64,000 nucleotides of DNA, taken from Tenacibaculum sp. 190524A02b. GTDB lineage: Bacteria; Bacteroidota; Bacteroidia; Flavobacteriales; Flavobacteriaceae. The stretch lies in NCBI RefSeq assembly GCF_964036645.1, contig NZ_OZ038525.1, positions 4,654,001 through 4,718,000 on the forward strand, written 5' to 3'. The notes beneath the pieces were generated by a model, which was given only the letters and a program-made list of their open reading frames with translations, was not told the origin of the DNA and searched no databases. Both the position numbers and the translations under genes were made by a program. This document shows, one piece after another, positions 1 to 64,000 of the stretch; position 1 is the stretch's first letter, and every line of letters starts with the position of its first letter.

Positions 1-425
1 TTTAGTATCTCATTTTGAGTATCTATAATGATTGTTTTAAAAAAAAGAGAATCAATTTTTTTAAACTTTTTTTGATCGCTAGTTGAAAAATCTAAAGAAG
101 TGACTTCTTCAGGTAGTTTATTTTTATATAAAGTCTGCTTATTAGAATCTTTAGAAACGGTTATGAATTGATTCCATACTTTATTTTTTAAAGATATTTT
201 TGAGTTAGCTATACTATCGGATTCTACTATTGCGAAAAAATTACTTTTTGATAAGTCAGAAAAATATAAATCTATAGCTTTATTTAAACTGTATTGTACT
301 TCATTAATAACCCTTTGTTTATTTAGTTCATAGTTTTTGTAATTCCAATAAAATTGAACAGCAATAGTAGTAATAATTGTTATACTTATAAAGTAGAGGA
401 TCCAGTTGTGTTTTTTAATACTCAT
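1..425 (-). CDS. Sensor histidine kinase, N-terminal part (runs off the window edge)
   Basis: About 141 residues are readable from an ATG at 423-425 to the window edge, without a stop. The protein opens with a short basic stretch and one membrane segment (about residues 8-25), then a polar region that would be periplasmic. This N-terminus, with a Tyr-Trp pair after the membrane helix and a long asparagine/lysine-rich sensor part, is what flavobacterial two-component kinases look like. The kinase domain itself would lie outside the window, so the call is inference. A TAnnTTTG-type -7 box (430-437) sits only five bases upstream of the ATG, suggesting a very short leader. It is divergent from the GLPGLI/barrel pair. 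Confidence 0.6.
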   Translation of the reverse strand, partial: MSIKKHNWILYFISITIITTIAVQFYWNYKNYELNKQRVINEVQYSLNKAIDLYFSDLSKSNFFAIVESDSIANSKISLKNKVWNQFITVSKDSNKQTLYKNKLPEEVTSLDFSTSDQKKFKKIDSLFFKTIIIDTQNEIL

Positions 426-464
426 AATACAAAGGTACGTAGGTAAAGTTAATAAAAAGAGTGT

Positions 465-490
465 GTTAACACTAGTTAACACTAGTTAAC
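465..490. repeat. Period-10 tandem repeat in a divergent promoter region
   Basis: The ten-base unit GTTAACACTA occurs twice, followed by a further GTTAAC, so the palindrome GTTAAC recurs three times exactly ten bases apart (465-470, 475-480, 485-490). One helical turn between half-sites, placed between a divergent kinase gene and the GLPGLI gene, fits a binding site for a regulator that docks repeatedly on one DNA face. The binding protein is unknown. Confidence 0.5.
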
Positions 491-549
491 TCAAAAAGAT
501 ATTAATCAGTTTCATCTTTGTGAAATCAAATTTTAAAAAATGATAAATT

Positions 550-1392
550 ATGGTAAGAATTATAATGTTAATAATAATTATGTGTGCTACACTACCTATT
601 TTTTCTCAGAAAATTCAAGGAAAAGCAATTTATAAAACACATAGAAAAATAGATGTAAAGCTGGATAGTAAAAAAGTAGGGGGGAATTCAGATATTCAAA
701 AAGCGATTAATGAACAATTAAAAAAACAATTTCAAAAAACATATGTATTAAGTTTTACCTCACAAGAATCTACGTATAAACAAAAAGAAAAACTTTCAAA
801 ACCTGAATTCTCTACTGGAGGTGTACAAATTGAAATTGTAGGGAATGGAAGTGTTAATGATGTTTTATATAAAAATTTAAGCGAAAATAGATATTTAAAC
901 AAAACGGAAATTAGTGGTAAATTATTTTTAATAAATGATAAGTTTCTAGATTTGAAGTGGGAAATGACAGGAGAAACCAAAACCATAGGGAAATATACAT
1001 GCTATAAGGCTGTAAGAGAACAACAAATAGAAAGTGTTAGTTTTACAAGTTCAGAGGAAGGAAAGGACAAAAAAGAAAGAAAAAAAGAAATAGAAGAAAC
1101 AATTGCATGGTATACTCCAGAGATTCCTATAAGTAATGGACCAGGGATGCATGGAGGTTTACCTGGATTAATATTAGAGATTCAAGAAGGGAAACAAACT
1201 ATTGTGTGTTCAGAAATAGTAATTAATCCATCAAAAAAAATAGAAATAAAAGAACCTACCAAAGGTAAAAAAGTTACTCAAGAAAAGTTTGATAAAATAA
1301 TGAGAGAAAAAAATGAGGAAATGATGGAGCGTTTTAAAAATAGACGTAAAAGTAAAGATGGTAGCTCTTTTAGTATAGAAATTCAAGGGTAG
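550..1392 (+). CDS. GLPGLI family secreted protein
   Basis: The 280-residue protein starts with a signal peptide (about residues 1-20, ending at a Ser-Gln cleavage site) and carries the family-defining GLPGLI motif at residues 203-208, after an HGG. GLPGLI proteins are Bacteroidota envelope proteins of unproven function, usually encoded next to a TonB-receptor-like barrel. That is the case here: the barrel gene starts 58 bases downstream on the same strand. The C-terminus is rich in Lys, Arg and Glu. A near-consensus -7 box (CATCTTTG) lies about 30 bases upstream of the ATG. An earlier ATG at 540 is in another frame. Confidence 0.85.
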   Translation: MVRIIMLIIIMCATLPIFSQKIQGKAIYKTHRKIDVKLDSKKVGGNSDIQKAINEQLKKQFQKTYVLSFTSQESTYKQKEKLSKPEFSTGGVQIEIVGNGSVNDVLYKNLSENRYLNKTEISGKLFLINDKFLDLKWEMTGETKTIGKYTCYKAVREQQIESVSFTSSEEGKDKKERKKEIEETIAWYTPEIPISNGPGMHGGLPGLILEIQEGKQTIVCSEIVINPSKKIEIKEPTKGKKVTQEKFDKIMREKNEEMMERFKNRRKSKDGSSFSIEIQG

Positions 1393-1450
1393 AAGATAGT
1401 CGTGAAGATGGCCAATTTTAGTATTTCCTAAACAATCAAAATAAAAAATA

Positions 1451-4183
1451 ATGATCAGAATAATAATAGTCATTTTCATGACTACATGGACTTCCATTGC
1501 GCAAATTAAAGTGACTGGAGTGGTAAAAGATAGTATAGGAACTCCACTTGAAATGGCAAATGTGATAGCAATTAATAAAAAAACTAAAAAGCTAGACTCT
1601 TATGGTTTTACTGATGCTAAAGGGAATTACTTGTTGAGTTTAAAAAAGAATTCCAGTTATACTATTAAAATAAGTTATATAGGTAAAAAGCCTTCTGAAA
1701 ATTTATTAAACACAAAGGAAACGGCTATTAATAAAGATTTTGTGCTATTGGATGATGCTACTTTAGATGAGGTAAATATATCTTATAAAATGCCTGTAAC
1801 TATTAAAGGAGATACTATTGTTTACAACGCCGACAGCTTTACCACAGGTACCGAGAGGAAACTAGGAGATGTTTTAAAAAAATTACCAGGAGTAAATGTA
1901 AATGAAGATGGAGAGATAGAGGTAGAAGGGAAAAAAGTGAAAAAAGTTATGGTAGAAGGGAAAAACTTTTTTGAAGGAGATAGTAAATTAGCAACTAAAA
2001 ATATACCTGCTGATGCAGTTGATAAAATAGAGGTGTTAAAAAATCATAGTGAAGTAAATCAGTTAAGTAGTGTAACAGATAATGAGGATAATGTAGTTAT
2101 CAACTTAAAACTAAAAGAAGGTAAAAAGAATTTTTGGTTTGGAGAGGTAGAAGGAGGTTCAGGTATAGGTATGTTAGAGGAAAGGTATACTTTCAATCCT
2201 AAGTTGTTTTATTATAGCCCAAAATATAGTTTAAATATTATAACGGATATTAATAATGTAGGGAAAGCTCCATTTACTATACGAGATTATATTAAATTTT
2301 CAGGTGGGTTTGAGAGTTTAATGAGTGGTTCAGGAACTAGTTTTAATCTTGATGAGGATTTATCTTTATTAACATTGCAAAACGATCGTATTAAGGCAAT
2401 GAAAGCTAAGTTTGGAGCTGTTAACTTTAGTTATTCGCCTAAAAAAGAATGGGATATTAATGGATTTGCTATTTATTCAGGAAATGAAACTAATGCAGAA
2501 CAATTATCAAATAGTATCTATACAAATACTACTAATAGTACCCAATCTAATAGTCTTATCATAAAAGAAGAGAGTGTTTCTAACCTTGTTTATCAGGAGA
2601 ATAATTTAGGGTTGTTTAAAATCGGAGCTACCTATAAACCTAATTCAGAGAATCAACTTAACTATGATGTATTTACTAAAGTTTCTGGTTTAAAAAAAGT
2701 AGAGTCAACTATTTCAAGCAGAAGCTATTTTAATAATCAAACAGAAAGAGTTCCGGTTAATCAAATTTTAAAGCAATCTCCTTTTTCGTTGTCTCAAAAT
2801 TTGAATTATTATTATACATTAAATGAAAAGAATATTTTTTCATTTGAAGCTCAGCATTTATGGAAAAAGAAAGATCCTTTCTATAATGCTGAATTAGAAC
2901 AGTTATCATTTGCAAATTTAATTGGAGTCTCTACTGTTAATAATATATTTAATGTTGGACAGAGTAAATTAGTAACAACAAACAGGTTAGAGAATAAGTT
3001 GGATTATTATAGAGTAATAAATGATAGAAATAGTTTAAATGTAACTATTGGAGGGATTTTAAATAATCAGCAGTTTAACTCAACTATTTTTGAAATTTTA
3101 AATGGGAATAAGAAAGCTGTGAAAAATGAAAACTCTAATAATGATGTAGATTTTTCCTTTAGAGATATATACATAGGTTTAAATTATCGATTTATAACAG
3201 GAGTATTTACTTTTAATCAAGGGTTTACCTTTCACAAATATTTATCAAGAAATATACAATCAGGATTAGTTACAGAACAAGTTTTTACACAAGCTTTACC
3301 AGATGCATCTATAAAATTAAAGCTGAAAAACTCAGAAACACTTCGATTGCGTTATAATATGCAAACAGATTTTTCAGATGTAGAAAAGTTAGCTGAAAAT
3401 TATGTGCTTAATAATTACAGTAGTTTGTATGCTGGTAATAGGAATTTAGAGAATACACTATCACACAATCTAAATTTAAGTTACCAGAATTTTAATAGGT
3501 TTAATTATACCAATATTTTTGGAAGCATTAATTATAATAAAAAAATAAATAGTATTACATCTAATACTAAATTTTTAGGAGTTAATATAATAAGTAGTTC
3601 AGTGAACTCTATGTTTCCTGATGAAACAGTTTCTGCAAATATTAACTTTCAAAAAGACTATAGAAAGTTTAAAATATCCTTAGGAGGAGATGTCAATTAT
3701 TCTAAATTGAATAGTTTAGTAAGGGATATCTTTACTGATAGGTTGTTAAATCGGTTGACAAAGTCGTTTACACAGTTTTATAAAACAAAGTTTAGTACAA
3801 ATTTGAAAGATGCTCCAAACTTTGATATAGCTTATAATGTTGCAATAAATAAAACAAATATAAACGGAATTAAAAATACGTATACAACCCATAGTCCATA
3901 TATAAATTTTGAAGCTTTCTTTTTTAAATCTTTTTCTTTTTCTACTAAATATACATACAATCATGTTTTAAATAATTCAAGGGCTATAGATAGTTATGGG
4001 TTTTTAAAAGCTGATTTAATATATAGGAAAAAGAATAGTAAATGGGAATATAAGTTGACAGGAACTAATTTATTGGATACCAAAAGTCTTAATAGAAATT
4101 TCAGTAATGATTTATTAATAACTAACAGCAGTTATTTAGTTCAACCAAGAATTGTTACACTAAATGTAAAGTATAGTTTATAA
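1451..4183 (+). CDS. Outer membrane beta-barrel protein with carboxypeptidase-like N-domain (TonB-receptor-like)
   Basis: The 910-residue protein has a signal peptide (about 1-17), a carboxypeptidase regulatory-like domain (about 19-100, beginning VTGVVKDSIG), a plug-like region (about 105-225) and a long barrel ending in an aromatic/hydrophobic strand (NVKYSL). It resembles the outer-membrane beta-barrel family that partners with GLPGLI proteins in Flavobacteria. No TonB box was identified, so active transport is not assured. It is probably co-transcribed with the GLPGLI gene upstream and ends in a shared bidirectional terminator. The substrate is unknown. Confidence 0.82.
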   Translation: MIRIIIVIFMTTWTSIAQIKVTGVVKDSIGTPLEMANVIAINKKTKKLDSYGFTDAKGNYLLSLKKNSSYTIKISYIGKKPSENLLNTKETAINKDFVLLDDATLDEVNISYKMPVTIKGDTIVYNADSFTTGTERKLGDVLKKLPGVNVNEDGEIEVEGKKVKKVMVEGKNFFEGDSKLATKNIPADAVDKIEVLKNHSEVNQLSSVTDNEDNVVINLKLKEGKKNFWFGEVEGGSGIGMLEERYTFNPKLFYYSPKYSLNIITDINNVGKAPFTIRDYIKFSGGFESLMSGSGTSFNLDEDLSLLTLQNDRIKAMKAKFGAVNFSYSPKKEWDINGFAIYSGNETNAEQLSNSIYTNTTNSTQSNSLIIKEESVSNLVYQENNLGLFKIGATYKPNSENQLNYDVFTKVSGLKKVESTISSRSYFNNQTERVPVNQILKQSPFSLSQNLNYYYTLNEKNIFSFEAQHLWKKKDPFYNAELEQLSFANLIGVSTVNNIFNVGQSKLVTTNRLENKLDYYRVINDRNSLNVTIGGILNNQQFNSTIFEILNGNKKAVKNENSNNDVDFSFRDIYIGLNYRFITGVFTFNQGFTFHKYLSRNIQSGLVTEQVFTQALPDASIKLKLKNSETLRLRYNMQTDFSDVEKLAENYVLNNYSSLYAGNRNLENTLSHNLNLSYQNFNRFNYTNIFGSINYNKKINSITSNTKFLGVNIISSSVNSMFPDETVSANINFQKDYRKFKISLGGDVNYSKLNSLVRDIFTDRLLNRLTKSFTQFYKTKFSTNLKDAPNFDIAYNVAINKTNINGIKNTYTTHSPYINFEAFFFKSFSFSTKYTYNHVLNNSRAIDSYGFLKADLIYRKKNSKWEYKLTGTNLLDTKSLNRNFSNDLLITNSSYLVQPRIVTLNVKYSL

Positions 4184-4197
4184 CCTCTTTTTTAAAA

Positions 4198-4229
4198 AAA
4201 AGGCTAGGTAATTTTTTACCTAGCCTTTT
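4198..4229. terminator. Bidirectional intrinsic terminator
   Basis: The arms AAAAGGCTAGGTAA (4198-4211) and TTACCTAGCCTTTT (4216-4229) pair over 14 bases around a four-T loop, with A-rich and T-rich flanks. It lies between the convergent barrel and metalloprotease genes and can serve both. Confidence 0.9.
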
Positions 4230-4251
4230 AATTATAGTTTAAGTATTTTAT

Positions 4252-7200
4252 TTAATTAATAAGTAATTTTTTAATGGCATTATTACCATTGTTTTCAACT
4301 TGAATTAAATAAACTCCAGACTGTACATTTTCAAAAGTAACTTTTTCATTAAAAATAGCAGGTGCACTAGTGTTTTTAGGTTTGATTTCAATTAAGTTAA
4401 CAAACTTTTTAGTATCAATAACTCTTCCTCTAAGATCTAATAATTTAACAGTTACTTTGTTTGGATTATAAGTTTCAAAAGCCAATTTAAAAGAACCATT
4501 AGTTGGGTTAGGGTATAGTTTAAACTCGTTCAAAGATATATTATTGGAAGAAGCTGTTTCGTCTTCAACAATAATAGTATAATCTTCAACTTCTCCATCA
4601 AAACCTTGTTCACAAGAACCTGGATCACCATCGTCTGCATATTTAGTAGAAACTCTTAAAACTGTTGACCCAAATTCTGCATCATTAGGAATCATAATGT
4701 TAAGAGGACTTAAAGATGTTTGTCCATCAGCACTACCTGTAACTGTACCTAAATCATAAATTTCTTTTGTGTCAAACTGACAATCTTGATTCCAATCAAT
4801 CCAAGCGATACTTTTAGTTGTATATTGAGTTGTGGCAGAATCATCAGTATTAGTATTTACTGTTAATTGATGTGTTTGTCCTCTCTTTACAGTGGTATTA
4901 ATAGATTTAAAATCTTCATATCCTTTACTCTTAGTAAGTGTTTTGTTTTCGAAAGTATTGAACTTAACAAAAGTTGTACTTGTATTATATGAAAGGTTAC
5001 CTGAAGAACTACAAACTGTACTTTTAATATTTAATTTAACCTCAGCTGTTTTACTTATTGAGGCAGATTGAGCAGATAATGTGATAATATGATCACCATC
5101 TGCAACATTTTGTATGTTTTCTATGTTCAATGTAACTGTTCCGTCAGTGCTAAGTGAACTAGGAATTACACTTGTAGTAGAGCCTGTAGGGCTTTTTGTT
5201 ACTGTGAAGTTTACTGTTTCGTTAAAACCATTAGATACAGTATAACTAAACTCAAAAGTTAATTCATTGGTAATTGATTTACATACAGAAGCATCACCAG
5301 TAATGTTTGAAATAGCAAAATCAGGTGTAGAACTAATTTTAAATTGAGAGGTAATATTGTAAAAAACATTATCAGCAGCTTCAATCAAAAGAATAGCATT
5401 TTCAGTATCAGGAATATTAGCAGGTAAAGTAATATTTTGACTACCATCATTAGGTGTGTTTGCTAAAAGCATAGTAAATGTAGTACCACCATCAGTAGAT
5501 AGTTTAATGTTAACTTTTTGACAATTAATAGGTGAGCTGTTAGTTTGTCCAACGACCCAAGTAATATTTCTACTAGTATTTTGAGCCCAAGTAGCTTGGT
5601 TGTTTATAGTGAAAGCAGGTGCGTCAATTACAGAAACTCTGATGTCATCTCTTGCACTTGCTCCACCACCAGCTTTATTATCTCTAACAGTAAAAGCAAA
5701 GTTCATTTCTCTGGCTACAGAAGGTAAAACTTCCCATTGTGTAGCTGTGTTTCCAGAAAGTATTGTATTGAAAGCAGGAAAGTATCTGTCTGGAGTAGTT
5801 TTAGAAGATAAAGATCTAAATAAAGGTCCACCAGTATTTGTAGCTACTGGAGGCATAACAGCTATTTCAGTATCAATTTGTTCCCAATTATAAGTTAAAC
5901 TTGAGGTTCCATCTGCATCAGTTGCTTGTCCTTTTAAAACAAAAGGTGTTGATTTAGGAATACTAACATCAGATCCTGCATTAGCTGTAGGAGCATTGTT
6001 ATTTGTATCAGTTTGAACGGCACATGTAGCAGTTGTTTGTGTTAAATTCCACATTTGATTTATACTAACCGCATGAAAATGATCATCACTATTGTTTTGT
6101 ACATTTGGCGAACAAATTCCAGCATAAGCCATAATGGTAGAACCACTACCAGGTTCAACAGCAGTAGATCCTGTTCTATTACCGTTACAAGAGTTGTTAA
6201 ATGTATGAGTAGCACCAAATTGGTGTCCAATTTCATGAGCTACATAATCAATGTCAAAGGGATCATTAATAGGTTGTCCTCTACCAGTAATACCTCTTGC
6301 TTTTTGTCCTTCAGTACATACAACACCTAAGCCAGCAAGTCCACCACCACCAGTACTAAAAGTATGACCAATATCGTAATCATTAGAACCAATGAGGTTG
6401 TCACATACAGTTTGGCTCTCATTGATTAGAGATCCTGCGCTGTTATTTGAAAGGTTATCAGTTTCAGGGTCTAAAAAGATAAGTTTGTCATTATCATTTA
6501 CTAAAATCATTCTAACAGCTAAATCCCTTTCATATACAGCATTGACACGTGTCATTGTTGTATTCATAGCCGATAATACGGCAGCTTTTTTATCTTGGTC
6601 ACTGGCTGTATCAGGTATATTTTGTCTACTAATATGAAATTTTGAATATTCACCTGTAGCAGCAATAGCAATTCTGTAAGTTCTTAATTTTCCATCATTC
6701 GCATTTCGGTTGTACTGGTTGATAGATTTGTTAGCTATAATTTTCTCTTTTGCTTCATTAACTTTACATTCAAAATCACTTTTATCATAATTATAATCTT
6801 CTCTATTATATGAAATGTAGTATTGTTTATCTTTAGTTTTAGGATCTATATATAGAGAGTTATGATTAGCCGAAGTAATAATAACATGAACTCCATCAAT
6901 ACCAATACTTATCTTGGCGGTAGCAGTAGGGTCATCAATACCATAAGCAGTATAAGACTTTATAGTAGGGAATTTTTTAGCTAATTTTGGAGCTAAAATA
7001 GAGGTTTCTTCAATGTAGAATTTAGAAAATTTACCAATTGTGTTTGGTAAGTCAACTATAGTTTTTGATGTAGAAGGTTTAGAAGAAAGATAGGCACTGA
7101 ATTCATTAAGATTTAATGAAAATAAATGATGTTTTTTAGGGGTGTGCTTTCTTTCATAATTAATCGTTTTGTTATTAACACTATTAGTTTCTATTTTTTT

Positions 7201-7266
7201 CCAGTAATTTTGTGCATTGGAAATAGTTGCAAGTGTTAATAGCAACAGAAGGGTGATTTTTCTCAT
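4252..7266 (-). CDS. Secreted reprolysin-like zinc metalloprotease with T9SS sorting domain
   Basis: This 1004-residue multidomain exoprotease has a signal peptide (1-18) and a propeptide-like region to about 195. The metzincin catalytic domain contains HEIGHQFGATH, the HEXXHXXGXXH zinc motif (His344, Glu345, His348, His354). A PKD-like repeat domain follows at about 425-550, then further beta-sandwich modules. A GEVEDY-containing module ends near residue 896. The C-terminus from about 911 (LYPNPTNG through GVYLIQVENNG) is a type A T9SS sorting domain. It is expected to be exported by type IX secretion and to degrade extracellular protein. It is monocistronic, facing a shared terminator. Confidence 0.92.
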   Translation of the reverse strand: MRKITLLLLLTLATISNAQNYWKKIETNSVNNKTINYERKHTPKKHHLFSLNLNEFSAYLSSKPSTSKTIVDLPNTIGKFSKFYIEETSILAPKLAKKFPTIKSYTAYGIDDPTATAKISIGIDGVHVIITSANHNSLYIDPKTKDKQYYISYNREDYNYDKSDFECKVNEAKEKIIANKSINQYNRNANDGKLRTYRIAIAATGEYSKFHISRQNIPDTASDQDKKAAVLSAMNTTMTRVNAVYERDLAVRMILVNDNDKLIFLDPETDNLSNNSAGSLINESQTVCDNLIGSNDYDIGHTFSTGGGGLAGLGVVCTEGQKARGITGRGQPINDPFDIDYVAHEIGHQFGATHTFNNSCNGNRTGSTAVEPGSGSTIMAYAGICSPNVQNNSDDHFHAVSINQMWNLTQTTATCAVQTDTNNNAPTANAGSDVSIPKSTPFVLKGQATDADGTSSLTYNWEQIDTEIAVMPPVATNTGGPLFRSLSSKTTPDRYFPAFNTILSGNTATQWEVLPSVAREMNFAFTVRDNKAGGGASARDDIRVSVIDAPAFTINNQATWAQNTSRNITWVVGQTNSSPINCQKVNIKLSTDGGTTFTMLLANTPNDGSQNITLPANIPDTENAILLIEAADNVFYNITSQFKISSTPDFAISNITGDASVCKSITNELTFEFSYTVSNGFNETVNFTVTKSPTGSTTSVIPSSLSTDGTVTLNIENIQNVADGDHIITLSAQSASISKTAEVKLNIKSTVCSSSGNLSYNTSTTFVKFNTFENKTLTKSKGYEDFKSINTTVKRGQTHQLTVNTNTDDSATTQYTTKSIAWIDWNQDCQFDTKEIYDLGTVTGSADGQTSLSPLNIMIPNDAEFGSTVLRVSTKYADDGDPGSCEQGFDGEVEDYTIIVEDETASSNNISLNEFKLYPNPTNGSFKLAFETYNPNKVTVKLLDLRGRVIDTKKFVNLIEIKPKNTSAPAIFNEKVTFENVQSGVYLIQVENNGNNAIKKLLIN

Positions 7267-7333
7267 TTGTAATTATTTAGTTTCTAATAAAAAATGAATC
7301 TCTAATAGAAGTAGGGGTTTACGAGTTAAAGGT

Positions 7334-8032
7334 ATGAATAAAAAAGTACATGTAAAAGATTTACATATAAAAGATTATAAGGATACATGGGATTTGCAGA
7401 CCTCATTGTTAGATGAAATTGTTAGTTTGAAAAGGCAAAGAAGGAATGGTAATGAAGCTATAATTACTCCAAATCATTTTTTATTTGTGGAGCATCCTCA
7501 TGTTTATACATTAGGAAAGTCAGGAGATTTAAGTAACCTACTGCTTAATGAAGAACAATTAAAAGCAAAAAAAGCTACTTTTTACAAAATTAATAGAGGA
7601 GGAGATATTACTTATCATGGGCCAGGGCAAATAGTTGGCTACCCAATTTTAGATTTGGAAAATTTCTTTACTGATATTCATAAGTATTTAAGGTTATTAG
7701 AGGAAGCAATTATTTTAACCATTGAAGAGTATGGTATTAAAGGTGAAAGAAGTGAAGGTGAAACTGGAGTCTGGTTAGATGTAGGGACTCCTTTTGCTAG
7801 AAAAATTTGTGCAATGGGTATCAGAGCAAGTAGATGGGTTACTATGCATGGGTTTGCTTTAAATGTAAATGCTAATTTAGGATATTTTGATAATATTATA
7901 CCTTGTGGAATTAGGGGTAAAGCTGTAACTTCAATGGAAGCGGAATTGGGTAAGAAAGTACCAGAAGAAGAAGTCAAGCAAAAAATCTTAAAACATTTTA
8001 AGGAGTTGTTCGAGGTTGAAGAATTTATATAA
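7334..8032 (+). CDS. lipB: Lipoyl(octanoyl) transferase LipB
   Basis: LipB moves octanoate from acyl carrier protein to lipoyl domains of 2-oxoacid dehydrogenases and the glycine cleavage H protein. The 232-residue sequence has the family signature GGDITYHGPGQ (89-99), the catalytic lysine in RKICAMG (Lys157) and the catalytic cysteine in IIPCGI (Cys191). Length is typical. It is divergent from the protease gene, with a 67-base gap, and ends at a strong hairpin. The partner lipA lies 25 kb away on the other strand. Confidence 0.97.
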   Translation: MNKKVHVKDLHIKDYKDTWDLQTSLLDEIVSLKRQRRNGNEAIITPNHFLFVEHPHVYTLGKSGDLSNLLLNEEQLKAKKATFYKINRGGDITYHGPGQIVGYPILDLENFFTDIHKYLRLLEEAIILTIEEYGIKGERSEGETGVWLDVGTPFARKICAMGIRASRWVTMHGFALNVNANLGYFDNIIPCGIRGKAVTSMEAELGKKVPEEEVKQKILKHFKELFEVEEFI

Positions 8033-8034
8033 AT

Positions 8035-8066
8035 AAAAAAGAGCTGTATTTTACAGCTCTTTTTTA
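8035..8066. terminator. Bidirectional intrinsic terminator
   Basis: GAGCTGTA (8041-8048) pairs with TACAGCTC (8052-8059), flanked by six A before and six T after. It separates lipB and the convergent YceI gene. Confidence 0.9.
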
Positions 8067-8086
8067 TTTATATAATAAAGTATGTT

Positions 8087-8728
8087 TTACTTTATAGCTT
8101 TGATATCAAAAGAAAACTCAATTAAATCATTAATGAATTTATCTTTTAAGTTGTCAAAAAACTTTTTAGATTTATATTGAATACCAAATTCAGTACGGTC
8201 AATACTAAAATCACTTTTAAAGCTTAAAGAACCATCTTTTTCTGAGATAGTAGCAGGAATTGTTATACTTTTAGTAACGTCTTTGATTGTTAGATTACCA
8301 GTAATGTTAACTTTACCATCTTTTACTTCAGAACTGGTAACTTCAAATTTTGCAGTTGGATATTTTTCAACGTCAAAGAAATCTGGAGCTTTTAAGTGTC
8401 CTTCTAAGTCTTCTTTACCTTTACCAGCTTCTAAATCAGTACATACTATAGAAGACATGTTTACTAAAAATCTACCCGCTTTTACATTTCCATTTTCTAT
8501 ATCTAAAAGCCCTTTTTCTAAAGAAATTGTTCCTGTATGCGATCCAGTAGGCTTAGTTCCTTTCCAAGTTAAAGTAGATTCAGTTATGTTAGCCTTATAT
8601 GAGTTGATTACATTTTCAACTTTTTTAACTTCCTTTACTTCTTCTTTTGCCTCTACCTTTTTTTTGTCTGTTTTACAAGAAACAACACCTAAAGCAACAA
8701 AAGCAATAGCTAAAATTGATTTTTTCAT
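8087..8728 (-). CDS. YceI family lipoprotein
   Basis: The 213-residue lipoprotein has a signal peptide with lipobox VVSC (Cys18), a Lys/Glu linker (about 20-40) and a YceI lipocalin-like beta-barrel (about 44-213). The barrel contains the LTWKGTKPTGSHTG strand and the CTDLEAGKGKEDLEGHLK loop followed by FFDVEKYPTAKFE. YceI proteins bind long hydrophobic (isoprenoid-type) molecules in the envelope; the ligand here is unknown. A TACATTTG -7 box lies about 40 bases upstream (8768-8775 on the plus strand), indicating its own promoter. Confidence 0.9.
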   Translation of the reverse strand: MKKSILAIAFVALGVVSCKTDKKKVEAKEEVKEVKKVENVINSYKANITESTLTWKGTKPTGSHTGTISLEKGLLDIENGNVKAGRFLVNMSSIVCTDLEAGKGKEDLEGHLKAPDFFDVEKYPTAKFEVTSSEVKDGKVNITGNLTIKDVTKSITIPATISEKDGSLSFKSDFSIDRTEFGIQYKSKKFFDNLKDKFINDLIEFSFDIKAIK

Positions 8729-8799
8729 GATATTTGATTTTTAATAATTGATTACTATAATTTAGAACAAATGTAAATAAAAAATATTTTCCTTGGAGA

Positions 8800-9516
8800 T
8801 TATTTTTTGTTTAATAATTGGTTAATTACATAAGAAGAAGCCTGTAACCCAAACGCAGCTGGCATATAACTTATTGTTCCATAGTACGATTTTTTATAAT
8901 TAGCCCCGTCTGTAAGCTTTAAACTCTCAGGAATTTGAACTTCTTCAGAATAAACCGCTCTAATACCTTTGTTAATATTATGTTGCTTTAGTCGTTTTCT
9001 TAAAAGCCTGGCCATAGTACAGTTCTTGGTTTTAGCAATATCTTTTACTTTGATTTTAGAAGCATCAAGTTTTCCACCAGCTCCCATTGAGCTTATAAGT
9101 TTGACTTTTTTCCTTCTAGCAGCGATCATCAAGTTTAATTTAGGGGTAATGCTATCAATACAGTCCATTGCATAGTCAAAAGAAGGATCCATGATTTCAA
9201 AGGCTCTTTCAGGGGTTAAAAATTCTTCAATTACTGTGAGTTTAATATCAGGATTTATGTCTTTTAATCGTTTAGCAACGGATTGAGCTTTAGAGGTTCC
9301 AATAGTGCTTTGTAGTGCTGGTAATTGTCTGTTAATATTGGTTTCATCAAAAACATCTCCATCAACTATAGTTATTTTATTAACACCTGCTCTGGCTATA
9401 AATTCAGCTGCAAATGATCCAACTCCTCCTAAGCCAACTATTAAAATATTAGCATTTTTTAATTTTTCTATTCCATCTTTTTGCACTAATAATTCAGTAC
9501 GTTCTAACCAACTCAT
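8800..9516 (-). CDS. tcdA: tRNA threonylcarbamoyladenosine dehydratase (ThiF/E1-like)
   Basis: TcdA (CsdL) cyclises the t6A37 base of tRNA using ATP. The 238-residue protein has the E1-like nucleotide-binding motif GLGGVGS (28-34), a DGDVF acidic motif, NINRQLPA, and the CSD-type C-terminal region with the KKSYYGTISYMPAAFGL signature. No rhodanese or ThiI extension is present, which separates it from ThiF/MoeB proper. Its start overlaps the end of tatD by four bases, so it is the last gene of a tatD-dtd-rsgA-linked operon. MoeB-like activity cannot be excluded from sequence alone. Confidence 0.88.
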   Translation of the reverse strand: MSWLERTELLVQKDGIEKLKNANILIVGLGGVGSFAAEFIARAGVNKITIVDGDVFDETNINRQLPALQSTIGTSKAQSVAKRLKDINPDIKLTVIEEFLTPERAFEIMDPSFDYAMDCIDSITPKLNLMIAARRKKVKLISSMGAGGKLDASKIKVKDIAKTKNCTMARLLRKRLKQHNINKGIRAVYSEEVQIPESLKLTDGANYKKSYYGTISYMPAAFGLQASSYVINQLLNKK

Positions 9517-10157
9517 GTTATAAAAATTCTATTAAAGTTTTGATTTATTTTAAATTTTACGGTTTCTAAATCTTTTCCTTGAATAGTGGCAAATGTATTA
9601 TAAATGTTTTTAATTGATTGAGAGGAGTTATCGGTTTCTAGCAAAATATTTTCTATAGGGATTTTAGCAATTGTATTTTGGAGTTTTGTATTGTTTAATA
9701 AATAGGCTCCTAATGATAATATAATGTTGCTTTTTAACAGCTCAAGAGCTATTTGTTCGCTTTTATTAAAGCCATGAATAACCCAGATTTGTTGAGATTT
9801 TAATTGTTTTTTTAAAGCAATAATCTCATTGTAAGCTCTAACACAGTGAATGATTAGAGGTTTATTGTGTTTTTCTGAAAGCTGAATTTGTTGTTTAAAA
9901 ACTTCAATTTGCATATTGAAATCAACTTTAGATAATTTATCTAACCCACATTCTCCAATTGCTATACAGTTTTTATAAGATAATTTTTGGGTTAAGAGTT
10001 GGATTTCAGAATTGATAGTACTTTTATCTATATACCAAGGATGAATACCTACAGAGAAAAAAGAATTTGGTTCCTTTATGTTTGGAAAGTTATTTACAAC
10101 TGAAGTTATGTCTGTGTCTGAATCAATATTGTGTGTATGAACATCAATAAAGTTCAT
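9513..10157 (-). CDS. TatD family metal-dependent hydrolase
   Basis: This TIM-barrel phosphodiesterase/nuclease-type protein starts MNFIDVHTH with the metal-binding HTH (His7, His9). It continues with GECGLDKL, IIHCVRAYNEI, a second HGFNKSEQ histidine motif and LLETDN near the end. An upstream in-frame ATG at 10181 would overlap dtd. The ATG at 10155-10157 was chosen because it precedes the conserved strand directly and falls one base after the dtd stop. At 214 residues it is shorter than the usual 255-265. It overlaps tcdA by four bases. Confidence 0.85.
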   Translation of the reverse strand: MNFIDVHTHNIDSDTDITSVVNNFPNIKEPNSFFSVGIHPWYIDKSTINSEIQLLTQKLSYKNCIAIGECGLDKLSKVDFNMQIEVFKQQIQLSEKHNKPLIIHCVRAYNEIIALKKQLKSQQIWVIHGFNKSEQIALELLKSNIILSLGAYLLNNTKLQNTIAKIPIENILLETDNSSQSIKNIYNTFATIQGKDLETVKFKINQNFNRIFIT

Positions 10158-10158
10158 A

Positions 10159-10611
10159 TTACTCTTTGTTTTTAGAGTCAATGATTATAGTAACTGGGCC
10201 GTTATTTAGTAATTCAACTTTCATATCGGCACCAAATTGCCCTGTTTGGACTTTTTTACCCAAATCTTTTTCAATCTGAGTAATAAACTTTTCATATAAA
10301 GGAATGGCTATATCAGGTTTTGCTGCTTTTATATAACTTGGGCGATTTCCTTTTTTGGTAGAAGCGTGAAGCGTGAATTGACTTACTACTATTATTTCGC
10401 CTAAAGAATCTAAAATAGATGTGTTCATTACATTATTTTCATCATTAAAAATTCTCAGATTAACTATTTTTTTTGATAGCCAAGTAATGTCTTCATGAGT
10501 GTCTTCATTAACAATCCCTAATAAAACAAGAAGTCCTTCTTTAATATTTGCAACTTTTTCATTATTAATAGTCACACTAGCCTTACTTACTCTTTGTATT
10601 ACTGCTTTCAT
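10159..10611 (-). CDS. dtd: D-aminoacyl-tRNA deacylase
   Basis: Dtd hydrolyses D-aminoacyl-tRNA (and Gly-tRNA-Ala), preventing D-residue misincorporation. The 150-residue protein shows the family start MKAVIQRVSKASV, the SQFTL motif (77-81) and the cross-dimer GPVT motif (138-141, the Gly-cisPro chirality filter), and is full length. It lies 12 bases downstream of rsgA and one base upstream of tatD, in an operon devoted to translation quality control. Confidence 0.96.
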   Translation of the reverse strand: MKAVIQRVSKASVTINNEKVANIKEGLLVLLGIVNEDTHEDITWLSKKIVNLRIFNDENNVMNTSILDSLGEIIVVSQFTLHASTKKGNRPSYIKAAKPDIAIPLYEKFITQIEKDLGKKVQTGQFGADMKVELLNNGPVTIIIDSKNKE

Positions 10612-10623
10612 TTTTAAGAAAGT

Positions 10624-11565
10624 TTATTTCCAAATATCTGTTCTGTAGTTCTCTTCTTCTCCTTCTAAAATTTGTAAATAGCTTTTATATCTAGACCATG
10701 AAATTTCATCGTTTTCTAAAGCGTCTTTTACAGCGCAATTAGGTTCGTTTACATGAATACAATTATTGAATTTACAGTTTTGTTTTAATGCAAAAAACTC
10801 TGGGAAATAATCACCTAGTTCATCTTTATCCATGTCAACCACTCCAAACCCTTTAATCCCTGGTGTATCAATAATTCTGGCATCAAAATTTAAATCAAAC
10901 ATTTCCGCAAAAGTAGTGGTGTGTTGGCCTTGTTTATGCTGTTCAGATATTTCTTTAGTTTTTAAATTTAAGTCAGGTTCAATAGTATTTACTAAGGTTG
11001 TTTTTCCTACACCAGAATGTCCAGCAAACATACTAACTTTGTTTAGCATAAGCTCTTTTACAAGATCAACATTTTTATTTTTTGTAGCAGAAACTTCTAT
11101 ACAAGTATACCCTATTTTTTCATAGATGTCTTTTAAATATAAGATTTCAGCTTTTTGATCAATTTCATAGGAATCAATTTTATTAAAGACTAAAATAGTT
11201 TCAATAGAATAAGCCTCAGCAGTAACTAAAAAACGATCAATAAACGTAGTAAACGTAGGTGGGTTATCTATAGTGATTAATAAAAAAACTTGATCAATAT
11301 TAGCGGCTATTATATGAGTTTGTTTAGAAAGATTTACAGATTTACGTACAATATAATTTTTACGCTCCTGTATTTTGGTAATAACTCCAGTTTCATCATC
11401 CGTTTTAGTTTCAAGGTGAAATTCTACAAAATCGCCAACAGCAATAGGATTCGTACTTTTTATCCCTTTAATTCTAAATTTACCCTTAATACGACATTTA
11501 TACAATGTAGTTTCATGTTTAACCCAATACCAACTTCCTGTAGATTTGTATACCGTTCCAATCAT
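10624..11565 (-). CDS. rsgA: Ribosome small subunit-dependent GTPase RsgA
   Basis: RsgA is the 30S maturation GTPase with circularly permuted G motifs. An N-terminal OB-fold (about 1-75) is followed by NKID (128-131, G4), SATKNK (G5), the P-loop GHSGVGKTT (182-190), and DTPG (233-236, G3). A C-terminal zinc knuckle uses Cys264, Cys269, His271 and Cys277. Length (313) is normal. It is the first gene of the rsgA-dtd-tatD-tcdA run, 39 bases downstream of the DUF5995 gene. Confidence 0.97.
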   Translation of the reverse strand: MIGTVYKSTGSWYWVKHETTLYKCRIKGKFRIKGIKSTNPIAVGDFVEFHLETKTDDETGVITKIQERKNYIVRKSVNLSKQTHIIAANIDQVFLLITIDNPPTFTTFIDRFLVTAEAYSIETILVFNKIDSYEIDQKAEILYLKDIYEKIGYTCIEVSATKNKNVDLVKELMLNKVSMFAGHSGVGKTTLVNTIEPDLNLKTKEISEQHKQGQHTTTFAEMFDLNFDARIIDTPGIKGFGVVDMDKDELGDYFPEFFALKQNCKFNNCIHVNEPNCAVKDALENDEISWSRYKSYLQILEGEEENYRTDIWK

Positions 11566-11604
11566 AATAACAAAGATGAGAATAAAAATTGAATGTACTT
11601 ATGA

Positions 11605-12360
11605 CTAATTCTGCATTAAATCATCAATTTTATCTTTGACAGATCCTTTTTCCCCAATTCTAATGAATCTAAAGAGTATTTGAGGAATTAAGCCCGGAGA
11701 AATAATAATCGAAGCATTTTTTGCAACTTTAATATCTCTCTGATTTATAACTTCACTAATCTCATTTTTGGGAGTGTTTGCAACTTTGGTAGCAAATTTC
11801 CATGCTCCATTTCTGGCAAGTTCCATACTGAAGTTTACTAAGAAGTTGTCAATTTTATGAGTGTATTTAAGAATCTTTTTTAAAAAAGGCCAAACTTTAG
11901 ATAAATCATTTTCAACTTCATTAACAAGAGAAGCTAAAATGGTATTTATTTTGTTAAAGTCATTTTTTAAATCATTAATAGGTTTTCCTTCAGAAACTTG
12001 AGCCGCTGCAATACCTAAATCAAGATTAATGTGAGCGTTCATACCTATTAGTAAATGTTGTAAAACTATAGGCCAGTATTTATCAGAAATTGAAAAAGCT
12101 TTTTCCCAAGATAAAGTTACCGGCTTGTTTTTTTGGTAATTATAATAAGCTTCAATGTATCTTTTTGCAAAAATTACATCTAACTTCTCCATACGTTCTC
12201 CGTTTTCAAAAAAATTGTTTGAAATTCCTTCTTTAACCTTTTCAGTAACTTTTAAATATAATGCTGCAAAATATCCAGTAGTACTTTTGTTTGTAATGGC
12301 TTCATCTATAATTTTTTTTAATGTATTTATTACATCATCTATAGTTTCAATAGTTGGCAT
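11605..12360 (-). CDS. DUF5995 family protein
   Basis: The 251-residue protein has no signal peptide and resembles the DUF5995 family. Recognisable stretches are the TTGYFAALYLKVTEKV helix, FFENGERMEKLDV, and a LQHLLIGMNAHINLDLGIA segment with conserved His residues that could bind a ligand or metal. No enzymatic activity is established for the family. The ATG at 12358-12360 was preferred over one twelve codons upstream because conserved sequence begins there. It is possibly co-transcribed with rsgA (39-base gap). Confidence 0.7.
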   Translation of the reverse strand: MPTIETIDDVINTLKKIIDEAITNKSTTGYFAALYLKVTEKVKEGISNNFFENGERMEKLDVIFAKRYIEAYYNYQKNKPVTLSWEKAFSISDKYWPIVLQHLLIGMNAHINLDLGIAAAQVSEGKPINDLKNDFNKINTILASLVNEVENDLSKVWPFLKKILKYTHKIDNFLVNFSMELARNGAWKFATKVANTPKNEISEVINQRDIKVAKNASIIISPGLIPQILFRFIRIGEKGSVKDKIDDLMQN

Positions 12361-12483
12361 ATGTTTTTTAGTTTGGTTTTGTGTAAAGTAAAACAAAATA
12401 AATTAGATTTATTTTTATTTTAATAAAAGTGCTGATTTTAAACCTAAAAGATTATATTCGTGCCAATTTTAAAAATATTTATT

Positions 12484-12939
12484 ATGAAAAAAAATGTACT
12501 ATCAATAGTATTTGTTTTGTTTGTAGCTTTGTCAATTAATGCTCAAAAGTATGAGTATAAAATTGTAACAAGTGTAGAGTCAATTATACCAAATGGTTTA
12601 GGGAGATCTAGACTTTTATCATCAAACGAAGCAAGAAACTATAAGGATTTTACATCTTCAAGAACTGAAGAAAATGACAAAAGAAACAAGTCTAGTAGGT
12701 CAGAAATTAGAGTAAAAAACTTTGATGAAACAAAATTATTAAACTTCTTTAACTTAGGGGGAATCAGGTTTCAAAACATTGTAGCTAATGATGCTGTTAT
12801 TACTTCAAAAATTAATACTATGATTGAAGAAGGATGGGATTTAGCTTTTGTAAATAGTGGAACTGAAAGTTATGGAGGTAAAGGAGATAAAAATGGAATT
12901 TTTATAACTCGTTTTATCTTTAGAAGATTAAAAAAATAA
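12484..12939 (+). CDS. Secreted protein of unknown function (DUF4177-like fold possible)
   Basis: I do not recognise a named family. The 151-residue protein has a clear signal peptide (about 1-20, ending SINAQ), then KYEYKIVTSVES and, near the C-terminus, MIEEGWDLAFVNSG. A KYEYK strand plus an 'EEGWdl' helix-strand is reminiscent of the small DUF4177 fold, with a charged insertion of about 50 residues between. The ATG at 12484 is chosen over an upstream in-frame ATG at 12460 because it places MKKN directly before the hydrophobic signal core. It is a single gene ended by a strong hairpin. Confidence 0.65.
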   Translation: MKKNVLSIVFVLFVALSINAQKYEYKIVTSVESIIPNGLGRSRLLSSNEARNYKDFTSSRTEENDKRNKSSRSEIRVKNFDETKLLNFFNLGGIRFQNIVANDAVITSKINTMIEEGWDLAFVNSGTESYGGKGDKNGIFITRFIFRRLKK

Positions 12940-12956
12940 TTAATTTTTTTTATATA

Positions 12957-12994
12957 AAAAGGGTCGTTTAAATTTAATTAAACGACCCTTTTTT
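12957..12994. terminator. Bidirectional intrinsic terminator
   Basis: GGGTCGTTTAA (12961-12971) pairs perfectly with TTAAACGACCC (12978-12988), with A's before and six T's after. It lies between the convergent secreted-protein gene and the end of the aromatic amino acid operon. Confidence 0.92.
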
Positions 12995-13024
12995 AGTTGT
13001 GTGTTGTTGTTGAAAGCTTTAAAA

Positions 13025-14107
13025 TTACCCTTTGATAATTTTTTCTTGGTGGTTAATACTCTCTTGGTGAATAGCTTTAAACATTTTTAAAACAAATTCT
13101 TCGCTTAAACCTCTAGACTCACCTTCTAAAATCATGTTTCCTAATATTTCATTCCAACGTTTAGATTGTAATACGGCAACATTTTTCTCTTTTTTAAGCT
13201 CTCCAATTTTGTCAGCTATTTTCATTCTCTTCCCTAAAGTATCTATTAACTGACTATCTGCAACATTAATTTGAGCTCTTAAATTATCTAGGTTTTCTTT
13301 ATAAGTTTCATCTGTGGTAGTTTCTTTTCTAACTCTAAGATTTTCCATTATTTGTTTTAAGCTATCAGGAGTAACTTGTTGAGCTGCATCACTCCATGCA
13401 TTATCAGGGTCATTGTGTGTTTCAATCATTAAACCATCAAAATTTAAATCTAAAGCAGTTTGAGAAACATCAAAAACCATGTCTCTTTTTCCTGTAATGT
13501 GTGAAGGGTCACAAATTAATGGTAGGTCAGGAAATCTGTTTTGGAATTCAATAGCTAACTGCCATTCAGGAATATTTCTATATTTTGATTTTTCGTAAGT
13601 AGAAAACCCTCTATGTATTGCTCCTAAATTTTTAATGCCTGCTGAATATAACCTTTCAATTCCTCCTAACCATAAAGCTAAATCTGGATTTACAGGGTTT
13701 TTAACTAAAACGGTTTTGTCAGTTCCTTTTAAAGCTTCTGCAATTTCTTGCATTATAAATGGGCTAACTGTTGAACGAGCTCCAATCCAAAGTAAATCAA
13801 TATCATGTTCTAAGGCAAGGTCAACGTGAGCAGAGTTAGCTACTTCGGTACAAGTTTTCATTCCTGTTTCCTCTTTTACTTTTTGAAGCCATTTTAAACC
13901 TAAAGCGCCTACACCTTCAAAGTTTCCTGGTCTAGTTCTAGGTTTCCAAATACCAGCTCTGAAATAGTTTACATCTGAGTCTTTTAATTGGTGAGCAATA
14001 GTTAATACTTGCTCTTCTGTTTCAGCGCTACAAGGTCCTGCAATTACTAATGGATGCGGAAGCTCCATGTTGTTAAGCCATGTTCTTAGTTGTTTTGAAT
14101 TCTCCAT
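13025..14107 (-). CDS. Bifunctional DAHP synthase / chorismate mutase (type II)
   Basis: The 360-residue fusion has an N-terminal DAHP synthase (about 1-265: VIAGPCSAE, FRAGIWKPRTRPGNFEG, ICDPSHITGKRD) and a C-terminal AroQ-type chorismate mutase helix bundle (about 270-355). It condenses phosphoenolpyruvate and erythrose-4-phosphate to open the shikimate pathway and converts chorismate to prephenate, feeding pheA and tyrA in the same operon. The mutase domain can confer prephenate feedback in related enzymes. It is the last gene of the four-gene operon, 25 bases after tyrA, with a terminator downstream. Confidence 0.95.
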   Translation of the reverse strand: MENSKQLRTWLNNMELPHPLVIAGPCSAETEEQVLTIAHQLKDSDVNYFRAGIWKPRTRPGNFEGVGALGLKWLQKVKEETGMKTCTEVANSAHVDLALEHDIDLLWIGARSTVSPFIMQEIAEALKGTDKTVLVKNPVNPDLALWLGGIERLYSAGIKNLGAIHRGFSTYEKSKYRNIPEWQLAIEFQNRFPDLPLICDPSHITGKRDMVFDVSQTALDLNFDGLMIETHNDPDNAWSDAAQQVTPDSLKQIMENLRVRKETTTDETYKENLDNLRAQINVADSQLIDTLGKRMKIADKIGELKKEKNVAVLQSKRWNEILGNMILEGESRGLSEEFVLKMFKAIHQESINHQEKIIKG

Positions 14108-14132
14108 GTTTTTTGGTTGTTATATAGGTTTT

Positions 14133-14981
14133 TTATTGTATTCCGTTTAAAATTTGTTTGATATGATTGGTGTTTTCCATTTCTTGATAAATCTCTTGGA
14201 AATTATCTTGTAACATCAACTCTTTAAATTGTTGTAGATTGTTTATGTATTCGTCTAAGGTTTCTATAACGTTAGTCTTATTTTGTTGAAAAATAGGCGT
14301 CCACATTGCTGGAGAGCTTTTTGCTAATCTAACAGTAGAGGCAAAACCACTACCAGCCATATCAAAAATATCTCGCTCATTTTTTTCTTTCTCAATAACA
14401 GTTTTTCCTAGCATAAATGAACTTATGTGTGACAAGTGAGAAACATAAGCTATATGTTTGTCATGTGATTTTGGGTCCATGTATCGAATTCTCATGCCAA
14501 TTTTTGAAAAAATAGTTAAAGCTTTCTCTTGTAATTTAAAAGCCGTTTTTTCAACTTCACAAATAATGTTTGTTTTACCTCTATATAAATTCTTTAATGC
14601 AGCTTTAGGACCTGAAAATTCTGTTCCAGCAATTGGGTGTGTAGCTAAAAAGTTTCTTCTTTTAGGGTTATTTTTAACTATTTCACAGATATCTTCTTTG
14701 GTAGAACCAACATCTAATACTAAGGTATTATCATCAATAATTTCAAGTACTTTAGTTATTAGTTTTAAAGAAACGTCAACAGGAACAGATATAATTACTA
14801 CTTCAGCTTTTTCTAAATCTTTAAAAGTAGCTTTGTGTTGAATAATACCAATTTCTAAAGCTTCAAGTAGATGATTTTCATTATTATCTATTCCATAAAT
14901 AGTAGCATTTTCAAATTCGGTTTGAATGTCTAATGCCAAACTACCACCAATTAATCCCAGTCCAATTACAAATACATTCAT
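14133..14981 (-). CDS. tyrA: Prephenate dehydrogenase
   Basis: TyrA oxidatively decarboxylates prephenate to 4-hydroxyphenylpyruvate for tyrosine. The 282-residue protein begins with the Rossmann motif GLGLIGGSLA (7-16) and carries DVGSTKEDI, the substrate motif HPIAGTEFSGP and the helical C-terminal domain with YVSHLSHISSF. It has no fused mutase or ACT domain. It abuts the aminotransferase gene with no intergenic base and sits in the attenuator-controlled Phe/Tyr operon. Confidence 0.95.
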   Translation of the reverse strand: MNVFVIGLGLIGGSLALDIQTEFENATIYGIDNNENHLLEALEIGIIQHKATFKDLEKAEVVIISVPVDVSLKLITKVLEIIDDNTLVLDVGSTKEDICEIVKNNPKRRNFLATHPIAGTEFSGPKAALKNLYRGKTNIICEVEKTAFKLQEKALTIFSKIGMRIRYMDPKSHDKHIAYVSHLSHISSFMLGKTVIEKEKNERDIFDMAGSGFASTVRLAKSSPAMWTPIFQQNKTNVIETLDEYINNLQQFKELMLQDNFQEIYQEMENTNHIKQILNGIQ

Positions 14982-16124
14982 TTAAAATCGTGTTATCGCT
15001 TCCTTAATTTGTTTTTCTGAGACACATAACGAAAAGCGAATGTATCCTTCTCCTTGGCTACCAAAAATAGTACCTGGGGCTACAAAAATATTTTTATTAT
15101 ATAGTAGGTTATCAACTACTTTTTCTGATTCCTGACCTTTAGGAAGTTTAGCCCATACAAACATTCCTGTAGCATTTTTATCGTAGCTACAATTTAAAAT
15201 ATCAGCCAAGTTAAAAATAAGCTCCTGTCTTGTTTTATATATTTTGTTTTGTTCTACAAACCATTGATTGTCTAGTTCTAAAGCTTCAATAGCTCCTTTT
15301 TGGATGCCATAAAACATACCAGAATCCATTTGGGTTTTTACTTTCAAAACTTCATTTAAAAAGTTAGAAGAGCCAATGAGCTTTCCAACACGCCAACCAG
15401 CCATATTAAAAGATTTGCTTAATGAATTTAATTCTAAAGCAATGTTTTTAGCTCCTTCTACTTGTAAAATACTTAAAGGTTCTTCGTTAAGTATAAAGCT
15501 ATAAGGGTTGTCATTTACTATAACAATGTGATGTTTCTTTCCAAAAGAAATTAATTTCTCATAAGTTTCTTTAACAGCTTTAGTGCCAGTAGGCATATGT
15601 GGATAGTTTACCCACATAAGCTTAACCTTACTTAAATCTAATTGTTCAAGTTCATCAAAGTTAGGCTGCCAATTGTTTTTATCGTCTAAATTATAATAAA
15701 TAGGATTTGCTCCTACCAAATTAGTAACTGAACTATAGGTTGGGTAACCTGGGTTAGGAATTAAAACGTTATCACCTTCATTTAAAAAAGCTAAAGAAAT
15801 ATGCATAATCCCTTCTTTACTTCCCATCAAAGGAAGTACTTCACTATCTGGATTAACTGTAACATTATACTTACTTTTGTAAAAAGCAGCTACAGCATTT
15901 CTAAACTCAGGTAATCCTTGATAACTTTGGTATTTATGTGCTCCAGAATCTGTTAAGCTATTTTGAATAGCTTCAATTACAGACTTTGGAGGTTGTAAAT
16001 CAGGGCTTCCAATTCCCATATTAATAATTGGTTTGCCTTCATTAGCTAACGCTCTAACTTCTTTAAGTTTTTTAGAGAAGTAGTATTCTTGTACGGTTTG
16101 TAAACGATTTGCAAAAGTTATCAT
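14982..16124 (-). CDS. PLP-dependent aminotransferase, probable aromatic amino acid aminotransferase
   Basis: This 380-residue class I/II aminotransferase shows GIGSPDLQPP near the N-terminus, the NPGYPTYSS loop, VNYPHMPTG, and the PLP-lysine motif SLSKSFNMAGWRVG. From context, between pheA and tyrA, it most likely carries out the last step to phenylalanine and tyrosine from phenylpyruvate and hydroxyphenylpyruvate; the sequence alone would also allow LL-diaminopimelate aminotransferase-like activity. It overlaps pheA by four bases, giving translational coupling. Confidence 0.85.
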   Translation of the reverse strand: MITFANRLQTVQEYYFSKKLKEVRALANEGKPIINMGIGSPDLQPPKSVIEAIQNSLTDSGAHKYQSYQGLPEFRNAVAAFYKSKYNVTVNPDSEVLPLMGSKEGIMHISLAFLNEGDNVLIPNPGYPTYSSVTNLVGANPIYYNLDDKNNWQPNFDELEQLDLSKVKLMWVNYPHMPTGTKAVKETYEKLISFGKKHHIVIVNDNPYSFILNEEPLSILQVEGAKNIALELNSLSKSFNMAGWRVGKLIGSSNFLNEVLKVKTQMDSGMFYGIQKGAIEALELDNQWFVEQNKIYKTRQELIFNLADILNCSYDKNATGMFVWAKLPKGQESEKVVDNLLYNKNIFVAPGTIFGSQGEGYIRFSLCVSEKQIKEAITRF

Positions 16125-16945
16125 AATCTTCCGTTTTTATATTCGCCTAATATTTTAAAGTTGTTTGCCATGATTTCAATAATCGATTTTGCTTTGGCAA
16201 AATCGCTATACTCATTAAAAGTAGTATCCACAAAGAAGGCATACTTCCAAGGAGTATCTATAATTGGTAATGATTGAATTTTTGTAAGGTTTAGTTTACA
16301 GTCACTCATTACATTTAGTACAGTAGCCAAGCTTCCTCTTTTATGATCTAATTCAAAACGTAAAGAAGCTTTGTTGATACTGTTTATATTGTTTTCAGGT
16401 TTTTCAGTTTGTAGTATAACAAAACGAGTTTCGTTATTTTTTATAGTTTGTATTTCATCTTCAATCACTTCTAAACCAAAAATATCAGCAGCAATTTTTG
16501 GAGCAATAGCAGCCACACCTGATAATTTTTCTTCTGAAATAGTTTTTGCTACAGCAGAAGTATCTACATCCTCAACTAATTTTATGAAAGGATGTTTTTT
16601 AAAAAACTCTTTACATTGTAATAAAGCCATTGGATGTGAGCATACCTCTCTAATATCTTCAATATTTTGATTGGGTAAAGCCATCAGGTGATGATGGATT
16701 GGTAAATAGTATTCCCCAGAAATATGTAAGTTATATTTGTCTATTAATGCATAGTTAGGGATAATTGACCCTGCAATAGTATTCTCTATTGCCATAACAG
16801 CTTCATCAGAGCTTTTTGACAATAGGCTGTCAGTTAGAATGTCAAAGGATAAACATTCATTTAGCTGAATGTTTTTCCCGTAAAAGTTCTCCGCAACTAT
16901 GTGGTGATTACTTCCCTGTATTCCTTGAATGGCTATTTTTTTCAT
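16121..16945 (-). CDS. pheA: Prephenate dehydratase
   Basis: This 274-residue monofunctional enzyme converts prephenate to phenylpyruvate. Visible motifs are GIQGSNHHIVAENFYG at the N-terminus, AIENTIAGSI, SHPMALLQC, the catalytic NNETRFVIL (Thr-Arg-Phe), and a C-terminal ACT domain (about 195-270) whose usual ESRP element reads IQSLP, so the site for phenylalanine feedback is modified. It is the first gene of the operon. Its ATG lies only nine bases after the T-run of an attenuator hairpin. Confidence 0.94.
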   Translation of the reverse strand: MKKIAIQGIQGSNHHIVAENFYGKNIQLNECLSFDILTDSLLSKSSDEAVMAIENTIAGSIIPNYALIDKYNLHISGEYYLPIHHHLMALPNQNIEDIREVCSHPMALLQCKEFFKKHPFIKLVEDVDTSAVAKTISEEKLSGVAAIAPKIAADIFGLEVIEDEIQTIKNNETRFVILQTEKPENNINSINKASLRFELDHKRGSLATVLNVMSDCKLNLTKIQSLPIIDTPWKYAFFVDTTFNEYSDFAKAKSIIEIMANNFKILGEYKNGRL

Positions 16946-16953
16946 TGTTGTGC

Positions 16954-16984
16954 AAAAAAAAAGCCTCGATGTTATCGAGACTTT
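16954..16984 (-). terminator. Attenuator terminator in the pheA leader
   Basis: In the transcribed (minus) direction AGTCTCGAT (16982-16974) pairs with ATCGAGGCT (16970-16962) around a three-base loop with one G-U pair, followed at once by nine U's (16962-16954). It lies between the promoter and the pheA ATG, so it can stop transcription before the operon. Confidence 0.88.
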
Positions 16985-17030
16985 ATGGTTATACTATTTT
17001 TTTGTTATTCAAAATATGTCATAAAGTCTC
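16977..17030 (-). promoter_or_regulatory. Antiterminator pairing of the pheA leader
   Basis: GAGACTTTATG (17030-17020) is perfectly complementary, over 11 bases, to CATAAAGTCTC (16987-16977). The second strand overlaps the 5' arm of the attenuator terminator, so the two structures exclude each other. The first strand lies inside the leader peptide reading frame, downstream of the Phe/Tyr codons. A ribosome stalled on those codons leaves it free, and a ribosome reaching the stop codon covers it. Confidence 0.85.
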
Positions 17031-17088
17031 TGCTCTTACTAAAAAAGTAAAAGTAAAAATAGAAACCTTGCCATACATTGTTTAACAT
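17005..17088 (-). CDS. Phe/Tyr leader peptide of the aromatic operon
   Basis: A 27-codon frame from ATG (17088-17086) to TAA (17007-17005). Residues 9-16 read FYFYFYFF, eight aromatic residues in a row. There is also a Trp at residue 6 and further Phe/Tyr at 22, 25 and 26, so 11 of 27 residues are Phe or Tyr, the products of the downstream operon. It lies 22 bases downstream of a predicted -7 box, before the antiterminator and terminator hairpins. Peptide function is as a translation sensor, as in E. coli pheL; the peptide itself probably has no other role. Confidence 0.85.
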   Translation of the reverse strand: MLNNVWQGFYFYFYFFSKSRDFMTYFE

Positions 17089-17116
17089 CGAATTGTGTCT
17101 TTTTATTTGTTCGGGA

Positions 17117-17148
17117 CAAATCTTGAAAATAATTTTTAAATAACCAAA
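17117..17148 (-). promoter_or_regulatory. Predicted pheA operon promoter
   Basis: On the minus strand TTTG (17148-17145) is followed after 20 bases by AAGATTTG (17124-17117), one mismatch from the Bacteroidota -7 consensus TAnnTTTG. This places the start roughly 20 bases before the leader peptide ATG. Confidence 0.6.
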
Positions 17149-17158
17149 CTTTTTATGT

Positions 17159-17206
17159 GAAAAAAAATAAAACTATTTCCAAATCTTGTGTTTTATTAAG
17201 GAAATA
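17159..17206 (-). terminator. Possible terminator of the ThrC-like operon
   Basis: In the minus direction TATTTCC (near 17206-17200) and GGAAATA (17180-17174) can pair, with a 19-base loop, and a U-rich run follows (to 17159). The stem is weak. The rest of 17089-17325 shows only AT-rich sequence and a small GTTCT/AGAAC inverted repeat near 17300. Confidence 0.35.
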
Positions 17207-17325
17207 ACATTAATTATGTTTATAATTTAACTAATACTTAGTCTTTGTTTAAAATTAATATTTAATTGATGTGATTTATTTCAAAGGTGTTAATAATGTT
17301 CTATAGAGAACTTGATGTTTATTTA

Positions 17326-18267
17326 TTAGTTTGTTAATGTCTTAAATTGAGTAACCGATATGTCTTTTATATAATTAGTAATGTTTTGTAATTCTTTATA
17401 GTGATTTTTTAGTTCCGGTAATGGTTTTGTATAGTTAAAATGTTTATGTCTCCAAAACGTCATAGCTGCCGCTGCATATACAGTAAAAGCTTGTAAAACA
17501 TTTTTTTCTAAAAGAGTCAATTCAATTTCTTTTTGGTAGCCTTTAAGAAAACATTTAGCTTTTTTAAAAATTAATTTTTCTTCTTTAGAACATAATCCTA
17601 CTAACGCCATTCCTATATCAAAAACTCGATAATAATATGCAGCTTCTTCAAAATCCATAATAATAATGTCTTTCTCTTTACTTGAAATAATAATATTACT
17701 GGGGAACAAGTCACTATGTATTAATGATTTTACAGGATTGAGTTTAAGGTATGGAGTTATATAAGTTTTGATTTCTTTCAACCATATATCAAAAGAACTA
17801 TTTGGGGCATATTTTGTTACTTCATTAAAATGGTTTTGTCCATAACTAATTTCATTTGGAAGGTAGTTTGGTGCGTTGATTGTATGAAGCTTTCCCATTT
17901 GTTGACCTGCTAATTCTAAAAGGTGATTGGGGAGTTCTTTAAGAACTTTCCCTTGGATAAATTTCTTTATTAAAACAGGTTTACCCTTATAAGTCCCCAA
18001 TGTTTTCCCATCTATAGTGTCTACAATTTTAGAAGTAGTAAAGTTATGTTTTTCTAAGTGTTTTAAAATATTAGATAACATTAATGCCTCAGTTGCTGTT
18101 TTCTGTTCACAAATAGTCAATACGAACCTAGTATTTATAGTGTCAATGCAGTAATTAGTGTTTTCAGAACCACCTTTTAATAGTTTATATGCACTTATGT
18201 TTTGAAAACCATATTGTTGAACAATGGAACTTATAGCAGCTTTATTTAAAATTGTATACTTTGACAT
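17326..18267 (-). CDS. Phosphotransferase of the type II homoserine kinase / APH family
   Basis: The 313-residue APH-fold kinase has the N-lobe motif LKGGSENTNYCI, LIKKFIQGKVL, the catalytic loop SLIHSDLFPSNII (HxDxxxxN) and the metal-binding IIMDFEEAAYYYRVFDIG. This is the ThrB2 (type II homoserine kinase) arrangement. It lies eight bases downstream of a threonine-synthase-like gene, which supports phosphorylation of homoserine or a related hydroxy amino acid. Substrate specificity is not readable, and most Flavobacteria use a GHMP-type ThrB for threonine, so this may serve a side pathway. Confidence 0.7.
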   Translation of the reverse strand: MSKYTILNKAAISSIVQQYGFQNISAYKLLKGGSENTNYCIDTINTRFVLTICEQKTATEALMLSNILKHLEKHNFTTSKIVDTIDGKTLGTYKGKPVLIKKFIQGKVLKELPNHLLELAGQQMGKLHTINAPNYLPNEISYGQNHFNEVTKYAPNSSFDIWLKEIKTYITPYLKLNPVKSLIHSDLFPSNIIISSKEKDIIIMDFEEAAYYYRVFDIGMALVGLCSKEEKLIFKKAKCFLKGYQKEIELTLLEKNVLQAFTVYAAAAMTFWRHKHFNYTKPLPELKNHYKELQNITNYIKDISVTQFKTLTN

Positions 18268-18275
18268 TTGATATA

Positions 18276-19724
18276 TTACCTTTTATTTAAATCCCAGTTG
18301 GCCTCCATGGCGTACTGTAGTGCTTCTTCTAAATGAGAATGATCGCATATGTGTACTTTTTGACAGCGTTTTTTTGCAGTTTCAATAGAATGATGTTTTC
18401 CTTGCTTAGGTAATTCTTCTATTCCTAGCGTATTTTTAATAATATCGGGAAATTTTGATGGATGTGCAGTAGCTAAACAAATAACTTTTCCGTCTCCTAA
18501 TTTTTTCTTTAATTTTTTAGCAGTAACTACAGCAACTGATCCATGAGGGTCTAATAAATAACCTTCATTTTCATAAATCTCTTTAATGGTATTAAGAGTT
18601 TCTTTATCTGAGGCGCTATAAGAAAGGAAATCTTTTTTATAAGACTCTTGAGAAATGTTATCAAACTCAACAAAACCTGTACTTTCAAATTGGTCTTTCC
18701 ATGCTTTGATTTTTAAAGGGTCTTTTCCGGTGCGAAAAAATAAATGTCTCCAAAAATTCATAGGGATTAATATATCAATAGCTGATGAAGCTGTTTCGTG
18801 AATGTCTTCTTTTGAAAAAAAGCCTTGTGAAAAAATACGATGTAGACAAGCGTTTTTATTATTTGCAGCCAAAAGAGTTGTTATAGGTAATCCCATTTCT
18901 TTTGCTAATGATCCTGCACAAAGGTTTCCAAAACCACCAGAAGGAACAGACATGTGTACACGCTCTCCTATAGTATCTACAACCTGAAAATAACCATAAA
19001 AATAGTGAACAGTTTGCATCATAATACGTCCCCAGTTAATAGAGTTTACACTTGATAATTTTAATTTACCTCTAAACTCTTTTTTAGCATAAAATTTTTT
19101 TATTACAGCATCAAGGTCGTCAGCTCCGTCTTTACAGTTAGCAACGCTTACAGGATGGATATTAGAATGGGGTAGTGTTGTTATTTGTCGTTCTTGTTCT
19201 TGGGTAATTTTTCCTTGAGGGTAGAGTACCCATGCATCTAGATTAGATTTTCCTGCAGCATAATGTGCAGTAGCGGGGCCAGTATCGCCTGTTGTTGCAA
19301 CTATAAGAGAAAGACGTTCATTTCGTTTTTTTAGAAAAAAGTTAACTAAATTTACCAAAAAAGCTAGTCCTACATCTTTAAATGAAATTGTAGGGCCATG
19401 GAAAAGTTCCATGATGTAGGTTTTTTCTATGGACTTTAAAGGGTGTAAGGGGATTATGTTTTCTTTTTCAAAAGTAACATATGACTCCTTCAGTAATTGT
19501 TTTAATTCAGCGCTTGAAATAATACTCCTATCTATGAAAAGCGATAAAATTTCAAAAGCTAAATCTATATAGTCTAAGCTTTTCCATTTTTGTAACTGTT
19601 GTTTAGAAATTTTTGGAAGCTCTTGAGGTACGTACAATCCTCCATCTGGAGCATATCCTGCTAGGATAGTTGTCTCAAAGTCTACAGGTTTTCCACCTCC
19701 TGTTATGCTTATGTATTTAACCAT
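18276..19724 (-). CDS. Threonine synthase-like PLP enzyme
   Basis: The 482-residue protein has the threonine synthase N-terminal domain (GYAPDGGLYVPQ), the PLP-lysine motif TISFKDVGLAF (Lys in FKD), VATTGDTGPA, the phosphate-binding PSGGFGN and the tail motif LATAHPSKFP. The family converts O-phosphohomoserine to threonine. At 482 residues it resembles the longer proteobacterial/eukaryotic type rather than the shorter threonine synthase commonly linked to thrAB. Its start overlaps the OCD-like gene by eight bases. Threonine formation is the default call; a related beta/gamma-replacement reaction is possible given the neighbours. Confidence 0.8.
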   Translation of the reverse strand: MVKYISITGGGKPVDFETTILAGYAPDGGLYVPQELPKISKQQLQKWKSLDYIDLAFEILSLFIDRSIISSAELKQLLKESYVTFEKENIIPLHPLKSIEKTYIMELFHGPTISFKDVGLAFLVNLVNFFLKKRNERLSLIVATTGDTGPATAHYAAGKSNLDAWVLYPQGKITQEQERQITTLPHSNIHPVSVANCKDGADDLDAVIKKFYAKKEFRGKLKLSSVNSINWGRIMMQTVHYFYGYFQVVDTIGERVHMSVPSGGFGNLCAGSLAKEMGLPITTLLAANNKNACLHRIFSQGFFSKEDIHETASSAIDILIPMNFWRHLFFRTGKDPLKIKAWKDQFESTGFVEFDNISQESYKKDFLSYSASDKETLNTIKEIYENEGYLLDPHGSVAVVTAKKLKKKLGDGKVICLATAHPSKFPDIIKNTLGIEELPKQGKHHSIETAKKRCQKVHICDHSHLEEALQYAMEANWDLNKR

Positions 19725-20667
19725 TTATATAATTTTTATAGGTAGCGGTACTTATCATAATATCTTGAACAGCTAGGCCAGTTAAGTCAGCTACAGTTAT
19801 TTGTTGATTATTTGTTCTTTGTAAAGAAGGGGTTTGTATAGCGTTTCCAAGCTCAATAATATTTTCAGGTAAAATTACCCCGTCTTTTATAGCTCTAAAA
19901 ATTTCACCTCTAGTTTTACTTTGAAAAATACTGTCGGAGATAATTAAATCTGCATTTTTTAATATTTCTCCTTCGAGTTCTCTTTTATTTTCAGTATCAG
20001 AACCTATTGCTGTTATGTGTGTGCCTGGTTGAATATCTTTTGTCAAAAGTAATGGAGTTTCTGAAGGTGTTGTAGTTATAATGAGGTTACAGTTTTTCGC
20101 TAGTTCAGAAGTAGTTTCAGCAATATGGATGTCAAAATCAGTATTCAATTCTTCTTTATATTTTTTAACAGCTGTTATACTTCTTCCCCAAACCCAAACA
20201 GTTTTACAAGGAGTATGTTCTTGAAGATATTGCAGTTGCAGTTTTGCTTGTATTCCTGTACCAATGATACCAATAGCATTTATATTTTTAGGGGCAAAAT
20301 ATTTTGCTACCAGTGCTCCAGCAGCGGCTGTTCTGATGTTGGTTAAATCTCCTCCATCTAATAGTATCGCTTTTAATTCACCTGTTTTTTGATTAAATAA
20401 AAGATTCATTCCTTGACTTGAAGATATCCCTAATTTAGAGTTTTCGTAAAAACCAGAAGCAATTTTGATACAATAAAAATCATCTTCTTTTATGTATCCA
20501 TATTTAATATGTACATCACCAGGAGGGTTTTCAAAAAGTAACTCTGCTACTGGTGGAATTATAGCTTTTCCAGAACTATACTTTATAAAAGCCTCTTCCA
20601 TAAGAGAAACGCTTTTTAGTTTAGGGAGGATGTTTTGAATGTCTTTCCTTTCAATAATAACTGCCAT
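19717..20667 (-). CDS. Ornithine cyclodeaminase / mu-crystallin family protein
   Basis: The 316-residue protein has the OCD fold: a substrate domain (KYGYIKEDDFYCIKIASGFYEN, QKTGELKAILLDGGDLTNIRTAA) and a Rossmann domain with IGIIGTGIQAKLQLQYL (NAD-binding GxGxQA). Family members include ornithine cyclodeaminase, alanine dehydrogenase, ketimine reductase and SbnB-type enzymes that oxidise amino-acid conjugates. It is the first gene of an operon with a threonine-synthase-like enzyme and an APH-type kinase, preceded by an attenuator-like leader. The reaction cannot be assigned from sequence. Confidence 0.82.
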   Translation of the reverse strand: MAVIIERKDIQNILPKLKSVSLMEEAFIKYSSGKAIIPPVAELLFENPPGDVHIKYGYIKEDDFYCIKIASGFYENSKLGISSSQGMNLLFNQKTGELKAILLDGGDLTNIRTAAAGALVAKYFAPKNINAIGIIGTGIQAKLQLQYLQEHTPCKTVWVWGRSITAVKKYKEELNTDFDIHIAETTSELAKNCNLIITTTPSETPLLLTKDIQPGTHITAIGSDTENKRELEGEILKNADLIISDSIFQSKTRGEIFRAIKDGVILPENIIELGNAIQTPSLQRTNNQQITVADLTGLAVQDIMISTATYKNYING

Positions 20668-20690
20668 TTGTTTTTTTATTTTTTAATGTT

Positions 20691-20751
20691 AAAAATAAAA
20701 AACCTCCATATACTAAATCAGTTTTAAGCTGATTAAGGTATATGGAGGTTT
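20691..20751 (-). terminator. Strong terminator hairpin in the leader of the OCD/ThrC-like operon
   Basis: In the minus direction AAACCTCCATATAC (20751-20738) pairs over 14 bases with GTATATGGAGGTTT (20713-20700). An inner AATCAG/CTGATT stem extends the hairpin, and U-rich sequence follows to 20691. It ends 23 bases before the OCD-like ATG and no minus-strand gene lies between it and the tRNA genes upstream, so it reads as an attenuator rather than the end of a gene. Confidence 0.85.
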
Positions 20752-20799
20752 CCATAACTGGTACCAATATTTCCCTATTTTCTTCCTTAATGATGGAAA
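20741..20799 (-). promoter_or_regulatory. Alternative pairings competing with the OCD-operon terminator
   Basis: Four segments occur in order. TTTCCAT (20799-20793) can pair with ATGGAAA (20755-20749). TATGGA (20756-20751) can instead pair with TCCATA (20746-20741) across an AACC loop. TCCATA is part of the 5' arm of the terminator hairpin. This 1:2, 2:3, 3:4 order is what a transcription attenuator needs. The effector is unknown. Confidence 0.6.
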
Positions 20800-20813
20800 G
20801 CATTGATATTCAT
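20787..20813 (-). CDS. Possible short leader peptide of the OCD operon
   Basis: An eight-residue frame (MNINAFHH, stop TAA) spans the first pairing segment of the leader. A second ATG at 20803-20801 opens a longer frame, rich in Ile, Leu and Val, that runs through the terminator. Neither is enriched in threonine codons, so coupling to threonine level is not supported by codon content. Confidence 0.25.
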   Translation of the reverse strand: MNINAFHH

Positions 20814-20847
20814 CAATTAATTTATGATGAAATAATTCTGTTAAAAA

Positions 20848-20855
20848 CAAATATA
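20848..20855 (-). promoter_or_regulatory. Predicted -7 box of the OCD/ThrC-like operon
   Basis: TATATTTG on the minus strand matches TAnnTTTG exactly and lies about 35 bases before the first leader ATG. No good -33 TTG is seen at the usual spacing. The stretch 20860-21010 upstream holds nothing else that I recognise. Confidence 0.45.
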
Positions 20856-21011
20856 ATATATTTATTTAATACCTATAATGTTAAATGGGTTTTTATAAAA
20901 AGTTAGGGAAGAGTTATTTCTGGTAAAAAAGTGATGTGTTTTTTGCTTGCAATTTTTGAGATTAAAGCTGGGAGCTTTTAGTGCTGAGTCTTTACTTATT
21001 TTTATAAACAT

Positions 21012-21046
21012 AAAAAAGCTCTTCAATATAATATTGAAGAGCTTTT
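21012..21046 (-). terminator. Terminator of the tRNA-Asp genes
   Basis: AAAAGCTCTTCAATAT and its exact complement (21014-21029 and 21031-21046) form a long stem three bases after the 3' end of the downstream tRNA-Asp, followed by U's in the minus direction. Confidence 0.88.
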
Positions 21047-21048
21047 AG

Positions 21049-21122
21049 CGGTCTGGACGGGACTCGAACCCGCGACCCCATGCGTGACAGGCATGTATTC
21101 TAACCAGCTGAACTACCAGACC
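21049..21122 (-). tRNA. tRNA-Asp (GTC), copy 1
   Basis: The 74-nucleotide cloverleaf has a GGTCTGG/CCAGACC acceptor stem with discriminator G, a D arm, anticodon loop CTGTCAC with anticodon GTC, and a GGTTCGAGTCC T arm. CCA is not encoded, so it is added after transcription. The sequence is identical to the second copy 92 bases away. Confidence 0.97.
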
Positions 21123-21139
21123 GTTGCTTAAAGCGGTTG

Positions 21140-21170
21140 CAAATATAAAATTACTTTTTGTATTTGCAAA
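21140..21170 (-). promoter_or_regulatory. Promoter of tRNA-Asp copy 1
   Basis: On the minus strand TTTG (21170-21167), a 19-base spacer and TATATTTG (21147-21140) give a full match to the Bacteroidota housekeeping promoter, 17 bases before the mature tRNA 5' end. Confidence 0.8.
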
Positions 21171-21214
21171 TATTTTTTAAAGAACTATTCTCGTTTTTTT
21201 TGAGAAAATCTTAG

Positions 21215-21288
21215 CGGTCTGGACGGGACTCGAACCCGCGACCCCATGCGTGACAGGCATGTATTCTAACCAGCTGAACTACCAGACC
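21215..21288 (-). tRNA. tRNA-Asp (GTC), copy 2
   Basis: This 74-nucleotide tRNA is identical to copy 1, including anticodon GTC and no encoded CCA. Parts of the flanks (TTAGC at the 3' side; GTTGC and a TATATTTG box at the 5' side) are also shared, so the pair looks like a tandem duplication that included the promoter. Confidence 0.97.
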
Positions 21289-21305
21289 GTTGCGCTAAGC
21301 GGATG

Positions 21306-21339
21306 CAAATATATAACTTTTTTTTAATTAAAAAAGCAA
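21306..21339 (-). promoter_or_regulatory. Promoter of tRNA-Asp copy 2
   Basis: TATATTTG (21313-21306, minus strand) is an exact -7 match 17 bases before the tRNA 5' end. A TTG (21339-21337) lies 23 bases upstream of it, a long but acceptable spacing. Confidence 0.65.
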
Positions 21340-21343
21340 TTTT

Positions 21344-22267
21344 TTATAAAATTTTACGCCTGCTGATAAGATAACTGGTAAGTATATCTTTATAGCCTTT
21401 TCTAATGTTTACAGGAATGTAATCAATTTTATATTGCAAGCATTTGTTTTTTAGTTTCTTGAAGTATTCAGAGGTGAGTTCATTATATTTTTCTTGTACA
21501 TTTTCGGCGTATAAATTTATTTCATCGCCAGTTTCAACATCGACAAACTTTTTTGGGGTATTGTCAAAATTAAATAAAAGTTCAAGTTCTTTATCATAAG
21601 TATGAAATAAAATTACTTCATGTTTATTATGTTTTAAGTGTCTTAAAGCGTCAAAAAGTTCATCTTCTTTTTTTGACGTTTGAAACATATCTGTAAATAT
21701 AAATATAAGGGAACGCCTATGGATTTTTTCCGCAATTTCATGCAAAAACTCGTACGTTTGAGTTGAACTAGTAGACGAATTGGAAATTAATTTTTCTAGT
21801 TGTGTTAATATCATTTTTCTATGACGTTCGCTTCCTTTCTCAGGAGCATAGTATTCGTAAGTATCAGAATATACACTCAATCCTACAGCATCTCTTTGCC
21901 GTTTTAAAATTTCCATTAGGCATGCAGAAGCAATAGCAGAAAAACCAATTTTATTTAAGTTGTTGATATTTTGGTTTTTACTTGTAGGGAAATGCATGGA
22001 AGCAGAGTTGTCAATAATAATATGACATCTTAAATTAGTTTCTTCTTCGTATTTTTTGGTATATAATTTTTCTGTTTTAGCAAAAAGTTTCCAATCTATA
22101 TGCCTAGTGCTTTCTCCTTTATTATAGAGCTTATGTTCTGAAAACTCTACTGAAAATCCATGAAAAGGACTTTTATGCATTCCTGTTATAAAACCTTCAA
22201 CTACTTGTTTAGCTAATAACTCTAGATTTTTTATTTCGGAAGTAAGTCCATTGTTTAATTCTATCAT
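21344..22267 (-). CDS. DUF58 domain-containing protein
   Basis: The 307-residue protein has the DUF58 core motif GESTRHIDWKLFAKTEKLYTKKYEEE and a vWA-like segment with DNSASMHF (a DxSxS metal-site pattern). DUF58 proteins commonly accompany MoxR ATPases and are thought to act in protein-complex assembly or envelope maintenance; no MoxR gene is adjacent here. The ATG at 22265-22267 is chosen. An in-frame ATG ten codons upstream would extend into the trxA terminator region and adds no conserved sequence. Confidence 0.85.
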   Translation of the reverse strand: MIELNNGLTSEIKNLELLAKQVVEGFITGMHKSPFHGFSVEFSEHKLYNKGESTRHIDWKLFAKTEKLYTKKYEEETNLRCHIIIDNSASMHFPTSKNQNINNLNKIGFSAIASACLMEILKRQRDAVGLSVYSDTYEYYAPEKGSERHRKMILTQLEKLISNSSTSSTQTYEFLHEIAEKIHRRSLIFIFTDMFQTSKKEDELFDALRHLKHNKHEVILFHTYDKELELLFNFDNTPKKFVDVETGDEINLYAENVQEKYNELTSEYFKKLKNKCLQYKIDYIPVNIRKGYKDILTSYLISRRKIL

Positions 22268-22283
22268 ATGCATCGAAAATAAT

Positions 22284-22311
22284 AAAAGGTCTGGCAACTG
22301 CCAAACCTTTT
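22284..22311 (-). terminator. trxA terminator
   Basis: In the minus direction AAAAGGTTTGGC pairs with GCCAGACCTTTT around AGTT (12 pairs, one G-U). It is U-rich at its 3' end and lies 29 bases after the trxA stop and 17 bases before the DUF58 ATG. Confidence 0.88.
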
Positions 22312-22340
22312 ATTATAAGTATTATTGTTAGCTAACAGAA

Positions 22341-22658
22341 TTATAAAGCAGCATCAATTTTATCTGTATATGTTTTTTTAGGTGCTGCACCAACTTGCTT
22401 ATCAACTACTTCTCCATTTTTAAAGATTAAAACGGTAGGGATGTTTCTTACACCGTACTTAGCAGCAAATTCTTGGTTTGCATCTACGTCTACTTTACCA
22501 ACAATGGCTTTGCCTTCATATTCACTACTGATTTCATCTACAATAGGAGATACCATTCTACATGGTCCACACCAAGCTGCCCAAAAATCTACTAATACTG
22601 GTTTGTCTGAATTTAATACTACTTCTTGAAAAGAAGCATCTGTTATTTCTAATGCCAT
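22341..22658 (-). CDS. trxA: Thioredoxin
   Basis: This 105-residue cytoplasmic thioredoxin has the active site WAAWCGPCRM (Cys30, Cys33), the buried VDVDANQEFAAKYGV segment and the cis-proline motif RNIPTVLIF. It has no signal peptide. It is monocistronic with its own promoter 45-75 bases upstream of the ATG and a strong terminator. Confidence 0.97.
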   Translation of the reverse strand: MALEITDASFQEVVLNSDKPVLVDFWAAWCGPCRMVSPIVDEISSEYEGKAIVGKVDVDANQEFAAKYGVRNIPTVLIFKNGEVVDKQVGAAPKKTYTDKIDAAL

Positions 22659-22702
22659 TTATGTTATATTTTATATTGAGGGTTAATTTCTCGTTTACAG
22701 TA

Positions 22703-22733
22703 CAAAAGTAAACAAATATTTTACCATTGCAAT
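22703..22733 (-). promoter_or_regulatory. trxA promoter
   Basis: On the minus strand ATTG (22733-22730), 19 bases and TACTTTTG (22710-22703) match the TTG-N19-TAnnTTTG consensus upstream of trxA. Confidence 0.75.
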
Positions 22734-22811
22734 TTTAAGAAAATTGGTTTTTATTATCAGAGCATCAATTGTTTTTATTTGAAGGAAGTTTTTTAATCTA
22801 TAAATAATCTT

Positions 22812-22819
22812 TAAATTTG
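22812..22819 (+). promoter_or_regulatory. Predicted -7 box of metK
   Basis: TAAATTTG matches TAnnTTTG. It places the transcription start near 22825, giving a leader of about 130 bases. The nearest TTTG upstream is at 22778-22781, too far for a standard -33. Confidence 0.5.
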
Positions 22820-22820
22820 C

Positions 22821-22915
22821 CCTCTAAATTAATTTAGAGGAGAAATTTGTTCTGATTGCAACCTCATTAAAAAATGCTAAAGCAGTATTTAAATTACTTC
22901 TTTTTGCAGCAATCA
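22821..22915 (+). promoter_or_regulatory. Structured 5' leader of metK (candidate SAM-responsive RNA)
   Basis: The leader opens with a perfect 20-base palindrome (CCTCTAAATT and its complement, 22821-22840). A long-range stem follows: TGATTGC (22853-22859) with GCAATCA (22909-22915). It encloses an AACC segment and a small TGC-TAAA-GCA hairpin (22875-22884). Conserved-looking unpaired purine runs and the position in front of S-adenosylmethionine synthetase suggest a metabolite-sensing RNA; I cannot match it to a named SAM riboswitch class. A 23-codon frame (22874-22945) also runs through it and could instead be a leader peptide. No U-tailed terminator is present, so any control would be at translation. 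Confidence 0.45.
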
Positions 22916-22957
22916 AATCAACTTTCTTTCTGTGTAAATATTTAAAAGAAATTATTT

Positions 22958-24211
22958 ATGTCATATTTTTTTACCTCTGAAAGTGTTTCAGAAGGGCATC
23001 CAGATAAAGTTGCAGATCAAATTTCAGATGCGTTAATAGATAACTTTTTAGCATTTGATTCAGATTCTAAAGTAGCTTGTGAAACATTGGTAACTACTGG
23101 TCAAGTAGTTTTAGCTGGTGAAGTAAAATCAAACACCTATTTAGATGTTCAGAAAATAGCACGTGATGTTATTAATAAAATAGGATATACTAAAGGCGAG
23201 TATATGTTTGATGGGAACTCATGTGGGGTTTTATCGGCTATACATGAACAATCAGATGATATTAATAGAGGAGTAGATAGAGCCAGTAAAGAGGAGCAAG
23301 GAGCAGGAGATCAAGGTATGATGTTTGGATACGCTACGAATGAAACTCAAAATTATATGCCTTTAGCATTAGATTTGTCTCATTTGATTTTGAAAGAATT
23401 GGCAGTATTGCGTAGAGAAAGTAAAGAGATTACTTATTTACGTCCAGATGCTAAAAGTCAGGTAACTATTGAATATTCTGATGATAATGTTCCGCAACGT
23501 ATTGAAGCAATTGTAGTTTCTACACAGCATGATGATTTTGATGCAGATGAAGAAATGTTAGCTAAGATTAGAAAAGATATCGTAGAGATTTTAATTCCAA
23601 GGGTAAAAGCAAAATTAACCCCTGAAATTCAAGGATTATTTAATGAGGATATAAAATATCATATAAATCCAACAGGTAAATTTGTTATTGGTGGTCCTCA
23701 TGGAGATACTGGATTGACTGGTAGAAAAATTATTGTGGATACCTATGGAGGAAAAGGAGCACATGGAGGCGGAGCTTTTTCAGGGAAAGATCCTAGTAAA
23801 GTAGATAGGTCTGCTGCTTATGCAACGCGCCACATAGCTAAAAATTTAGTAGCTGCTGGAGTGGCTGATGAGGTTTTAGTTCAAGTTTCTTATGCTATTG
23901 GTGTAGTAGAACCAATGGGGATTTTTGTAGATACGTATGGTACCGCTAAAGTTGATTTAACTGATGGAGAAATAGCTCAAAAAGTTTCTGAAGTTTTTGA
24001 TATGCGTCCACATGCTATAGAGGAACGTTTAAAATTAAGAACTCCAATGTATAGCGAAACAGCAGCTTATGGGCACATGGGGCGTGTAAATGAAGTAGTT
24101 TCTAAAACATTTACACAACCTAATGGAGAACAAAAAACAATGGATGTAGAGTTGTTTACTTGGGAAAAGTTAGATTATGTAGCTAAAGTTAAAGAAGCAT
24201 TTCAATTGTAA
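22958..24211 (+). CDS. metK: S-adenosylmethionine synthase
   Basis: MetK makes SAM from methionine and ATP. The 417-residue protein carries [15 protein letters not shown] at the N-terminus (catalytic His/Asp), the hexapeptide-type GAGDQG(MMFGYA) ATP motif and [16 protein letters not shown], the second conserved MetK motif. Length matches Bacteroidota MetK, which is slightly longer than the E. coli enzyme. It is a single gene with a structured leader and a clear terminator. Confidence 0.98.
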
Positions 24212-24236
24212 GTAGCCAAAGAATTATATATATGCT

Positions 24237-24267
24237 AAAACCTCGGAGATTATCCGAGGTTTTTTTA
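24237..24267 (+). terminator. metK terminator
   Basis: AACCTCGGA and TCCGAGGTT (stem cores 24241-24247 and 24253-24259) form a hairpin 27 bases after the stop, followed by seven T's. Confidence 0.9.
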
Positions 24268-24287
24268 GTTGTTGATTTTAATTTGTA

Positions 24288-24665
24288 TTAGTTTACTCGC
24301 CAAGGCGGATTTTTTCTATTTTCACCAGCTGTAAATAAAATTAATTTATTTCCATCTGGATCTATTAAATGAGCTTCACGCCACAACCAATTTTGGTCAG
24401 TTGGAAGTAAAGTAAATTGAATTCCTTTTCCTTGTAAAAGTTTTACAAGTTCATCAAGATTATCATCTTCAAAATAAACTGTAATACTACTTTCTTTAGG
24501 GAGATTTTCTGTATAGTGAATAGAAAAAGTACTCTCACCGTCTGGAAGTTCAAATCGAACGTATCTAGGACTTGCATCTACAATTAGATGCAAGCCTAGT
24601 TTTTTATAAAAATCTACAGATTTTTTAACATTGTTAGAGGGTATGGTTACTTGGTTTAAGCGCAT
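24288..24665 (-). CDS. VOC family (glyoxalase/bleomycin resistance fold) protein
   Basis: The 125-residue protein has the paired beta-alpha-beta-beta-beta VOC modules: RLNQVTIPSNNVKKSVDFYKKLG, RFELPDGESTFSIHY, and LWREAHLIDPDGNKLILF (the usual final module with metal-ligand Glu/His positions). VOC proteins include glyoxalases, dioxygenases and drug-binding or drug-modifying resistance proteins; the substrate here is unknown. Its start lies inside the end of the MFS transporter gene (32-base overlap), so the two are translationally linked and share the attenuated promoter. Confidence 0.85.
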   Translation of the reverse strand: MRLNQVTIPSNNVKKSVDFYKKLGLHLIVDASPRYVRFELPDGESTFSIHYTENLPKESSITVYFEDDNLDELVKLLQGKGIQFTLLPTDQNWLWREAHLIDPDGNKLILFTAGENRKNPPWRVN

Positions 24666-25866
24666 GTTTCTCTTTTTTTATAATTTTCATTAAAATTAGA
24701 AGTGATAGCATTCCTATAAAAGAAAGCCCAATCATAACCGTCCAAGTATTATTAAAGCCCATTCCATCTACCATTTGTAATCCAAGGTTATGCCCGAATA
24801 TATGTGAAATAGAAAAAGCAATACTATAAAAGGCCATGTACTCTCCTTGTTTTCCTTTTTTAGCACGTTCCATTACAAATGCATTTGAAAAAGGAAAAGC
24901 AATCATTTCTCCAATAGTCATTAATAACATCCCTATAATTAATATACCTGCCCAGCTAGTTAAGTTTAATACTAAAAAACTTAGCCCTGTTAAGAATAAA
25001 CCAAAGAACATCAGTAATTCCTTAGTGTATTTACTATTTTCTAACCATTTTATTAGAGGCATTTCCAAAATAAAAATAGCAAAACCATTCATCCCCATTA
25101 ATAGCCCAATTTCAAGTTCAGATAAATGGTGTCCATCTTTATAATATAGAGGCATTGTTGAAAAATATTGTAAGAATATAAAACCAAAAATAAACATGCT
25201 TACAAAGAATACCCAAAAGGCATTATCTGAAAATACAGAAATAGGGTTCTTAACTTCCACTTCATCTGTTACTTTAGATTTTTTAGGGTTTAATACATTG
25301 ATTAGTAGAAAGGTTGCTAGTATACAGGTAACGCCATCTACCCAAAATAAACCACTATAGCCTATTGAAGAAATAATTATTCCACCTACTGCAGGACCCG
25401 CTGTAAAACCTAGATTAATAGCTAAACGTATTAGGGTTACAGAACGTGTTTTGTTTTCAGGTTTACTATAGGCACTTAATGCAACAAACATAGCGGGTCT
25501 AAAAGTATCTGCAACAAGCATTACTAAAAATATACCTATACAGAAACCTATAAAACTGGTTACAAATTGCAAAGCAATGAATAGCAATCCAGTTAAGAAT
25601 AAACTAGCCTTCATGACTTTGTAGTAACCAATTTTGTCTGTTAACTTTCCTCCAGCAAAAGATCCAAAAACAGAGCCTAAGCCAAAACAAGTCATAATCC
25701 AACCTACATCTTTTAAGGTAAAATCTAAATTTTTAGTTAAATACAAGGATAAGAAAGGTACTACCATAGTACCAGCTCTGTTGATTAATGTAATTAAAGA
25801 TAACCACCAAACTTCATTTGAGAGTCCTTTAAAAGTGTCTAAATAATTTAAATAGAGTTTTTTCAT
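24634..25866 (-). CDS. MFS transporter, probable drug efflux
   Basis: The 410-residue protein has about 12 hydrophobic segments and the MFS loop 2-3 signature GGKLTDKIGYYKVM (about 73-86), followed by a repeat-like GPAVGG in TM5, the antiporter motif C region. This suggests a drug/H+ antiporter, though substrates cannot be read from sequence. A 26-codon leader ORF and a terminator hairpin lie between its promoter and its ATG, an arrangement seen in leader-peptide-regulated resistance genes. The downstream VOC gene overlaps its 3' end. Confidence 0.85.
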   Translation of the reverse strand: MKKLYLNYLDTFKGLSNEVWWLSLITLINRAGTMVVPFLSLYLTKNLDFTLKDVGWIMTCFGLGSVFGSFAGGKLTDKIGYYKVMKASLFLTGLLFIALQFVTSFIGFCIGIFLVMLVADTFRPAMFVALSAYSKPENKTRSVTLIRLAINLGFTAGPAVGGIIISSIGYSGLFWVDGVTCILATFLLINVLNPKKSKVTDEVEVKNPISVFSDNAFWVFFVSMFIFGFIFLQYFSTMPLYYKDGHHLSELEIGLLMGMNGFAIFILEMPLIKWLENSKYTKELLMFFGLFLTGLSFLVLNLTSWAGILIIGMLLMTIGEMIAFPFSNAFVMERAKKGKQGEYMAFYSIAFSISHIFGHNLGLQMVDGMGFNNTWTVMIGLSFIGMLSLLILMKIIKKEKHALKPSNHTL

Positions 25867-25905
25867 AGTGCTAAAATTTAGTTATTTATTGATGTTTGTA
25901 AAATT

Positions 25906-25935
25906 AAAAAGTCCGACTGTTAAGTCGGACTTTTT
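25906..25935 (-). terminator. Attenuator terminator upstream of the MFS gene
   Basis: In the minus direction AAAAAGTCCGACT (25935-25923) pairs perfectly over 13 bases with AGTCGGACTTTTT (25918-25906) around UAAC. It lies 40 bases before the MFS ATG and downstream of the operon's own promoter. Confidence 0.88.
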
Positions 25936-25984
25936 GTAATAGATATGATTTATTTTTATATAATCATAATACATAAAAAGCCCG
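25926..25984 (-). promoter_or_regulatory. Antiterminator pairing of the MFS leader
   Basis: CGGGCTTTTT (25984-25975) can pair over ten contiguous bases (one G-U) with AAAAAGTCCG (25935-25926), the 5' arm of the terminator. The first strand falls in codons 21-24 of the 26-codon leader ORF. A ribosome that finishes the leader would hide it and allow termination; one stalled earlier would leave it free to block the terminator. A weaker ACTGT/ACAGT pairing between leader and loop is also possible. Confidence 0.75.
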
Positions 25985-26044
25985 CTGTTTACCATCTCTT
26001 AAGACAGTTGACCAACATTGCTTATATGTATTAAAAATTGTCAT
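25964..26044 (-). CDS. Leader peptide of the MFS/VOC operon
   Basis: A 26-codon frame from ATG (26044-26042) to TGA (25966-25964). It includes TYKQCWSTVLRDGKQRAFY, with a Cys-Trp pair at residues 10-11 and a Lys-Gln-Arg. It begins about 30 bases after a full consensus promoter and ends 29 bases before the terminator hairpin. Placement and RNA pairings argue for a translated sensor. It has no run of a single amino acid, so the stalling signal is unclear. Confidence 0.65.
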   Translation of the reverse strand: MTIFNTYKQCWSTVLRDGKQRAFYVL

Positions 26045-26072
26045 TTTATTATTTTGTGCTTTTTTCGCTCCT

Positions 26073-26106
26073 CAAAACTATGAAAAAAATAAATATGTTT
26101 ACCAAA
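26073..26106 (-). promoter_or_regulatory. Promoter of the MFS/VOC operon
   Basis: On the minus strand TTTG (26106-26103), 22 bases and TAGTTTTG (26080-26073) fit the Bacteroidota promoter consensus, upstream of the leader peptide. Confidence 0.72.
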
Positions 26107-26147
26107 AAATAAATATATATTAGTTTTTTATATTGATTTTAAATAAT

Positions 26148-26672
26148 ATGAAGGTTGTTTTAGAAACAGAAAGATTGTTGTTACGTGAATTCATAATAAG
26201 TGATGCGATATCTTTTTACGAGCTTAATTCAGATAAAGAAGTAATGAAGTATACAGGTGATATTCCTTTTAAAAATGTAGAGGAGGCTCAATGTTTTTTG
26301 GAAAACTATAAAGATTATACTAAAAATGGGTTTGGGAGATGGGCAGTAATATGCAAAGATACTAATACTTTTATAGGTTGGTGCGGATTGAAAAGAAACG
26401 AGGAAAATTTAGTAGATATAGGTTTTCGTTTTTTTAAAAACTTTTGGAATAAAGGGTATGCAACTGAAGCAGCAAAAGCTTGTTTATATTATGGGTTCAA
26501 TAGTTTAGGGTTGAAAGAAATTATAGGAAGAGCATCTATTGAGAATGTAGCTTCAATAAGAGTGTTAGAAAAACTTGAGATGAAACAATGGAAGAAAGGA
26601 ATTTTTGAAGGAGTAGATAAAGCAGTTTATTATATTATTGATAAAAGCTCATCTATTAATAACTACAGTTAA
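26148..26672 (+). CDS. GNAT family N-acetyltransferase (RimJ/RimL-like)
   Basis: The 174-residue protein starts MKVVLETERLLLREF, the typical opening of RimJ/RimL-type acetyltransferases. It has WCGLKRNEENLVDIGFRF and the acetyl-CoA-binding RFFKNFWNKGYATEAAKA (Q/RxxGxG/A-like loop), then a C-terminal IIGRASIENVASIRVLEKLEM segment where the family has N-x-x-S-x-R-V-x-E-K. The ATG at 26148 is preferred over 26133 because the conserved start follows it. The acceptor substrate is unknown. Confidence 0.9.
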   Translation: MKVVLETERLLLREFIISDAISFYELNSDKEVMKYTGDIPFKNVEEAQCFLENYKDYTKNGFGRWAVICKDTNTFIGWCGLKRNEENLVDIGFRFFKNFWNKGYATEAAKACLYYGFNSLGLKEIIGRASIENVASIRVLEKLEMKQWKKGIFEGVDKAVYYIIDKSSSINNYS

Positions 26673-26758
26673 TTGATTTTAAAAGAATATTAGTAACCAC
26701 TCATCGACACTAAATTACATTTTATCTTATATTGAAAATTAAACTTGAAAAGCGGTTG

Positions 26759-26766
26759 TATCTTTG
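26759..26766 (+). promoter_or_regulatory. -7 box ahead of a short ORF
   Basis: TATCTTTG is an exact TAnnTTTG match, eight bases before the ATG of the 30-codon ORF at 26775; the resulting transcript would be almost leaderless. Confidence 0.45.
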
Positions 26767-26774
26767 TAGTGTAA

Positions 26775-26867
26775 ATGAAACATAAAGTAAATCTCGCCGA
26801 ACAGATAGAGGTCCCTAAAAAGAAACATTTGCAGAATGACAACTTTACTAACAAAGTAAAAATATAA
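26775..26867 (+). CDS. Candidate small basic protein (30 residues)
   Basis: I do not recognise it. The frame runs from ATG to TAA in an otherwise empty 280-base gap between the GNAT gene and the convergent cyclase gene. It begins MKHKVNLAEQIEVPKKKHL and is lysine-rich, with a codon composition like real genes and its own -7 box. It could also be the remnant of a longer gene. The rest of the gap (26868-26952) shows no gene. Confidence 0.35.
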   Translation: MKHKVNLAEQIEVPKKKHLQNDNFTNKVKI

Positions 26868-26952
26868 AATAAAGTAACTAAGCATGCTTTCTTATTGAAA
26901 CTAATAAAGTAAGAATATCTTACTCTTATAATCGAGAATCGCTAAACCTACA

Positions 26953-27705
26953 TTACATAACAATTTCATACAAAATTGGCTTACTTGGGGTAGCATCATT
27001 TTCAAAAGGTGCTACCATCAAGTTTAAAAAGTACGTTCCGTCTTTAACTTCATTATTAACATAGATAAATTCTGTAATGGTTGCATCAAACCTTATTTTG
27101 CCACCTGTGTTCCAAAAAGCGTTATGGGCTAACAATTTTCCTTCGTCTTTCTCTTTGTCAACTGAAGGTAGGTCTACTAATAAGTGCTTAATTCCTTTTT
27201 CTTTTAAATAAGTAGCAGCTTCTTCTAATAAGTATGGAGGATTGGTGTTTGAGTACCTTGCTGATTTTTTTTCTTTATTATTAGGAAGTGTCCTGATAAT
27301 AATAGCTTCAATATTTTTTAAATCAATTAAACGTCTTATTTGTTCTTTAGTAATTACTGCATCACTGTTTTTTAGTATCTGTGGAGTAATACTAATAACT
27401 TCAGCTAAAAAGAAAAATCGAGAAAGATTTTTGTTTACAGAATAAACTTTTTTAGTAATATGTCCTACGCATTCTGTATGAGTAATATGTGCGTGCGGAT
27501 TAAAACTAATATTATTGAAGTTTACATCTGCTCCATTTGCTACACTTCCTATCCAATCGCCTAAAGAGACAGGTGTAATTTTAGGGTTGTCAATATACCA
27601 AGCATTTATATTTTGTTTAGATACATCAATAGGTATTGAAATATCTAATGGTTCAGATAAATCAATTGTATATATTTTAGACTGGTATTCAATAGTAGCT
27701 TTCAT
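26953..27705 (-). CDS. Cyclase family protein (kynurenine formamidase-like)
   Basis: The 250-residue protein has the cyclase-family layout: MKATIEYQSKIYTIDLSEPLDISIPI at the start, FNPHAHITHTECVGHI in place of the HxGTHxDxPxH metal motif, IIIRTLPNN, and HLLVDLPSVD near the end. The altered metal motif means activity is uncertain. The ATG at 27703-27705 was chosen because an upstream in-frame ATG would overlap the hemW 3' end and adds a non-conserved hydrophobic stretch. It lies 13 bases downstream of hemW, probably co-transcribed. Confidence 0.8.
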   Translation of the reverse strand: MKATIEYQSKIYTIDLSEPLDISIPIDVSKQNINAWYIDNPKITPVSLGDWIGSVANGADVNFNNISFNPHAHITHTECVGHITKKVYSVNKNLSRFFFLAEVISITPQILKNSDAVITKEQIRRLIDLKNIEAIIIRTLPNNKEKKSARYSNTNPPYLLEEAATYLKEKGIKHLLVDLPSVDKEKDEGKLLAHNAFWNTGGKIRFDATITEFIYVNNEVKDGTYFLNLMVAPFENDATPSKPILYEIVM

Positions 27706-27718
27706 TGGGTAAAAATAA

Positions 27719-28843
27719 CTAAATAATAAACAAGTCACTAGCTAGTCCATCTGCTAAAAACTTTCCTTTAGGGGTAGTTTTTAGCGTGTTGTTTTCAATA
27801 ATTAATAATCCTTTGTCTATAAATTTTTGAGAAGATTTTAATAATTTACTACAAAAAGTTTCTCCAAATTCATTTAATATTTTTGTTAATGAAATGCCCC
27901 AGATAGTTCTGAGTCCTGTCATTAAGTATTCATTAAATTGATCTTCTTTAGTGAGTTTCTCTACCTCATTAGGAAGTGTTTCGTTTTGTAGTGCTTTAAT
28001 GTATTTTGCATTATTAGCAATATTCCAACTTCTATGGGTTTGATTAAATGAATGAGCAGAAGGACCAATGCCTATGTATTTTTTGCCTAACCAATAACTC
28101 GTATTATGTTTGGAGAAGTAATCGGGTTTTCCAAAGTTTGAAATTTCATAATGGATAAAGCCATTTTTGTGTGTCTCTTTTACAAGAATGTCAAAATGTT
28201 CTTTGGCTACAGTTTCGTCAATATTTGGATATTTCCCATTTTTTATAAAAGTATCCAAAGCAGTTTTAGGTTCAACAGTCAAGGCATAGGAAGAGATATG
28301 TGTAATTCCAAAATCAAAAGCTGTTTGTAAGTTTTTTTTCCATTGTACATTGCTCATGTTAGGAATACCATAAATCAAATCAATAGTAATATTATCAAAA
28401 TATTTTGTAGCATTTGTTAAGCAATTTTTTGCCTCATTAGAGTTGTGTGCTCTGTTCATGAGTTTCAGATCCTCTTCATAAAAAGATTGAATACCAATAC
28501 TTAATCTATTGACAGGAGATTTAGCTAAAGCTTCAATTTTTTCTATAGATAAATCATCAGGGTTGGCTTCTAAGGTGATTTCTGGAGTTTCAGAAACAGT
28601 ATAATTTGTTTTAATTATTTCTATTAACCATTCAACATCTTCAACTTTTAGTAGGCTAGGGGTGCCGCCGCCAAAATAAATAGTTTCAATTATTTCCTTT
28701 TTTAATTCATCCTTTCTTAGTATTAATTCCGTTTTTAAACTTGAAAGTACCTCATCATACTTTTTTAAAGAAGTAGAAAAATGAAAATCACAATAGTAAC
28801 ATGCTTTTTTACAAAAAGGAATGTGTAGATAAATGCCAGCCAT
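27719..28843 (-). CDS. hemW: Radical SAM heme chaperone HemW
   Basis: The 374-residue protein has the radical SAM cluster motif CKKACYYC (Cys11, Cys15, Cys18), the extra Cys-free DF after it typical of HemW/HemN, FGGGTPSLL, EANPDDL, and RLSIGIQSFYEEDLKLMNRAH. The HemN-type C-terminal domain is present. HemW delivers heme to respiratory proteins and lacks the N-terminal region of true coproporphyrinogen dehydrogenase, as here. It is 33 bases downstream of ruvC. Confidence 0.92.
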   Translation of the reverse strand: MAGIYLHIPFCKKACYYCDFHFSTSLKKYDEVLSSLKTELILRKDELKKEIIETIYFGGGTPSLLKVEDVEWLIEIIKTNYTVSETPEITLEANPDDLSIEKIEALAKSPVNRLSIGIQSFYEEDLKLMNRAHNSNEAKNCLTNATKYFDNITIDLIYGIPNMSNVQWKKNLQTAFDFGITHISSYALTVEPKTALDTFIKNGKYPNIDETVAKEHFDILVKETHKNGFIHYEISNFGKPDYFSKHNTSYWLGKKYIGIGPSAHSFNQTHRSWNIANNAKYIKALQNETLPNEVEKLTKEDQFNEYLMTGLRTIWGISLTKILNEFGETFCSKLLKSSQKFIDKGLLIIENNTLKTTPKGKFLADGLASDLFII

Positions 28844-28876
28844 TTAAGTTATCAATATTCAAAATTTAATATCTGT

Positions 28877-29428
28877 TTATTCTATTCTGTTTTTGTTTTG
28901 TTTAACAAAAGCTGCCCACCCTGTATAGTTTTTACCACCTACCTTAGTGCCTGAATTGTAATAATGACAAACAGCTGCGGCTAATCCATCAGTAGCGTCT
29001 AAGTTTTTAGGTAATTCTTTTAGGTTTAATAAAGACTTAAGCATTAATGCTACTTGCTCTTTACTAGAAGTTCCTTTTCCTGTGATGGCCATTTTTATTT
29101 TTTTAGGAGCATATTCAGTAACAGGAATCTGACGAGAAAGTCCAGCAGCCATTGCAACTCCTTGCGCACGACCTAATTTTAACATTGATTGCACATTTTT
29201 ACCATAAAATGGAGCTTCTAAAGCTATTTCATCAGGATGATAAGTGTCTATTAATTCTAGGGTACGCTCAAAAATTAATTTTAGTTTTAAGTAATGGTCA
29301 TCATATTTTTTTAACAATAGTTCATTCATTTGAATGAACTCCATTTTTTTACCAATAACCTTAATAATACCAAACCCCATAATGGAAGTTCCTGGATCTA
29401 TGCCTAATATGATTTTTTCTGTCTTCAA
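28877..29428 (-). CDS. ruvC: Crossover junction endodeoxyribonuclease RuvC
   Basis: This Holliday junction resolvase of 183 residues has the four acidic catalytic residues in place: Asp11 (GIDPGT), Glu71 (ALEAPFYG), Asp144 and Asp147 (LDATDGLAAA). The RNase H-like fold is complete. Two TAnnTTTG-like boxes lie on the minus strand just upstream, in the short gap shared with the divergent Bax-inhibitor-like gene. Confidence 0.96.
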   Translation of the reverse strand: MKTEKIILGIDPGTSIMGFGIIKVIGKKMEFIQMNELLLKKYDDHYLKLKLIFERTLELIDTYHPDEIALEAPFYGKNVQSMLKLGRAQGVAMAAGLSRQIPVTEYAPKKIKMAITGKGTSSKEQVALMLKSLLNLKELPKNLDATDGLAAAVCHYYNSGTKVGGKNYTGWAAFVKQNKNRIE

Positions 29429-29475
29429 ATTTTTGTACTTTGTACTAACGCAAAACTAATCAAATATATAGTTAT

Positions 29476-30216
29476 ATGAGTGTTTTCGGGTTAAGAACTT
29501 CCAATCCTGCATTTACAAGTTACTTTTGGAAAAAACAATACAGTTACTCAAAAGCTAAAATGACATTAAGTGGCATTATATTTAAAAGCTTAGTAATGTT
29601 AATACTTGTTTGTTGTGCGGCTTTTTATACTTGGCATTTGTATTTTAGCGGAGTTATCGTAAAGTGGTATACTTCTATAGGGGCTTTAATAGCGGTGTTT
29701 TGTAGTGTCTATATTTCTTATAGGTATAGATCTGCAAAATTCTTATTACCTATTTATGCTTTAGCTAAAGGCTTTTTTTTAGGGGGTATCAGTGCTTATG
29801 CGCATAAACGATTTCCTAACTTACCATTTCAAGCTATTGGTGTAACATTACTTACTTTTTTTGTAATGTTATTGTTGTATAAATGGCGATTAATAAAAGT
29901 AACTAGAGAGTTTAGATCCATTATTATTTCTGCATCTGTAACTATTTTTATGTTATATTTTATAAGTTGGATTTTATGGTTGTTAGAAATTAATATGCCT
30001 TTTTTATGGGGAAGTTCATGGTATGCTATTGTATTTAATGTGATAACAGCTATTGTGGCGTCTTTAAGTTTACTGCTAGATTTTGATTATATAGACAGGT
30101 ATATTGGTAGGGCTTCAAAAGAAAGGGAATGGATAGCAACATGGGGGTTTTTAATAACCTTAATTTGGTTATACGTTGAGGTTTTGCGCTTATTAAAAAA
30201 ACTAGCAATACGATGA
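29476..30216 (+). CDS. Bax inhibitor-1/YccA family membrane protein
   Basis: The 246-residue protein has about seven hydrophobic segments (starting at about 33, 62, 86, 112, 142, 171, 218) and the flavobacterial start MSVFGLRTSNPAF followed by MTLSGIIFKS. It also has KGFFLGGISAYA and LDFDYIDRYIGRASKEREW, with the C-terminal Asp residues that in this family form a pH-sensing pair around the last helices. The family includes calcium-leak and FtsH-associated proteins; the role here is unknown. Confidence 0.9.
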   Translation: MSVFGLRTSNPAFTSYFWKKQYSYSKAKMTLSGIIFKSLVMLILVCCAAFYTWHLYFSGVIVKWYTSIGALIAVFCSVYISYRYRSAKFLLPIYALAKGFFLGGISAYAHKRFPNLPFQAIGVTLLTFFVMLLLYKWRLIKVTREFRSIIISASVTIFMLYFISWILWLLEINMPFLWGSSWYAIVFNVITAIVASLSLLLDFDYIDRYIGRASKEREWIATWGFLITLIWLYVEVLRLLKKLAIR

Positions 30217-30360
30217 AAGAAAACTTTATTCCTTAATATCTGGTTCTTATGCTTCATATATTGTGCTTTAGCGTCTTTTTAAATAATTTATTGTAAAATT
30301 TGAGTCTCTTTGTAGTAAAATAAAGAGTGCAATAACCACTTTGATTAAATAGATGACTCA

Positions 30361-31107
30361 ATGAATAATATAAATGTATTTATTATTGAGGATACCCCCG
30401 CAGAAAGTAATCGATTAGTGAGTTTTTTAGAAGCCAATGGATATTATATAACAGGAGTAGCCAGAAGTTTTAAAGAAGCTATTGCAGTATACAACAAGGT
30501 AAAAGTTGATATTGTTATTATAGATGTTTTTCTCAACGGTACCCCAGATGGAATTTCTTTTGCAGAGATGCTACATGCTAATTTAGAAGAAGCAAAACCT
30601 TTTGTTTTTTTAACTAATTCAGTAGATAAAGAGGTGTTTATGAGGGCTAAGCTAACGCATCCCTATAGTTATTTGATGAAACCTTTTAATGAATTGGAGA
30701 TATTATATGCTATTGAAATGGCGGTGTCTAAATTTTATACACCCAATAACGATTTTTTAAAAGGAACTAATGATACAATAATAAGTAAAGAGTATCTATT
30801 TGTTAAGAAAGGAAAGAGTTTAAAAAAAGTTGATATAGAATCTATAGTTTATATAGAGGTAGAAGAAAAATATTGTAATATTATAACAGAAAAAGAAAAG
30901 TTTGTAGTGTTAATATCATTAAAAAAAATTCTGCATATTTTAGATAAAACACTTTTTTATAGAACCCATAGGAACTTTATTATAAATATAGATAAAGTAG
31001 AAGAAATTGTACTGTCAGATAACCTTATTATTTTATCAGGAAATTATAAAGTGACTTTAAGTGATAAATATAAGGGAATTGTAAAACAAGTAAGAACACT
31101 TAAATGA
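30361..31107 (+). CDS. LytTR-type response regulator
   Basis: The 248-residue protein has an N-terminal receiver domain (about 1-120: acidic pair at IIEDT, phospho-acceptor Asp55 in IIDVFLNG, Thr in FLTNS, Lys in LMKPFN) and a C-terminal LytTR DNA-binding domain (about 145-245: VDIESIVYIEVEEKYCNI, FYRTHRNFIINIDKV). No kinase gene is adjacent, so it is an orphan regulator within this window. A hairpin with a T-run lies 86 bases downstream. Confidence 0.93.
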   Translation: MNNINVFIIEDTPAESNRLVSFLEANGYYITGVARSFKEAIAVYNKVKVDIVIIDVFLNGTPDGISFAEMLHANLEEAKPFVFLTNSVDKEVFMRAKLTHPYSYLMKPFNELEILYAIEMAVSKFYTPNNDFLKGTNDTIISKEYLFVKKGKSLKKVDIESIVYIEVEEKYCNIITEKEKFVVLISLKKILHILDKTLFYRTHRNFIINIDKVEEIVLSDNLIILSGNYKVTLSDKYKGIVKQVRTLK

Positions 31108-31171
31108 ATTTTATAAGTAGTTGGTTTAGTCACTAAAAGCGGAGTGCTTTTGATAATATCTATTGTACCCA

Positions 31172-31242
31172 TTTTTTTTGGGAGAAACTTTTCGTGTACA
31201 CCAACTGTACACGTTTTTTTTGGCGGAAATTTTTCGTGTACA
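31172..31242. repeat. Imperfect 29-base direct repeat with inverted CGTGTACA elements
   Basis: Two 29-base copies (31172-31200 and 31214-31242) match at 26 positions. Each is T8, GG, a variable purine core and TTTTCGTGTACA. The end of copy 1 forms an inverted repeat with TGTACACG (31206-31213). The rest of the 334-base gap between the LytTR and ade genes has only this, the hairpin at 31279-31322 and AT-rich sequence. Confidence 0.75.
31193..31221 (+). terminator. Terminator of the LytTR regulator gene
   Basis: CGTGTACA (31193-31200), loop CCAAC, TGTACACG (31206-31213) and then eight T's form an intrinsic terminator in the plus direction. Confidence 0.7.
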
Positions 31243-31278
31243 AAAAAATATTAACGTAATATGAGATAAGGGATGCAT

Positions 31279-31322
31279 AAAAAGAAGGGCAGTTTTTTTG
31301 AAAAATAACTGTCCTTCTTTTT
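31279..31322. terminator. Second imperfect hairpin, possible bidirectional terminator
   Basis: AAAAAGAAGGGCAGTT and AACTGTCCTTCTTTTT pair with one mismatch around a 10-base loop, with A- and T-rich ends. It could end transcription from either the LytTR side or the ade side. Confidence 0.55.
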
Positions 31323-31441
31323 AGAGGGGGAATTGCTAGTAGGTTGATTTGAAGTTGAACTTGTTTTGTAGTTAGAAAACTAAAAGTTTTAATTCTAAGG
31401 TTTTATTGGCACCACTAAAAGGTATAATATCCCGAGGTAGT

Positions 31442-33064
31442 TTACTTTACTTCAACTGAAGTGAATTTAAATGAATTTCCATCAAATAATCCTTTATCTG
31501 ATAATTTTAAAGAGGGGATTACTAATAAAGCCATAAATGATAATGTCATATAAGGAGCCCTTAAAGTACTGCCCATTTTTTTAGCCAAAGTGTCAAGTTC
31601 AGCATACGCTTTACCTATTTCACTAGCAGGTTTGTCACTCATAATACCGGCTACAGGAAGTGGAACAATTTTTTCTTCATCATTAGTTAAAGCACAAATA
31701 CCACCTTTATGTTTAATAAGTAAGTTTACAGCTTTGCAAATGGCTTCATCAGAGACTCCTACTGCAATAATATTATGAGAATCATGACCAACAGAGCTTG
31801 CAATAGCACCTTCTTTTAAGCCAAAATTTTTGATAAATGCAATAGAGGGATCTGAGTTTTGATATCTATTCACCACTGTCATTTTCAAGATATCGTTATC
31901 TGTGTCAGAAACTAAATTTCCGTTTTTGATTAATGAATTAGCTTCAATTTGATTGGTTACTAATTCACCGTCTAGTGCTTCAATAACCTTTATTTTTTCA
32001 GAAGAAGAATGGAATTTAAAATCTTCAATATTTTTCTTTTCAGTATTAAAGTTATTTAGTATTTCAAAAGCAACAGAAGGAACAATGGATTGTCCGTTAT
32101 TAGCTACTAATTTACCATTAATATAGGTTTGTAGTACATTGAATTTTTCTAAATCTTCAACTATAATGAAGTCAGCATAATCTCCTATGTTTAAAAGTCC
32201 CACATCAAGATTATAATGTTTAACTGGGTTAATACATGCAGTTTGAAGTACTTTAAAAATGTCGAACCCTTTATTGATAGCTCTTTCACAAAGTTGATTA
32301 ATGTGCCCAAGTAATAAATCATCGGGATGTTTATCGTCTGAACAAAACATTATATTGTTGTAATGTTCGGGTAATAAATCAATCAAAGCATCAAAGTTTT
32401 TAGCGGCACTCCCTTCTCTAATAATAACTTTCATGCCTTTTTGTAACTTTTCTAAAGCTTCCTCATAGGTAAAACATTCATGATCAGTATAAATTCCAGC
32501 ATTAATATACTTAGATAGATCGTCTCCTCTAAGACCAGGGGCGTGACCATCAATAGGTTTGTTGAAATGCTTAGCCCATTCAATTTTCTTATGTACCTCT
32601 TCGTCATTATAAATTACTCCAGGATAGTTCATCATTTCTGCCAAATACTTAATATCTGGATTTTGGAGCATCTTTTTGATATCCTCAGAATCAATCATGG
32701 CTCCTGCGCTTTCAAAAGAAGTAGCTGGTACGCAAGAAGGTGCACCAAAATTAAATTTAAGAGGAACTTGATTGCCATTTTCTATCATAAAATCAACACC
32801 TTTTACACCTAGTACATTGGCAATTTCATGAGGATCAGATACTGTTGCTATTGTTCCATGGGTTAAAGCTATTTTGGCAAATTCTGATGGTACTAGCATG
32901 GAACTTTCAATATGAATATGAGCATCTACAAAGCCAGGTAAAATGTAGGTTTCTATAGTGTGATTTACTTCTCTTATATTAACAATCGTATTATTTTCTA
33001 TAGTGATTTCCCCTTTGAAAATTTTTTTATTTGGAATGTCTACAATTTTTCCTTGTATGGTCAT
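31442..33064 (-). CDS. ade: Adenine deaminase
   Basis: This 540-residue amidohydrolase-type enzyme converts adenine to hypoxanthine for purine salvage. It has the metal-binding [13 protein letters not shown] (about 45-57), [19 protein letters not shown], the GHAPGL and [11 protein letters not shown] motifs, [11 protein letters not shown], and the family-specific C-terminal domain with [13 protein letters not shown]. Length and motif order match Ade of B. subtilis type. A hairpin terminator and a -7 box lie upstream in its 5' region. Confidence 0.95.
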
Positions 33065-33130
33065 GGTGTAAATTTTTAGCTAAAGTAGTTTTTAATTTTA
33101 GTAAAATAGTAATGTTGAGGTGTGAAATCC

Positions 33131-33157
33131 AAAAGCCCGCTCATTGAGCGGGCTTTT
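33131..33157 (-). terminator. Terminator between lipA and ade, possibly an ade attenuator
   Basis: AAAAGCCCGCTCA and TGAGCGGGCTTTT form a nearly uninterrupted stem with A/T flanks on both sides. It is 187 bases after the lipA stop and 66 bases before the ade ATG. Since a promoter-like box lies between lipA and the hairpin, the hairpin may act inside the ade leader. Confidence 0.75.
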
Positions 33158-33211
33158 GTTAATCAACTAATTCAAATAATTTACACAATGAAAACAAAAC
33201 TTGTTGTTTTA

Positions 33212-33246
33212 CAGAATTTATGTTTTCAAATTCTGTGCCAAAATTA
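33212..33246 (-). promoter_or_regulatory. Candidate ade promoter and 5' hairpin
   Basis: On the minus strand TAATTTTG (33246-33239) matches the -7 consensus. Directly downstream CAGAATTT and AAATTCTG (33235-33228 and 33219-33212) form a hairpin at what would be the 5' end of the ade transcript. No leader ORF with ATG is present between here and the downstream terminator hairpin. Confidence 0.4.
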
Positions 33247-33343
33247 GTTATATTAAAACCAATATTATTTGAATTTTATTTATTTTACAATTATTTAACT
33301 TTAAAGTGTTAAAATGTTAAATAAAATATAATGAATTGTTAGT

Positions 33344-34213
33344 TTAACTTGCGTGCTTATGTGCTTTGTATGAAGAACGTACTAAAGCTCCACTTTCTAC
33401 GTACATAAAGCCCATTTCTAATCCAAGAGTTTCATACTTTTTAAACTGATCTGGTGTTATAAATTGTTTAACAGGTAAATGTTTCTTAGTAGGTTGTAAG
33501 TACTGGCCTATCGTTATAATGTCTAATCCAACACCTCGAAGATCTTTCATGGTTTGGATTACTTCTTCTTCGGTTTCTCCTAAACCAAGCATAATACCAG
33601 ATTTGGTACGCATACCATTATCTTTTAAATATTTTAAAACACCAAGGCTTCTATCATATTTAGCTTGAATACGAACTTCACGAGTAAGTCTACGTACAGT
33701 TTCCATATTGTGAGAGACTACTTCAGGATGTACTTCAATAATTCTGTCAATTAACTTTTCGTTTCCTTGAAAGTCTGGAATTAAAGTTTCTAGAGTAGTA
33801 TTCGGGTTGGCTCTTCTAATAGCATCAACAGTTTCTCCCCAAATAATAGACCCACCGTCTTTTAAGTCATCTCTATCTACAGAGGTAATAACGGCATGTT
33901 TAATTTTCATTAACTTAATCGATCTAGCTACTTTTTCTGGCTCATCCCATTCCACTGTTTCTGGTCTTCCAGTTTTAACACCACAAAAACCACAAGAACG
34001 TGTACATACATTTCCTAATATCATAAAAGTAGCAGTACCTTCACCCCAACATTCTCCCATGTTTGGACAACTACCACTAGTACAAATTGTGTTTAATTTG
34101 TATTTATCTACTAGTCCACGTAACTCTGTGTATTTTTTTCCTACTGGTAGTTTAACGCGCAACCACTTTGGTTTCTTTGCTCTTTCCGGTAGTTTAACAG
34201 GCTCCTTAGTCAT
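33344..34213 (-). CDS. lipA: Lipoyl synthase
   Basis: This 289-residue radical SAM enzyme inserts two sulfurs into octanoyl-protein. The auxiliary-cluster cysteines are in [12 protein letters not shown] (Cys44, Cys49, Cys55) and the radical SAM cluster is in CTRSCGFC (Cys70, Cys74, Cys77). The RSSYKAHK tail contains the conserved RSSY serine ligand. It acts after LipB, whose gene is 25 kb away. It follows the Nramp-like gene with a 41-base gap. Confidence 0.98.
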
Positions 34214-34254
34214 TCTTTTACGTTATTATGAACTGCAAAGTTACAAATAAACCT

Positions 34255-35472
34255 TTAGAAATTAAGTAAAAACCAGATACTAAACACAATTAAAAAAACA
34301 ATACCTGTTATAGCGAGAAATTTTAATTCTTTACCAGGTCTATGTTTTTCAGGAGTATGTTTACCAGTAATCAGTATAAAGTTTAAAATGGCATAAAAAG
34401 GAGCTGTTAGAAAGGAAAGTACAGTGGCAATTTTAACTAAAAAACCCATATCTGATAAAAAGTATTTTAAAATGACATAGGTGCCAATTGCTAAAACAAG
34501 AATCCAAAACCAATAAGTTAGTTTTATTTTTTTTCGAAGTAGGAGAGATGATGCTTTTTCCATAGCTCTAGGAGAAGCGTCTAAGCTAGTTAAAGTAGTA
34601 CTAAACATAGTGGTAAATGCAGCTACACCAATGAATATATGAGCGAATTCTCCTAAGTTTTGAGTGTAAAGATTAATGAGTTGTGATGCAAAAATTGTTC
34701 CTTTACTAGAAAAGGTTTTGCCAGATTGATACATAACCATTGCGCCTAATATAACAAAACATACACCTAAGAATAAAGTACCAACATAACCAACATTAAA
34801 ATCAAAAATAGCCTGTTTTGGGGGGATTTTTTGAAACGTAGTTTTGTTTTTTTCAACGGACCATAAAGAGTGCCAAATAGATATATCTAAAGGAGCAGGC
34901 ATCCAGCCTAAAAATGCAATTAAAAAAGTTATTTCAGCTGTGCCAGAGGGAATAATTTGTGTGAATGTAAAACCTTTATCAGTACTTGAAATAGCTACAG
35001 TAACAGCTATAAGGGTGCTAATAGTTAAAATTATTACAATATACTTCATAAGGTTGTCTAGTATTTTATACTTACCTACTAATAATATGGCAATACAGAT
35101 ACTAGAGATAATAGCTCCCCAAAGAACTAAGTCATTACTAAAACCAAACAAATGAGAAGCCAACCCAGCAGTAACGATTGTTAAAGCGGCTTGTATGGTA
35201 AACATGGTAGCAAAGTTTAAAATGTAATAAGTAACTAAAACTCCTTTTCCTAGCTTTCTATAACCATCTAAAAGTGTTTCTCCTGTAGCTGCAGCATACC
35301 TTGGGCCAAATTGAAAAAAAGGATACTTAAATAAATGGACTAAAACTAATGCCCATAATAAACCAAAGCCAAAATCAGCACCAGCTCTTGTAGATTGTAC
35401 TAAATGAGAAACCCCAATTGCTGCACCAGCAAATAATAGTCCTGGTCCTAAGGAAGAAATCGTTTTATTCAC
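34255..35472 (-). CDS. Nramp-related transporter lacking the DPGN motif
   Basis: The 405-residue protein has about 11 membrane segments and the Nramp start LGPGLLFAGAAIGVSHLVQSTRAG. In metal-transporting Nramps the first helix reads DPGN; here the same position reads GVSH, and the usual MPHN in helix 6 reads MPAPLD. The metal-binding Asp, Asn and Met are therefore absent, so Mn/Fe transport is doubtful. The substrate may be another cation or unrelated. It is probably co-transcribed with lipA downstream. Confidence 0.82.
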   Translation of the reverse strand: MNKTISSLGPGLLFAGAAIGVSHLVQSTRAGADFGFGLLWALVLVHLFKYPFFQFGPRYAAATGETLLDGYRKLGKGVLVTYYILNFATMFTIQAALTIVTAGLASHLFGFSNDLVLWGAIISSICIAILLVGKYKILDNLMKYIVIILTISTLIAVTVAISSTDKGFTFTQIIPSGTAEITFLIAFLGWMPAPLDISIWHSLWSVEKNKTTFQKIPPKQAIFDFNVGYVGTLFLGVCFVILGAMVMYQSGKTFSSKGTIFASQLINLYTQNLGEFAHIFIGVAAFTTMFSTTLTSLDASPRAMEKASSLLLRKKIKLTYWFWILVLAIGTYVILKYFLSDMGFLVKIATVLSFLTAPFYAILNFILITGKHTPEKHRPGKELKFLAITGIVFLIVFSIWFLLNF

Positions 35473-35555
35473 AGTTTGGTTGATATAAATTAAAACTAGC
35501 TAAAAGTAGTTAAAAAATATAAGTATAATAAGAATATTGAGTAAACTTTAAAAAG

Positions 35556-36119
35556 TTAAGAGTGTTTTATGATTTCAGCAAGTAATTTCTTAGCTCTAAG
35601 TAGTTTTACCTTTACGTTATTAATAGGTTCTTTTATGTGTTCAGAAATCTCTTTATAGCTAAGTTCTTGAAAAAATCTTAAATTAATAACTTCTTGATAT
35701 TTAGGTTTTAGTTTTTTAATGTCTTTTAAAAGTTTGGCAAGATTTTGCTCTCTAATAATTTTATCTTCAGGGGAAGGAGCATCATCAATAACATAAAAAG
35801 CTTCTTCTTCTTTTTCATTAGTTGTTTTTATTGATTTAGAGGCGTTTTTCTTTCTAAGAAAATCGATATAAATATTTTTAGAAATAGAAATTAACCAAGT
35901 TTTGAATTGGTATTTTTCATCGAAAGTATCTATCTTATCAAAAGCTTTAGAAAAAGTTTGAATGGTAATATCTTCAGCATCATTATCATTTTCAATTTTT
36001 TTTAACTGAAAGTAATACACACTGCCCCAAAAGTTGTCCAATAAAAAGTTGAAGGAAATTTGATTGCCTTTTTTGGCTTTTTGTATATGATCTAGTAATA
36101 TTTTAGAATCTAGCTCCAA
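35556..36119 (-). CDS. ECF RNA polymerase sigma factor
   Basis: The 187-residue protein has sigma region 2 (DNDAEDITIQTFSKAFDKIDTF, KTWLISISKNIYIDFLRKK) and region 4 (LKPKYQEVINLRFFQELSYKEISEHIKEPINNVKVKLLRAKKLL, a helix-turn-helix). No anti-sigma factor gene is adjacent. It overlaps the upstream glycosyltransferase gene by ten bases, a linkage that suggests shared expression with envelope synthesis. The regulon is unknown. Confidence 0.92.
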   Translation of the reverse strand: MELDSKILLDHIQKAKKGNQISFNFLLDNFWGSVYYFQLKKIENDNDAEDITIQTFSKAFDKIDTFDEKYQFKTWLISISKNIYIDFLRKKNASKSIKTTNEKEEEAFYVIDDAPSPEDKIIREQNLAKLLKDIKKLKPKYQEVINLRFFQELSYKEISEHIKEPINNVKVKLLRAKKLLAEIIKHS

Positions 36120-37216
36120 GGTTTAGGTTTAGAAAAGGTATTTGTAACAGTCGTTAAAACTATAAAAACAGTATAATAAATATCTAATATAGGTAAAAAA
36201 TAAAGTAAACTTCTTTCTTTTAGTGTATTTATGGGTTTCAGTAAAGCAATAAATTGCATTAAAAAGTAAAAGATTATAAAAGGTAAAGATAATTTCCAGT
36301 CCCATATAGAAGTAACTATAGCAAGAGGATAGAAAAATATCTTGGTTATATTAAATAGAGAAATAATTATTTTAAGGCTATTATTATATTGAGAAAATAA
36401 AAAATGTTGATTTCTATATTGGGCTAAAAAGTTTTTAAAAGAAAAGTTTTCTTGTTGAACAACAAAACTATTAGTCTGTATGCTAAATACCGTATTTTCA
36501 ATTGATGCTGCGTCTTTGAGGAATAAATCACTTTCTCCAATAGGGATGTTTATATGGTTAATAAAACCTTTGACATTAAAAAAAGTATTTTTTGTAAATG
36601 CAATATTTTCTTGAAACCCCTTAAAAGGTTTATGGATTTTAGAAAAAGATAAAGCTTTGATAAAAGTTAAACAGTTTATAAAGCGTACAAAAATATTTGA
36701 GAAAGAATATTTTTTGGTAGCTAATTTTTTGTAACCAATAATAATTTCTTTCGGAGTGTTAAAGTTACTAGTTATTTCTTTAACCCATTGATTAGAGAAC
36801 GGCTGGAACTTACAATCAATAAATAAAAGGTAATCATGTGAGCTCGCTTTAATACCTAATGTCAATGCGTATTTTTTATTACCCCAAAAAGCTTCTTTAT
36901 TTTCAACATTAACAACTTTAATATTAGCATGCTTTTCTTGTAACTCTTCAATTAAGGCAGAACTATTATCTGTAGAAGCATGATTTACTAAAACTATTTC
37001 AAATTCATTGTAATCTTGATTTATAATATAGGGTAGGTTTTTTTGTAAATCTTCTACGTTGTTTTTAATATAAACGATTACAGAAACAGGACTATTAAAA
37101 GAAGTGATAGACGTGTTCTTTTTTCTATTAGCTATAGAAAAACCAAAAACTAAATAATAAATAAACTGGATAACCGTAATAGCTACAAAAATGTAGAAGA
37201 ATACAGTAAAAAGCAT
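36110..37216 (-). CDS. Membrane-anchored family 2 glycosyltransferase
   Basis: The 368-residue protein has an N-terminal membrane segment (about 1-28), a GT-A domain (SVIVYIKNN...FEIVLVNHASTDNSSALIEEL) and C-terminal membrane helices (about 270-350). At the position of the usual DxD the sequence reads FIDCKFQPF, so the second Asp is missing and the metal-binding geometry may be altered. Bacteroidota use such enzymes for cell-surface polysaccharide or lipid glycosylation. It overlaps the sigma factor gene and is preceded 13 bases upstream by a small membrane protein gene. Confidence 0.85.
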   Translation of the reverse strand: MLFTVFFYIFVAITVIQFIYYLVFGFSIANRKKNTSITSFNSPVSVIVYIKNNVEDLQKNLPYIINQDYNEFEIVLVNHASTDNSSALIEELQEKHANIKVVNVENKEAFWGNKKYALTLGIKASSHDYLLFIDCKFQPFSNQWVKEITSNFNTPKEIIIGYKKLATKKYSFSNIFVRFINCLTFIKALSFSKIHKPFKGFQENIAFTKNTFFNVKGFINHINIPIGESDLFLKDAASIENTVFSIQTNSFVVQQENFSFKNFLAQYRNQHFLFSQYNNSLKIIISLFNITKIFFYPLAIVTSIWDWKLSLPFIIFYFLMQFIALLKPINTLKERSLLYFLPILDIYYTVFIVLTTVTNTFSKPKPWS

Positions 37217-37229
37217 AAATGATTAATGT

Positions 37230-37433
37230 TTAACTATGTTGAGATTCGGCGCAAGTATCAAATTGATCAGGGGTTTTACCACAAAAACCACAAGCTTCTC
37301 CACTTTTGTTTAACATCGGGTTTTGGCTAGCACAAGTACCAGCAAATTCACCATCTTTTTTTGCCCAAATTTTAATGGCAATTCCTGCAAAAGCTATGGC
37401 TAATAAACCAATAGTAACAAAAACTAATTTCAT
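37230..37433 (-). CDS. Small single-pass membrane protein with cysteine pairs
   Basis: The 67-residue protein has one N-terminal membrane helix (about 1-23) and a short extracytoplasmic tail with a Cys in GTCASQNP, a CGFCG pair and a terminal Cys. The spacing (C-x-x-C with two further Cys) suggests a small metal site or a disulfide-linked knuckle. It is the first gene of the run ending with the ECF sigma gene. No function is known to me. Confidence 0.7.
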   Translation of the reverse strand: MKLVFVTIGLLAIAFAGIAIKIWAKKDGEFAGTCASQNPMLNKSGEACGFCGKTPDQFDTCAESQHS

Positions 37434-37545
37434 TTTAATAACTTTAAAAATGCAAAGATAAGTTATTATTTAGTTATTTTTATAAAGTGACATTTTAAAA
37501 AAAATAGGGTCTCATAGCATAGTAACTAAATTTAAACTTTATATA

Positions 37546-38232
37546 ATGAAAAAATATTTCGCAGAATTATTCGGAACCTTTTGGTTAGTCTTTGGAGGAT
37601 GTGGTAGTGCTATTTTTGCAGCAGCATATCCCGAATTAGGAATTGGTTTTACTGGAGTAGCCTTGGCTTTTGGTTTAACAGTGTTAACAATGGCATACGC
37701 AGTAGGACACATTTCTGGAGGGCATTTTAACCCAGCGGTTTCTTTTGGGTTGTGGGCTGGAGGAAAGTTTTCTTCTAAAGAGTTGGTTCCTTATATTGCT
37801 TCTCAATTAATTGGCGCTGTATTAGCAGCAGGAACTTTATATTTAATAATATCTAATAAGTCTGGATTTGAAGGTGTTGGAGGCTTTGCTGCCAATGGTT
37901 ATGGAACACTTTCACCAGGAGGCTATAATTTAGGAGCTGCTTTTATAGCTGAATTTATGTTAACTTTATTTTTCTTATTAATTATTTTAGGAAGCACAAG
38001 TAAAGAAGCACCTAAAGGATTTGCGCCAATAGCAATAGGTTTAGGATTAACGTTAATTCATTTAATAAGTATTCCAATAACCAATACATCAGTAAATCCA
38101 GCACGCTCAATGAGTCAGGCTTTGTTTGCAGGAGGTGAGTATTTAACACAGTCATGGTTGTTTTGGGTAGCGCCTATAGCTGGGGCAATTGTAGCTGGTT
38201 TTATTCATAAAGCATTGTTTGATAAAGAGTAA
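37546..38232 (+). CDS. aqpZ: Aquaporin Z
   Basis: This 228-residue water channel has six membrane segments and the two half-helix motifs [12 protein letters not shown] (NPA at 62-64) and TSVNPARSM (NPA at 184-186, Arg187). His172 in IHL together with Arg187 gives the narrow water-selective ar/R filter rather than a glycerol type. It is a single gene ended by a terminator. Confidence 0.96.
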
Positions 38233-38259
38233 TGAGTGTTTTAAAGCGTAATCATATTG

Positions 38260-38288
38260 AAAAGGTGCTGTTTTAAGCATCTTTTTTT
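38260..38288 (+). terminator. aqpZ terminator
   Basis: AAAAGGTGCT (38260-38269) pairs with AGCATCTTTT (38276-38285, one G-U) and is followed by T's, 28 bases after the aqpZ stop. Confidence 0.75.
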
Positions 38289-38339
38289 GTAAGTTAAACT
38301 TTTTACGTTTTAGCGGGTCTAACTTAAAAATAAATATTT

Positions 38340-39647
38340 ATGAGATTCCCCAAACTTTCTTTTTTAGTTATCATTTTATTAGTATTTGTTTCTTGTAGTA
38401 ATGAGGAGCAAATTCAACAAGAAGAACAAATAAGAACCGTTTCCTTAATAGATAAGCCTAATATTTTATTAGTCATTGCAGATGATATGGGCTTAGATGC
38501 TACGCCAAGTTATTCGGTAGGTACAACAAAGCCAAATATGCCTAACTTACAAAATCTAATTACTAATGGATTGAGGTTTTCAAACGTTTGGTCTAATCCA
38601 ACCTGTACACCAACAAGAGCAGGTATATTAACAGGGAAATATGGTTTTAGAACGAATGTGATGAAGGTAGATGATGAGTTGTCTACTTCAGAAGTTTCTA
38701 TTCAACAATATTTAAAAAATAATAATACAGGTTATAGTACAGCTGTTATAGGCAAATGGCATTTATCTAAAAACGTTACTCACCCTAACCAAATGGGAAT
38801 AGATTATTATGCAGGGCTTTTAAGTGGAAGTGTTCAGTCGTATTCAGAATGGAACTTAACCCAAAATGAAAGTACAATCACATCTAGAGAATATATAACA
38901 ACTAAGTTTACCGATTTAGCTATTGATTGGGTAAAACAGCAAAGCCAACCTTGGTTTTTGTGGTTAGCATATAACACACCACATACACCATTTCATTTAC
39001 CTCCTGAAGGAATGCATTCACAAGGAAATTTACCAGCAGATCAGGCAAGTGTAGATGCAAATCCTTTACCTTATTATATGGGAATGATTGAGGCTATGGA
39101 TTTTCAAATTGGAAGGTTGTTGAATTCTATGTCAATTGAAGAAAAAGAGAATACAATAATTATTTTTATAGGAGACAATGGTACGCCTGGAGGAGTAGTA
39201 CAAGAGTATAGACCTAGAAAAGCAAAAGGAACTTTATATCAAGGAGGCGTGAATGTACCTATGGTAATTTCAGGGAAAAACGTATGGCGAAAAAATGAAA
39301 TAGAAGAAGGCTTGGTAAATACAACCGATTTGTTTGCTACAATAGCAGAAATTGCTGGGGTAAATACAACAACCATTAATGATAGTAAGAGCTTTAAAGA
39401 ATATTTATCATCTAACAAAAGTAGTATTAGAGATTTTGCATACACAGAACAAAAAAATGAGGAAGGAGTAGAGCATACAATAAGAAATAAAACACACAAA
39501 TACATTCAGTTTGCTAATGGTAGTGAAGCTTTATTTGATTTGGTGAATGACGCTTTTGAACAAAGTAATTTACTAAATACTACGCTTGATAATTCGGATG
39601 CAGAGGAGTTAGAAAGTTTAAAACAATCTCTTAATAATTTAAAATAA
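38340..39647 (+). CDS. Sulfatase lipoprotein
   Basis: The 435-residue type I sulfatase has a lipobox VSC (Cys19) and the metal-binding IADDMGLDATP (Asp48, Asp49). The formylglycine signature CTPTRAGILTG has Cys89 as the residue modified by an anaerobic or FGE-type maturase not seen here. HTPF, FIGDNG and RPRKAKGTLYQGG follow. It should be anchored in the outer or inner membrane, with an acidic stretch soon after the Cys. It is the first of four lipoprotein genes with gaps of only a few bases. The sulfated substrate is unknown; no carbohydrate-degrading genes are adjacent. Confidence 0.92.
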   Translation: MRFPKLSFLVIILLVFVSCSNEEQIQQEEQIRTVSLIDKPNILLVIADDMGLDATPSYSVGTTKPNMPNLQNLITNGLRFSNVWSNPTCTPTRAGILTGKYGFRTNVMKVDDELSTSEVSIQQYLKNNNTGYSTAVIGKWHLSKNVTHPNQMGIDYYAGLLSGSVQSYSEWNLTQNESTITSREYITTKFTDLAIDWVKQQSQPWFLWLAYNTPHTPFHLPPEGMHSQGNLPADQASVDANPLPYYMGMIEAMDFQIGRLLNSMSIEEKENTIIIFIGDNGTPGGVVQEYRPRKAKGTLYQGGVNVPMVISGKNVWRKNEIEEGLVNTTDLFATIAEIAGVNTTTINDSKSFKEYLSSNKSSIRDFAYTEQKNEEGVEHTIRNKTHKYIQFANGSEALFDLVNDAFEQSNLLNTTLDNSDAEELESLKQSLNNLK

Positions 39648-39654
39648 TAACAGT

Positions 39655-40431
39655 ATGAGGAAATTACATGTAATATCGAAGTTTTTTTTAGTAGTGAGTC
39701 TTTTTTTTATATCGTGTGGCTCAGATGATGAAGGAAATGTTGATGGAGGTGGAGTAACAACAAACCCAACAAGTTACAATATAACATCAATATTGTCGAA
39801 ATTTGATAATGTTGATGGATTAAGCTATAGTGTAAATGGAGACTTTGTAGAGATAACAACCAATGGTTTACCAGATCATAAAAGCCCTTATTGGGAGCAG
39901 GGACATGCTTTGTATGAAGCTTATAATGGAACAAACCCTAACTGGAATCTTAATCCAAATACAATTAGTACTCAAAATATTGTTTTTAGAATTCCATTAA
40001 AACCTCAGGAAGCAGCTAATAAAACAGCTACAGGTTTAGGCCCTATAGGCGTTTCAGTAAATGGAGTGGTTTTTTATAATCAATATGCAGGGCCTAATAA
40101 TCAGCCATTAACCAATGAGATAAACTCATTTGATCAATATCTAGGACATCCACAAAATAGAGGGCAATACCATTACCATATTGAACCAACTTATTTAACT
40201 GGTAAGTTTGGGAAATCTAGTTTTCTAGGATTGTTAGCAGATGGTTTTCCTGTATATGGCCCTGAAGAAAATGGAGGCACAGTTACAAATGCAGATCTAG
40301 ATGTGTATCACGGGCATGTTTCCGCTACCGTTGATTTCCCCGATGGAATTTATCATTATCACATAACAGCTGAAGATCCTTATTTAAATGGAAATGGCTA
40401 TTATGGCTCACCAGGTAATATTTCACAATAA
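39655..40431 (+). CDS. YHYH-domain lipoprotein
   Basis: The 258-residue lipoprotein has lipobox FISC (Cys21) followed by GSDDEG, the acidic pattern of the Bacteroidota lipoprotein export signal, so it is probably on the cell surface. The name-giving YHYH occurs at 172-175 and again at 233-236, and LLADGFPVYGPEE is present. The paired Tyr-His motifs suggest metal or substrate binding; no reaction is established for the family. It is seven bases downstream of the sulfatase and three bases upstream of the MORN lipoprotein. Confidence 0.88.
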   Translation: MRKLHVISKFFLVVSLFFISCGSDDEGNVDGGGVTTNPTSYNITSILSKFDNVDGLSYSVNGDFVEITTNGLPDHKSPYWEQGHALYEAYNGTNPNWNLNPNTISTQNIVFRIPLKPQEAANKTATGLGPIGVSVNGVVFYNQYAGPNNQPLTNEINSFDQYLGHPQNRGQYHYHIEPTYLTGKFGKSSFLGLLADGFPVYGPEENGGTVTNADLDVYHGHVSATVDFPDGIYHYHITAEDPYLNGNGYYGSPGNISQ

Positions 40432-40434
40432 TAT

Positions 40435-41004
40435 ATGGGGAAAACTTTAGGAATAGTTGTTTTTTTAATCTTGTTTTTAAGTTGTATCAAAAAATCTAAA
40501 GAAGAACAATTCGTTGTATCATTAACAAAAGAATTTAAACTTAAAAATGGCGTATTGTTTTATAACGAAGAAGCTTATACAGGTGTTCTTTTATCTTTTG
40601 ACAAAGTGAATAAAACAAACAATACATCAGAATATAAAGAGGGTAAAAAACACGGTAAAGAATTAAAGAAGTATCAGAATGAAGTGTTAGCAGAAGAGCG
40701 CTTTTATACTAAGGGTAATAAATCAGGAGTACATAAAGGCTGGTGGAAAAATGGAGGGTTGAAGTTTGAATATCATTTTAATACAACAGGAGAGTATCAT
40801 GGAATTGTGAGAGAATGGTATAAAAATGGGCAGCCATGTAAGTTTTTCAATTATGAGGAAGGAAAAGAAAAAGGAAGTCAACAAATGTGGCAACCTAATG
40901 GTAAATTAAGAGCCAATTATATAGTAAAGAATGGAGATCGTTTTGGATTAATTGGCTTGAAAAAATGTTATACAGTAAACACAATCGATGAAAAAATTAA
41001 TTAG
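40435..41004 (+). CDS. MORN-repeat lipoprotein (YwqK-like)
   Basis: The 189-residue lipoprotein (lipobox LSC, Cys17) has several MORN-like repeats of the form 'kxwyxNGqlkfxxxyxxGkxhGxxxxW', for example GWWKNGGLKFEYHF, REWYKNGQPCKFFNYEEGKEKGSQQMW. This fold is often annotated as YwqK antitoxin, but a membrane-anchored member in a lipoprotein cluster is unlikely to be an antitoxin. Its end overlaps the SCO-like gene by 17 bases. Confidence 0.82.
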   Translation: MGKTLGIVVFLILFLSCIKKSKEEQFVVSLTKEFKLKNGVLFYNEEAYTGVLLSFDKVNKTNNTSEYKEGKKHGKELKKYQNEVLAEERFYTKGNKSGVHKGWWKNGGLKFEYHFNTTGEYHGIVREWYKNGQPCKFFNYEEGKEKGSQQMWQPNGKLRANYIVKNGDRFGLIGLKKCYTVNTIDEKIN

Positions 41005-41656
41005 ACACATAAAGAATTTTATTTTTTTGAGTATGTTGATTTTTGGGGTTTCATGTAAAAAGGGAAAAACAATAGTAAGTGAGGATTCGTTACCTTTTTT
41101 TAATTCTGCTTTATTTACACCTGAATGGATTAAAGAAGATGATCCTAAATATCAATCAATACATACTATCCCTGATTTTGAATTAACAAATCAAGATGGG
41201 AAAAAAGTAACGAATAAAAACTATGAAGGTAAAATATACGTAGCTGATTTTTTCTTTGTGAGCTGTCCTGGTATTTGTCCCATATTGGAGAAAAATATGA
41301 GTAGACTTCAAGACGAATTTAAAACAGATAAAGAAGTATTGCTGTTGTCTCATACAGTAATGCCTGTTAAAGACTCTGTCCCTGCTTTAAAAGAATATGC
41401 CAGTAAAAATAATATTGATAGTAAAAAGTGGAACTTAGTCACAGGAGATAAAAAACAAATTTATAATCTTGCTAGAAAAGGGTATTTTGCGGATGAAGAT
41501 TTTGTGAAAACCAAAGATGAAGAAGCCTTTATACATACTGAGAATTTTGTTTTAGTAGATAAAAAAAGAAGGATAAGAGGAGTGTATAATGGAACACTAG
41601 CTATAGATATTGAACGATTGATCCGTCATATAAAAATGTTAAAACTAGAAAAGTAA
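40988..41656 (+). CDS. SCO1/SenC family lipoprotein
   Basis: The 222-residue thioredoxin-fold lipoprotein (lipobox VSC, Cys23) has the copper-binding CPGIC (Cys93, Cys97) and the third ligand in FIHTENF (His183), so it could bind Cu. SCO proteins deliver copper to cytochrome oxidase or act as thiol reductants. It closes the four-lipoprotein cluster and may supply copper to, or protect, its YHYH neighbour. Confidence 0.92.
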   Translation: MKKLIRHIKNFIFLSMLIFGVSCKKGKTIVSEDSLPFFNSALFTPEWIKEDDPKYQSIHTIPDFELTNQDGKKVTNKNYEGKIYVADFFFVSCPGICPILEKNMSRLQDEFKTDKEVLLLSHTVMPVKDSVPALKEYASKNNIDSKKWNLVTGDKKQIYNLARKGYFADEDFVKTKDEEAFIHTENFVLVDKKRRIRGVYNGTLAIDIERLIRHIKMLKLEK

Positions 41657-41723
41657 GTAGCTTGATTTAGGATTTTGTGTTTTTTTAAGACTTTTTTTAA
41701 TTATATTTGTGACCTTCTGGAAA

Positions 41724-41882
41724 ATGAAGTGTCATAAATGTAAGACAAACCCCTTAAAATTAAATATTATGAACTCTTTAGTAAACAATCTTTTATCTAT
41801 TTTAAATTCTATTTTTAATAATAAGTCAGTTCAACCAATTATGGTTAGAGTTGAAAATAATAAAAAAAGAAATAGATTCTAA
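41724..41882 (+). CDS. Candidate small basic protein (52 residues)
   Basis: Unrecognised. The frame from ATG 41724 (or the in-frame ATG 41769, 37 residues) to TAA 41882 follows an exact -7 box TATATTTG (41702-41709). The long form begins with a CHKC pair. The core is hydrophobic (NSLVNNLLSILNSIF) and the tail is strongly basic (NNKKRNRF), which would suit a short amphipathic membrane-active peptide. Its stop codon overlaps the convergent murB end by four bases. Confidence 0.4.
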   Translation: MKCHKCKTNPLKLNIMNSLVNNLLSILNSIFNNKSVQPIMVRVENNKKRNRF

Positions 41883-42880
41883 ATCACATTTACCTCAATT
41901 TCTAAGGTAATATTAAAATTTTCTTTAATAGTTTCTTGAATTTTTTGAGCTAGTTTATATACGTCAATGCCTTTAGCATTGTTATAGTTAACAAGAACAA
42001 GAGCTTGTTTGGTATGTACGCCGGTATCTCCATAGCGTTTACCTTTAAAGCCACTTTTTTCAATTAGCCATCCAGCTGGTACTTTGACTTCAGATTCTGA
42101 AACCTTATAACTTGGTATTTCAGGATGTTTTTCTAGTAAGTCTTTATAGTGTTCAATTGAGATAATAGGGTTCTTAAAAAAACTTCCACTATTGCCTATT
42201 TCACTTGGGTCAGGTAATTTTGATTTACGTATTGAAATAACAGCATTAGAAACGTCTTTTATAGTAGGAGATGTAATGTCTTTTAATTTGTTTTCTATCG
42301 CTCCATACGAAGTATTTAAGGTATGATCTTTTTTAGTTAGTTGGAAACTTACAGAAGTGATTAGGTATTTGTTTTTAGCTTCATTTTTGAAAATAGAATT
42401 TCTATAACCAAACTTACAATCTTTGTTAGAAAATGTAATTAGTTTTCCTGTAGTTATTTCAAGTGCTTCAACTTTGGTAATTGTATCTTTAACTTCTACA
42501 CCATAAGCACCTATATTTTGAATAGGGCAAGTTCCAACATTTCCAGGGATTAAAGATAAATTTTCTAATCCACCAAAACCCTGTTCAATGCACCATAGAA
42601 CAAATTCATGCCAATTTTCACCAGCATTCACAGTTAAGTATACTGCATTATCTTCTTCTTTATCAATAGAAATTCCTTTTATATTTAGATGAACAACAAG
42701 TTTTTCAATATCCTTAGTAAGTAGCATATTACTGCCACCACTAATTATGAAAATATCTTGTTCTTTTTTTAATAATTGTTGTAAATCATAAAAAGAATCT
42801 ATAGAAACAAAACGTTTGGCATTCACATGGATACCAAACGTATTGTATTTTTTTAATGATATGTTTTCTTGAATATTCAA
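41879..42880 (-). CDS. murB: UDP-N-acetylenolpyruvoylglucosamine reductase
   Basis: This 333-residue peptidoglycan precursor enzyme reduces enolpyruvyl-UDP-GlcNAc. The FAD-binding motif IISGGSNML, GLENLSLIPGNVGTCPIQNIGAYGVEV, FGYRNSIF, the catalytic GNSGSFFKNP (Ser) and AGWLIEKSGFKGKRYGDTGVH are present. It lacks the type I insertion difference that would mark a shortened type II enzyme. It follows an aminotransferase gene by one base, in an operon on the minus strand. murA is 7 kb away on the plus strand. Confidence 0.96.
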   Translation of the reverse strand: MNIQENISLKKYNTFGIHVNAKRFVSIDSFYDLQQLLKKEQDIFIISGGSNMLLTKDIEKLVVHLNIKGISIDKEEDNAVYLTVNAGENWHEFVLWCIEQGFGGLENLSLIPGNVGTCPIQNIGAYGVEVKDTITKVEALEITTGKLITFSNKDCKFGYRNSIFKNEAKNKYLITSVSFQLTKKDHTLNTSYGAIENKLKDITSPTIKDVSNAVISIRKSKLPDPSEIGNSGSFFKNPIISIEHYKDLLEKHPEIPSYKVSESEVKVPAGWLIEKSGFKGKRYGDTGVHTKQALVLVNYNNAKGIDVYKLAQKIQETIKENFNITLEIEVNVI

Positions 42881-42881
42881 A

Positions 42882-44072
42882 TTAACTATTATATTGTTCT
42901 AAAGCTATTTTTAATATTTCAACACAACGTTTAAGGTCGGTTTTGTTTAAAACATAAGCAATACGTACTTGGTTTTTACCTTCACCTTTAGTAGAGTAGA
43001 ATCCACCAGCAGGAGCTACCATTACAGTTTCATTGTTATGATTAAATTTTTCTAAAATCCATTGAGCAAAGTCTTCAGAATTATCAACAGGAAGCTCCGC
43101 TATACAATAAAAAGCTCCTTTGGGATTAGCAACTCTAACACCTTCTATTTTTTGTAGTTCAGTAATTAGTGTGTTTCTGCGACCTTCGTATTCTTCTATT
43201 ACTTCATCAAAATAACTTTGAGGAGTGTCTAAAGCTGCTTCACTTGCTAATAAAGCATAAGTAGGAGGGCTTAAACGAGCTTGAGCAAATTTAATAGCTG
43301 TATTAATAAACTCTTCGTTTTTTGATACAATACATCCTATTCTTGCACCACACATACTATAACGTTTAGAAACAGAATCAATCATAATTGCATTTTGCTC
43401 TAAACCTTCTAATGCCATAACAGAATTGTGCTTTTCACCGTCGTAGGTGAATTCACGATATACTTCATCAGCAATTAAAAATAAATCATGTTTAAGAACA
43501 ATTTGTTTTAATTTTTCAATTTCCTCTTTACTGTATAAATAACCTGTTGGGTTTCCAGGATTACAAATAAGTATGGCTTTTGTTTTATTGGTGATTAATT
43601 TTTCAAAATCTTCAATAGCAGGTAAAGCAAAGTTATCTTCTATTTTAGAAATTACAGGAACAACTTTAACGCCTGAAGCAGTTGAAAAACCATTGTAGTT
43701 AGCATAAAATGGTTCTGGAATGATGATTTCATCACCTGGGTCAGTAATACTACCTATAGTAAATAATAATGCTTCTGAACCACCTGTAGTAGCAATAATA
43801 TTATTAGCAGAAACATGAATGTCATTTTTACCGTAATAATTAGCTAGTTTTGTTCGGTATTCCTCAGAACCTTCAGACCTTGCATATGATAAAACTTCAA
43901 TAGCATTATTTTTAACAGCATCTAAAGCAACTTGAGGTGTTTTAATATCAGGTTGTCCAATGTTTAAATGAAAAACTTTAGTTCCATTTTTTTTAGCTGC
44001 CTCAGCATAAGGAACCAATTTTCTAATTGGTGATTGAGGCATAGAATTTCCTTTGGTAGAAATTGATGGCAT
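42882..44072 (-). CDS. PLP-dependent class I/II aminotransferase
   Basis: This 396-residue aspartate aminotransferase-fold enzyme has PEPFYANYNG, CNPGNPTGYLYS, ADEVYREFTYDG and the PLP-lysine motif DSVSKRYSMCGARIGC. It resembles Bacteroidota aspartate/aromatic aminotransferases; the amino-acid specificity cannot be read. It lies one base upstream of murB, which is a co-transcription link but not a pathway link. Confidence 0.88.
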   Translation of the reverse strand: MPSISTKGNSMPQSPIRKLVPYAEAAKKNGTKVFHLNIGQPDIKTPQVALDAVKNNAIEVLSYARSEGSEEYRTKLANYYGKNDIHVSANNIIATTGGSEALLFTIGSITDPGDEIIIPEPFYANYNGFSTASGVKVVPVISKIEDNFALPAIEDFEKLITNKTKAILICNPGNPTGYLYSKEEIEKLKQIVLKHDLFLIADEVYREFTYDGEKHNSVMALEGLEQNAIMIDSVSKRYSMCGARIGCIVSKNEEFINTAIKFAQARLSPPTYALLASEAALDTPQSYFDEVIEEYEGRRNTLITELQKIEGVRVANPKGAFYCIAELPVDNSEDFAQWILEKFNHNNETVMVAPAGGFYSTKGEGKNQVRIAYVLNKTDLKRCVEILKIALEQYNS

Positions 44073-44232
44073 TTTATATCAAATTAGTTGTTTGAACCGC
44101 AAATTTGCAAAATATTTTGATAAAATTAATTAGTTTAACAGGAAAAAATAAAGGTTAAAAAAATCATAAATTTCTAAAAATCTCAAAATATGGTTGTATA
44201 TTGAAAAGAAACTCGGCTAAAATCACATTTAT

Positions 44233-45573
44233 TTGAATAAAATATTACTCTACATCATGTTATGTGTTGCATTTTGTATGCAATCTCAATCAAAATTTAA
44301 TTTTTTAAAAGGCGTTCATAAGCAGGATGTTAGGTTTAAGATGGTAAATAACCTAATAGTTGTGCCAATTAATGTAAATGGGAAAGAGCTCTCATTTATC
44401 TTAGATACTGGTGTTAATAAAACTGTACTTTTTAATTTAACACAAAATGATAGTATAACCCTAAATAACAAGAGGAAAATTTTTATTAAAGGTTTAGGAG
44501 AAGGTGAGCCGGCAGAAGCAATTTTGTCTAGAGGAAATAGGTTTAGGATAGAAAATCTTTTAGGTACTAATCAAGAAGTGTTTGTTATTTTACATGATGA
44601 GTTTAATCTTTCTGCAAAAATGGGAGTAACTATTAATGGAATAATAGGTTATGATTTGTTGAAAGATGTGGTTTTGAAAATAAATTATACGAGTGAAAAA
44701 CTTACATTTTATAAACCAAGTAAATACAAAGAACCGCGTTGTCGTTCCTGTGAAAGATTAAAATTAGAATTTTATAAAAAGAAACCATATATAGATGTAG
44801 GAATTCAGGTTGATGAGGAAGGGAATTTTGTACCGGTTAAAATGTTGGTTGATTCTGGGGGAAGTGATGCTATGTGGTTGTTTGAAGGAAGCAATAGAGA
44901 AATCAAAACTCCTGAAAAATTTTTTGTAGATATATTAGGAGTGGGGTTAAGTGGGACTATTTATGGTAAAAGAAGTAGAATCAATACTCTTAAATTAGGA
45001 AAGTTTAAGATAAAAAAGCCTACAGTTTCTTTTTTAGATACTTTAGCAACTAAAGATGCTCGAAAGTTTGGTAAAAGGAATGGTAGTATTGGAGGAAATG
45101 TTTTAAGTCGTTTTAAAGTTTGGGTTGATTATCCTAATAAAAAAATAATGCTGAAAAAAAGTGGTTCTTTAACTGGGTTCTATTATAACATGAGTGGACT
45201 GCATGTTGTTCACGATGGACTAGAGTTAGTTAAATTACAAGGGAGTTCACTAGTAAGTAGCGTAGATAAAGATTCTTTTGGAGGAAATAGAGGAGCAACT
45301 ACTAAAAAAGTTATTTCGTTTGTTACTAGTTATAGTTATAAGTTTAGACCGTCATACAAAATAGAAAGTGTCGTAAAAGATTCGCCTGCTTTTAGAGCAG
45401 GAATTGAAAAAGATGATATTATTTTAAGTATTAATGGTAAACCTTTTTATGAGTATACATTGGAAACAATTACTTCCCTATTTCAATTAAAACCTAATAA
45501 AAAAATAAAAATGGTTGTAAAAAGAGGTATTGTAGAGCTAAAGTATGAGTTTAGATTAGAGCCTAGAATTTAA
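44233..45573 (+). CDS. Aspartyl protease family protein with PDZ domain (TTG start)
   Basis: The 446-residue exported protein has a signal peptide (about 1-20), two retropepsin-like half-sites (LDTGVNKTVLF around residue 57 and VDSGGSDAMWLF around 212) and a C-terminal PDZ domain (about 370-446: VVKDSPAFRAGIEKDDIILSINGKPF). The start is TTG at 44233: the n-region and hydrophobic core follow directly. The first ATG is eight codons in and would cut the n-region. It ends overlapping by four bases the convergent hypothetical gene. Confidence 0.82.
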   Translation: MNKILLYIMLCVAFCMQSQSKFNFLKGVHKQDVRFKMVNNLIVVPINVNGKELSFILDTGVNKTVLFNLTQNDSITLNNKRKIFIKGLGEGEPAEAILSRGNRFRIENLLGTNQEVFVILHDEFNLSAKMGVTINGIIGYDLLKDVVLKINYTSEKLTFYKPSKYKEPRCRSCERLKLEFYKKKPYIDVGIQVDEEGNFVPVKMLVDSGGSDAMWLFEGSNREIKTPEKFFVDILGVGLSGTIYGKRSRINTLKLGKFKIKKPTVSFLDTLATKDARKFGKRNGSIGGNVLSRFKVWVDYPNKKIMLKKSGSLTGFYYNMSGLHVVHDGLELVKLQGSSLVSSVDKDSFGGNRGATTKKVISFVTSYSYKFRPSYKIESVVKDSPAFRAGIEKDDIILSINGKPFYEYTLETITSLFQLKPNKKIKMVVKRGIVELKYEFRLEPRI

Positions 45574-46256
45574 TTATAACCTTTTACATTTCCCATGTCT
45601 AGAGTTCCTATAGGAAGTTTGTGTGTAGAGGGTAATAAAGCACCAGATTTTGTCTTTACCCATTCGTTCCAAGAGGCTTCAATACCACCAATAGGAATGA
45701 TTGATACCCACATTTTATAACTGATAGGCATTCCGTTTTTGTCTAAAATCCATAAATAAGAATCTCCTGGGGTTGAACCACCAGAAGTATAGGTAACTAA
45801 TAAGGCTTTTTGGTTGTCGTAATCTATGATACTTCTCTTAATTCCCTTATCAAAAATTTTATAAGGAGCCACTAACCAAAAACTATCGTTGTTGAAGTAG
45901 TTAATAGCTTTTTTTAGTATTTCAGGATTGTCAGTTAACTTTTGATTAATAAAAACTTCACTATTCTTTTGTTGTTTAGTATGTATAAGAACTTTATAAT
46001 TATCCCATGTTATAGTAACAATATTTTGTACTTTATCCCATTTGTAAAAATGCTTGTTTCTAAAACTCCACTCTAAATAACGAGTATTTTTATAAGCTTC
46101 AAAATTAAGAGCAGTTAACATTTTATTGGCTAAAATGTCTGCTTCTTGACCTTGTGTTCCTATAGGTAGCTTTTCATTTTTAGTATAAATAAAGATGGCT
46201 AATAATAAAAAAACAATTACTATTATGCTTAGCAGTATTTTAATGAGTTTTTTCAA
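45570..46256 (-). CDS. Membrane-anchored protein of unknown function
   Basis: I do not recognise a named family. The 228-residue protein has an N-terminal membrane helix (about 5-27) and then a soluble domain with Trp- and Tyr-rich strands (YLEWSFRNKHFYKWDK, VTITWDNYKVLIHT, FWLVAPYKIFDKG, SYLWILDKNGMPISYKMWV). This reads like a beta-sandwich facing the periplasm. It is 15 bases downstream of a gene for another small membrane protein, probably in one operon. Confidence 0.6.
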   Translation of the reverse strand: MKKLIKILLSIIVIVFLLLAIFIYTKNEKLPIGTQGQEADILANKMLTALNFEAYKNTRYLEWSFRNKHFYKWDKVQNIVTITWDNYKVLIHTKQQKNSEVFINQKLTDNPEILKKAINYFNNDSFWLVAPYKIFDKGIKRSIIDYDNQKALLVTYTSGGSTPGDSYLWILDKNGMPISYKMWVSIIPIGGIEASWNEWVKTKSGALLPSTHKLPIGTLDMGNVKGYN

Positions 46257-46271
46257 AATAAAAACGTTATG

Positions 46272-46784
46272 TTAGATCAGTTTTTTTACATCCTGTTTTA
46301 AGATCGCTATAGCAGTTTCAATAGGGTTTTCTTCCTTACTGTAATCTATTAAAGTGTTTTCACGTAATTCTTTTGCGGTTTCTGATGTTTCAGCAACTTT
46401 CCTAAGCTTGGCAATTATAGCTAGCTTGGTAGCTAAAACAACTTTCCAAGAATCTTCTGATATGTATAATTGTTGTACTAAGTTGTGTTCAAACTCTTGT
46501 TCTATATTGGCTATTAAAAGCTGTAGGTAATTAGAAGTTTCATTACCAATAGGATTTACTCGTATTAATAGTTTTGTAGGATTTATACGTTCACAAAATA
46601 AAAGTAAGCGTTCGTATGCTTGGAGTTTAATAGGCAAACTATCTTTCTTTTTTTGAACTAAAGCGTTGAATTTTTTTTCATTACTGTCTAAAGAAATAAA
46701 CTTACTAAGTATTAAATAGGCTACACCACCAGTAACCAAGGCTGGTAAAGCATAAGCAAAACCTTCAATGATTTTATCTTCCAT
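46272..46784 (-). CDS. Conserved membrane-anchored protein (DUF7935-like)
   Basis: The 170-residue protein has one N-terminal membrane segment (about 9-27: ALPALVTGGVAYLIL) and a helical cytoplasmic part with SLPIKLQAYERLLLFCERINP, YLQLLIANIEQEFEHNLVQQLY and a C-terminal VIAxL-type helix. It fits a Bacteroidota-restricted family of unknown function. It is the first gene of a two-gene minus-strand operon. The 196 bases upstream of it, to uvrD, show no gene. Confidence 0.65.
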   Translation of the reverse strand: MEDKIIEGFAYALPALVTGGVAYLILSKFISLDSNEKKFNALVQKKKDSLPIKLQAYERLLLFCERINPTKLLIRVNPIGNETSNYLQLLIANIEQEFEHNLVQQLYISEDSWKVVLATKLAIIAKLRKVAETSETAKELRENTLIDYSKEENPIETAIAILKQDVKKLI

Positions 46785-46980
46785 GATTATACATAATTAT
46801 AATTGCTAATATACAAGTCTTGTAGAACATTTCACAAGTAAAAAAACGGATAAAACATAAGTTTAGTGCAGCAAAAAGTAATGAGGAACAAGGATGTGAA
46901 TAAAAAAGTGCAATGATATTTTATAAAACCTAAAAGAATGGTTAATTTTCCGTTTTTAAATTCTTTCAATTTATTTTTCT

Positions 46981-49311
46981 TTGGATACTTATTTAGAGCA
47001 ACTTAACGAACCACAAAGAGCGGCTGTTTTACAAAAAGATGGACCGATGATTATTATAGCAGGAGCAGGATCAGGGAAAACAAGAGTGTTGACCTATAGA
47101 ATTGCTCATTTAATGCAGCAAGGGGTCGATTCATTTAATATTTTATCATTAACATTTACCAATAAAGCGGCACGTGAAATGAAAGAACGTATTGGAAGTG
47201 TTGTAGGTTATGGTGAAGCAAAAAACTTATGGATGGGAACATTTCATTCTGTTTTTGCTAGGATTTTAAGGTCAGAAGCAGATAAGTTGGGGTATCCATC
47301 TAACTTTACAATTTATGATACGCAAGATGCTGTCCGTTTAATTACAGCTATTATAAAAGAAATGCGTTTAGATAAAGATAGGTACAAACCGAAACAAATT
47401 TTAAGTAGAATATCCTCTTTTAAAAATAGTTTAATTACTGTTAGAGCTTACTTTAATAATTCAGATTTACAAGAAGCAGACCTACAAGCCAGTCGTCCAA
47501 AAGTAGGGGATATTTATAAAGAATATGTGGATAGATGTTTCAAATCTGGCGCAATGGATTTTGATGATTTATTGTTGAGAACAAATGAGTTGTTAGCTCG
47601 TTTTCCAGATGTATTAGCAAAATATCAAGATCGATTTAGGTACATAATGGTAGATGAGTATCAAGATACCAACCATTCACAGTATTTAATAGTGAGAGCA
47701 TTAGCTGATAGATTTCAAAATATTTGTGTGGTTGGTGATGATTCTCAAAGTATTTATAGTTTCCGTGGAGCTAATATTAATAATATTTTAAATTTTCAAC
47801 GAGATTATTCAGATGCGAAAACATTTAAGCTTGAGCAAAATTATAGATCAACTTCTAATATCGTAGAGGCTGCTAATAGTGTTATTGATAAGAATAAAGT
47901 TAAATTAGATAAAGAGGTATGGACAGCTAATGATTCTGGAGAGAAGATTAAGGTAATGCGTTCTATTTCTGATGGAGAAGAAGGAAGGTTTGTAGCACAA
48001 TCTATTTGGGAAAACCAAATGAATCATCAGTTAACGAATAATGATTTTGCCATTTTATATAGGACTAATGCACAATCTAGGGCTATAGAAGATGCATTGC
48101 GTAAAAAAGATATAAAGTATAAAATTTATGGGGGGATTTCTTTTTATCAACGTAAAGAGATAAAAGATTTACTTTCTTATTTAAGAATGTTAATCAATCC
48201 AAATGATGAAGAAGCTTTAAAAAGGATTATAAACTATCCAGCAAGAGGAATTGGAGCAACTACAGTTGATAAATTGACGATTGCTGCTAATCATTATAAT
48301 AAATCAATTTTTGATATTATTAAGCATCTGGATAAGGTTGATATTAAATTGAATTCATCTACTAAAAACAAGTTAGAAAACTTTAAGGTGATGATTCAAA
48401 GATTTCAAGTAGAAGCGCAAACCAAGAATGCTTTTGAAGTAGCCGATTTAGTAGTGAAACAAACACAATTGGTAAGAGATTTACAAAAAGATGGAACGCC
48501 TGAAGGGATAAATAAAGTAGAGAATGTTCAAGAATTATTGAACGGTATTAAAGATTTTATTACAGATAAAATAGAAACAGGAGAAGATGCATCCTTAACA
48601 GCATTTTTAGAAGATGTAGCTTTGGCTACCGATTTTGATAGTGAAAAAGATGATACACCAAGAGTATCTTTAATGACGATTCATTTATCAAAAGGATTGG
48701 AATATCCATACGTTTATATTGTTGGCTTGGAAGAAAATTTATTTCCTTCAGCTATGAGTATGAATACACGAAATGAATTAGAAGAGGAACGTAGACTGTT
48801 TTATGTGGCCTTAACAAGGGCTGAAAAAGTTGCCTATTTAACCTATGCACAGACAAGATATAGGTGGGGGAAGTTAACTGATGGAGAACCAAGTCGCTTT
48901 CTTGAAGAAATAGATGATCAATTCCTTGAATATTTAGCACCAAAAGTTCCTGAATCATCTGTTAATAGGTTTGTTGATGCTAGTATGTTTGAAGATGATT
49001 CACCATCTAAGTTTCGTTTTCAAAAACCTATACAAAAGAAAAGAAAAGAATTTCTATCTAAAAAGGATAAAGGAACTACGTTACCAACTAAAGGAAGGTT
49101 AAAAAAAGTGTCAGAAGCATCTACTAATAATACAAATCTTTTTGATGGAGAAATAGTGGTAGGTAATGTAGTAGAACATAATCGTTTTGGTAAAGGTAAA
49201 GTGTTGTCTTTAGAAGGGAAAGGGCCAAATAAAAAAGCAGAAATAGAATTTGGAACAATAGGTAAAAAGAAGTTATTGTTGCAATTTGCGAAACTCAAAG
49301 TTATCGGGTAA
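46981..49311 (+). CDS. UvrD/PcrA-type 3'-5' DNA helicase (TTG start)
   Basis: This 776-residue superfamily 1 helicase has motif I GAGSGKT (about 28-34), motif Ia TFTNKAAREM, motif II DEYQDTN, motif III GDDSQSIYSFRGA, motif IV QNYRST, motif V TIHLSKGLEYPYV and motif VI VALTRA. Length and the C-terminal FGKGKVLSLEGKG (Tudor-like RNAP-binding) domain match PcrA/UvrD. The TTG at 46981 is used since MDTYLEQLNEPQRAAV is the conserved beginning and no upstream in-frame ATG fits. Confidence 0.93.
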   Translation: MDTYLEQLNEPQRAAVLQKDGPMIIIAGAGSGKTRVLTYRIAHLMQQGVDSFNILSLTFTNKAAREMKERIGSVVGYGEAKNLWMGTFHSVFARILRSEADKLGYPSNFTIYDTQDAVRLITAIIKEMRLDKDRYKPKQILSRISSFKNSLITVRAYFNNSDLQEADLQASRPKVGDIYKEYVDRCFKSGAMDFDDLLLRTNELLARFPDVLAKYQDRFRYIMVDEYQDTNHSQYLIVRALADRFQNICVVGDDSQSIYSFRGANINNILNFQRDYSDAKTFKLEQNYRSTSNIVEAANSVIDKNKVKLDKEVWTANDSGEKIKVMRSISDGEEGRFVAQSIWENQMNHQLTNNDFAILYRTNAQSRAIEDALRKKDIKYKIYGGISFYQRKEIKDLLSYLRMLINPNDEEALKRIINYPARGIGATTVDKLTIAANHYNKSIFDIIKHLDKVDIKLNSSTKNKLENFKVMIQRFQVEAQTKNAFEVADLVVKQTQLVRDLQKDGTPEGINKVENVQELLNGIKDFITDKIETGEDASLTAFLEDVALATDFDSEKDDTPRVSLMTIHLSKGLEYPYVYIVGLEENLFPSAMSMNTRNELEEERRLFYVALTRAEKVAYLTYAQTRYRWGKLTDGEPSRFLEEIDDQFLEYLAPKVPESSVNRFVDASMFEDDSPSKFRFQKPIQKKRKEFLSKKDKGTTLPTKGRLKKVSEASTNNTNLFDGEIVVGNVVEHNRFGKGKVLSLEGKGPNKKAEIEFGTIGKKKLLLQFAKLKVIG

Positions 49312-49407
49312 CTTTAACTAAAATTATAAAACAAAAAATGTTTGTAAATAAGTAAGCTGTTTAATCCACATTAATTACCTATTTTGCATACATCTAAAAC
49401 TAGATAT

Positions 49408-50034
49408 ATGACGTTTGATTTAGAATACAATTCAGAGAGAGAGACATTAATTATTCCAGAATATGGAAGACATATACAAAAATTAGTAAACCATTGTTTG
49501 GCGTTGGAGGAGAAAGAGGAAAGAAATAAAATGGCAAAAGCAATTATAGATGTAATGGGGAATTTACAGCCTCATTTAAGGGATGTCCCTGATTTTAAGC
49601 ATAAGTTATGGGATCAATTACATATAATGGCTGATTTTAAGTTAGATGTAGATTCTCCTTATGAAACACCATCAAAAGAAGAGTTAACGGAAAAACCAAC
49701 AAAGTTAGAGTATCCGAAATCTGCTTCTAAATATCGTTTTTATGGAACTAACATACAAACAATGATTGATGTTGCCTTAACATGGGATGATGGTGATATG
49801 AAAGAAGCGTTGGTTTTTACAATAGCTAATCATATGAAAAAATGTTATTTAAATTGGAATAAAGATACTGTAGAAGATGCTGTGATTTTTGATCATTTAT
49901 TTGAATTGTCTGAAGGAAAACTTAATCTTAGAAACACAGAAGAAGAGTTAACTGAAAGTAAAAATTTATTGAGAAAAAGAAATACTCAAGGTCAAAAAGG
50001 AAAAACTACCAATAAAAAACACAGAAAAAAATAA
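49408..50034 (+). CDS. DUF4290 family protein
   Basis: The 208-residue protein with MTFDLEYNSERETLIIPEYGRHIQKLV matches the DUF4290 family of Bacteroidota, of unknown function. It has a PHLRDVPDFKHKLWDQLHIMADF segment, a helical middle part and a basic tail (residues 185-208 rich in Lys/Arg). The ATG at 49408 is preferred over a TTG eight codons upstream because it begins the conserved block. It abuts murA, whose ATG is the base after its stop codon, so it is probably tied to peptidoglycan synthesis by expression. Confidence 0.8.
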   Translation: MTFDLEYNSERETLIIPEYGRHIQKLVNHCLALEEKEERNKMAKAIIDVMGNLQPHLRDVPDFKHKLWDQLHIMADFKLDVDSPYETPSKEELTEKPTKLEYPKSASKYRFYGTNIQTMIDVALTWDDGDMKEALVFTIANHMKKCYLNWNKDTVEDAVIFDHLFELSEGKLNLRNTEEELTESKNLLRKRNTQGQKGKTTNKKHRKK

Positions 50035-51342
50035 ATGGCATCATTCAAAATAGAAGGAGGACATAAGTTAAATGGTACTATTACTCCTCAAGGGGCAAAA
50101 AATGAGGCGTTACAAGTTATTTGTGCGGTATTATTAACCCCAGAAAAAGTAATAATTAATAATATTCCTGATATTATTGATGTAAATAAATTGATATTTA
50201 TTTTAGGTGAATTAGGTGTAAAAACAGAAAAATTAGACGCTAATTCTTATAGTTTTCAAGCGGATGAAATCAATTTAAACTATTTAGAAAGTGCAGAATT
50301 CAAAAGAGATGGTAGTTCTTTAAGAGGCTCTATTATGATAGTTGGTCCTTTACTAGCTCGTTTTGGAAAAGGGTATATACCAAGACCAGGAGGAGATAAA
50401 ATAGGAAGGAGACGTTTAGATACACATTTTGAGGGTTTTATAAGTCTTGGGGCAAAATTCCGTTATAATCGTGAAGAGTATTTCTACGGTGTTGAAACCG
50501 ATTCAGGTTTAAAAGGAACTGATATGTTGTTAGATGAGGCGTCAGTTACAGGAACGGCAAACATTATAATGGCTGCTGTATTAGCAAAAGGAACAACAAC
50601 CATTTATAATGCGGCTTGTGAACCATACATTCAGCAATTATCAAAAATGTTGAATAGTATGGGAGCAAAAATAACAGGAGTTGGATCCAATTTGCTAACA
50701 ATTGAAGGAGTAAAAGAGTTAAAAGGATGTGAGCATAGAGTTTTACCTGATATGATTGAAATTGGTAGTTGGATTGGTATGGCAGCTATGACACGTTCTG
50801 AGTTAACTATTCAAAATGTAAGTTGGAAAGATCTTGGACAAATACCTAATGTATTTAGAAAGTTAGGTATTAAGTTAGAGAAAAGAGAAGATAATATATT
50901 TATTCCGTCACAAGATAGTTATGAAATTCAGAGTTATATTGATGGGTCTGTTTTAACAGTTGCTGATGCACCTTGGCCTGGTTTTACTCCGGATTTATTA
51001 AGTATTGTATTGGTAGTAGCTACTCAAGCTAAAGGAACGGTTTTAATCCATCAAAAAATGTTTGAGAGTAGGTTGTTCTTTGTAGATAAATTAATAGATA
51101 TGGGGGCTAAGGTTATACTTTGTGATCCTCATAGAGCTACTGTTATAGGACATGATTTTCAAAGTCAGTTAAAAGCTACAACGATGACTTCTCCTGACAT
51201 TAGGGCAGGTATATCTTTATTAATAGCTGCTTTATCGGCAAAAGGAACAAGTATTATTCATAATATTGAGCAAATTGACCGTGGATATGAAAATATTGAG
51301 GAGCGTTTAAGAGCAATTGGAGCGAGAATAGAAAGAATATAA
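50035..51342 (+). CDS. murA: UDP-N-acetylglucosamine 1-carboxyvinyltransferase (Asp variant)
   Basis: MurA transfers enolpyruvate from PEP to UDP-GlcNAc. The 435-residue sequence has GGHKLNGTITPQGAKNEAL at the start, DGSSLRGSIMIVGPLLARF and the loop RPGGDKIGRRRLDTH. The loop residue that is Cys115 in E. coli is Asp121 here, the form found in naturally fosfomycin-insensitive MurA. The rest (LTVADAPWPGFTPDL, SPDIRAGISLLIAAL) is canonical. Confidence 0.95.
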   Translation: MASFKIEGGHKLNGTITPQGAKNEALQVICAVLLTPEKVIINNIPDIIDVNKLIFILGELGVKTEKLDANSYSFQADEINLNYLESAEFKRDGSSLRGSIMIVGPLLARFGKGYIPRPGGDKIGRRRLDTHFEGFISLGAKFRYNREEYFYGVETDSGLKGTDMLLDEASVTGTANIIMAAVLAKGTTTIYNAACEPYIQQLSKMLNSMGAKITGVGSNLLTIEGVKELKGCEHRVLPDMIEIGSWIGMAAMTRSELTIQNVSWKDLGQIPNVFRKLGIKLEKREDNIFIPSQDSYEIQSYIDGSVLTVADAPWPGFTPDLLSIVLVVATQAKGTVLIHQKMFESRLFFVDKLIDMGAKVILCDPHRATVIGHDFQSQLKATTMTSPDIRAGISLLIAALSAKGTSIIHNIEQIDRGYENIEERLRAIGARIERI

Positions 51343-51581
51343 ATTAAAGGTTTTTATTTACTTATGAATAGCTTAAAAATGTCAGTTAAAATGCTTAAGG
51401 GGTAGTTTTAGAGGTATTTTATTATCAGAGTATTAGTTTTTTTGCTTTTTTCACGATAGCTATGTATTATATTACCTTATAGTTGTGTTTTTTTAACATT
51501 TTTGTTACTTTGTTATTTTAATGTTTTGGTATTCAGTGTTTAATGTTTAAATTTTGATGTGATTAACTCAAAATTTTTATT

Positions 51582-52472
51582 ATGAATAAAAAAATACTGT
51601 TTACATTGTATAGCATTGGTTTATTATTTTTTTCAACCAATTTAATAGCACAAATGTCACCGGCTTCTTTTTCAACTTTAACTAGTAATTCAGCGACTTT
51701 TACATGGGATGAGGTGTCTGGTGCTACATTATATGAACTTGTAGCAGGAAGTTATTTAAGTGATAGAAGATTTGCTTCAGGTCAAACTGATCAACTTTCG
51801 CACACTTTTAATAACCTACCAACTAATGGTGTTACATTATATGTTAGGCTTTGGTATAAAAAGGATGGTTCTTGGTCAAATGGAGGAGATTTTTTTTATA
51901 CCTGTGCAAATCTTGGAGGTGAGGAAAAAGCTAAAATAACTAGTCCAACGGTTGGTTCAGAAATTACAACTTCTACCCCAACTTTTACTTGGGGAGGAGG
52001 AACAGCCTCTGAATATGATTTGAAAGTTGGAGGAACATATAATAGTAGTTCTTATTATGTGTCTGGTGTAATAACAACAACTTCTCATAGTATCACGTCT
52101 TCAACAATACCTACGGATGGAAGTTCAACTATTTATGTAACTTTGTGGTCCAAAACACCTACTCATGGTTGGATTTATGACATGTATAAATATAATGATG
52201 CTTCATTATCAATAGAAGAAGTCAATACTTTTGAAAAGAAACCATATGCGTTTCCGTCTCCAGTAAGTAGTAATAAAGGAATGACTTTTAGGTTTGGAGA
52301 AAACTCAAAAAGAGTTGATATTTATAATGTTCTTGGGCAAAAAGTAAAATCTATTTTAGATGGAACAAAAGAAAATAATTACACTTACTTTAATATAGAT
52401 GAAGTGTCTTTAGTTAAAGGAACTTATTATGCAAAAAGCGGAAAAGAAACTGTTTCATTTTTAGTGAATTAA
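51582..52472 (+). CDS. Secreted T9SS-sorted protein with two FN3-like modules
   Basis: The 296-residue protein has a signal peptide (about 1-24). Two similar beta-sandwich modules (about 25-115 and 116-210) share SxTFTWxxxxxATLYxLxVGxxY patterns (SATFTWDEVSGATLYELVAG; TFTWGGGTASEYDLKVGG). The C-terminus (about 225-296) has SPVSSNKGMTFRF, VDIYNVLGQKVK and GTYYAKSGKETVSFLVN, the shape of a type A T9SS domain. No enzyme motif is present, so an adhesion or carbohydrate-binding role is possible. A 239-base gap upstream separates it from murA. Confidence 0.78.
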   Translation: MNKKILFTLYSIGLLFFSTNLIAQMSPASFSTLTSNSATFTWDEVSGATLYELVAGSYLSDRRFASGQTDQLSHTFNNLPTNGVTLYVRLWYKKDGSWSNGGDFFYTCANLGGEEKAKITSPTVGSEITTSTPTFTWGGGTASEYDLKVGGTYNSSSYYVSGVITTTSHSITSSTIPTDGSSTIYVTLWSKTPTHGWIYDMYKYNDASLSIEEVNTFEKKPYAFPSPVSSNKGMTFRFGENSKRVDIYNVLGQKVKSILDGTKENNYTYFNIDEVSLVKGTYYAKSGKETVSFLVN

Positions 52473-52490
52473 TCAAGGAAATAAAGCATA

Positions 52491-52519
52491 AAAAAACCGA
52501 GACATCTCTCGGTTTTTTT
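52491..52519. terminator. Bidirectional terminator
   Basis: AAAAAACCGAGA and TCTCGGTTTTTT pair around CATC, between the convergent T9SS gene and pckA. Confidence 0.9.
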
Positions 52520-52537
52520 ATGTATATATATTATAGT

Positions 52538-54151
52538 TTATTTCTTTATAATTGGAGGGCCTCCAGCTAATATTTCGTCATTAGCAAACTCCTCAAACTT
52601 TTTAAAGTTATTTCTAAATGAATCAGCTAATTTATGAGCAGTTTCATAATATCCTTCATCATTATTCCATGCTTGTCTCTGACTTAATAACTCAGAAGGT
52701 ATTCCAGGGCATTTCCTAGGTTGTGCTAAACCAAATACAGAATGTATATGATAATCTTCATAAGTAATTTCAGAAGGCAAACCTCCAGTAAGAGCTGCAT
52801 TAATCATAGCACGAGTATACTTTAATTTCATTCTGTTTCCAACTCCATAAGGCCCAGCAAACCATCCTGTGTTAACTAACCATACGTTTACGCCTGTTTC
52901 TTTCATCTTTTCACTTAACATTTCAGCATAACGAGTAGGGTGTAAAGGCATAAAAGGAGCGCCAAAACAAGCTGAGAAACTAGGTAATGGTTCAGTAACT
53001 CCAGCTTCAGTTCCTGCAACTTTAGCTGTATATCCAGAAATAAAGTGATAAGCAGCTTGACCAGGTGTTAATTTTGAAATAGGAGGCAATACCCCAAAAG
53101 CATCCGCAGTTAAAAAGAATATATTTTTAGGATTACTACCAATAGAAGGTACTCTAATATTTTCAATATGGTGAATTGGGTAACTAACACGAGTGTTCTG
53201 TGTAATAGAAGTATTGGCAAAATCTACATTACCTTTTTCGTCCATTACAATATTTTCTAGTATAGCTCCTCGTTTTATAGCACCGTAAATTTCTGGTTCT
53301 TTTTCTTGAGATAAATCTATAACTTTAGCGTAGCAACCACCCTCAAAGTTAAAAACAGTATTCTCCGAAGTCCAGCCATGCTCGTCATCTCCAATTAAGC
53401 TACGATTAGGATCTGTAGACAAGGTAGTTTTACCTGTTCCAGATAAACCAAAGAAAATAGCTGTATCTCCTTCACTTCCTACGTTAGCCGAACAGTGCAT
53501 TGGTAATGTGTTTTTAAATACAGGAAGAATAAAATTTAAAGCAGAAAAAATTCCTTTTTTAATTTCACCTGTATAACCAGTACCACCAATAAGCGCAATC
53601 TTTTTACTAAAATTTAAAATAGCAAAGTTATGTTGACGTGTTCCATCTTCCTCAGGGTTTGCCATAAACCCAGGAGCATTAACCACTGTCCATTCAGGAG
53701 AAAAACCTTTTAATTCTTCAGTAGTTGGACGTAAAAACATATTATAAGCAAACATGTTACTCCAAGGGTACTCGTTAACAACACGAATATTTAATTTGTA
53801 ATTTTCGTCAGCACAAGCGTAACTATCTCTTACAAAAAGCTCTTTATTGGAAAGATAAGCAATAACCTTATCGTATAATTTATCAAATTTCTCAGAATCG
53901 AAAGGGATATTTATATCTCCCCACCAGATTTCATCTTTGGTGATGTCATCTTTAACAATAAATCGATCCATTGGTGAGCGTCCAGTAAATTCACCAGTTT
54001 TAACAGCGATAGCTCCAAAACTAGTTTCCTCACCTTGTCCTTTTTCAATAGTAATATCATGTAACTCGTCTGAAGTCAATTGATAACGAACCGTAGAATC
54101 TTTAATACCTAAATAATCTATCGAAATCGTTTTCGCATCAAGATTTGTCAT
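52538..54151 (-). CDS. pckA: Phosphoenolpyruvate carboxykinase (ATP)
   Basis: This 537-residue gluconeogenic enzyme converts oxaloacetate to PEP. The ATP-type motif GLSGTGKTTLS (kinase-1a) is present, with the paired metal-binding region GDDEHGW and the FEGGCYAK signature. GYTAKVAGTEAGVTEP and the HPTRYAEMLSEK C-terminal part are also seen. It is a single gene with a promoter carrying a palindromic site. Confidence 0.97.
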   Translation of the reverse strand: MTNLDAKTISIDYLGIKDSTVRYQLTSDELHDITIEKGQGEETSFGAIAVKTGEFTGRSPMDRFIVKDDITKDEIWWGDINIPFDSEKFDKLYDKVIAYLSNKELFVRDSYACADENYKLNIRVVNEYPWSNMFAYNMFLRPTTEELKGFSPEWTVVNAPGFMANPEEDGTRQHNFAILNFSKKIALIGGTGYTGEIKKGIFSALNFILPVFKNTLPMHCSANVGSEGDTAIFFGLSGTGKTTLSTDPNRSLIGDDEHGWTSENTVFNFEGGCYAKVIDLSQEKEPEIYGAIKRGAILENIVMDEKGNVDFANTSITQNTRVSYPIHHIENIRVPSIGSNPKNIFFLTADAFGVLPPISKLTPGQAAYHFISGYTAKVAGTEAGVTEPLPSFSACFGAPFMPLHPTRYAEMLSEKMKETGVNVWLVNTGWFAGPYGVGNRMKLKYTRAMINAALTGGLPSEITYEDYHIHSVFGLAQPRKCPGIPSELLSQRQAWNNDEGYYETAHKLADSFRNNFKKFEEFANDEILAGGPPIIKK

Positions 54152-54183
54152 CTTAAAATATTTTAGTTGTGTTTTATTTTTGA

Positions 54184-54217
54184 CAAAAATAGTTCTTTTT
54201 GTGTAAACAACTTACAC
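54184..54217 (-). promoter_or_regulatory. pckA promoter with GTGTAA-N5-TTACAC inverted repeat
   Basis: On the minus strand TTG (54210-54208), 16 bases and TATTTTTG (54191-54184) give a probable promoter. A perfect inverted repeat GTGTAA-N5-TTACAC (54201-54217) overlaps the -33 region. This position suits a transcription factor of the CRP/FNR or a similar family acting on a gluconeogenic gene; the factor is not identified. Confidence 0.55.
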
Positions 54218-54231
54218 ATCAGAAAATTTTA

Positions 54232-54618
54232 TTAACCATTGCTGTTAACAACTTTTTTAACAAAGTAAATTGAAGTTAAAAGCCACCCTAATATAAGAAA
54301 AATTCCGCCGATAGGAGTTATAAACCATATGTTTTTAGCTGGAATATTAACAAGGTGTATAGCATAAATAGATCCTGAAAATAGAAGAATACCTAAAAAA
54401 ATAACAAGGCTAACTTTATTTTTTAGTGAGGTAGGTAGTTCTTTACTTAAGTTAATAATTAGAAGAAAAATAACATGATACATTTGATATTTTACAGCAG
54501 TTTCAAAACTATTCATCGCTTCAGGAGATAACTTTTCTTTTAAAGCATGCGCTCCAAAGGCTCCTAAAATAATAGTGAGCATTCCTAGAAACCCAGTTAT
54601 TGTTAAATTTTTATACAT
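54232..54618 (-). CDS. DUF423 family membrane protein
   Basis: The 128-residue protein has four hydrophobic helices and the DUF423 features GAFGAHAL(KEKL) in helix one/two, ETAVKYQMYHVIFLL, a GSIYAIH segment and TPIGGIFLILGWLL. It is a small inner-membrane family of unknown function. It is divergent from the saccharopine dehydrogenase-like gene. Confidence 0.9.
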   Translation of the reverse strand: MYKNLTITGFLGMLTIILGAFGAHALKEKLSPEAMNSFETAVKYQMYHVIFLLIINLSKELPTSLKNKVSLVIFLGILLFSGSIYAIHLVNIPAKNIWFITPIGGIFLILGWLLTSIYFVKKVVNSNG

Positions 54619-54701
54619 AATTTATTAAATTGTTTAAAATTAAACTTTTTTAACGATATTGCAGAACCAAATTGAGTTTCAACAAAAGTACACTTTTAAA
54701 T

Positions 54702-56072
54702 ATGAGAAATATATTAATTATAGGTGCTGGTAGATCAAGTTCTTCACTTATAAAATACTTACTTGATAAATCTTCAACAGAAAATCTACATATAACAATT
54801 GGAGATGTATCTATAGAAAACGCTAAATCTAAAGTTAATGAACATAAGAATGCTTCTGCAATTAAATTAGATGTTTTCAAACCTGAAGAAAGAGTAGAGG
54901 CTATAAAAGCAGCTGACATTGTTATTTCGATGTTACCAGCAAGATTTCATATGGAAGTAGCAAAAGATTGCCTAACTTATAATAAACATATGGTCACGGC
55001 TTCTTATATTTCAGAAGATATGAAAGCCTTAGATAAGGAAGCAAAAGCTAAAAACCTAATCTTTATGAATGAGATTGGCTTAGATCCGGGAATAGATCAT
55101 ATGAGTGCTATGCAAGTAATTGATAGAATTAAAGAAGAAAATGGTGAAATGTTACTTTTTGAATCATTTTGTGGTGGATTAGTAGCTCCAGAAAGTGATA
55201 CAAATCTTTGGAATTATAAATTTACTTGGAACCCTAGAAATGTAGTTTTAGCTGGACAAGGTGGTGCTTCCATGTTTATTCAGGAAGGAACCTATAAATA
55301 TATACCTTATCACAAGTTATTTAGAAGAACTGAATTTTTGACTATTAATGGAAGTGGAAAGTTTGAGGCTTATGCTAATAGAGATTCTTTAAAGTATAGG
55401 AGTATTTATGGTTTAGAGAACATAAAAACAATGTATAGAGGAACAGTTCGTAAAGTTGGTTTTTCTAGAGCATGGAATGTTTTTGTACAGTTGGGTATGA
55501 CAGATGATACCTATACTATCGAAGATTCTGAAAATATGAGTTATAGAGACTTTACGAATTTGTTTTTAGCATATTCACCAAGTGACTCTGTAGAGTTGAA
55601 ATTTAGATCATATTTAAAGATTGATCAAGATGATCTAATGTGGGATAAATTTTTAGAGTTAGACCTTTTTAATGCGAATAAAAAAGTAGGTTTAAAAAAT
55701 GCTACGCCTGCTCAAATATTGCAGAAAATATTAATGGATTCTTGGACTTTAGAAGAAGAAGATAAAGATATGATTGTGATGCACCATATTTTTGGATATG
55801 AAAAGAATGGAGAAAAGCATCAGGTTGAAAGTAGTATGGTAATTAAGGGAGATGACCAAACTTATACAGCAATGGCTAAAACTGTAGGTTTACCTGTAGC
55901 AATGGCTACTTTAAGAATTTTAAATAAAGAAATAACAACTCCAGGTGTTCAATTACCAATTAACAAAGAGGTTTATGAACCAATATTAAAAGAATTAGAA
56001 GAATATGGAATCACCTTTATAGAAAAAGAAGTTCCGTATTTAGGATATAACCCAGATAGTGTAAAAGGTTAG
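54702..56072 (+). CDS. Saccharopine dehydrogenase family protein
   Basis: The 456-residue oxidoreductase has an N-terminal Rossmann motif MRNILIIGAGRSSSSLIKYL (GxGxxS) and MLPARFHMEVAKDCL. NEIGLDPGIDHMSAMQVIDRI and SFCGGLVAPESDTNLWNYKFTWNPRNVVLAGQGGA are the saccharopine reductase-type catalytic domain. It most likely interconverts lysine/glutamate and saccharopine or a related imino acid. The ATG at 54702 is used; an upstream in-frame TTG adds ten unconserved residues. It ends six bases before the convergent trmN6. Confidence 0.9.
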   Translation: MRNILIIGAGRSSSSLIKYLLDKSSTENLHITIGDVSIENAKSKVNEHKNASAIKLDVFKPEERVEAIKAADIVISMLPARFHMEVAKDCLTYNKHMVTASYISEDMKALDKEAKAKNLIFMNEIGLDPGIDHMSAMQVIDRIKEENGEMLLFESFCGGLVAPESDTNLWNYKFTWNPRNVVLAGQGGASMFIQEGTYKYIPYHKLFRRTEFLTINGSGKFEAYANRDSLKYRSIYGLENIKTMYRGTVRKVGFSRAWNVFVQLGMTDDTYTIEDSENMSYRDFTNLFLAYSPSDSVELKFRSYLKIDQDDLMWDKFLELDLFNANKKVGLKNATPAQILQKILMDSWTLEEEDKDMIVMHHIFGYEKNGEKHQVESSMVIKGDDQTYTAMAKTVGLPVAMATLRILNKEITTPGVQLPINKEVYEPILKELEEYGITFIEKEVPYLGYNPDSVKG

Positions 56073-56078
56073 TTAACT

Positions 56079-56798
56079 TTACATTTTTAAATAAAAATCT
56101 TTCGTAAGATTTATATAGGCATCAGTGTACTGGTGCCTTTCTTTTTCAATAATTAATTCTTCCTTTATAATTTCTTTTTTTGAAAAAGAAAAGGTTAACA
56201 TACTGCGTTTTATTTCAGAAGTAATATTTCCTTTTACATGACATATTCTATTAACATAAAGTCCTTTTTCTTTAGCTATATCAATAAACTGAATCTCTTC
56301 TTTATAAGGAATAATGACATTGAAAGTTCCTTCTGAGCTTAAAATAGAAGAAACTCCATTAATTAATTCGTGAAAGGTTAATGAAGATGTAAAACGAGCT
56401 TTATTTCTAGCTTCATTATCAGATTCATATGTGTCTGTATAAAAAGGAGGGTTGGAAATTATTAGGTTATAAGTTTCTTCTTCTTCTTTTATTTCTTCTA
56501 CAAATTCTTCAAAAGTAGCATGATAACAAAAAAGACGATCTCCCCAATTAGATAATTCAAAATTTTGAACAGACTGCTCATATGCCTCTTCATCAATTTC
56601 TACACTATCTATGGTAGAAGCATTACTTCTTTGTGCTAACATTAATGAAATAATACCAGTTCCAGAACCAATATCTAAAATAGTATCAGGATAGTTTTCT
56701 AAAGAACACCAAGCTCCTAATAAAACAGCATCAGTACCAATTTTCATAGCACATTTGTCTTGATGTACTACAAACTCTTTAAATTGAAAAGGTTTCAT
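56079..56798 (-). CDS. tRNA1(Val) adenine37-N6 methyltransferase family (TrmN6)
   Basis: The 239-residue methyltransferase has KIGTDAVLLGAW, the SAM motif DIGSGTGIISLMLAQR, the acidic VEIDEEAYEQS and the catalytic NPPFYTDTY motif typical of adenine-N6 methyltransferases. The YfiC/TrmN6 family modifies A37 of tRNA-Val. It follows a small membrane-protein gene with an ATG adjacent to that gene's stop. It belongs to a four-gene operon that also encodes MnmD. Confidence 0.88.
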   Translation of the reverse strand: MKPFQFKEFVVHQDKCAMKIGTDAVLLGAWCSLENYPDTILDIGSGTGIISLMLAQRSNASTIDSVEIDEEAYEQSVQNFELSNWGDRLFCYHATFEEFVEEIKEEEETYNLIISNPPFYTDTYESDNEARNKARFTSSLTFHELINGVSSILSSEGTFNVIIPYKEEIQFIDIAKEKGLYVNRICHVKGNITSEIKRSMLTFSFSKKEIIKEELIIEKERHQYTDAYINLTKDFYLKM

Positions 56799-56930
56799 TT
56801 ATAAAATACGTCCAATAATTTTTTCAGCATTAAACCAAAGTAGAATAACTATTAGTAGTAATAGAACTAGGTACAAACCTCGTTTAGGGTTTGACTTTTT
56901 TCTACGTCCAAATTTTCTCTCAAATTTCAT
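56799..56930 (-). CDS. Small single-pass membrane protein (43 residues)
   Basis: The frame runs ATG (56930-56928) to TAA (56801-56799). The first half is highly basic (KFERKFGRRKKSNPKRG), the second half one membrane helix (LYLVLLLLIVILLWF) and a short tail. It fits exactly between mnmD (eight-base gap) and trmN6 (no gap), so it is probably a real gene. Its topology (basic cytoplasmic N-terminus) predicts an N-in helix. Function unknown. Confidence 0.7.
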   Translation of the reverse strand: MKFERKFGRRKKSNPKRGLYLVLLLLIVILLWFNAEKIIGRIL

Positions 56931-56938
56931 TATCTATA

Positions 56939-57592
56939 TTATTTTTTTATAGCTCTTAACATTTCTCTTTTTCCAGGAGGGCCAGGTAACCGTTCAACAG
57001 TAAAGCCAACAGATTGCATTGCTCGCCTGACACTTCCTTTAGCTGAATAAGTGACTAGTACACCTTCATTTTTTAATGCATTATACATTTTACCAAAAAT
57101 CTTTTCAGTCCATAACTCAGGTTGAACTCTAGCTCCAAAAGCATCAAAGTAAATTAAGTCAAATTCATTGTTATTATCAATATCCTTAAAAAACTTTTGT
57201 TGTTTAACTAATGAAAAATCATCAGTTATTTTAGTTTTTCTTTCCCAAGCAACTTCATGGATTTTAGAAAAAATAGCAGCTTGATTTTCTACTTTTAAAT
57301 TGTTAATATAATTCAGTTTGTTAATTTCTTCAGGAGGAACTGGGTAGGCTTCTATGCCTGTGTAATTAATTTTCTTCTTCGTTTCTAAGAAAGTAATAAA
57401 ACAGTTTAAGCCAGTACCAAAACCTATTTCTAGTATAGAAATAGAATCTTTGTTCATATAGTTTAAACCATGTTTGATAAAAACATGGTAAGCTTCTTGA
57501 ATTGCCCCATGTTTAGAATGGTATTGTTCATTCCATTCAGGTAAATGAATGGTAGTTGAGCCATCAGACGTTATAATAATTTCTCTCTTAAT
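56939..57592 (-). CDS. mnmD: tRNA 2-thiouridine wobble methyltransferase MnmD (probable ATT start)
   Basis: The 217-residue protein has the MnmC1/MnmD SAM motif ILEIGFGTGLNCF and YFDAFGARVQPELWT with the C-terminal GPPGKREMLRA. It converts nm5(s2)U34 to mnm5(s2)U34 in tRNA. The conserved N-terminal region (KREIIITSDGS; EWNEQYHSKHGAIQEAYHVF) is encoded upstream of the first ATG (57457). No ATG, GTG or TTG lies in frame between the stop of DUF4920 and that ATG. The best start is ATT at 57592, seven bases after that stop, aligned with the usual MKREI start. The frame is the same as that of DUF4920. Confidence 0.8.
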   Translation of the reverse strand: MKREIIITSDGSTTIHLPEWNEQYHSKHGAIQEAYHVFIKHGLNYMNKDSISILEIGFGTGLNCFITFLETKKKINYTGIEAYPVPPEEINKLNYINNLKVENQAAIFSKIHEVAWERKTKITDDFSLVKQQKFFKDIDNNNEFDLIYFDAFGARVQPELWTEKIFGKMYNALKNEGVLVTYSAKGSVRRAMQSVGFTVERLPGPPGKREMLRAIKK

Positions 57593-57598
57593 AACAAA

Positions 57599-58102
57599 TT
57601 ACTTTTTCATTAATACACCATCCGCTAAAAATGCAAACTCCTTTTTGGGGTTAGTAATTTTTTCAATTTCTTCTTTACTTTTACCAGCATCTTCAGCATA
57701 ATGCTTTAGTTCATCAACCGAAGTTTCTTTAATAAAAGCTTTGCCAGAAACAATAACTTCTTTTCCTTTACTATCTAAAGGCATAAAAAAACTATAGTCT
57801 TTAAAACGAACCATTGTTTCAGTTTGATCATTTAAAGGAAGTTTCATCCAACAACCTTTTTTGGTACATACTTCTTTAATTGTAGAAGTAAACTTTAAGT
57901 TAATAGTATCGCCAACCGCTAACGTTTTCATTTTATCATAGGCAAGCATTGTAGTTAAGGTATTATTACTTGAAATTTTATTGCCAAAAGAAGCATATTC
58001 ATTCTTGATAGGCTCTTTAGAGGATTTCTTATCTTTTTTTTCTGATTTACAAGAAGATAAAATAGTAATAGAAATAAAGAAAAAAGTTAGTAGTTTTTTC
58101 AT
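57599..58102 (-). CDS. DUF4920 family lipoprotein
   Basis: The 167-residue lipoprotein (lipobox SSC, Cys18) has a Lys-rich linker and a domain with EVCTKKGCWMKLPL, VRFKDYSFFMPLDSKGKEVIVSGKAF and ITNPKKEFAFLADGVL. It is the DUF4920 fold seen in Bacteroidota envelope proteins of unknown function. CTKKGCW has two cysteines that may form a metal or disulfide site. The ATG at 58100-58102 is used instead of one ten codons upstream because it precedes MKKLLTFFF. It is the first gene of the mnmD operon. Confidence 0.85.
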   Translation of the reverse strand: MKKLLTFFFISITILSSCKSEKKDKKSSKEPIKNEYASFGNKISSNNTLTTMLAYDKMKTLAVGDTINLKFTSTIKEVCTKKGCWMKLPLNDQTETMVRFKDYSFFMPLDSKGKEVIVSGKAFIKETSVDELKHYAEDAGKSKEEIEKITNPKKEFAFLADGVLMKK

Positions 58103-58226
58103 AATCAGTTGCTTAAAAAAATCAGTTAACAAAGATAGCTATATTTGTTTAAGTCTTACAAGTAAATGCTGTTTCTAGTAGTAGTTTTTGTATCTTCGTT
58201 GTATTATTTATTAAAAGAATTTTTAT

Positions 58227-59276
58227 ATGGAAATTAACATACAACCAATTAAAGAATCTAAAATAAGTCAAGTAGATTTTAGCGACTTAAAGTTTGGAAG
58301 TGTCTTTTCAGATCATATGTTTGTATGTGATTACGTAGATGGAAAGTGGCAAAACCCAACAATACAACCATACGGGCCTATTACTTTGGATCCTGCAGCT
58401 AAAATTTTCCACTATGGGCAATCTATTTTTGAAGGGATGAAGGCTTATAAAGATGTTGAAGGAAACACATTTTTATTTCGTCCTTTAGATAACTGTAAAC
58501 GATTAAACTTATCGGCTAAACGATTAGTCATTCCTGAAATTCCTGAAGAGGTTTTTATGAATGGTTTGAAAAAGTTATTAGAAATAGATAATGCTTGGAT
58601 TCCAACTAATGAAGGAAGTTCTTTATATATTCGTCCTTTTATGTTTGCATCAGGAAACGGATTTCACGCTTCACCTGCAGATGCATATAAGTTAATTATT
58701 TGTACGGCACCATCTGGGGCGTATTTTTCGGGGAAAGTTAAAGTGCTTATAGAAGAAAAATATGCACGTGCTGCAAATGGAGGAGTTGGTTTTGCAAAAG
58801 CTGGAGGAAATTATGCAGCACAGTTTTATCCAACACAATTAGCAACAGACCAAGGATATAATCAGGTTATTTGGACTGATGATAATACACATGAGTATAT
58901 TGAAGAAGCTGGAGCAATGAATATTTTTGTAAGAATTAATGATACTTTAATTACAAGCCCTACAAGTGATAGAATTCTTGATGGTATTACTCGTAAAAGT
59001 ATTTTACAAATAGCAGAAGATAATAATATACCAGTCGAGGTTCGTAAGTTAACAGTAAAAGAAGTTGTTGAGGCTGCTAAAAATGGTTCTTTAAAAGAAA
59101 TGTTTGGAGCAGGGACAGCTGCAGTTATTTCTCCAATATCTGGTTTTGGTTATAAAGAAACTGATTATGATTTGCCAGAACTTGAAAATTCATATGCTAA
59201 CTCTTTAAAAAAGAAAATTACAGATATACAAACAAACAAAGTAGATGATCCATATGGATGGAGAGTAAAACTTTAA
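58227..59276 (+). CDS. ilvE: Branched-chain amino acid aminotransferase
   Basis: The 349-residue class IV aminotransferase has QSIFEGMKAYKDVEG and NLSAKRLVIPEIP. The conserved Lys/Glu of the PLP site lies in KAGGNYAAQF, and EEAGAMNIFVRIN and MFGAGTAAVISPI follow. It makes valine, leucine and isoleucine from their 2-oxo acids and also starts their degradation. It is a single gene ended by a GNRA-like terminator. Confidence 0.95.
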   Translation: MEINIQPIKESKISQVDFSDLKFGSVFSDHMFVCDYVDGKWQNPTIQPYGPITLDPAAKIFHYGQSIFEGMKAYKDVEGNTFLFRPLDNCKRLNLSAKRLVIPEIPEEVFMNGLKKLLEIDNAWIPTNEGSSLYIRPFMFASGNGFHASPADAYKLIICTAPSGAYFSGKVKVLIEEKYARAANGGVGFAKAGGNYAAQFYPTQLATDQGYNQVIWTDDNTHEYIEEAGAMNIFVRINDTLITSPTSDRILDGITRKSILQIAEDNNIPVEVRKLTVKEVVEAAKNGSLKEMFGAGTAAVISPISGFGYKETDYDLPELENSYANSLKKKITDIQTNKVDDPYGWRVKL

Positions 59277-59282
59277 AATTTT

Positions 59283-59312
59283 AAAAAGGCATTAAGGAAA
59301 CTTAATGCTTTT
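59283..59312. terminator. Bidirectional terminator
   Basis: AAAAAGGCATTAAG pairs with CTTAATGCTTTTTT around GAAA, between ilvE and the convergent ECF sigma gene. Confidence 0.85.
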
Positions 59313-59313
59313 T

Positions 59314-59853
59314 TTATGAAGTGATTTTTATACAATCCTTTAAAAAAGCAAAGGCTCTAGAAATATGACGTTCTACTGTTTTGGTTGCAATTCCTAGTTC
59401 GTTTGCTACTTCTTTATATTTTTTTCCCGCTATTTTATTATTAATAAAAACCGTTTTACATTTTAAAGGAAGTTTATTAATACATCTATCTAGTTGTTTT
59501 ATTTGTTCTTTTTGCCGTGATTCATCTATTTCTAGAACCTCAATAATGGCGTCATTGTAATAGTTTAATAATGCTTGATCTATCCTTTTTTTATGCCTAA
59601 ATGTATCAATGTATTTATGATAAGCTGTTTTATATAAGTAGCTTTTTAAAGAGGTATTTATGGTGATAAAGTGACGCCTTGTCCATAATGTAACAAAGGT
59701 GTCTTGAACAATATCTTCAATAATAGCTTTGTCAGAAGTGAAATTTAATAAGTAAATACATAGCCTTTCATAATAATTAGAATAGAGTTGTTCAAAAGCA
59801 TATGCATCATTTTCTTTTAGTAAGTTTAAGGTAATGTTAAGAGAGTTTTTCAT
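59314..59853 (-). CDS. ECF sigma factor of a FecI-like system
   Basis: This 179-residue sigma-70 family member has region 2 (AFEQLYSNYYERLCIYLLNF, IIEDIVQDTFVTLWTRR, YLYKTAYHKYIDTFRHKKR) and region 4 (CINKLPLKCKTVFINNKIAGKKYKEVANELGIATKTVERHISRAFAFLKD). It is a FecI-type regulator for a surface receptor. It is divergent from fecR, not in front of it as in the usual sigma-fecR-susC order, so the two share a 95-base intergenic promoter region. The SusC receptor with a STN domain two genes away completes the surface-signalling set. Confidence 0.93.
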   Translation of the reverse strand: MKNSLNITLNLLKENDAYAFEQLYSNYYERLCIYLLNFTSDKAIIEDIVQDTFVTLWTRRHFITINTSLKSYLYKTAYHKYIDTFRHKKRIDQALLNYYNDAIIEVLEIDESRQKEQIKQLDRCINKLPLKCKTVFINNKIAGKKYKEVANELGIATKTVERHISRAFAFLKDCIKITS

Positions 59854-59918
59854 AATTCTTTAAAAAATTAACAGGATAGTAACGAAAAATAAATATTTTT
59901 TTTGGGGGTATTTTAAAA

Positions 59919-59947
59919 TTTCGACGTCTTACATAAAAAAGTAGACG
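59919..59947 (+). promoter_or_regulatory. Candidate ECF promoter with CGTCT/AGACG inverted repeat
   Basis: CGTCT (59925-59929) and AGACG (59943-59947) form an inverted repeat between the divergent sigma gene and fecR. Together with GGGGTA (59905-59910) 14 bases upstream this resembles an ECF -35/-10 pair, but the assignment is speculative. Confidence 0.3.
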
Positions 59948-59948
59948 A

Positions 59949-61085
59949 ATGAATACTATTAAAATTGATAGTTTAATTGTAAAACTCCTTGAAAATACAA
60001 TAAATAAAGAAGAATCTACTGAGTTAAAAAAGTGGATAGAAAAAGATGCTGCCAATTTAGCTTACTTCAAAGATTTTGTGGCTGTAAATCATCTGATTAA
60101 CAGTAAAGAAATATTTGATGTAAAAGAAAGTTTTTTTGAAATTGAGAAAGAGCTAAGTAAAAATAAAGCAAAAAAATATGTAGTTAATTATTTAAAATAT
60201 GCTTTAGTCATTTTAATAGTATCTTCATTAGGTAATTATTTCTACAGTGAGTATGTTACGAAAAAAGATTTTATAGCTATTGAAAAAGGTAAAAAGATTA
60301 TAGGTAAAACTAAGGCAGTACTAACTTTAGGTAATGGTAAGCAGATAGTTTTAGAAAAAGGTAAAAGTTATGCTAAAGATAATATGACTAGTAATGGAGA
60401 AGAGTTAAAGTATGAAGCTCTTGTTACTAATAATGATAAAATTGAATATAATTATTTAACAATCCCAAGAGGAGGTTTGTATCATTTAACCTTATCAGAT
60501 GGCACAAAAGTATGGTTGAACTCAGATTCTAAATTAAAATATCCAAAAGCTTTTAAAAGTTTAGTACCAAGAAAGGTAGAGTTATTATATGGAGAGGCCT
60601 ACTTTGAGGTAACATCAACTACAGAAAAAACACAATTTTTAGTAAAAAGTCCAAGGCACATTGTAAAAGTCTTAGGAACAAAATTTAATATAAAAGCGTA
60701 TTCAGATGAAGAAGAAGAACAAACTACCTTGGTTGAAGGAAAAGTAAATATAATAACTGCAAATAAAAGTTTACAACTTAAACCTAATGAACAAATTACA
60801 ATTACAAGTACTTCAGTTCAAGTAAATGCTGTAAAATCAGAAGATTATATAGTATGGAAAGAAGGTGTTTTTAATTTTAAAAAAATGCCGTTAAGTAAAA
60901 TTATGAAGGTTCTTGGAAGATGGTATAATGTAGATATACAGTTTAAGAGGGAAGAACTCAGAAATATCCGATTCATAGGGTCATTAAGTAAAGATCAAAA
61001 TATAGAAGAAATTTTAGAAACGATAAAAGAATTAGGTTTTATAAAAAACTATACAAAAAGTGAAAATCAAATAACTATAGAATAA
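59949..61085 (+). CDS. FecR family anti-sigma protein
   Basis: The 378-residue inner-membrane protein has a cytoplasmic anti-sigma segment (about 1-75), one membrane helix (about 79-97), a FecR periplasmic domain (about 150-262: GTKVWLNSDSKLKYPKAF, REVELLYGEAYFEVT-like region, LVEGKVNI) and a DUF4974 C-terminal domain (about 300-378). It holds the divergently encoded sigma factor until the SusC receptor relays substrate binding. It is followed by the receptor gene, with a hairpin between. Confidence 0.93.
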   Translation: MNTIKIDSLIVKLLENTINKEESTELKKWIEKDAANLAYFKDFVAVNHLINSKEIFDVKESFFEIEKELSKNKAKKYVVNYLKYALVILIVSSLGNYFYSEYVTKKDFIAIEKGKKIIGKTKAVLTLGNGKQIVLEKGKSYAKDNMTSNGEELKYEALVTNNDKIEYNYLTIPRGGLYHLTLSDGTKVWLNSDSKLKYPKAFKSLVPRKVELLYGEAYFEVTSTTEKTQFLVKSPRHIVKVLGTKFNIKAYSDEEEEQTTLVEGKVNIITANKSLQLKPNEQITITSTSVQVNAVKSEDYIVWKEGVFNFKKMPLSKIMKVLGRWYNVDIQFKREELRNIRFIGSLSKDQNIEEILETIKELGFIKNYTKSENQITIE

Positions 61086-61092
61086 ATAGTAA

Positions 61093-61134
61093 GGGAAGGA
61101 AGTGTTAATATTTGGTCGTATCAATCTTCTTCCC
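61093..61134 (+). other. Hairpin between fecR and susC
   Basis: GGGAAGGAAG (61093-61102) can pair with CTTCTTCCC (61126-61134) with one bulged G, around a 23-base AT-rich loop. There is no T-run after it. It may dampen read-through or protect the SusC transcript; function unknown. Confidence 0.4.
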
Positions 61135-61190
61135 CTACCTAAACAATAATTAATTAAATCAATGTTCAACTAACTATCAAACACAAATTT

Positions 61191-64000
61191 ATGGAAAATA
61201 AACTAACCTACTATCTTCCTAAAGGAAGAAAGACTTTACTTGTTTGTATGAGAATATATATACTATTGTTTTGTACTACATTATTTAGTTTTACTACTAA
61301 AGGGGTATTATCACAAAATGCAACTATTGTTATTGAGTCAGATAAAAAAATAACAATAGATCAGGTATTTGAGCTTATCAAAAATCAAACGGATTACCGA
61401 TTTATTTATCAGGAAGATATGTTTAAAAGTTTATCTAAAGTTACTTTAAAGAAAGGAACTGTAACGGCAAATGAATTACTTGAAAAAAGCTTGAACCTAA
61501 ACAATTATACTTTTAAGGTTACTGCTAATAATACTGTGTTAATAAAGAAGAGTAAAAAAATACAACAGCAGTTTTATGTATCAGGTATGATAACAGATGA
61601 AAATAAAGAGCCTTTACCTGGAGCAAATATTAGTATTCAAGGCCATAAAGGAAAAGGAGCTGTGTCAGATTTTGATGGAAACTATAAAATAATGATACCT
61701 AATAATCCAAAAAAAGCAGTATTGCTTTTTAGTTTTATGGGATATGCTAAACAGGAAATACAGGTAAATGAAAGGAATAAAATAAATGTAGAGTTAAAAC
61801 CAGAGTTGTCTAGTTTAGAAGAAGTAGTAGTGGTTGGTTACGGAAAGAAAAAACGTAAAGACGTAACAGGGAGCATTTCGTCTTTATCATCAACAGTTTT
61901 AAAAACTTCCGCAGCCACTACTTTAGGAGGAATGATTCAAGGGCAATTACCCGGAGTTCAGGTACTAGCAGGAACAACACAGCCAGGTACCCCAGTAAGA
62001 ATACGAATACGTGGTGATGCTACTATTAATAGTGGCGCAGATCCTTTGGTAGTAATTAATGGAGTGCCTATGCCAAGTGAGTTCAATTTAAATGATATTA
62101 ATCCAAATGATGTAGAGTCGTTAGATATTTTAAAAGGAGCTTCTTCAACTGCTATCTATGGTTCTAGAGCTATTGCTGGAGTTATAGAAATTACAACTAA
62201 AAAAGGAACAAAATATACCAAACCACAAATCACTTATAGTTTAACTACTGGAATCAAAACTTTAGAAAGAGATTTACAACCTTTAAATGGAACACAGTTT
62301 AAGGAAATGTGGGAAGAGGGCTTAATTAATTACGTGGCATCAAGGTTTAATGTAAGAGATGGTGAAGAAGCAGTAAAAAATTATGTGCATACATTTTCTA
62401 ATGGTTTCCAACGTAATTACTACGAGTTTTATAAAGAAAGAACTGAGTTTGGGGATGCAAATACCCCGTGGGATGATTTATTAATAGGAAGTGCTGTAAC
62501 ACAAGATCATTATTTATCTCTTAGAGGAGGAAATGAAGCAATTCAGTATGCATTTTCTTTTGGTCGTAATAAAGAAGAAGGAATGTTAGTGGGAAATAAT
62601 TTAACACGAAATACGGTTAGTTTTAATTATGATCAAAAGTTTAGCTCAAAAGTAAAAATAGGGTTTAATGTATCTGGAGGTACTACTAATATAGCTAGAG
62701 GAGGAGCTACTATGGCGAATGCAATTAATATGAGGCCTGATGTACCAGCTTTCAATGAAGACGGAAGTTATTTTGTAGATACTTATACAAGAAGAATAGG
62801 GCCTACTTTATGGATTACAAGAGCAAGAGACAATCCATTAGTATTGGCTAGTGAAGTTAAAAATGATACACGTAGAAGAAATGTAACAATAACTCCATAT
62901 GGAGAGTTTCAATTATTAAGAAATTTAAAGTTTACTTCAAGATATAGTTATTTTTTATCGCTAAACGAAAACGAACGATATTATCCAAGTTATACAGATC
63001 ATTCTTTATTACGATTTAGTCAAGGTATACGAAATGAATCGCAATCTGAAAGTACTAGTAGTAATTATACCAATTTCATATCGTATTTAAACACGTTTAA
63101 TAATCATGATGTAACTGCAATTTTTGGAATAGATTTTAATAGAAGAACAACAGAAAGTATTGCAGAGGAATATTCTAATTTTGCAGATGATGCTATTCAA
63201 AATCAGCCATGGTTAGCCTCAGATTATAGAGGTGGTTCTGGTAATAAAACAGAGTCAACTTCTATAGGGTATTATAGTAGGGTTAATTATAAATTTAAAA
63301 ATAAATACTTATTAACTGCTTCTGTTAGGGTAGATGGATCGTCCAGATTTTCTCCAGCAAATAGATATGGTGTTTTTCCATCAGTAGCTTTAGGGTATAT
63401 CATTTCAGATGAATCTTATTTTTCGAAGTTAAAAAATACGATTAGTTTGCTAAAGTTACGTTTAAGCGCAGGAAAAACAGGAAATGACAATGTTGGAGTT
63501 TATAGTTGGTTAACAGAGTATAGAAGCGATACAAATTATTTAGACTTACCTGGAGTTCAACCTACAAGTTTAGGAAATGACCAGTTAAAATGGGAGGAAA
63601 GCACAGAATACAATATTGGACTAGATTTTGGTTTTTTAAAGAATAATAGAATTCGTGGTTCTATAGATATTTATAAAAAGAATGTAGATAATATGTTGGT
63701 AGCGGTACCTGCTCCACCAAGTTCTGGAGTAAGTTCTGTAATGCAAAATTTTGGAAGTTTAACTAATAAAGGAGTTGAGCTTAATTTAAGCGGAGTATTA
63801 GTACAAAACGAAGATTTTAACTGGGAAGTAGGAGTCAATGTATTTAAAAATAGAAATGTATTAACCAAACTAGGAGTTCCAAGAGCATCTAGTAATTCTG
63901 GAGGAACTTTTTTAAGTTATTATTTATTAGAAGAAGGAAAACCTTTAGGATTGATTTATGGATATAAAACAGATGGTTATTTTCAAAACTGGGAAGAAAT
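61191..64000 (+). CDS. SusC/RagA-type TonB-dependent receptor with STN domain (runs off the edge)
   Basis: About 936 residues are readable from ATG 61191 with no stop. Order: a signal region (about 20-43), an STN (secretin/TonB N-terminal) signalling domain (about 45-120), a carboxypeptidase-like domain (about 125-210), the RagA signature VVVVGYGKKKRKDVTGS, a plug domain (about 220-340, with DPLVVINGVP and SSTAIYGSRAIAGVIEITTKKG), then barrel. The STN domain, the divergent ECF sigma and FecR indicate surface signalling by substrate binding, as in glycan- or siderophore-type loci. A SusD partner would be expected after the end. Confidence 0.9.
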   Translation, partial: MENKLTYYLPKGRKTLLVCMRIYILLFCTTLFSFTTKGVLSQNATIVIESDKKITIDQVFELIKNQTDYRFIYQEDMFKSLSKVTLKKGTVTANELLEKSLNLNNYTFKVTANNTVLIKKSKKIQQQFYVSGMITDENKEPLPGANISIQGHKGKGAVSDFDGNYKIMIPNNPKKAVLLFSFMGYAKQEIQVNERNKINVELKPELSSLEEVVVVGYGKKKRKDVTGSISSLSSTVLKTSAATTLGGMIQGQLPGVQVLAGTTQPGTPVRIRIRGDATINSGADPLVVINGVPMPSEFNLNDINPNDVESLDILKGASSTAIYGSRAIAGVIEITTKKGTKYTKPQITYSLTTGIKTLERDLQPLNGTQFKEMWEEGLINYVASRFNVRDGEEAVKNYVHTFSNGFQRNYYEFYKERTEFGDANTPWDDLLIGSAVTQDHYLSLRGGNEAIQYAFSFGRNKEEGMLVGNNLTRNTVSFNYDQKFSSKVKIGFNVSGGTTNIARGGATMANAINMRPDVPAFNEDGSYFVDTYTRRIGPTLWITRARDNPLVLASEVKNDTRRRNVTITPYGEFQLLRNLKFTSRYSYFLSLNENERYYPSYTDHSLLRFSQGIRNESQSESTSSNYTNFISYLNTFNNHDVTAIFGIDFNRRTTESIAEEYSNFADDAIQNQPWLASDYRGGSGNKTESTSIGYYSRVNYKFKNKYLLTASVRVDGSSRFSPANRYGVFPSVALGYIISDESYFSKLKNTISLLKLRLSAGKTGNDNVGVYSWLTEYRSDTNYLDLPGVQPTSLGNDQLKWEESTEYNIGLDFGFLKNNRIRGSIDIYKKNVDNMLVAVPAPPSSGVSSVMQNFGSLTNKGVELNLSGVLVQNEDFNWEVGVNVFKNRNVLTKLGVPRASSNSGGTFLSYYLLEEGKPLGLIYGYKTDGYFQNWEE

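Follow-up and report, generated by a model that had tools for sequence, protein, structure and literature searches.

The aromatic operon and its leader region

The window, i.e. the whole stretch of 64,000 nucleotides analysed here, comes from a single-contig genome of 5.04 Mb, in which it covers positions 4654001 to 4718000; among the best 80 of 172 named loci, the pheA genes closest to its own are those of Tenacibaculum. Four genes for aromatic amino-acid synthesis lie side by side on its minus strand:

16121-16945, minus strand: pheA, prephenate dehydratase (Pfam PF00800, PDT)
14982-16124, minus strand: class I/II aminotransferase (Pfam PF00155, Aminotran_1_2)
14133-14981, minus strand: tyrA, prephenate dehydrogenase (NCBIfam NF006307 over its cut-off; Pfam PDH_N/C)
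13025-14107, minus strand: DAHP synthase-chorismate mutase fusion (Pfam PF00793, DAHP_synth_1, and PF01817, CM_2)

An earlier note, made from the letters of this DNA, had described an operon for Phe and Tyr synthesis, and the Pfam matches confirm this gene content. PF00793 is matched by two proteins of the genome, the operon's own and a KDO8P synthase, the latter over its NCBIfam cut-off, and a Pfam model search of the genome found no type II DAHP synthase. Judged by these two Pfam models, the operon appears to hold the only DAHP synthase, and so the sole entry enzyme for Phe, Tyr and Trp in this genome. The next ORF downstream of the operon on the same strand (11605-12396) encodes 263 amino acids and has no NCBIfam match. 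At another locus, L311, a single 675-aa frame (5887-7914, minus strand) carries prephenate dehydratase, DAHP synthase and chorismate mutase domains and has an aromatic leader upstream.

Direct reading of the minus strand from 17148 to 16954 gives, in this order, a promoter-like site, a leader ORF, an antiterminator and a terminator, followed by pheA:

17117-17148, minus strand: probable promoter, TTTG (17148-17145), a 20-nt spacer and AAGATTTG (17124-17117)
17088-17005, minus strand: leader peptide ORF, MLNNVWQGFYFYFYFFSKSRDFMTYFE*, 27 codons, 11 of them Phe/Tyr
17071-17073, minus strand: Trp codon, the single one of the leader, three codons ahead of the first codon of the run
17064-17041, minus strand: proposed stalling run FYFYFYFF, eight consecutive Phe/Tyr codons
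17025-17067, minus strand: 1:2 (pause or protector) hairpin of the Phe/Tyr codons with the antiterminator strand, in the minimum free energy fold, -12.3 kcal/mol
17030-17020, minus strand: region 2, antiterminator 5' strand GAGACUUUAUG, inside the leader ORF
16987-16977, minus strand: antiterminator 3' partner CAUAAAGUCUC, 11 bp with region 2, -13.4 kcal/mol
16974-16987, minus strand: region 3, shared strand, pairing with region 2 or region 4
16954-16984, minus strand: intrinsic terminator, a hairpin of 11 bp (-11.9 kcal/mol) and nine U's

The leader ORF with its eight-residue run, the antiterminator whose first strand lies within that ORF, and the terminator that shares the second strand were all named in the earlier note, and direct reading bears them out. 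The terminator hairpin, AAAGUCUCGAU-AAC-AUCGAGGCUUU, extends from 16984 to 16960, 20 bases after the leader stop, and the nine T's from 16962 to 16954. The distance from the T run to the pheA ATG (16945) is eight bases and not nine, as had been stated. The promoter-like site called near-consensus has both boxes, with one mismatch in AAGATTTG to the consensus TAnnTTTG. The Trp codon and the 1:2 hairpin were absent from that note. The latter stands beside the terminator in the minimum free energy fold; in attenuators the role of such a protector is to end transcription of an untranslated leader.

The 150-nt stretch from 17095 to 16946 folds with a z-score of -5.2, and none of 200 shuffles was equally good. 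The rarity of the Phe/Tyr run was dropped as evidence, the eight-codon pattern having 21 matches in the 5.04-Mb genome, some of them overlapping, versus 9 for the pattern read backwards. It is the combination of the features, together with its conservation, that goes beyond chance, not the run alone.

Genomes and loci examined

The loci were collected at several levels. The named loci were the best 80 of 172. In the genus, pheA was located in 54 of 58 genomes, 30 of which were taken as loci. The family sample, of approximately one genome per genus, gave pheA in 136 of 149, and 135 of these were examined, one being left out for an in-frame stop in pheA. Across the phylum pheA was located in 128 of 148 genomes; 19 of the 95 lying outside the class were examined, and four class genomes of this sample had no pheA match. 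The 16 class genomes outside the family represent five families, a thin sampling of the remainder of the class. In total, 286 loci with upstream sequence were available, including that of the window's own genome; 274 were distinct over 250 nt, and 12 pairs had identical 250-nt upstreams.

The folding analyses left out 26 of the 286 loci, in which no ATG-started leader lay within 420 nt, and removal of identical 250-nt upstreams reduced the remaining 260 to 248 distinct leaders.

Conservation of the leader and terminator

In 263 of the 286 loci, the 700 nt upstream of pheA contain an aromatic-rich ORF followed by a terminator. The controls gave 2 of 286 for shuffled sequences, with a single shuffle per locus, and 3 of 286 for antisense sequences. 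A stricter threshold left 261 loci versus none in either control. The combination was present in 79 of 80 named loci, the sole miss (L045) having only 153 nt of upstream sequence, in 29 of 29 genus loci and in 133 of 135 genomes of the family sample (131 at the stricter threshold). In the class outside the family it preceded pheA in 14 of 16 genomes, and the remaining two have a leader before aroG. Outside the class it was found in 3 of 19 loci (L158, L161 and L164), whose pheA is 44-45% identical to the query; identity is at most 36% in the other 16.

The ORF alone gave a similar picture. Defined by an ATG start, 7 or more aromatic residues out of 10 and a distance of up to 400 nt from pheA, it occurred in 259 of 286 loci, against 17 of 2860 shuffles and 1 of 286 antisense sequences. 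A search within 420 nt gave an aromatic-rich ATG-started ORF in 260 loci, and in all 260 a hairpin with a T run, which was a search criterion, lies in the interval from -25 to +130 nt relative to the leader stop. For L239 one hairpin search returned an implausible 45-nt hairpin, and the wider search for ORF and terminator gives a normal one.

These distances bear on a control acting on translation only, in which the hairpin would mask the pheA start without terminating, or the leader would feed ribosomes to pheA. The U run of the window does end only eight bases before the ATG, and reinitiation at leader peptides has been proposed for many phyla including Bacteroidetes (PMC4833913). However, the distance from the hairpin to the pheA match ranges from 12 to 86 nt (5th to 95th percentiles), which fits termination and not start masking, as does the T run required by the search in the 260 loci, and the 59 bases from leader stop to pheA ATG in the window are far for reinitiation. 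We consider control by translation only very improbable.

Displaced, missing and tandem leaders

The two leaders before aroG belong to two genomes of one genus (L151 and L152), where pheA is the last gene of an aroG-aroB-aroA-pheA cluster according to Pfam. A leader, MLITAAIYFTFFYFYFRSQ(N/S)RIGAVYC..., and a strong terminator lie ahead of aroG. Two members of the same family (L157 and L165) have kept the leader before pheA. Elsewhere the leader lies far upstream of pheA, by 463 nt in L223 and 652 nt in L211, or starts with GTG (L267).

Some loci lack it. No leader was found for L244/L316, nor any other operon gene within the 10 kb around that pheA. A true miss is L253/L317, a genome of the family in which the operon is complete and no leader was found. 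Nor is there a leader in two loci from a different family of the same order, whose pheA is divergent (30 and 32% identity).

Tandem units were flagged in 4 of the 286 loci. L265 and L268 (also L309 and L310) have two consecutive leader-terminator units ahead of pheA, each with an aromatic leader. The first unit of L268 gives a clean switch in the stall model described below; the other three units of L265 and L268 switch after the aromatic run, with an antiterminator probability of 0.2-0.4 left at the stop. The extra units of L080 and L187 were taken as chance, the additional ORF scoring only 6 and the hairpin being weak.

Covariation of the pairing strands

Region 3 occurs in a few core types, GUCUCG (162), GUCCCG (37), GUCCUG (10), AUCCCG (10) and others. 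Dropped before the test were 4 of 248 leaders with long hairpins and 12 of the remaining 244 without a recognised core. Covariation was measured by swaps between core types and not counted on the MAFFT alignment (A1), because the register of region 2 relative to the frame differs between lineages. Regions 2 and 4 change together with the core type of region 3. The 2:3 pairing had an energy of -11.9 kcal/mol with its own partner versus -7.5 kcal/mol with partners from another core type, the own partner being better in 223 of 232 leaders, a comparison that favours own pairs since region 2 was chosen by its pairing. For 3:4, the own partner was better in 232 of 232.

The earlier note had set lack of conservation of the leader frame and of the hairpin complementarity beforehand as a refutation. 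That test was run, and both are conserved, in 263 of the 286 loci and with covariation of three strands; the interpretation given there is supported as far as sequence reaches.

The leader ORF might instead encode a small functional peptide, the hairpin being merely the terminator of that transcription unit. Wide conservation of the ORF would suit this, and leader peptides can act in trans, as does peTrpL of Sinorhizobium (PMC7298713). However, the C-terminal residues vary in step with the RNA pairing, for example NETLYV accompanying the GUCUCG strand and GTGLF the GUCCCG strand, and the peptides share composition more than sequence. Moreover, the leader precedes an operon making its own main residues, also where the cluster starts with aroG. 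A functional peptide is thus, to our judgement, extremely improbable.

A covariance model was built from 46 leaders, including that of the window. It scored the window leader at 74.4 bits, as against 40.0 for the next-best place in the genome. It finds leaders outside its training set, including both leaders before aroG, which had not been used to build it. A search of class genomes gave a match at E ≤ 0.01 in 70 of 149, a figure that is not a count of attenuators: among 15 matches followed up, 7 were an aromatic leader before pheA (L323, L325, L326, L327, L332, L333 and L337), all in further genomes of the class, and 8 were not.

Terminator/antiterminator switches are common among riboswitch, T-box and repressor-bound leader RNAs, and such a metabolite- or protein-binding RNA could control the terminator here, the ORF being a by-product of U-rich sequence. 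The genome does use riboswitches, with a SAM-II element in the window. However, neither the window nor any of 20 relatives had an Rfam match at the leader that reached the gathering score of its family; no T-box or riboswitch was thus matched there, the window's total being two tRNAs and the SAM-II element, and the 20 relatives gave only two matches, both to Flavo-1 and elsewhere in L144. By eye, the 46-sequence alignment shows no prominent conserved unpaired stretch outside the ORF and the helices. The frame and the aromatic content are maintained with all four Phe/Tyr codons in use, the spacing of the aromatic run to the switch is kept, and TGG falls mostly in frame (172 times, against 17 and 23 in the two other frames). 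We hold such a binding RNA to be highly unlikely.

Folding with a stalled ribosome

The stall model is an equilibrium folding of the nascent RNA with an assumed ribosome footprint. With the ribosome at the best aromatic position, the antiterminator had a probability above 0.5 in 245 of 248 distinct leaders; with the ribosome placed at the stop, this was the case in 0 of 248. One of the 248, with a spacer too short or no switch, was excluded from the analysis of codon positions. With the ribosome at the middle aromatic codon the probability exceeded 0.5 in 244 of 247. In 233 of 247 leaders the switching codon, i.e. the last A-site codon that leaves the antiterminator favoured, is the last aromatic codon itself or one of the three codons after it (0 to +3). 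Shuffled spacers still gave a probability above 0.5 in 541 of 1235 cases, versus 244 of 247 for the real ones, so AU-rich sequence explains part of the antiterminator pairing.

Without a ribosome the model still favours the antiterminator in 213 of 248 leaders, and only 33 of 248 showed all of the classical behaviour, with the switch on during a stall and off both at the stop and in the untranslated leader. Folding kinetics could alter the outcome for the untranslated leader.

The sequence thus shows which parts are there and that they are conserved, that the helices exclude each other and covary, and where the switching codon lies. A leader ORF with codons for the products of the operon is followed by an intrinsic terminator between leader and first gene, and in the computational model an exclusive antiterminator is freed by a stall on product codons and covered at the stop.

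Initiation, probable promoter and amino acids possibly sensed

A Shine-Dalgarno-like word at the leader start was found in 4 of 248 leaders, and 77% of leaders have an A at -3, where the window has a T. The promoter pattern TTG-N17-24-TAnnTTTG occurs upstream of the leader in 73 of 248 relatives versus 3 of 248 shuffled sequences. The missing A at -3 and the promoter one base off are points against the window's leader.

Following the start codon, the leaders contain 22.9% Phe, 15.3% Tyr and 3.0% Trp. Trp is present in 170 of 248 distinct leaders, mainly 9, 7, 5 or 4 codons ahead of the last aromatic codon (70, 22, 32 and 29 cases). TGG occurs 172 times in frame and 40 times out of frame; the leaders being related, these are not 172 independent events. 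The Phe/Tyr-rich leader proposed in the earlier note is conserved, but control by Phe and Tyr may be too narrow a description, given the Trp codons and the apparently sole DAHP synthase. The leader may sense Trp as well.

Other elements in the window and in the genome

The same genome has a candidate Trp leader, MKMQNNIWWWNSLNSN, with a WWW run and a terminator seen by eye, before trpE (G000:C1, approximately 1803000, minus strand; L318). If that leader works, Trp is sensed elsewhere too. Rfam RF01692 has a sub-threshold match over it, 46.2 versus 49 bits. A candidate His leader, MTFIHLHHHHHTCTQAS (HHHHH), again with a terminator seen by eye, precedes hisG (G000:C1:1763232-1763246, minus strand; L293). 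Approximately 120 nt upstream of ilvD (L320) lies a short ORF, MANDRRSLVLIVAKN, possibly a branched-chain leader, where no clear U-run terminator was seen.

In the window, a long hairpin followed by a T-rich run (20701-20750, minus strand) is a possible 5' regulator and is followed by genes for ornithine cyclodeaminase-like, threonine synthase and homoserine kinase-like proteins. A SAM-II riboswitch (22831-22890, plus strand) at gathering score lies before a gene at 22958 that looks like metK. Two tandem tRNA-Asp genes (anticodon gtc; 21048-21122 and 21214-21288, minus strand) have similar flanks.

Comparison with known systems

The locus resembles pheL-pheA of E. coli, as generally described, with its product-rich leader peptide, its mutually exclusive antiterminator and terminator, and a prephenate dehydratase gene downstream. 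In contrast to pheL-pheA, in the leaders studied here Tyr is prominent beside Phe, Trp is frequent and Shine-Dalgarno-like words are rare, and the operon of the window also has tyrA and a DAHP synthase. The model of the Rfam family RF01859 (Phe_leader) matches positions 16954-17075 of the window with its full length (35.5 bits, E = 0.0079), below its gathering score of 55, and no gathering-level match to it was found among the 20 relatives.

Attenuation is a textbook mechanism, its use in this phylum is already indicated, and the pheA element has already been glimpsed. Lopatovskaya et al. (2010) may already predict attenuators in Bacteroidota, and therefore we make no claim of a first prediction. 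RF01692 (Bacteroid-trp) is described as a tryptophan peptide leader of Bacteroidetes (PMC2864571); like the window leader it is a leader-peptide RNA of the same phylum, but for another amino acid and operon and with another sequence, and at its cut-off of 49 bits it has no match at the phe leader in the window. In Flavobacterium psychrophilum, clues to leader peptides upstream of amino-acid operons were reported in 2021, together with a 5' element upstream of pheA that is conserved in other Flavobacteriaceae genera and has no Rfam hit (PMC9723704). This is very probably the same element as that of the window; the passages of that paper on it give neither the leader sequence, a mechanism for pheA, nor a range beyond the family. 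The statement in the earlier note that no description was known in Flavobacteriia is only partly right, in view of this pheA element, of the leader-peptide clues before amino-acid operons in F. psychrophilum and of the trp leader known from the phylum.

In Bacteroides thetaiotaomicron, long 5' UTRs contain short ORFs resembling leader peptides, the example named there being BT_4401 and not pheA (PMC7366714), and two candidate uORFs with F and Y as notable residues were listed before shikimate-metabolism genes (PMC6429828). In its passages on the his genes of the phylum, one study mentions attenuation for enterobacteria only (PMC8305728). The present analysis adds the anatomy, the wide range, the covariation, the link to the head of the operon, the frequent Trp codons and two tandem cases.

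Proposed mechanism and significance

We regard a ribosome-mediated transcription attenuator of the aromatic operon as highly probable. We infer transcription start, leader translation, stalling, termination and coupling of ribosome and polymerase as follows. RNA polymerase would start at approximately 17110, and a ribosome would follow, translating the leader. When charged Phe- or Tyr-tRNA, or perhaps Trp-tRNA, is scarce, the ribosome would stall in the aromatic run, leaving region 2 just outside its footprint and able to pair with region 3 once this is made. No terminator would then form, and pheA, the aminotransferase gene, tyrA and the DAHP synthase/chorismate mutase gene would be transcribed. 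With charged tRNAs the ribosome would proceed and cover region 2, region 3 would pair with region 4, and transcription would stop at the U run, eight bases before pheA.

A wider reading is tentative, and we lean slightly towards doubt: one ancestral attenuator would gate the entry of the whole aromatic pathway across the class of this genome, one peptide reading Phe-, Tyr- and Trp-tRNA as the operon holds the only DAHP synthase. It would have stayed with the head of the operon when genes were rearranged, would have become a tandem pair in two lineages, and would serve ribosomes that start without Shine-Dalgarno sequences.

The leader is a concrete candidate regulator of aromatic amino-acid synthesis in a major phylum, and one of three candidate leaders (phe/tyr, trp and his) in a single genome. 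If the Trp codons matter, one peptide would sense three amino acids at their shared pathway entry. Ribosome-mediated attenuation requires the leading ribosome to keep up with RNA polymerase, so a conserved attenuator without Shine-Dalgarno words allows a direct test of transcription-translation coupling in Bacteroidota; if attenuation does operate with ribosomes starting in this way, polymerase and ribosome would be tightly coupled in this phylum.
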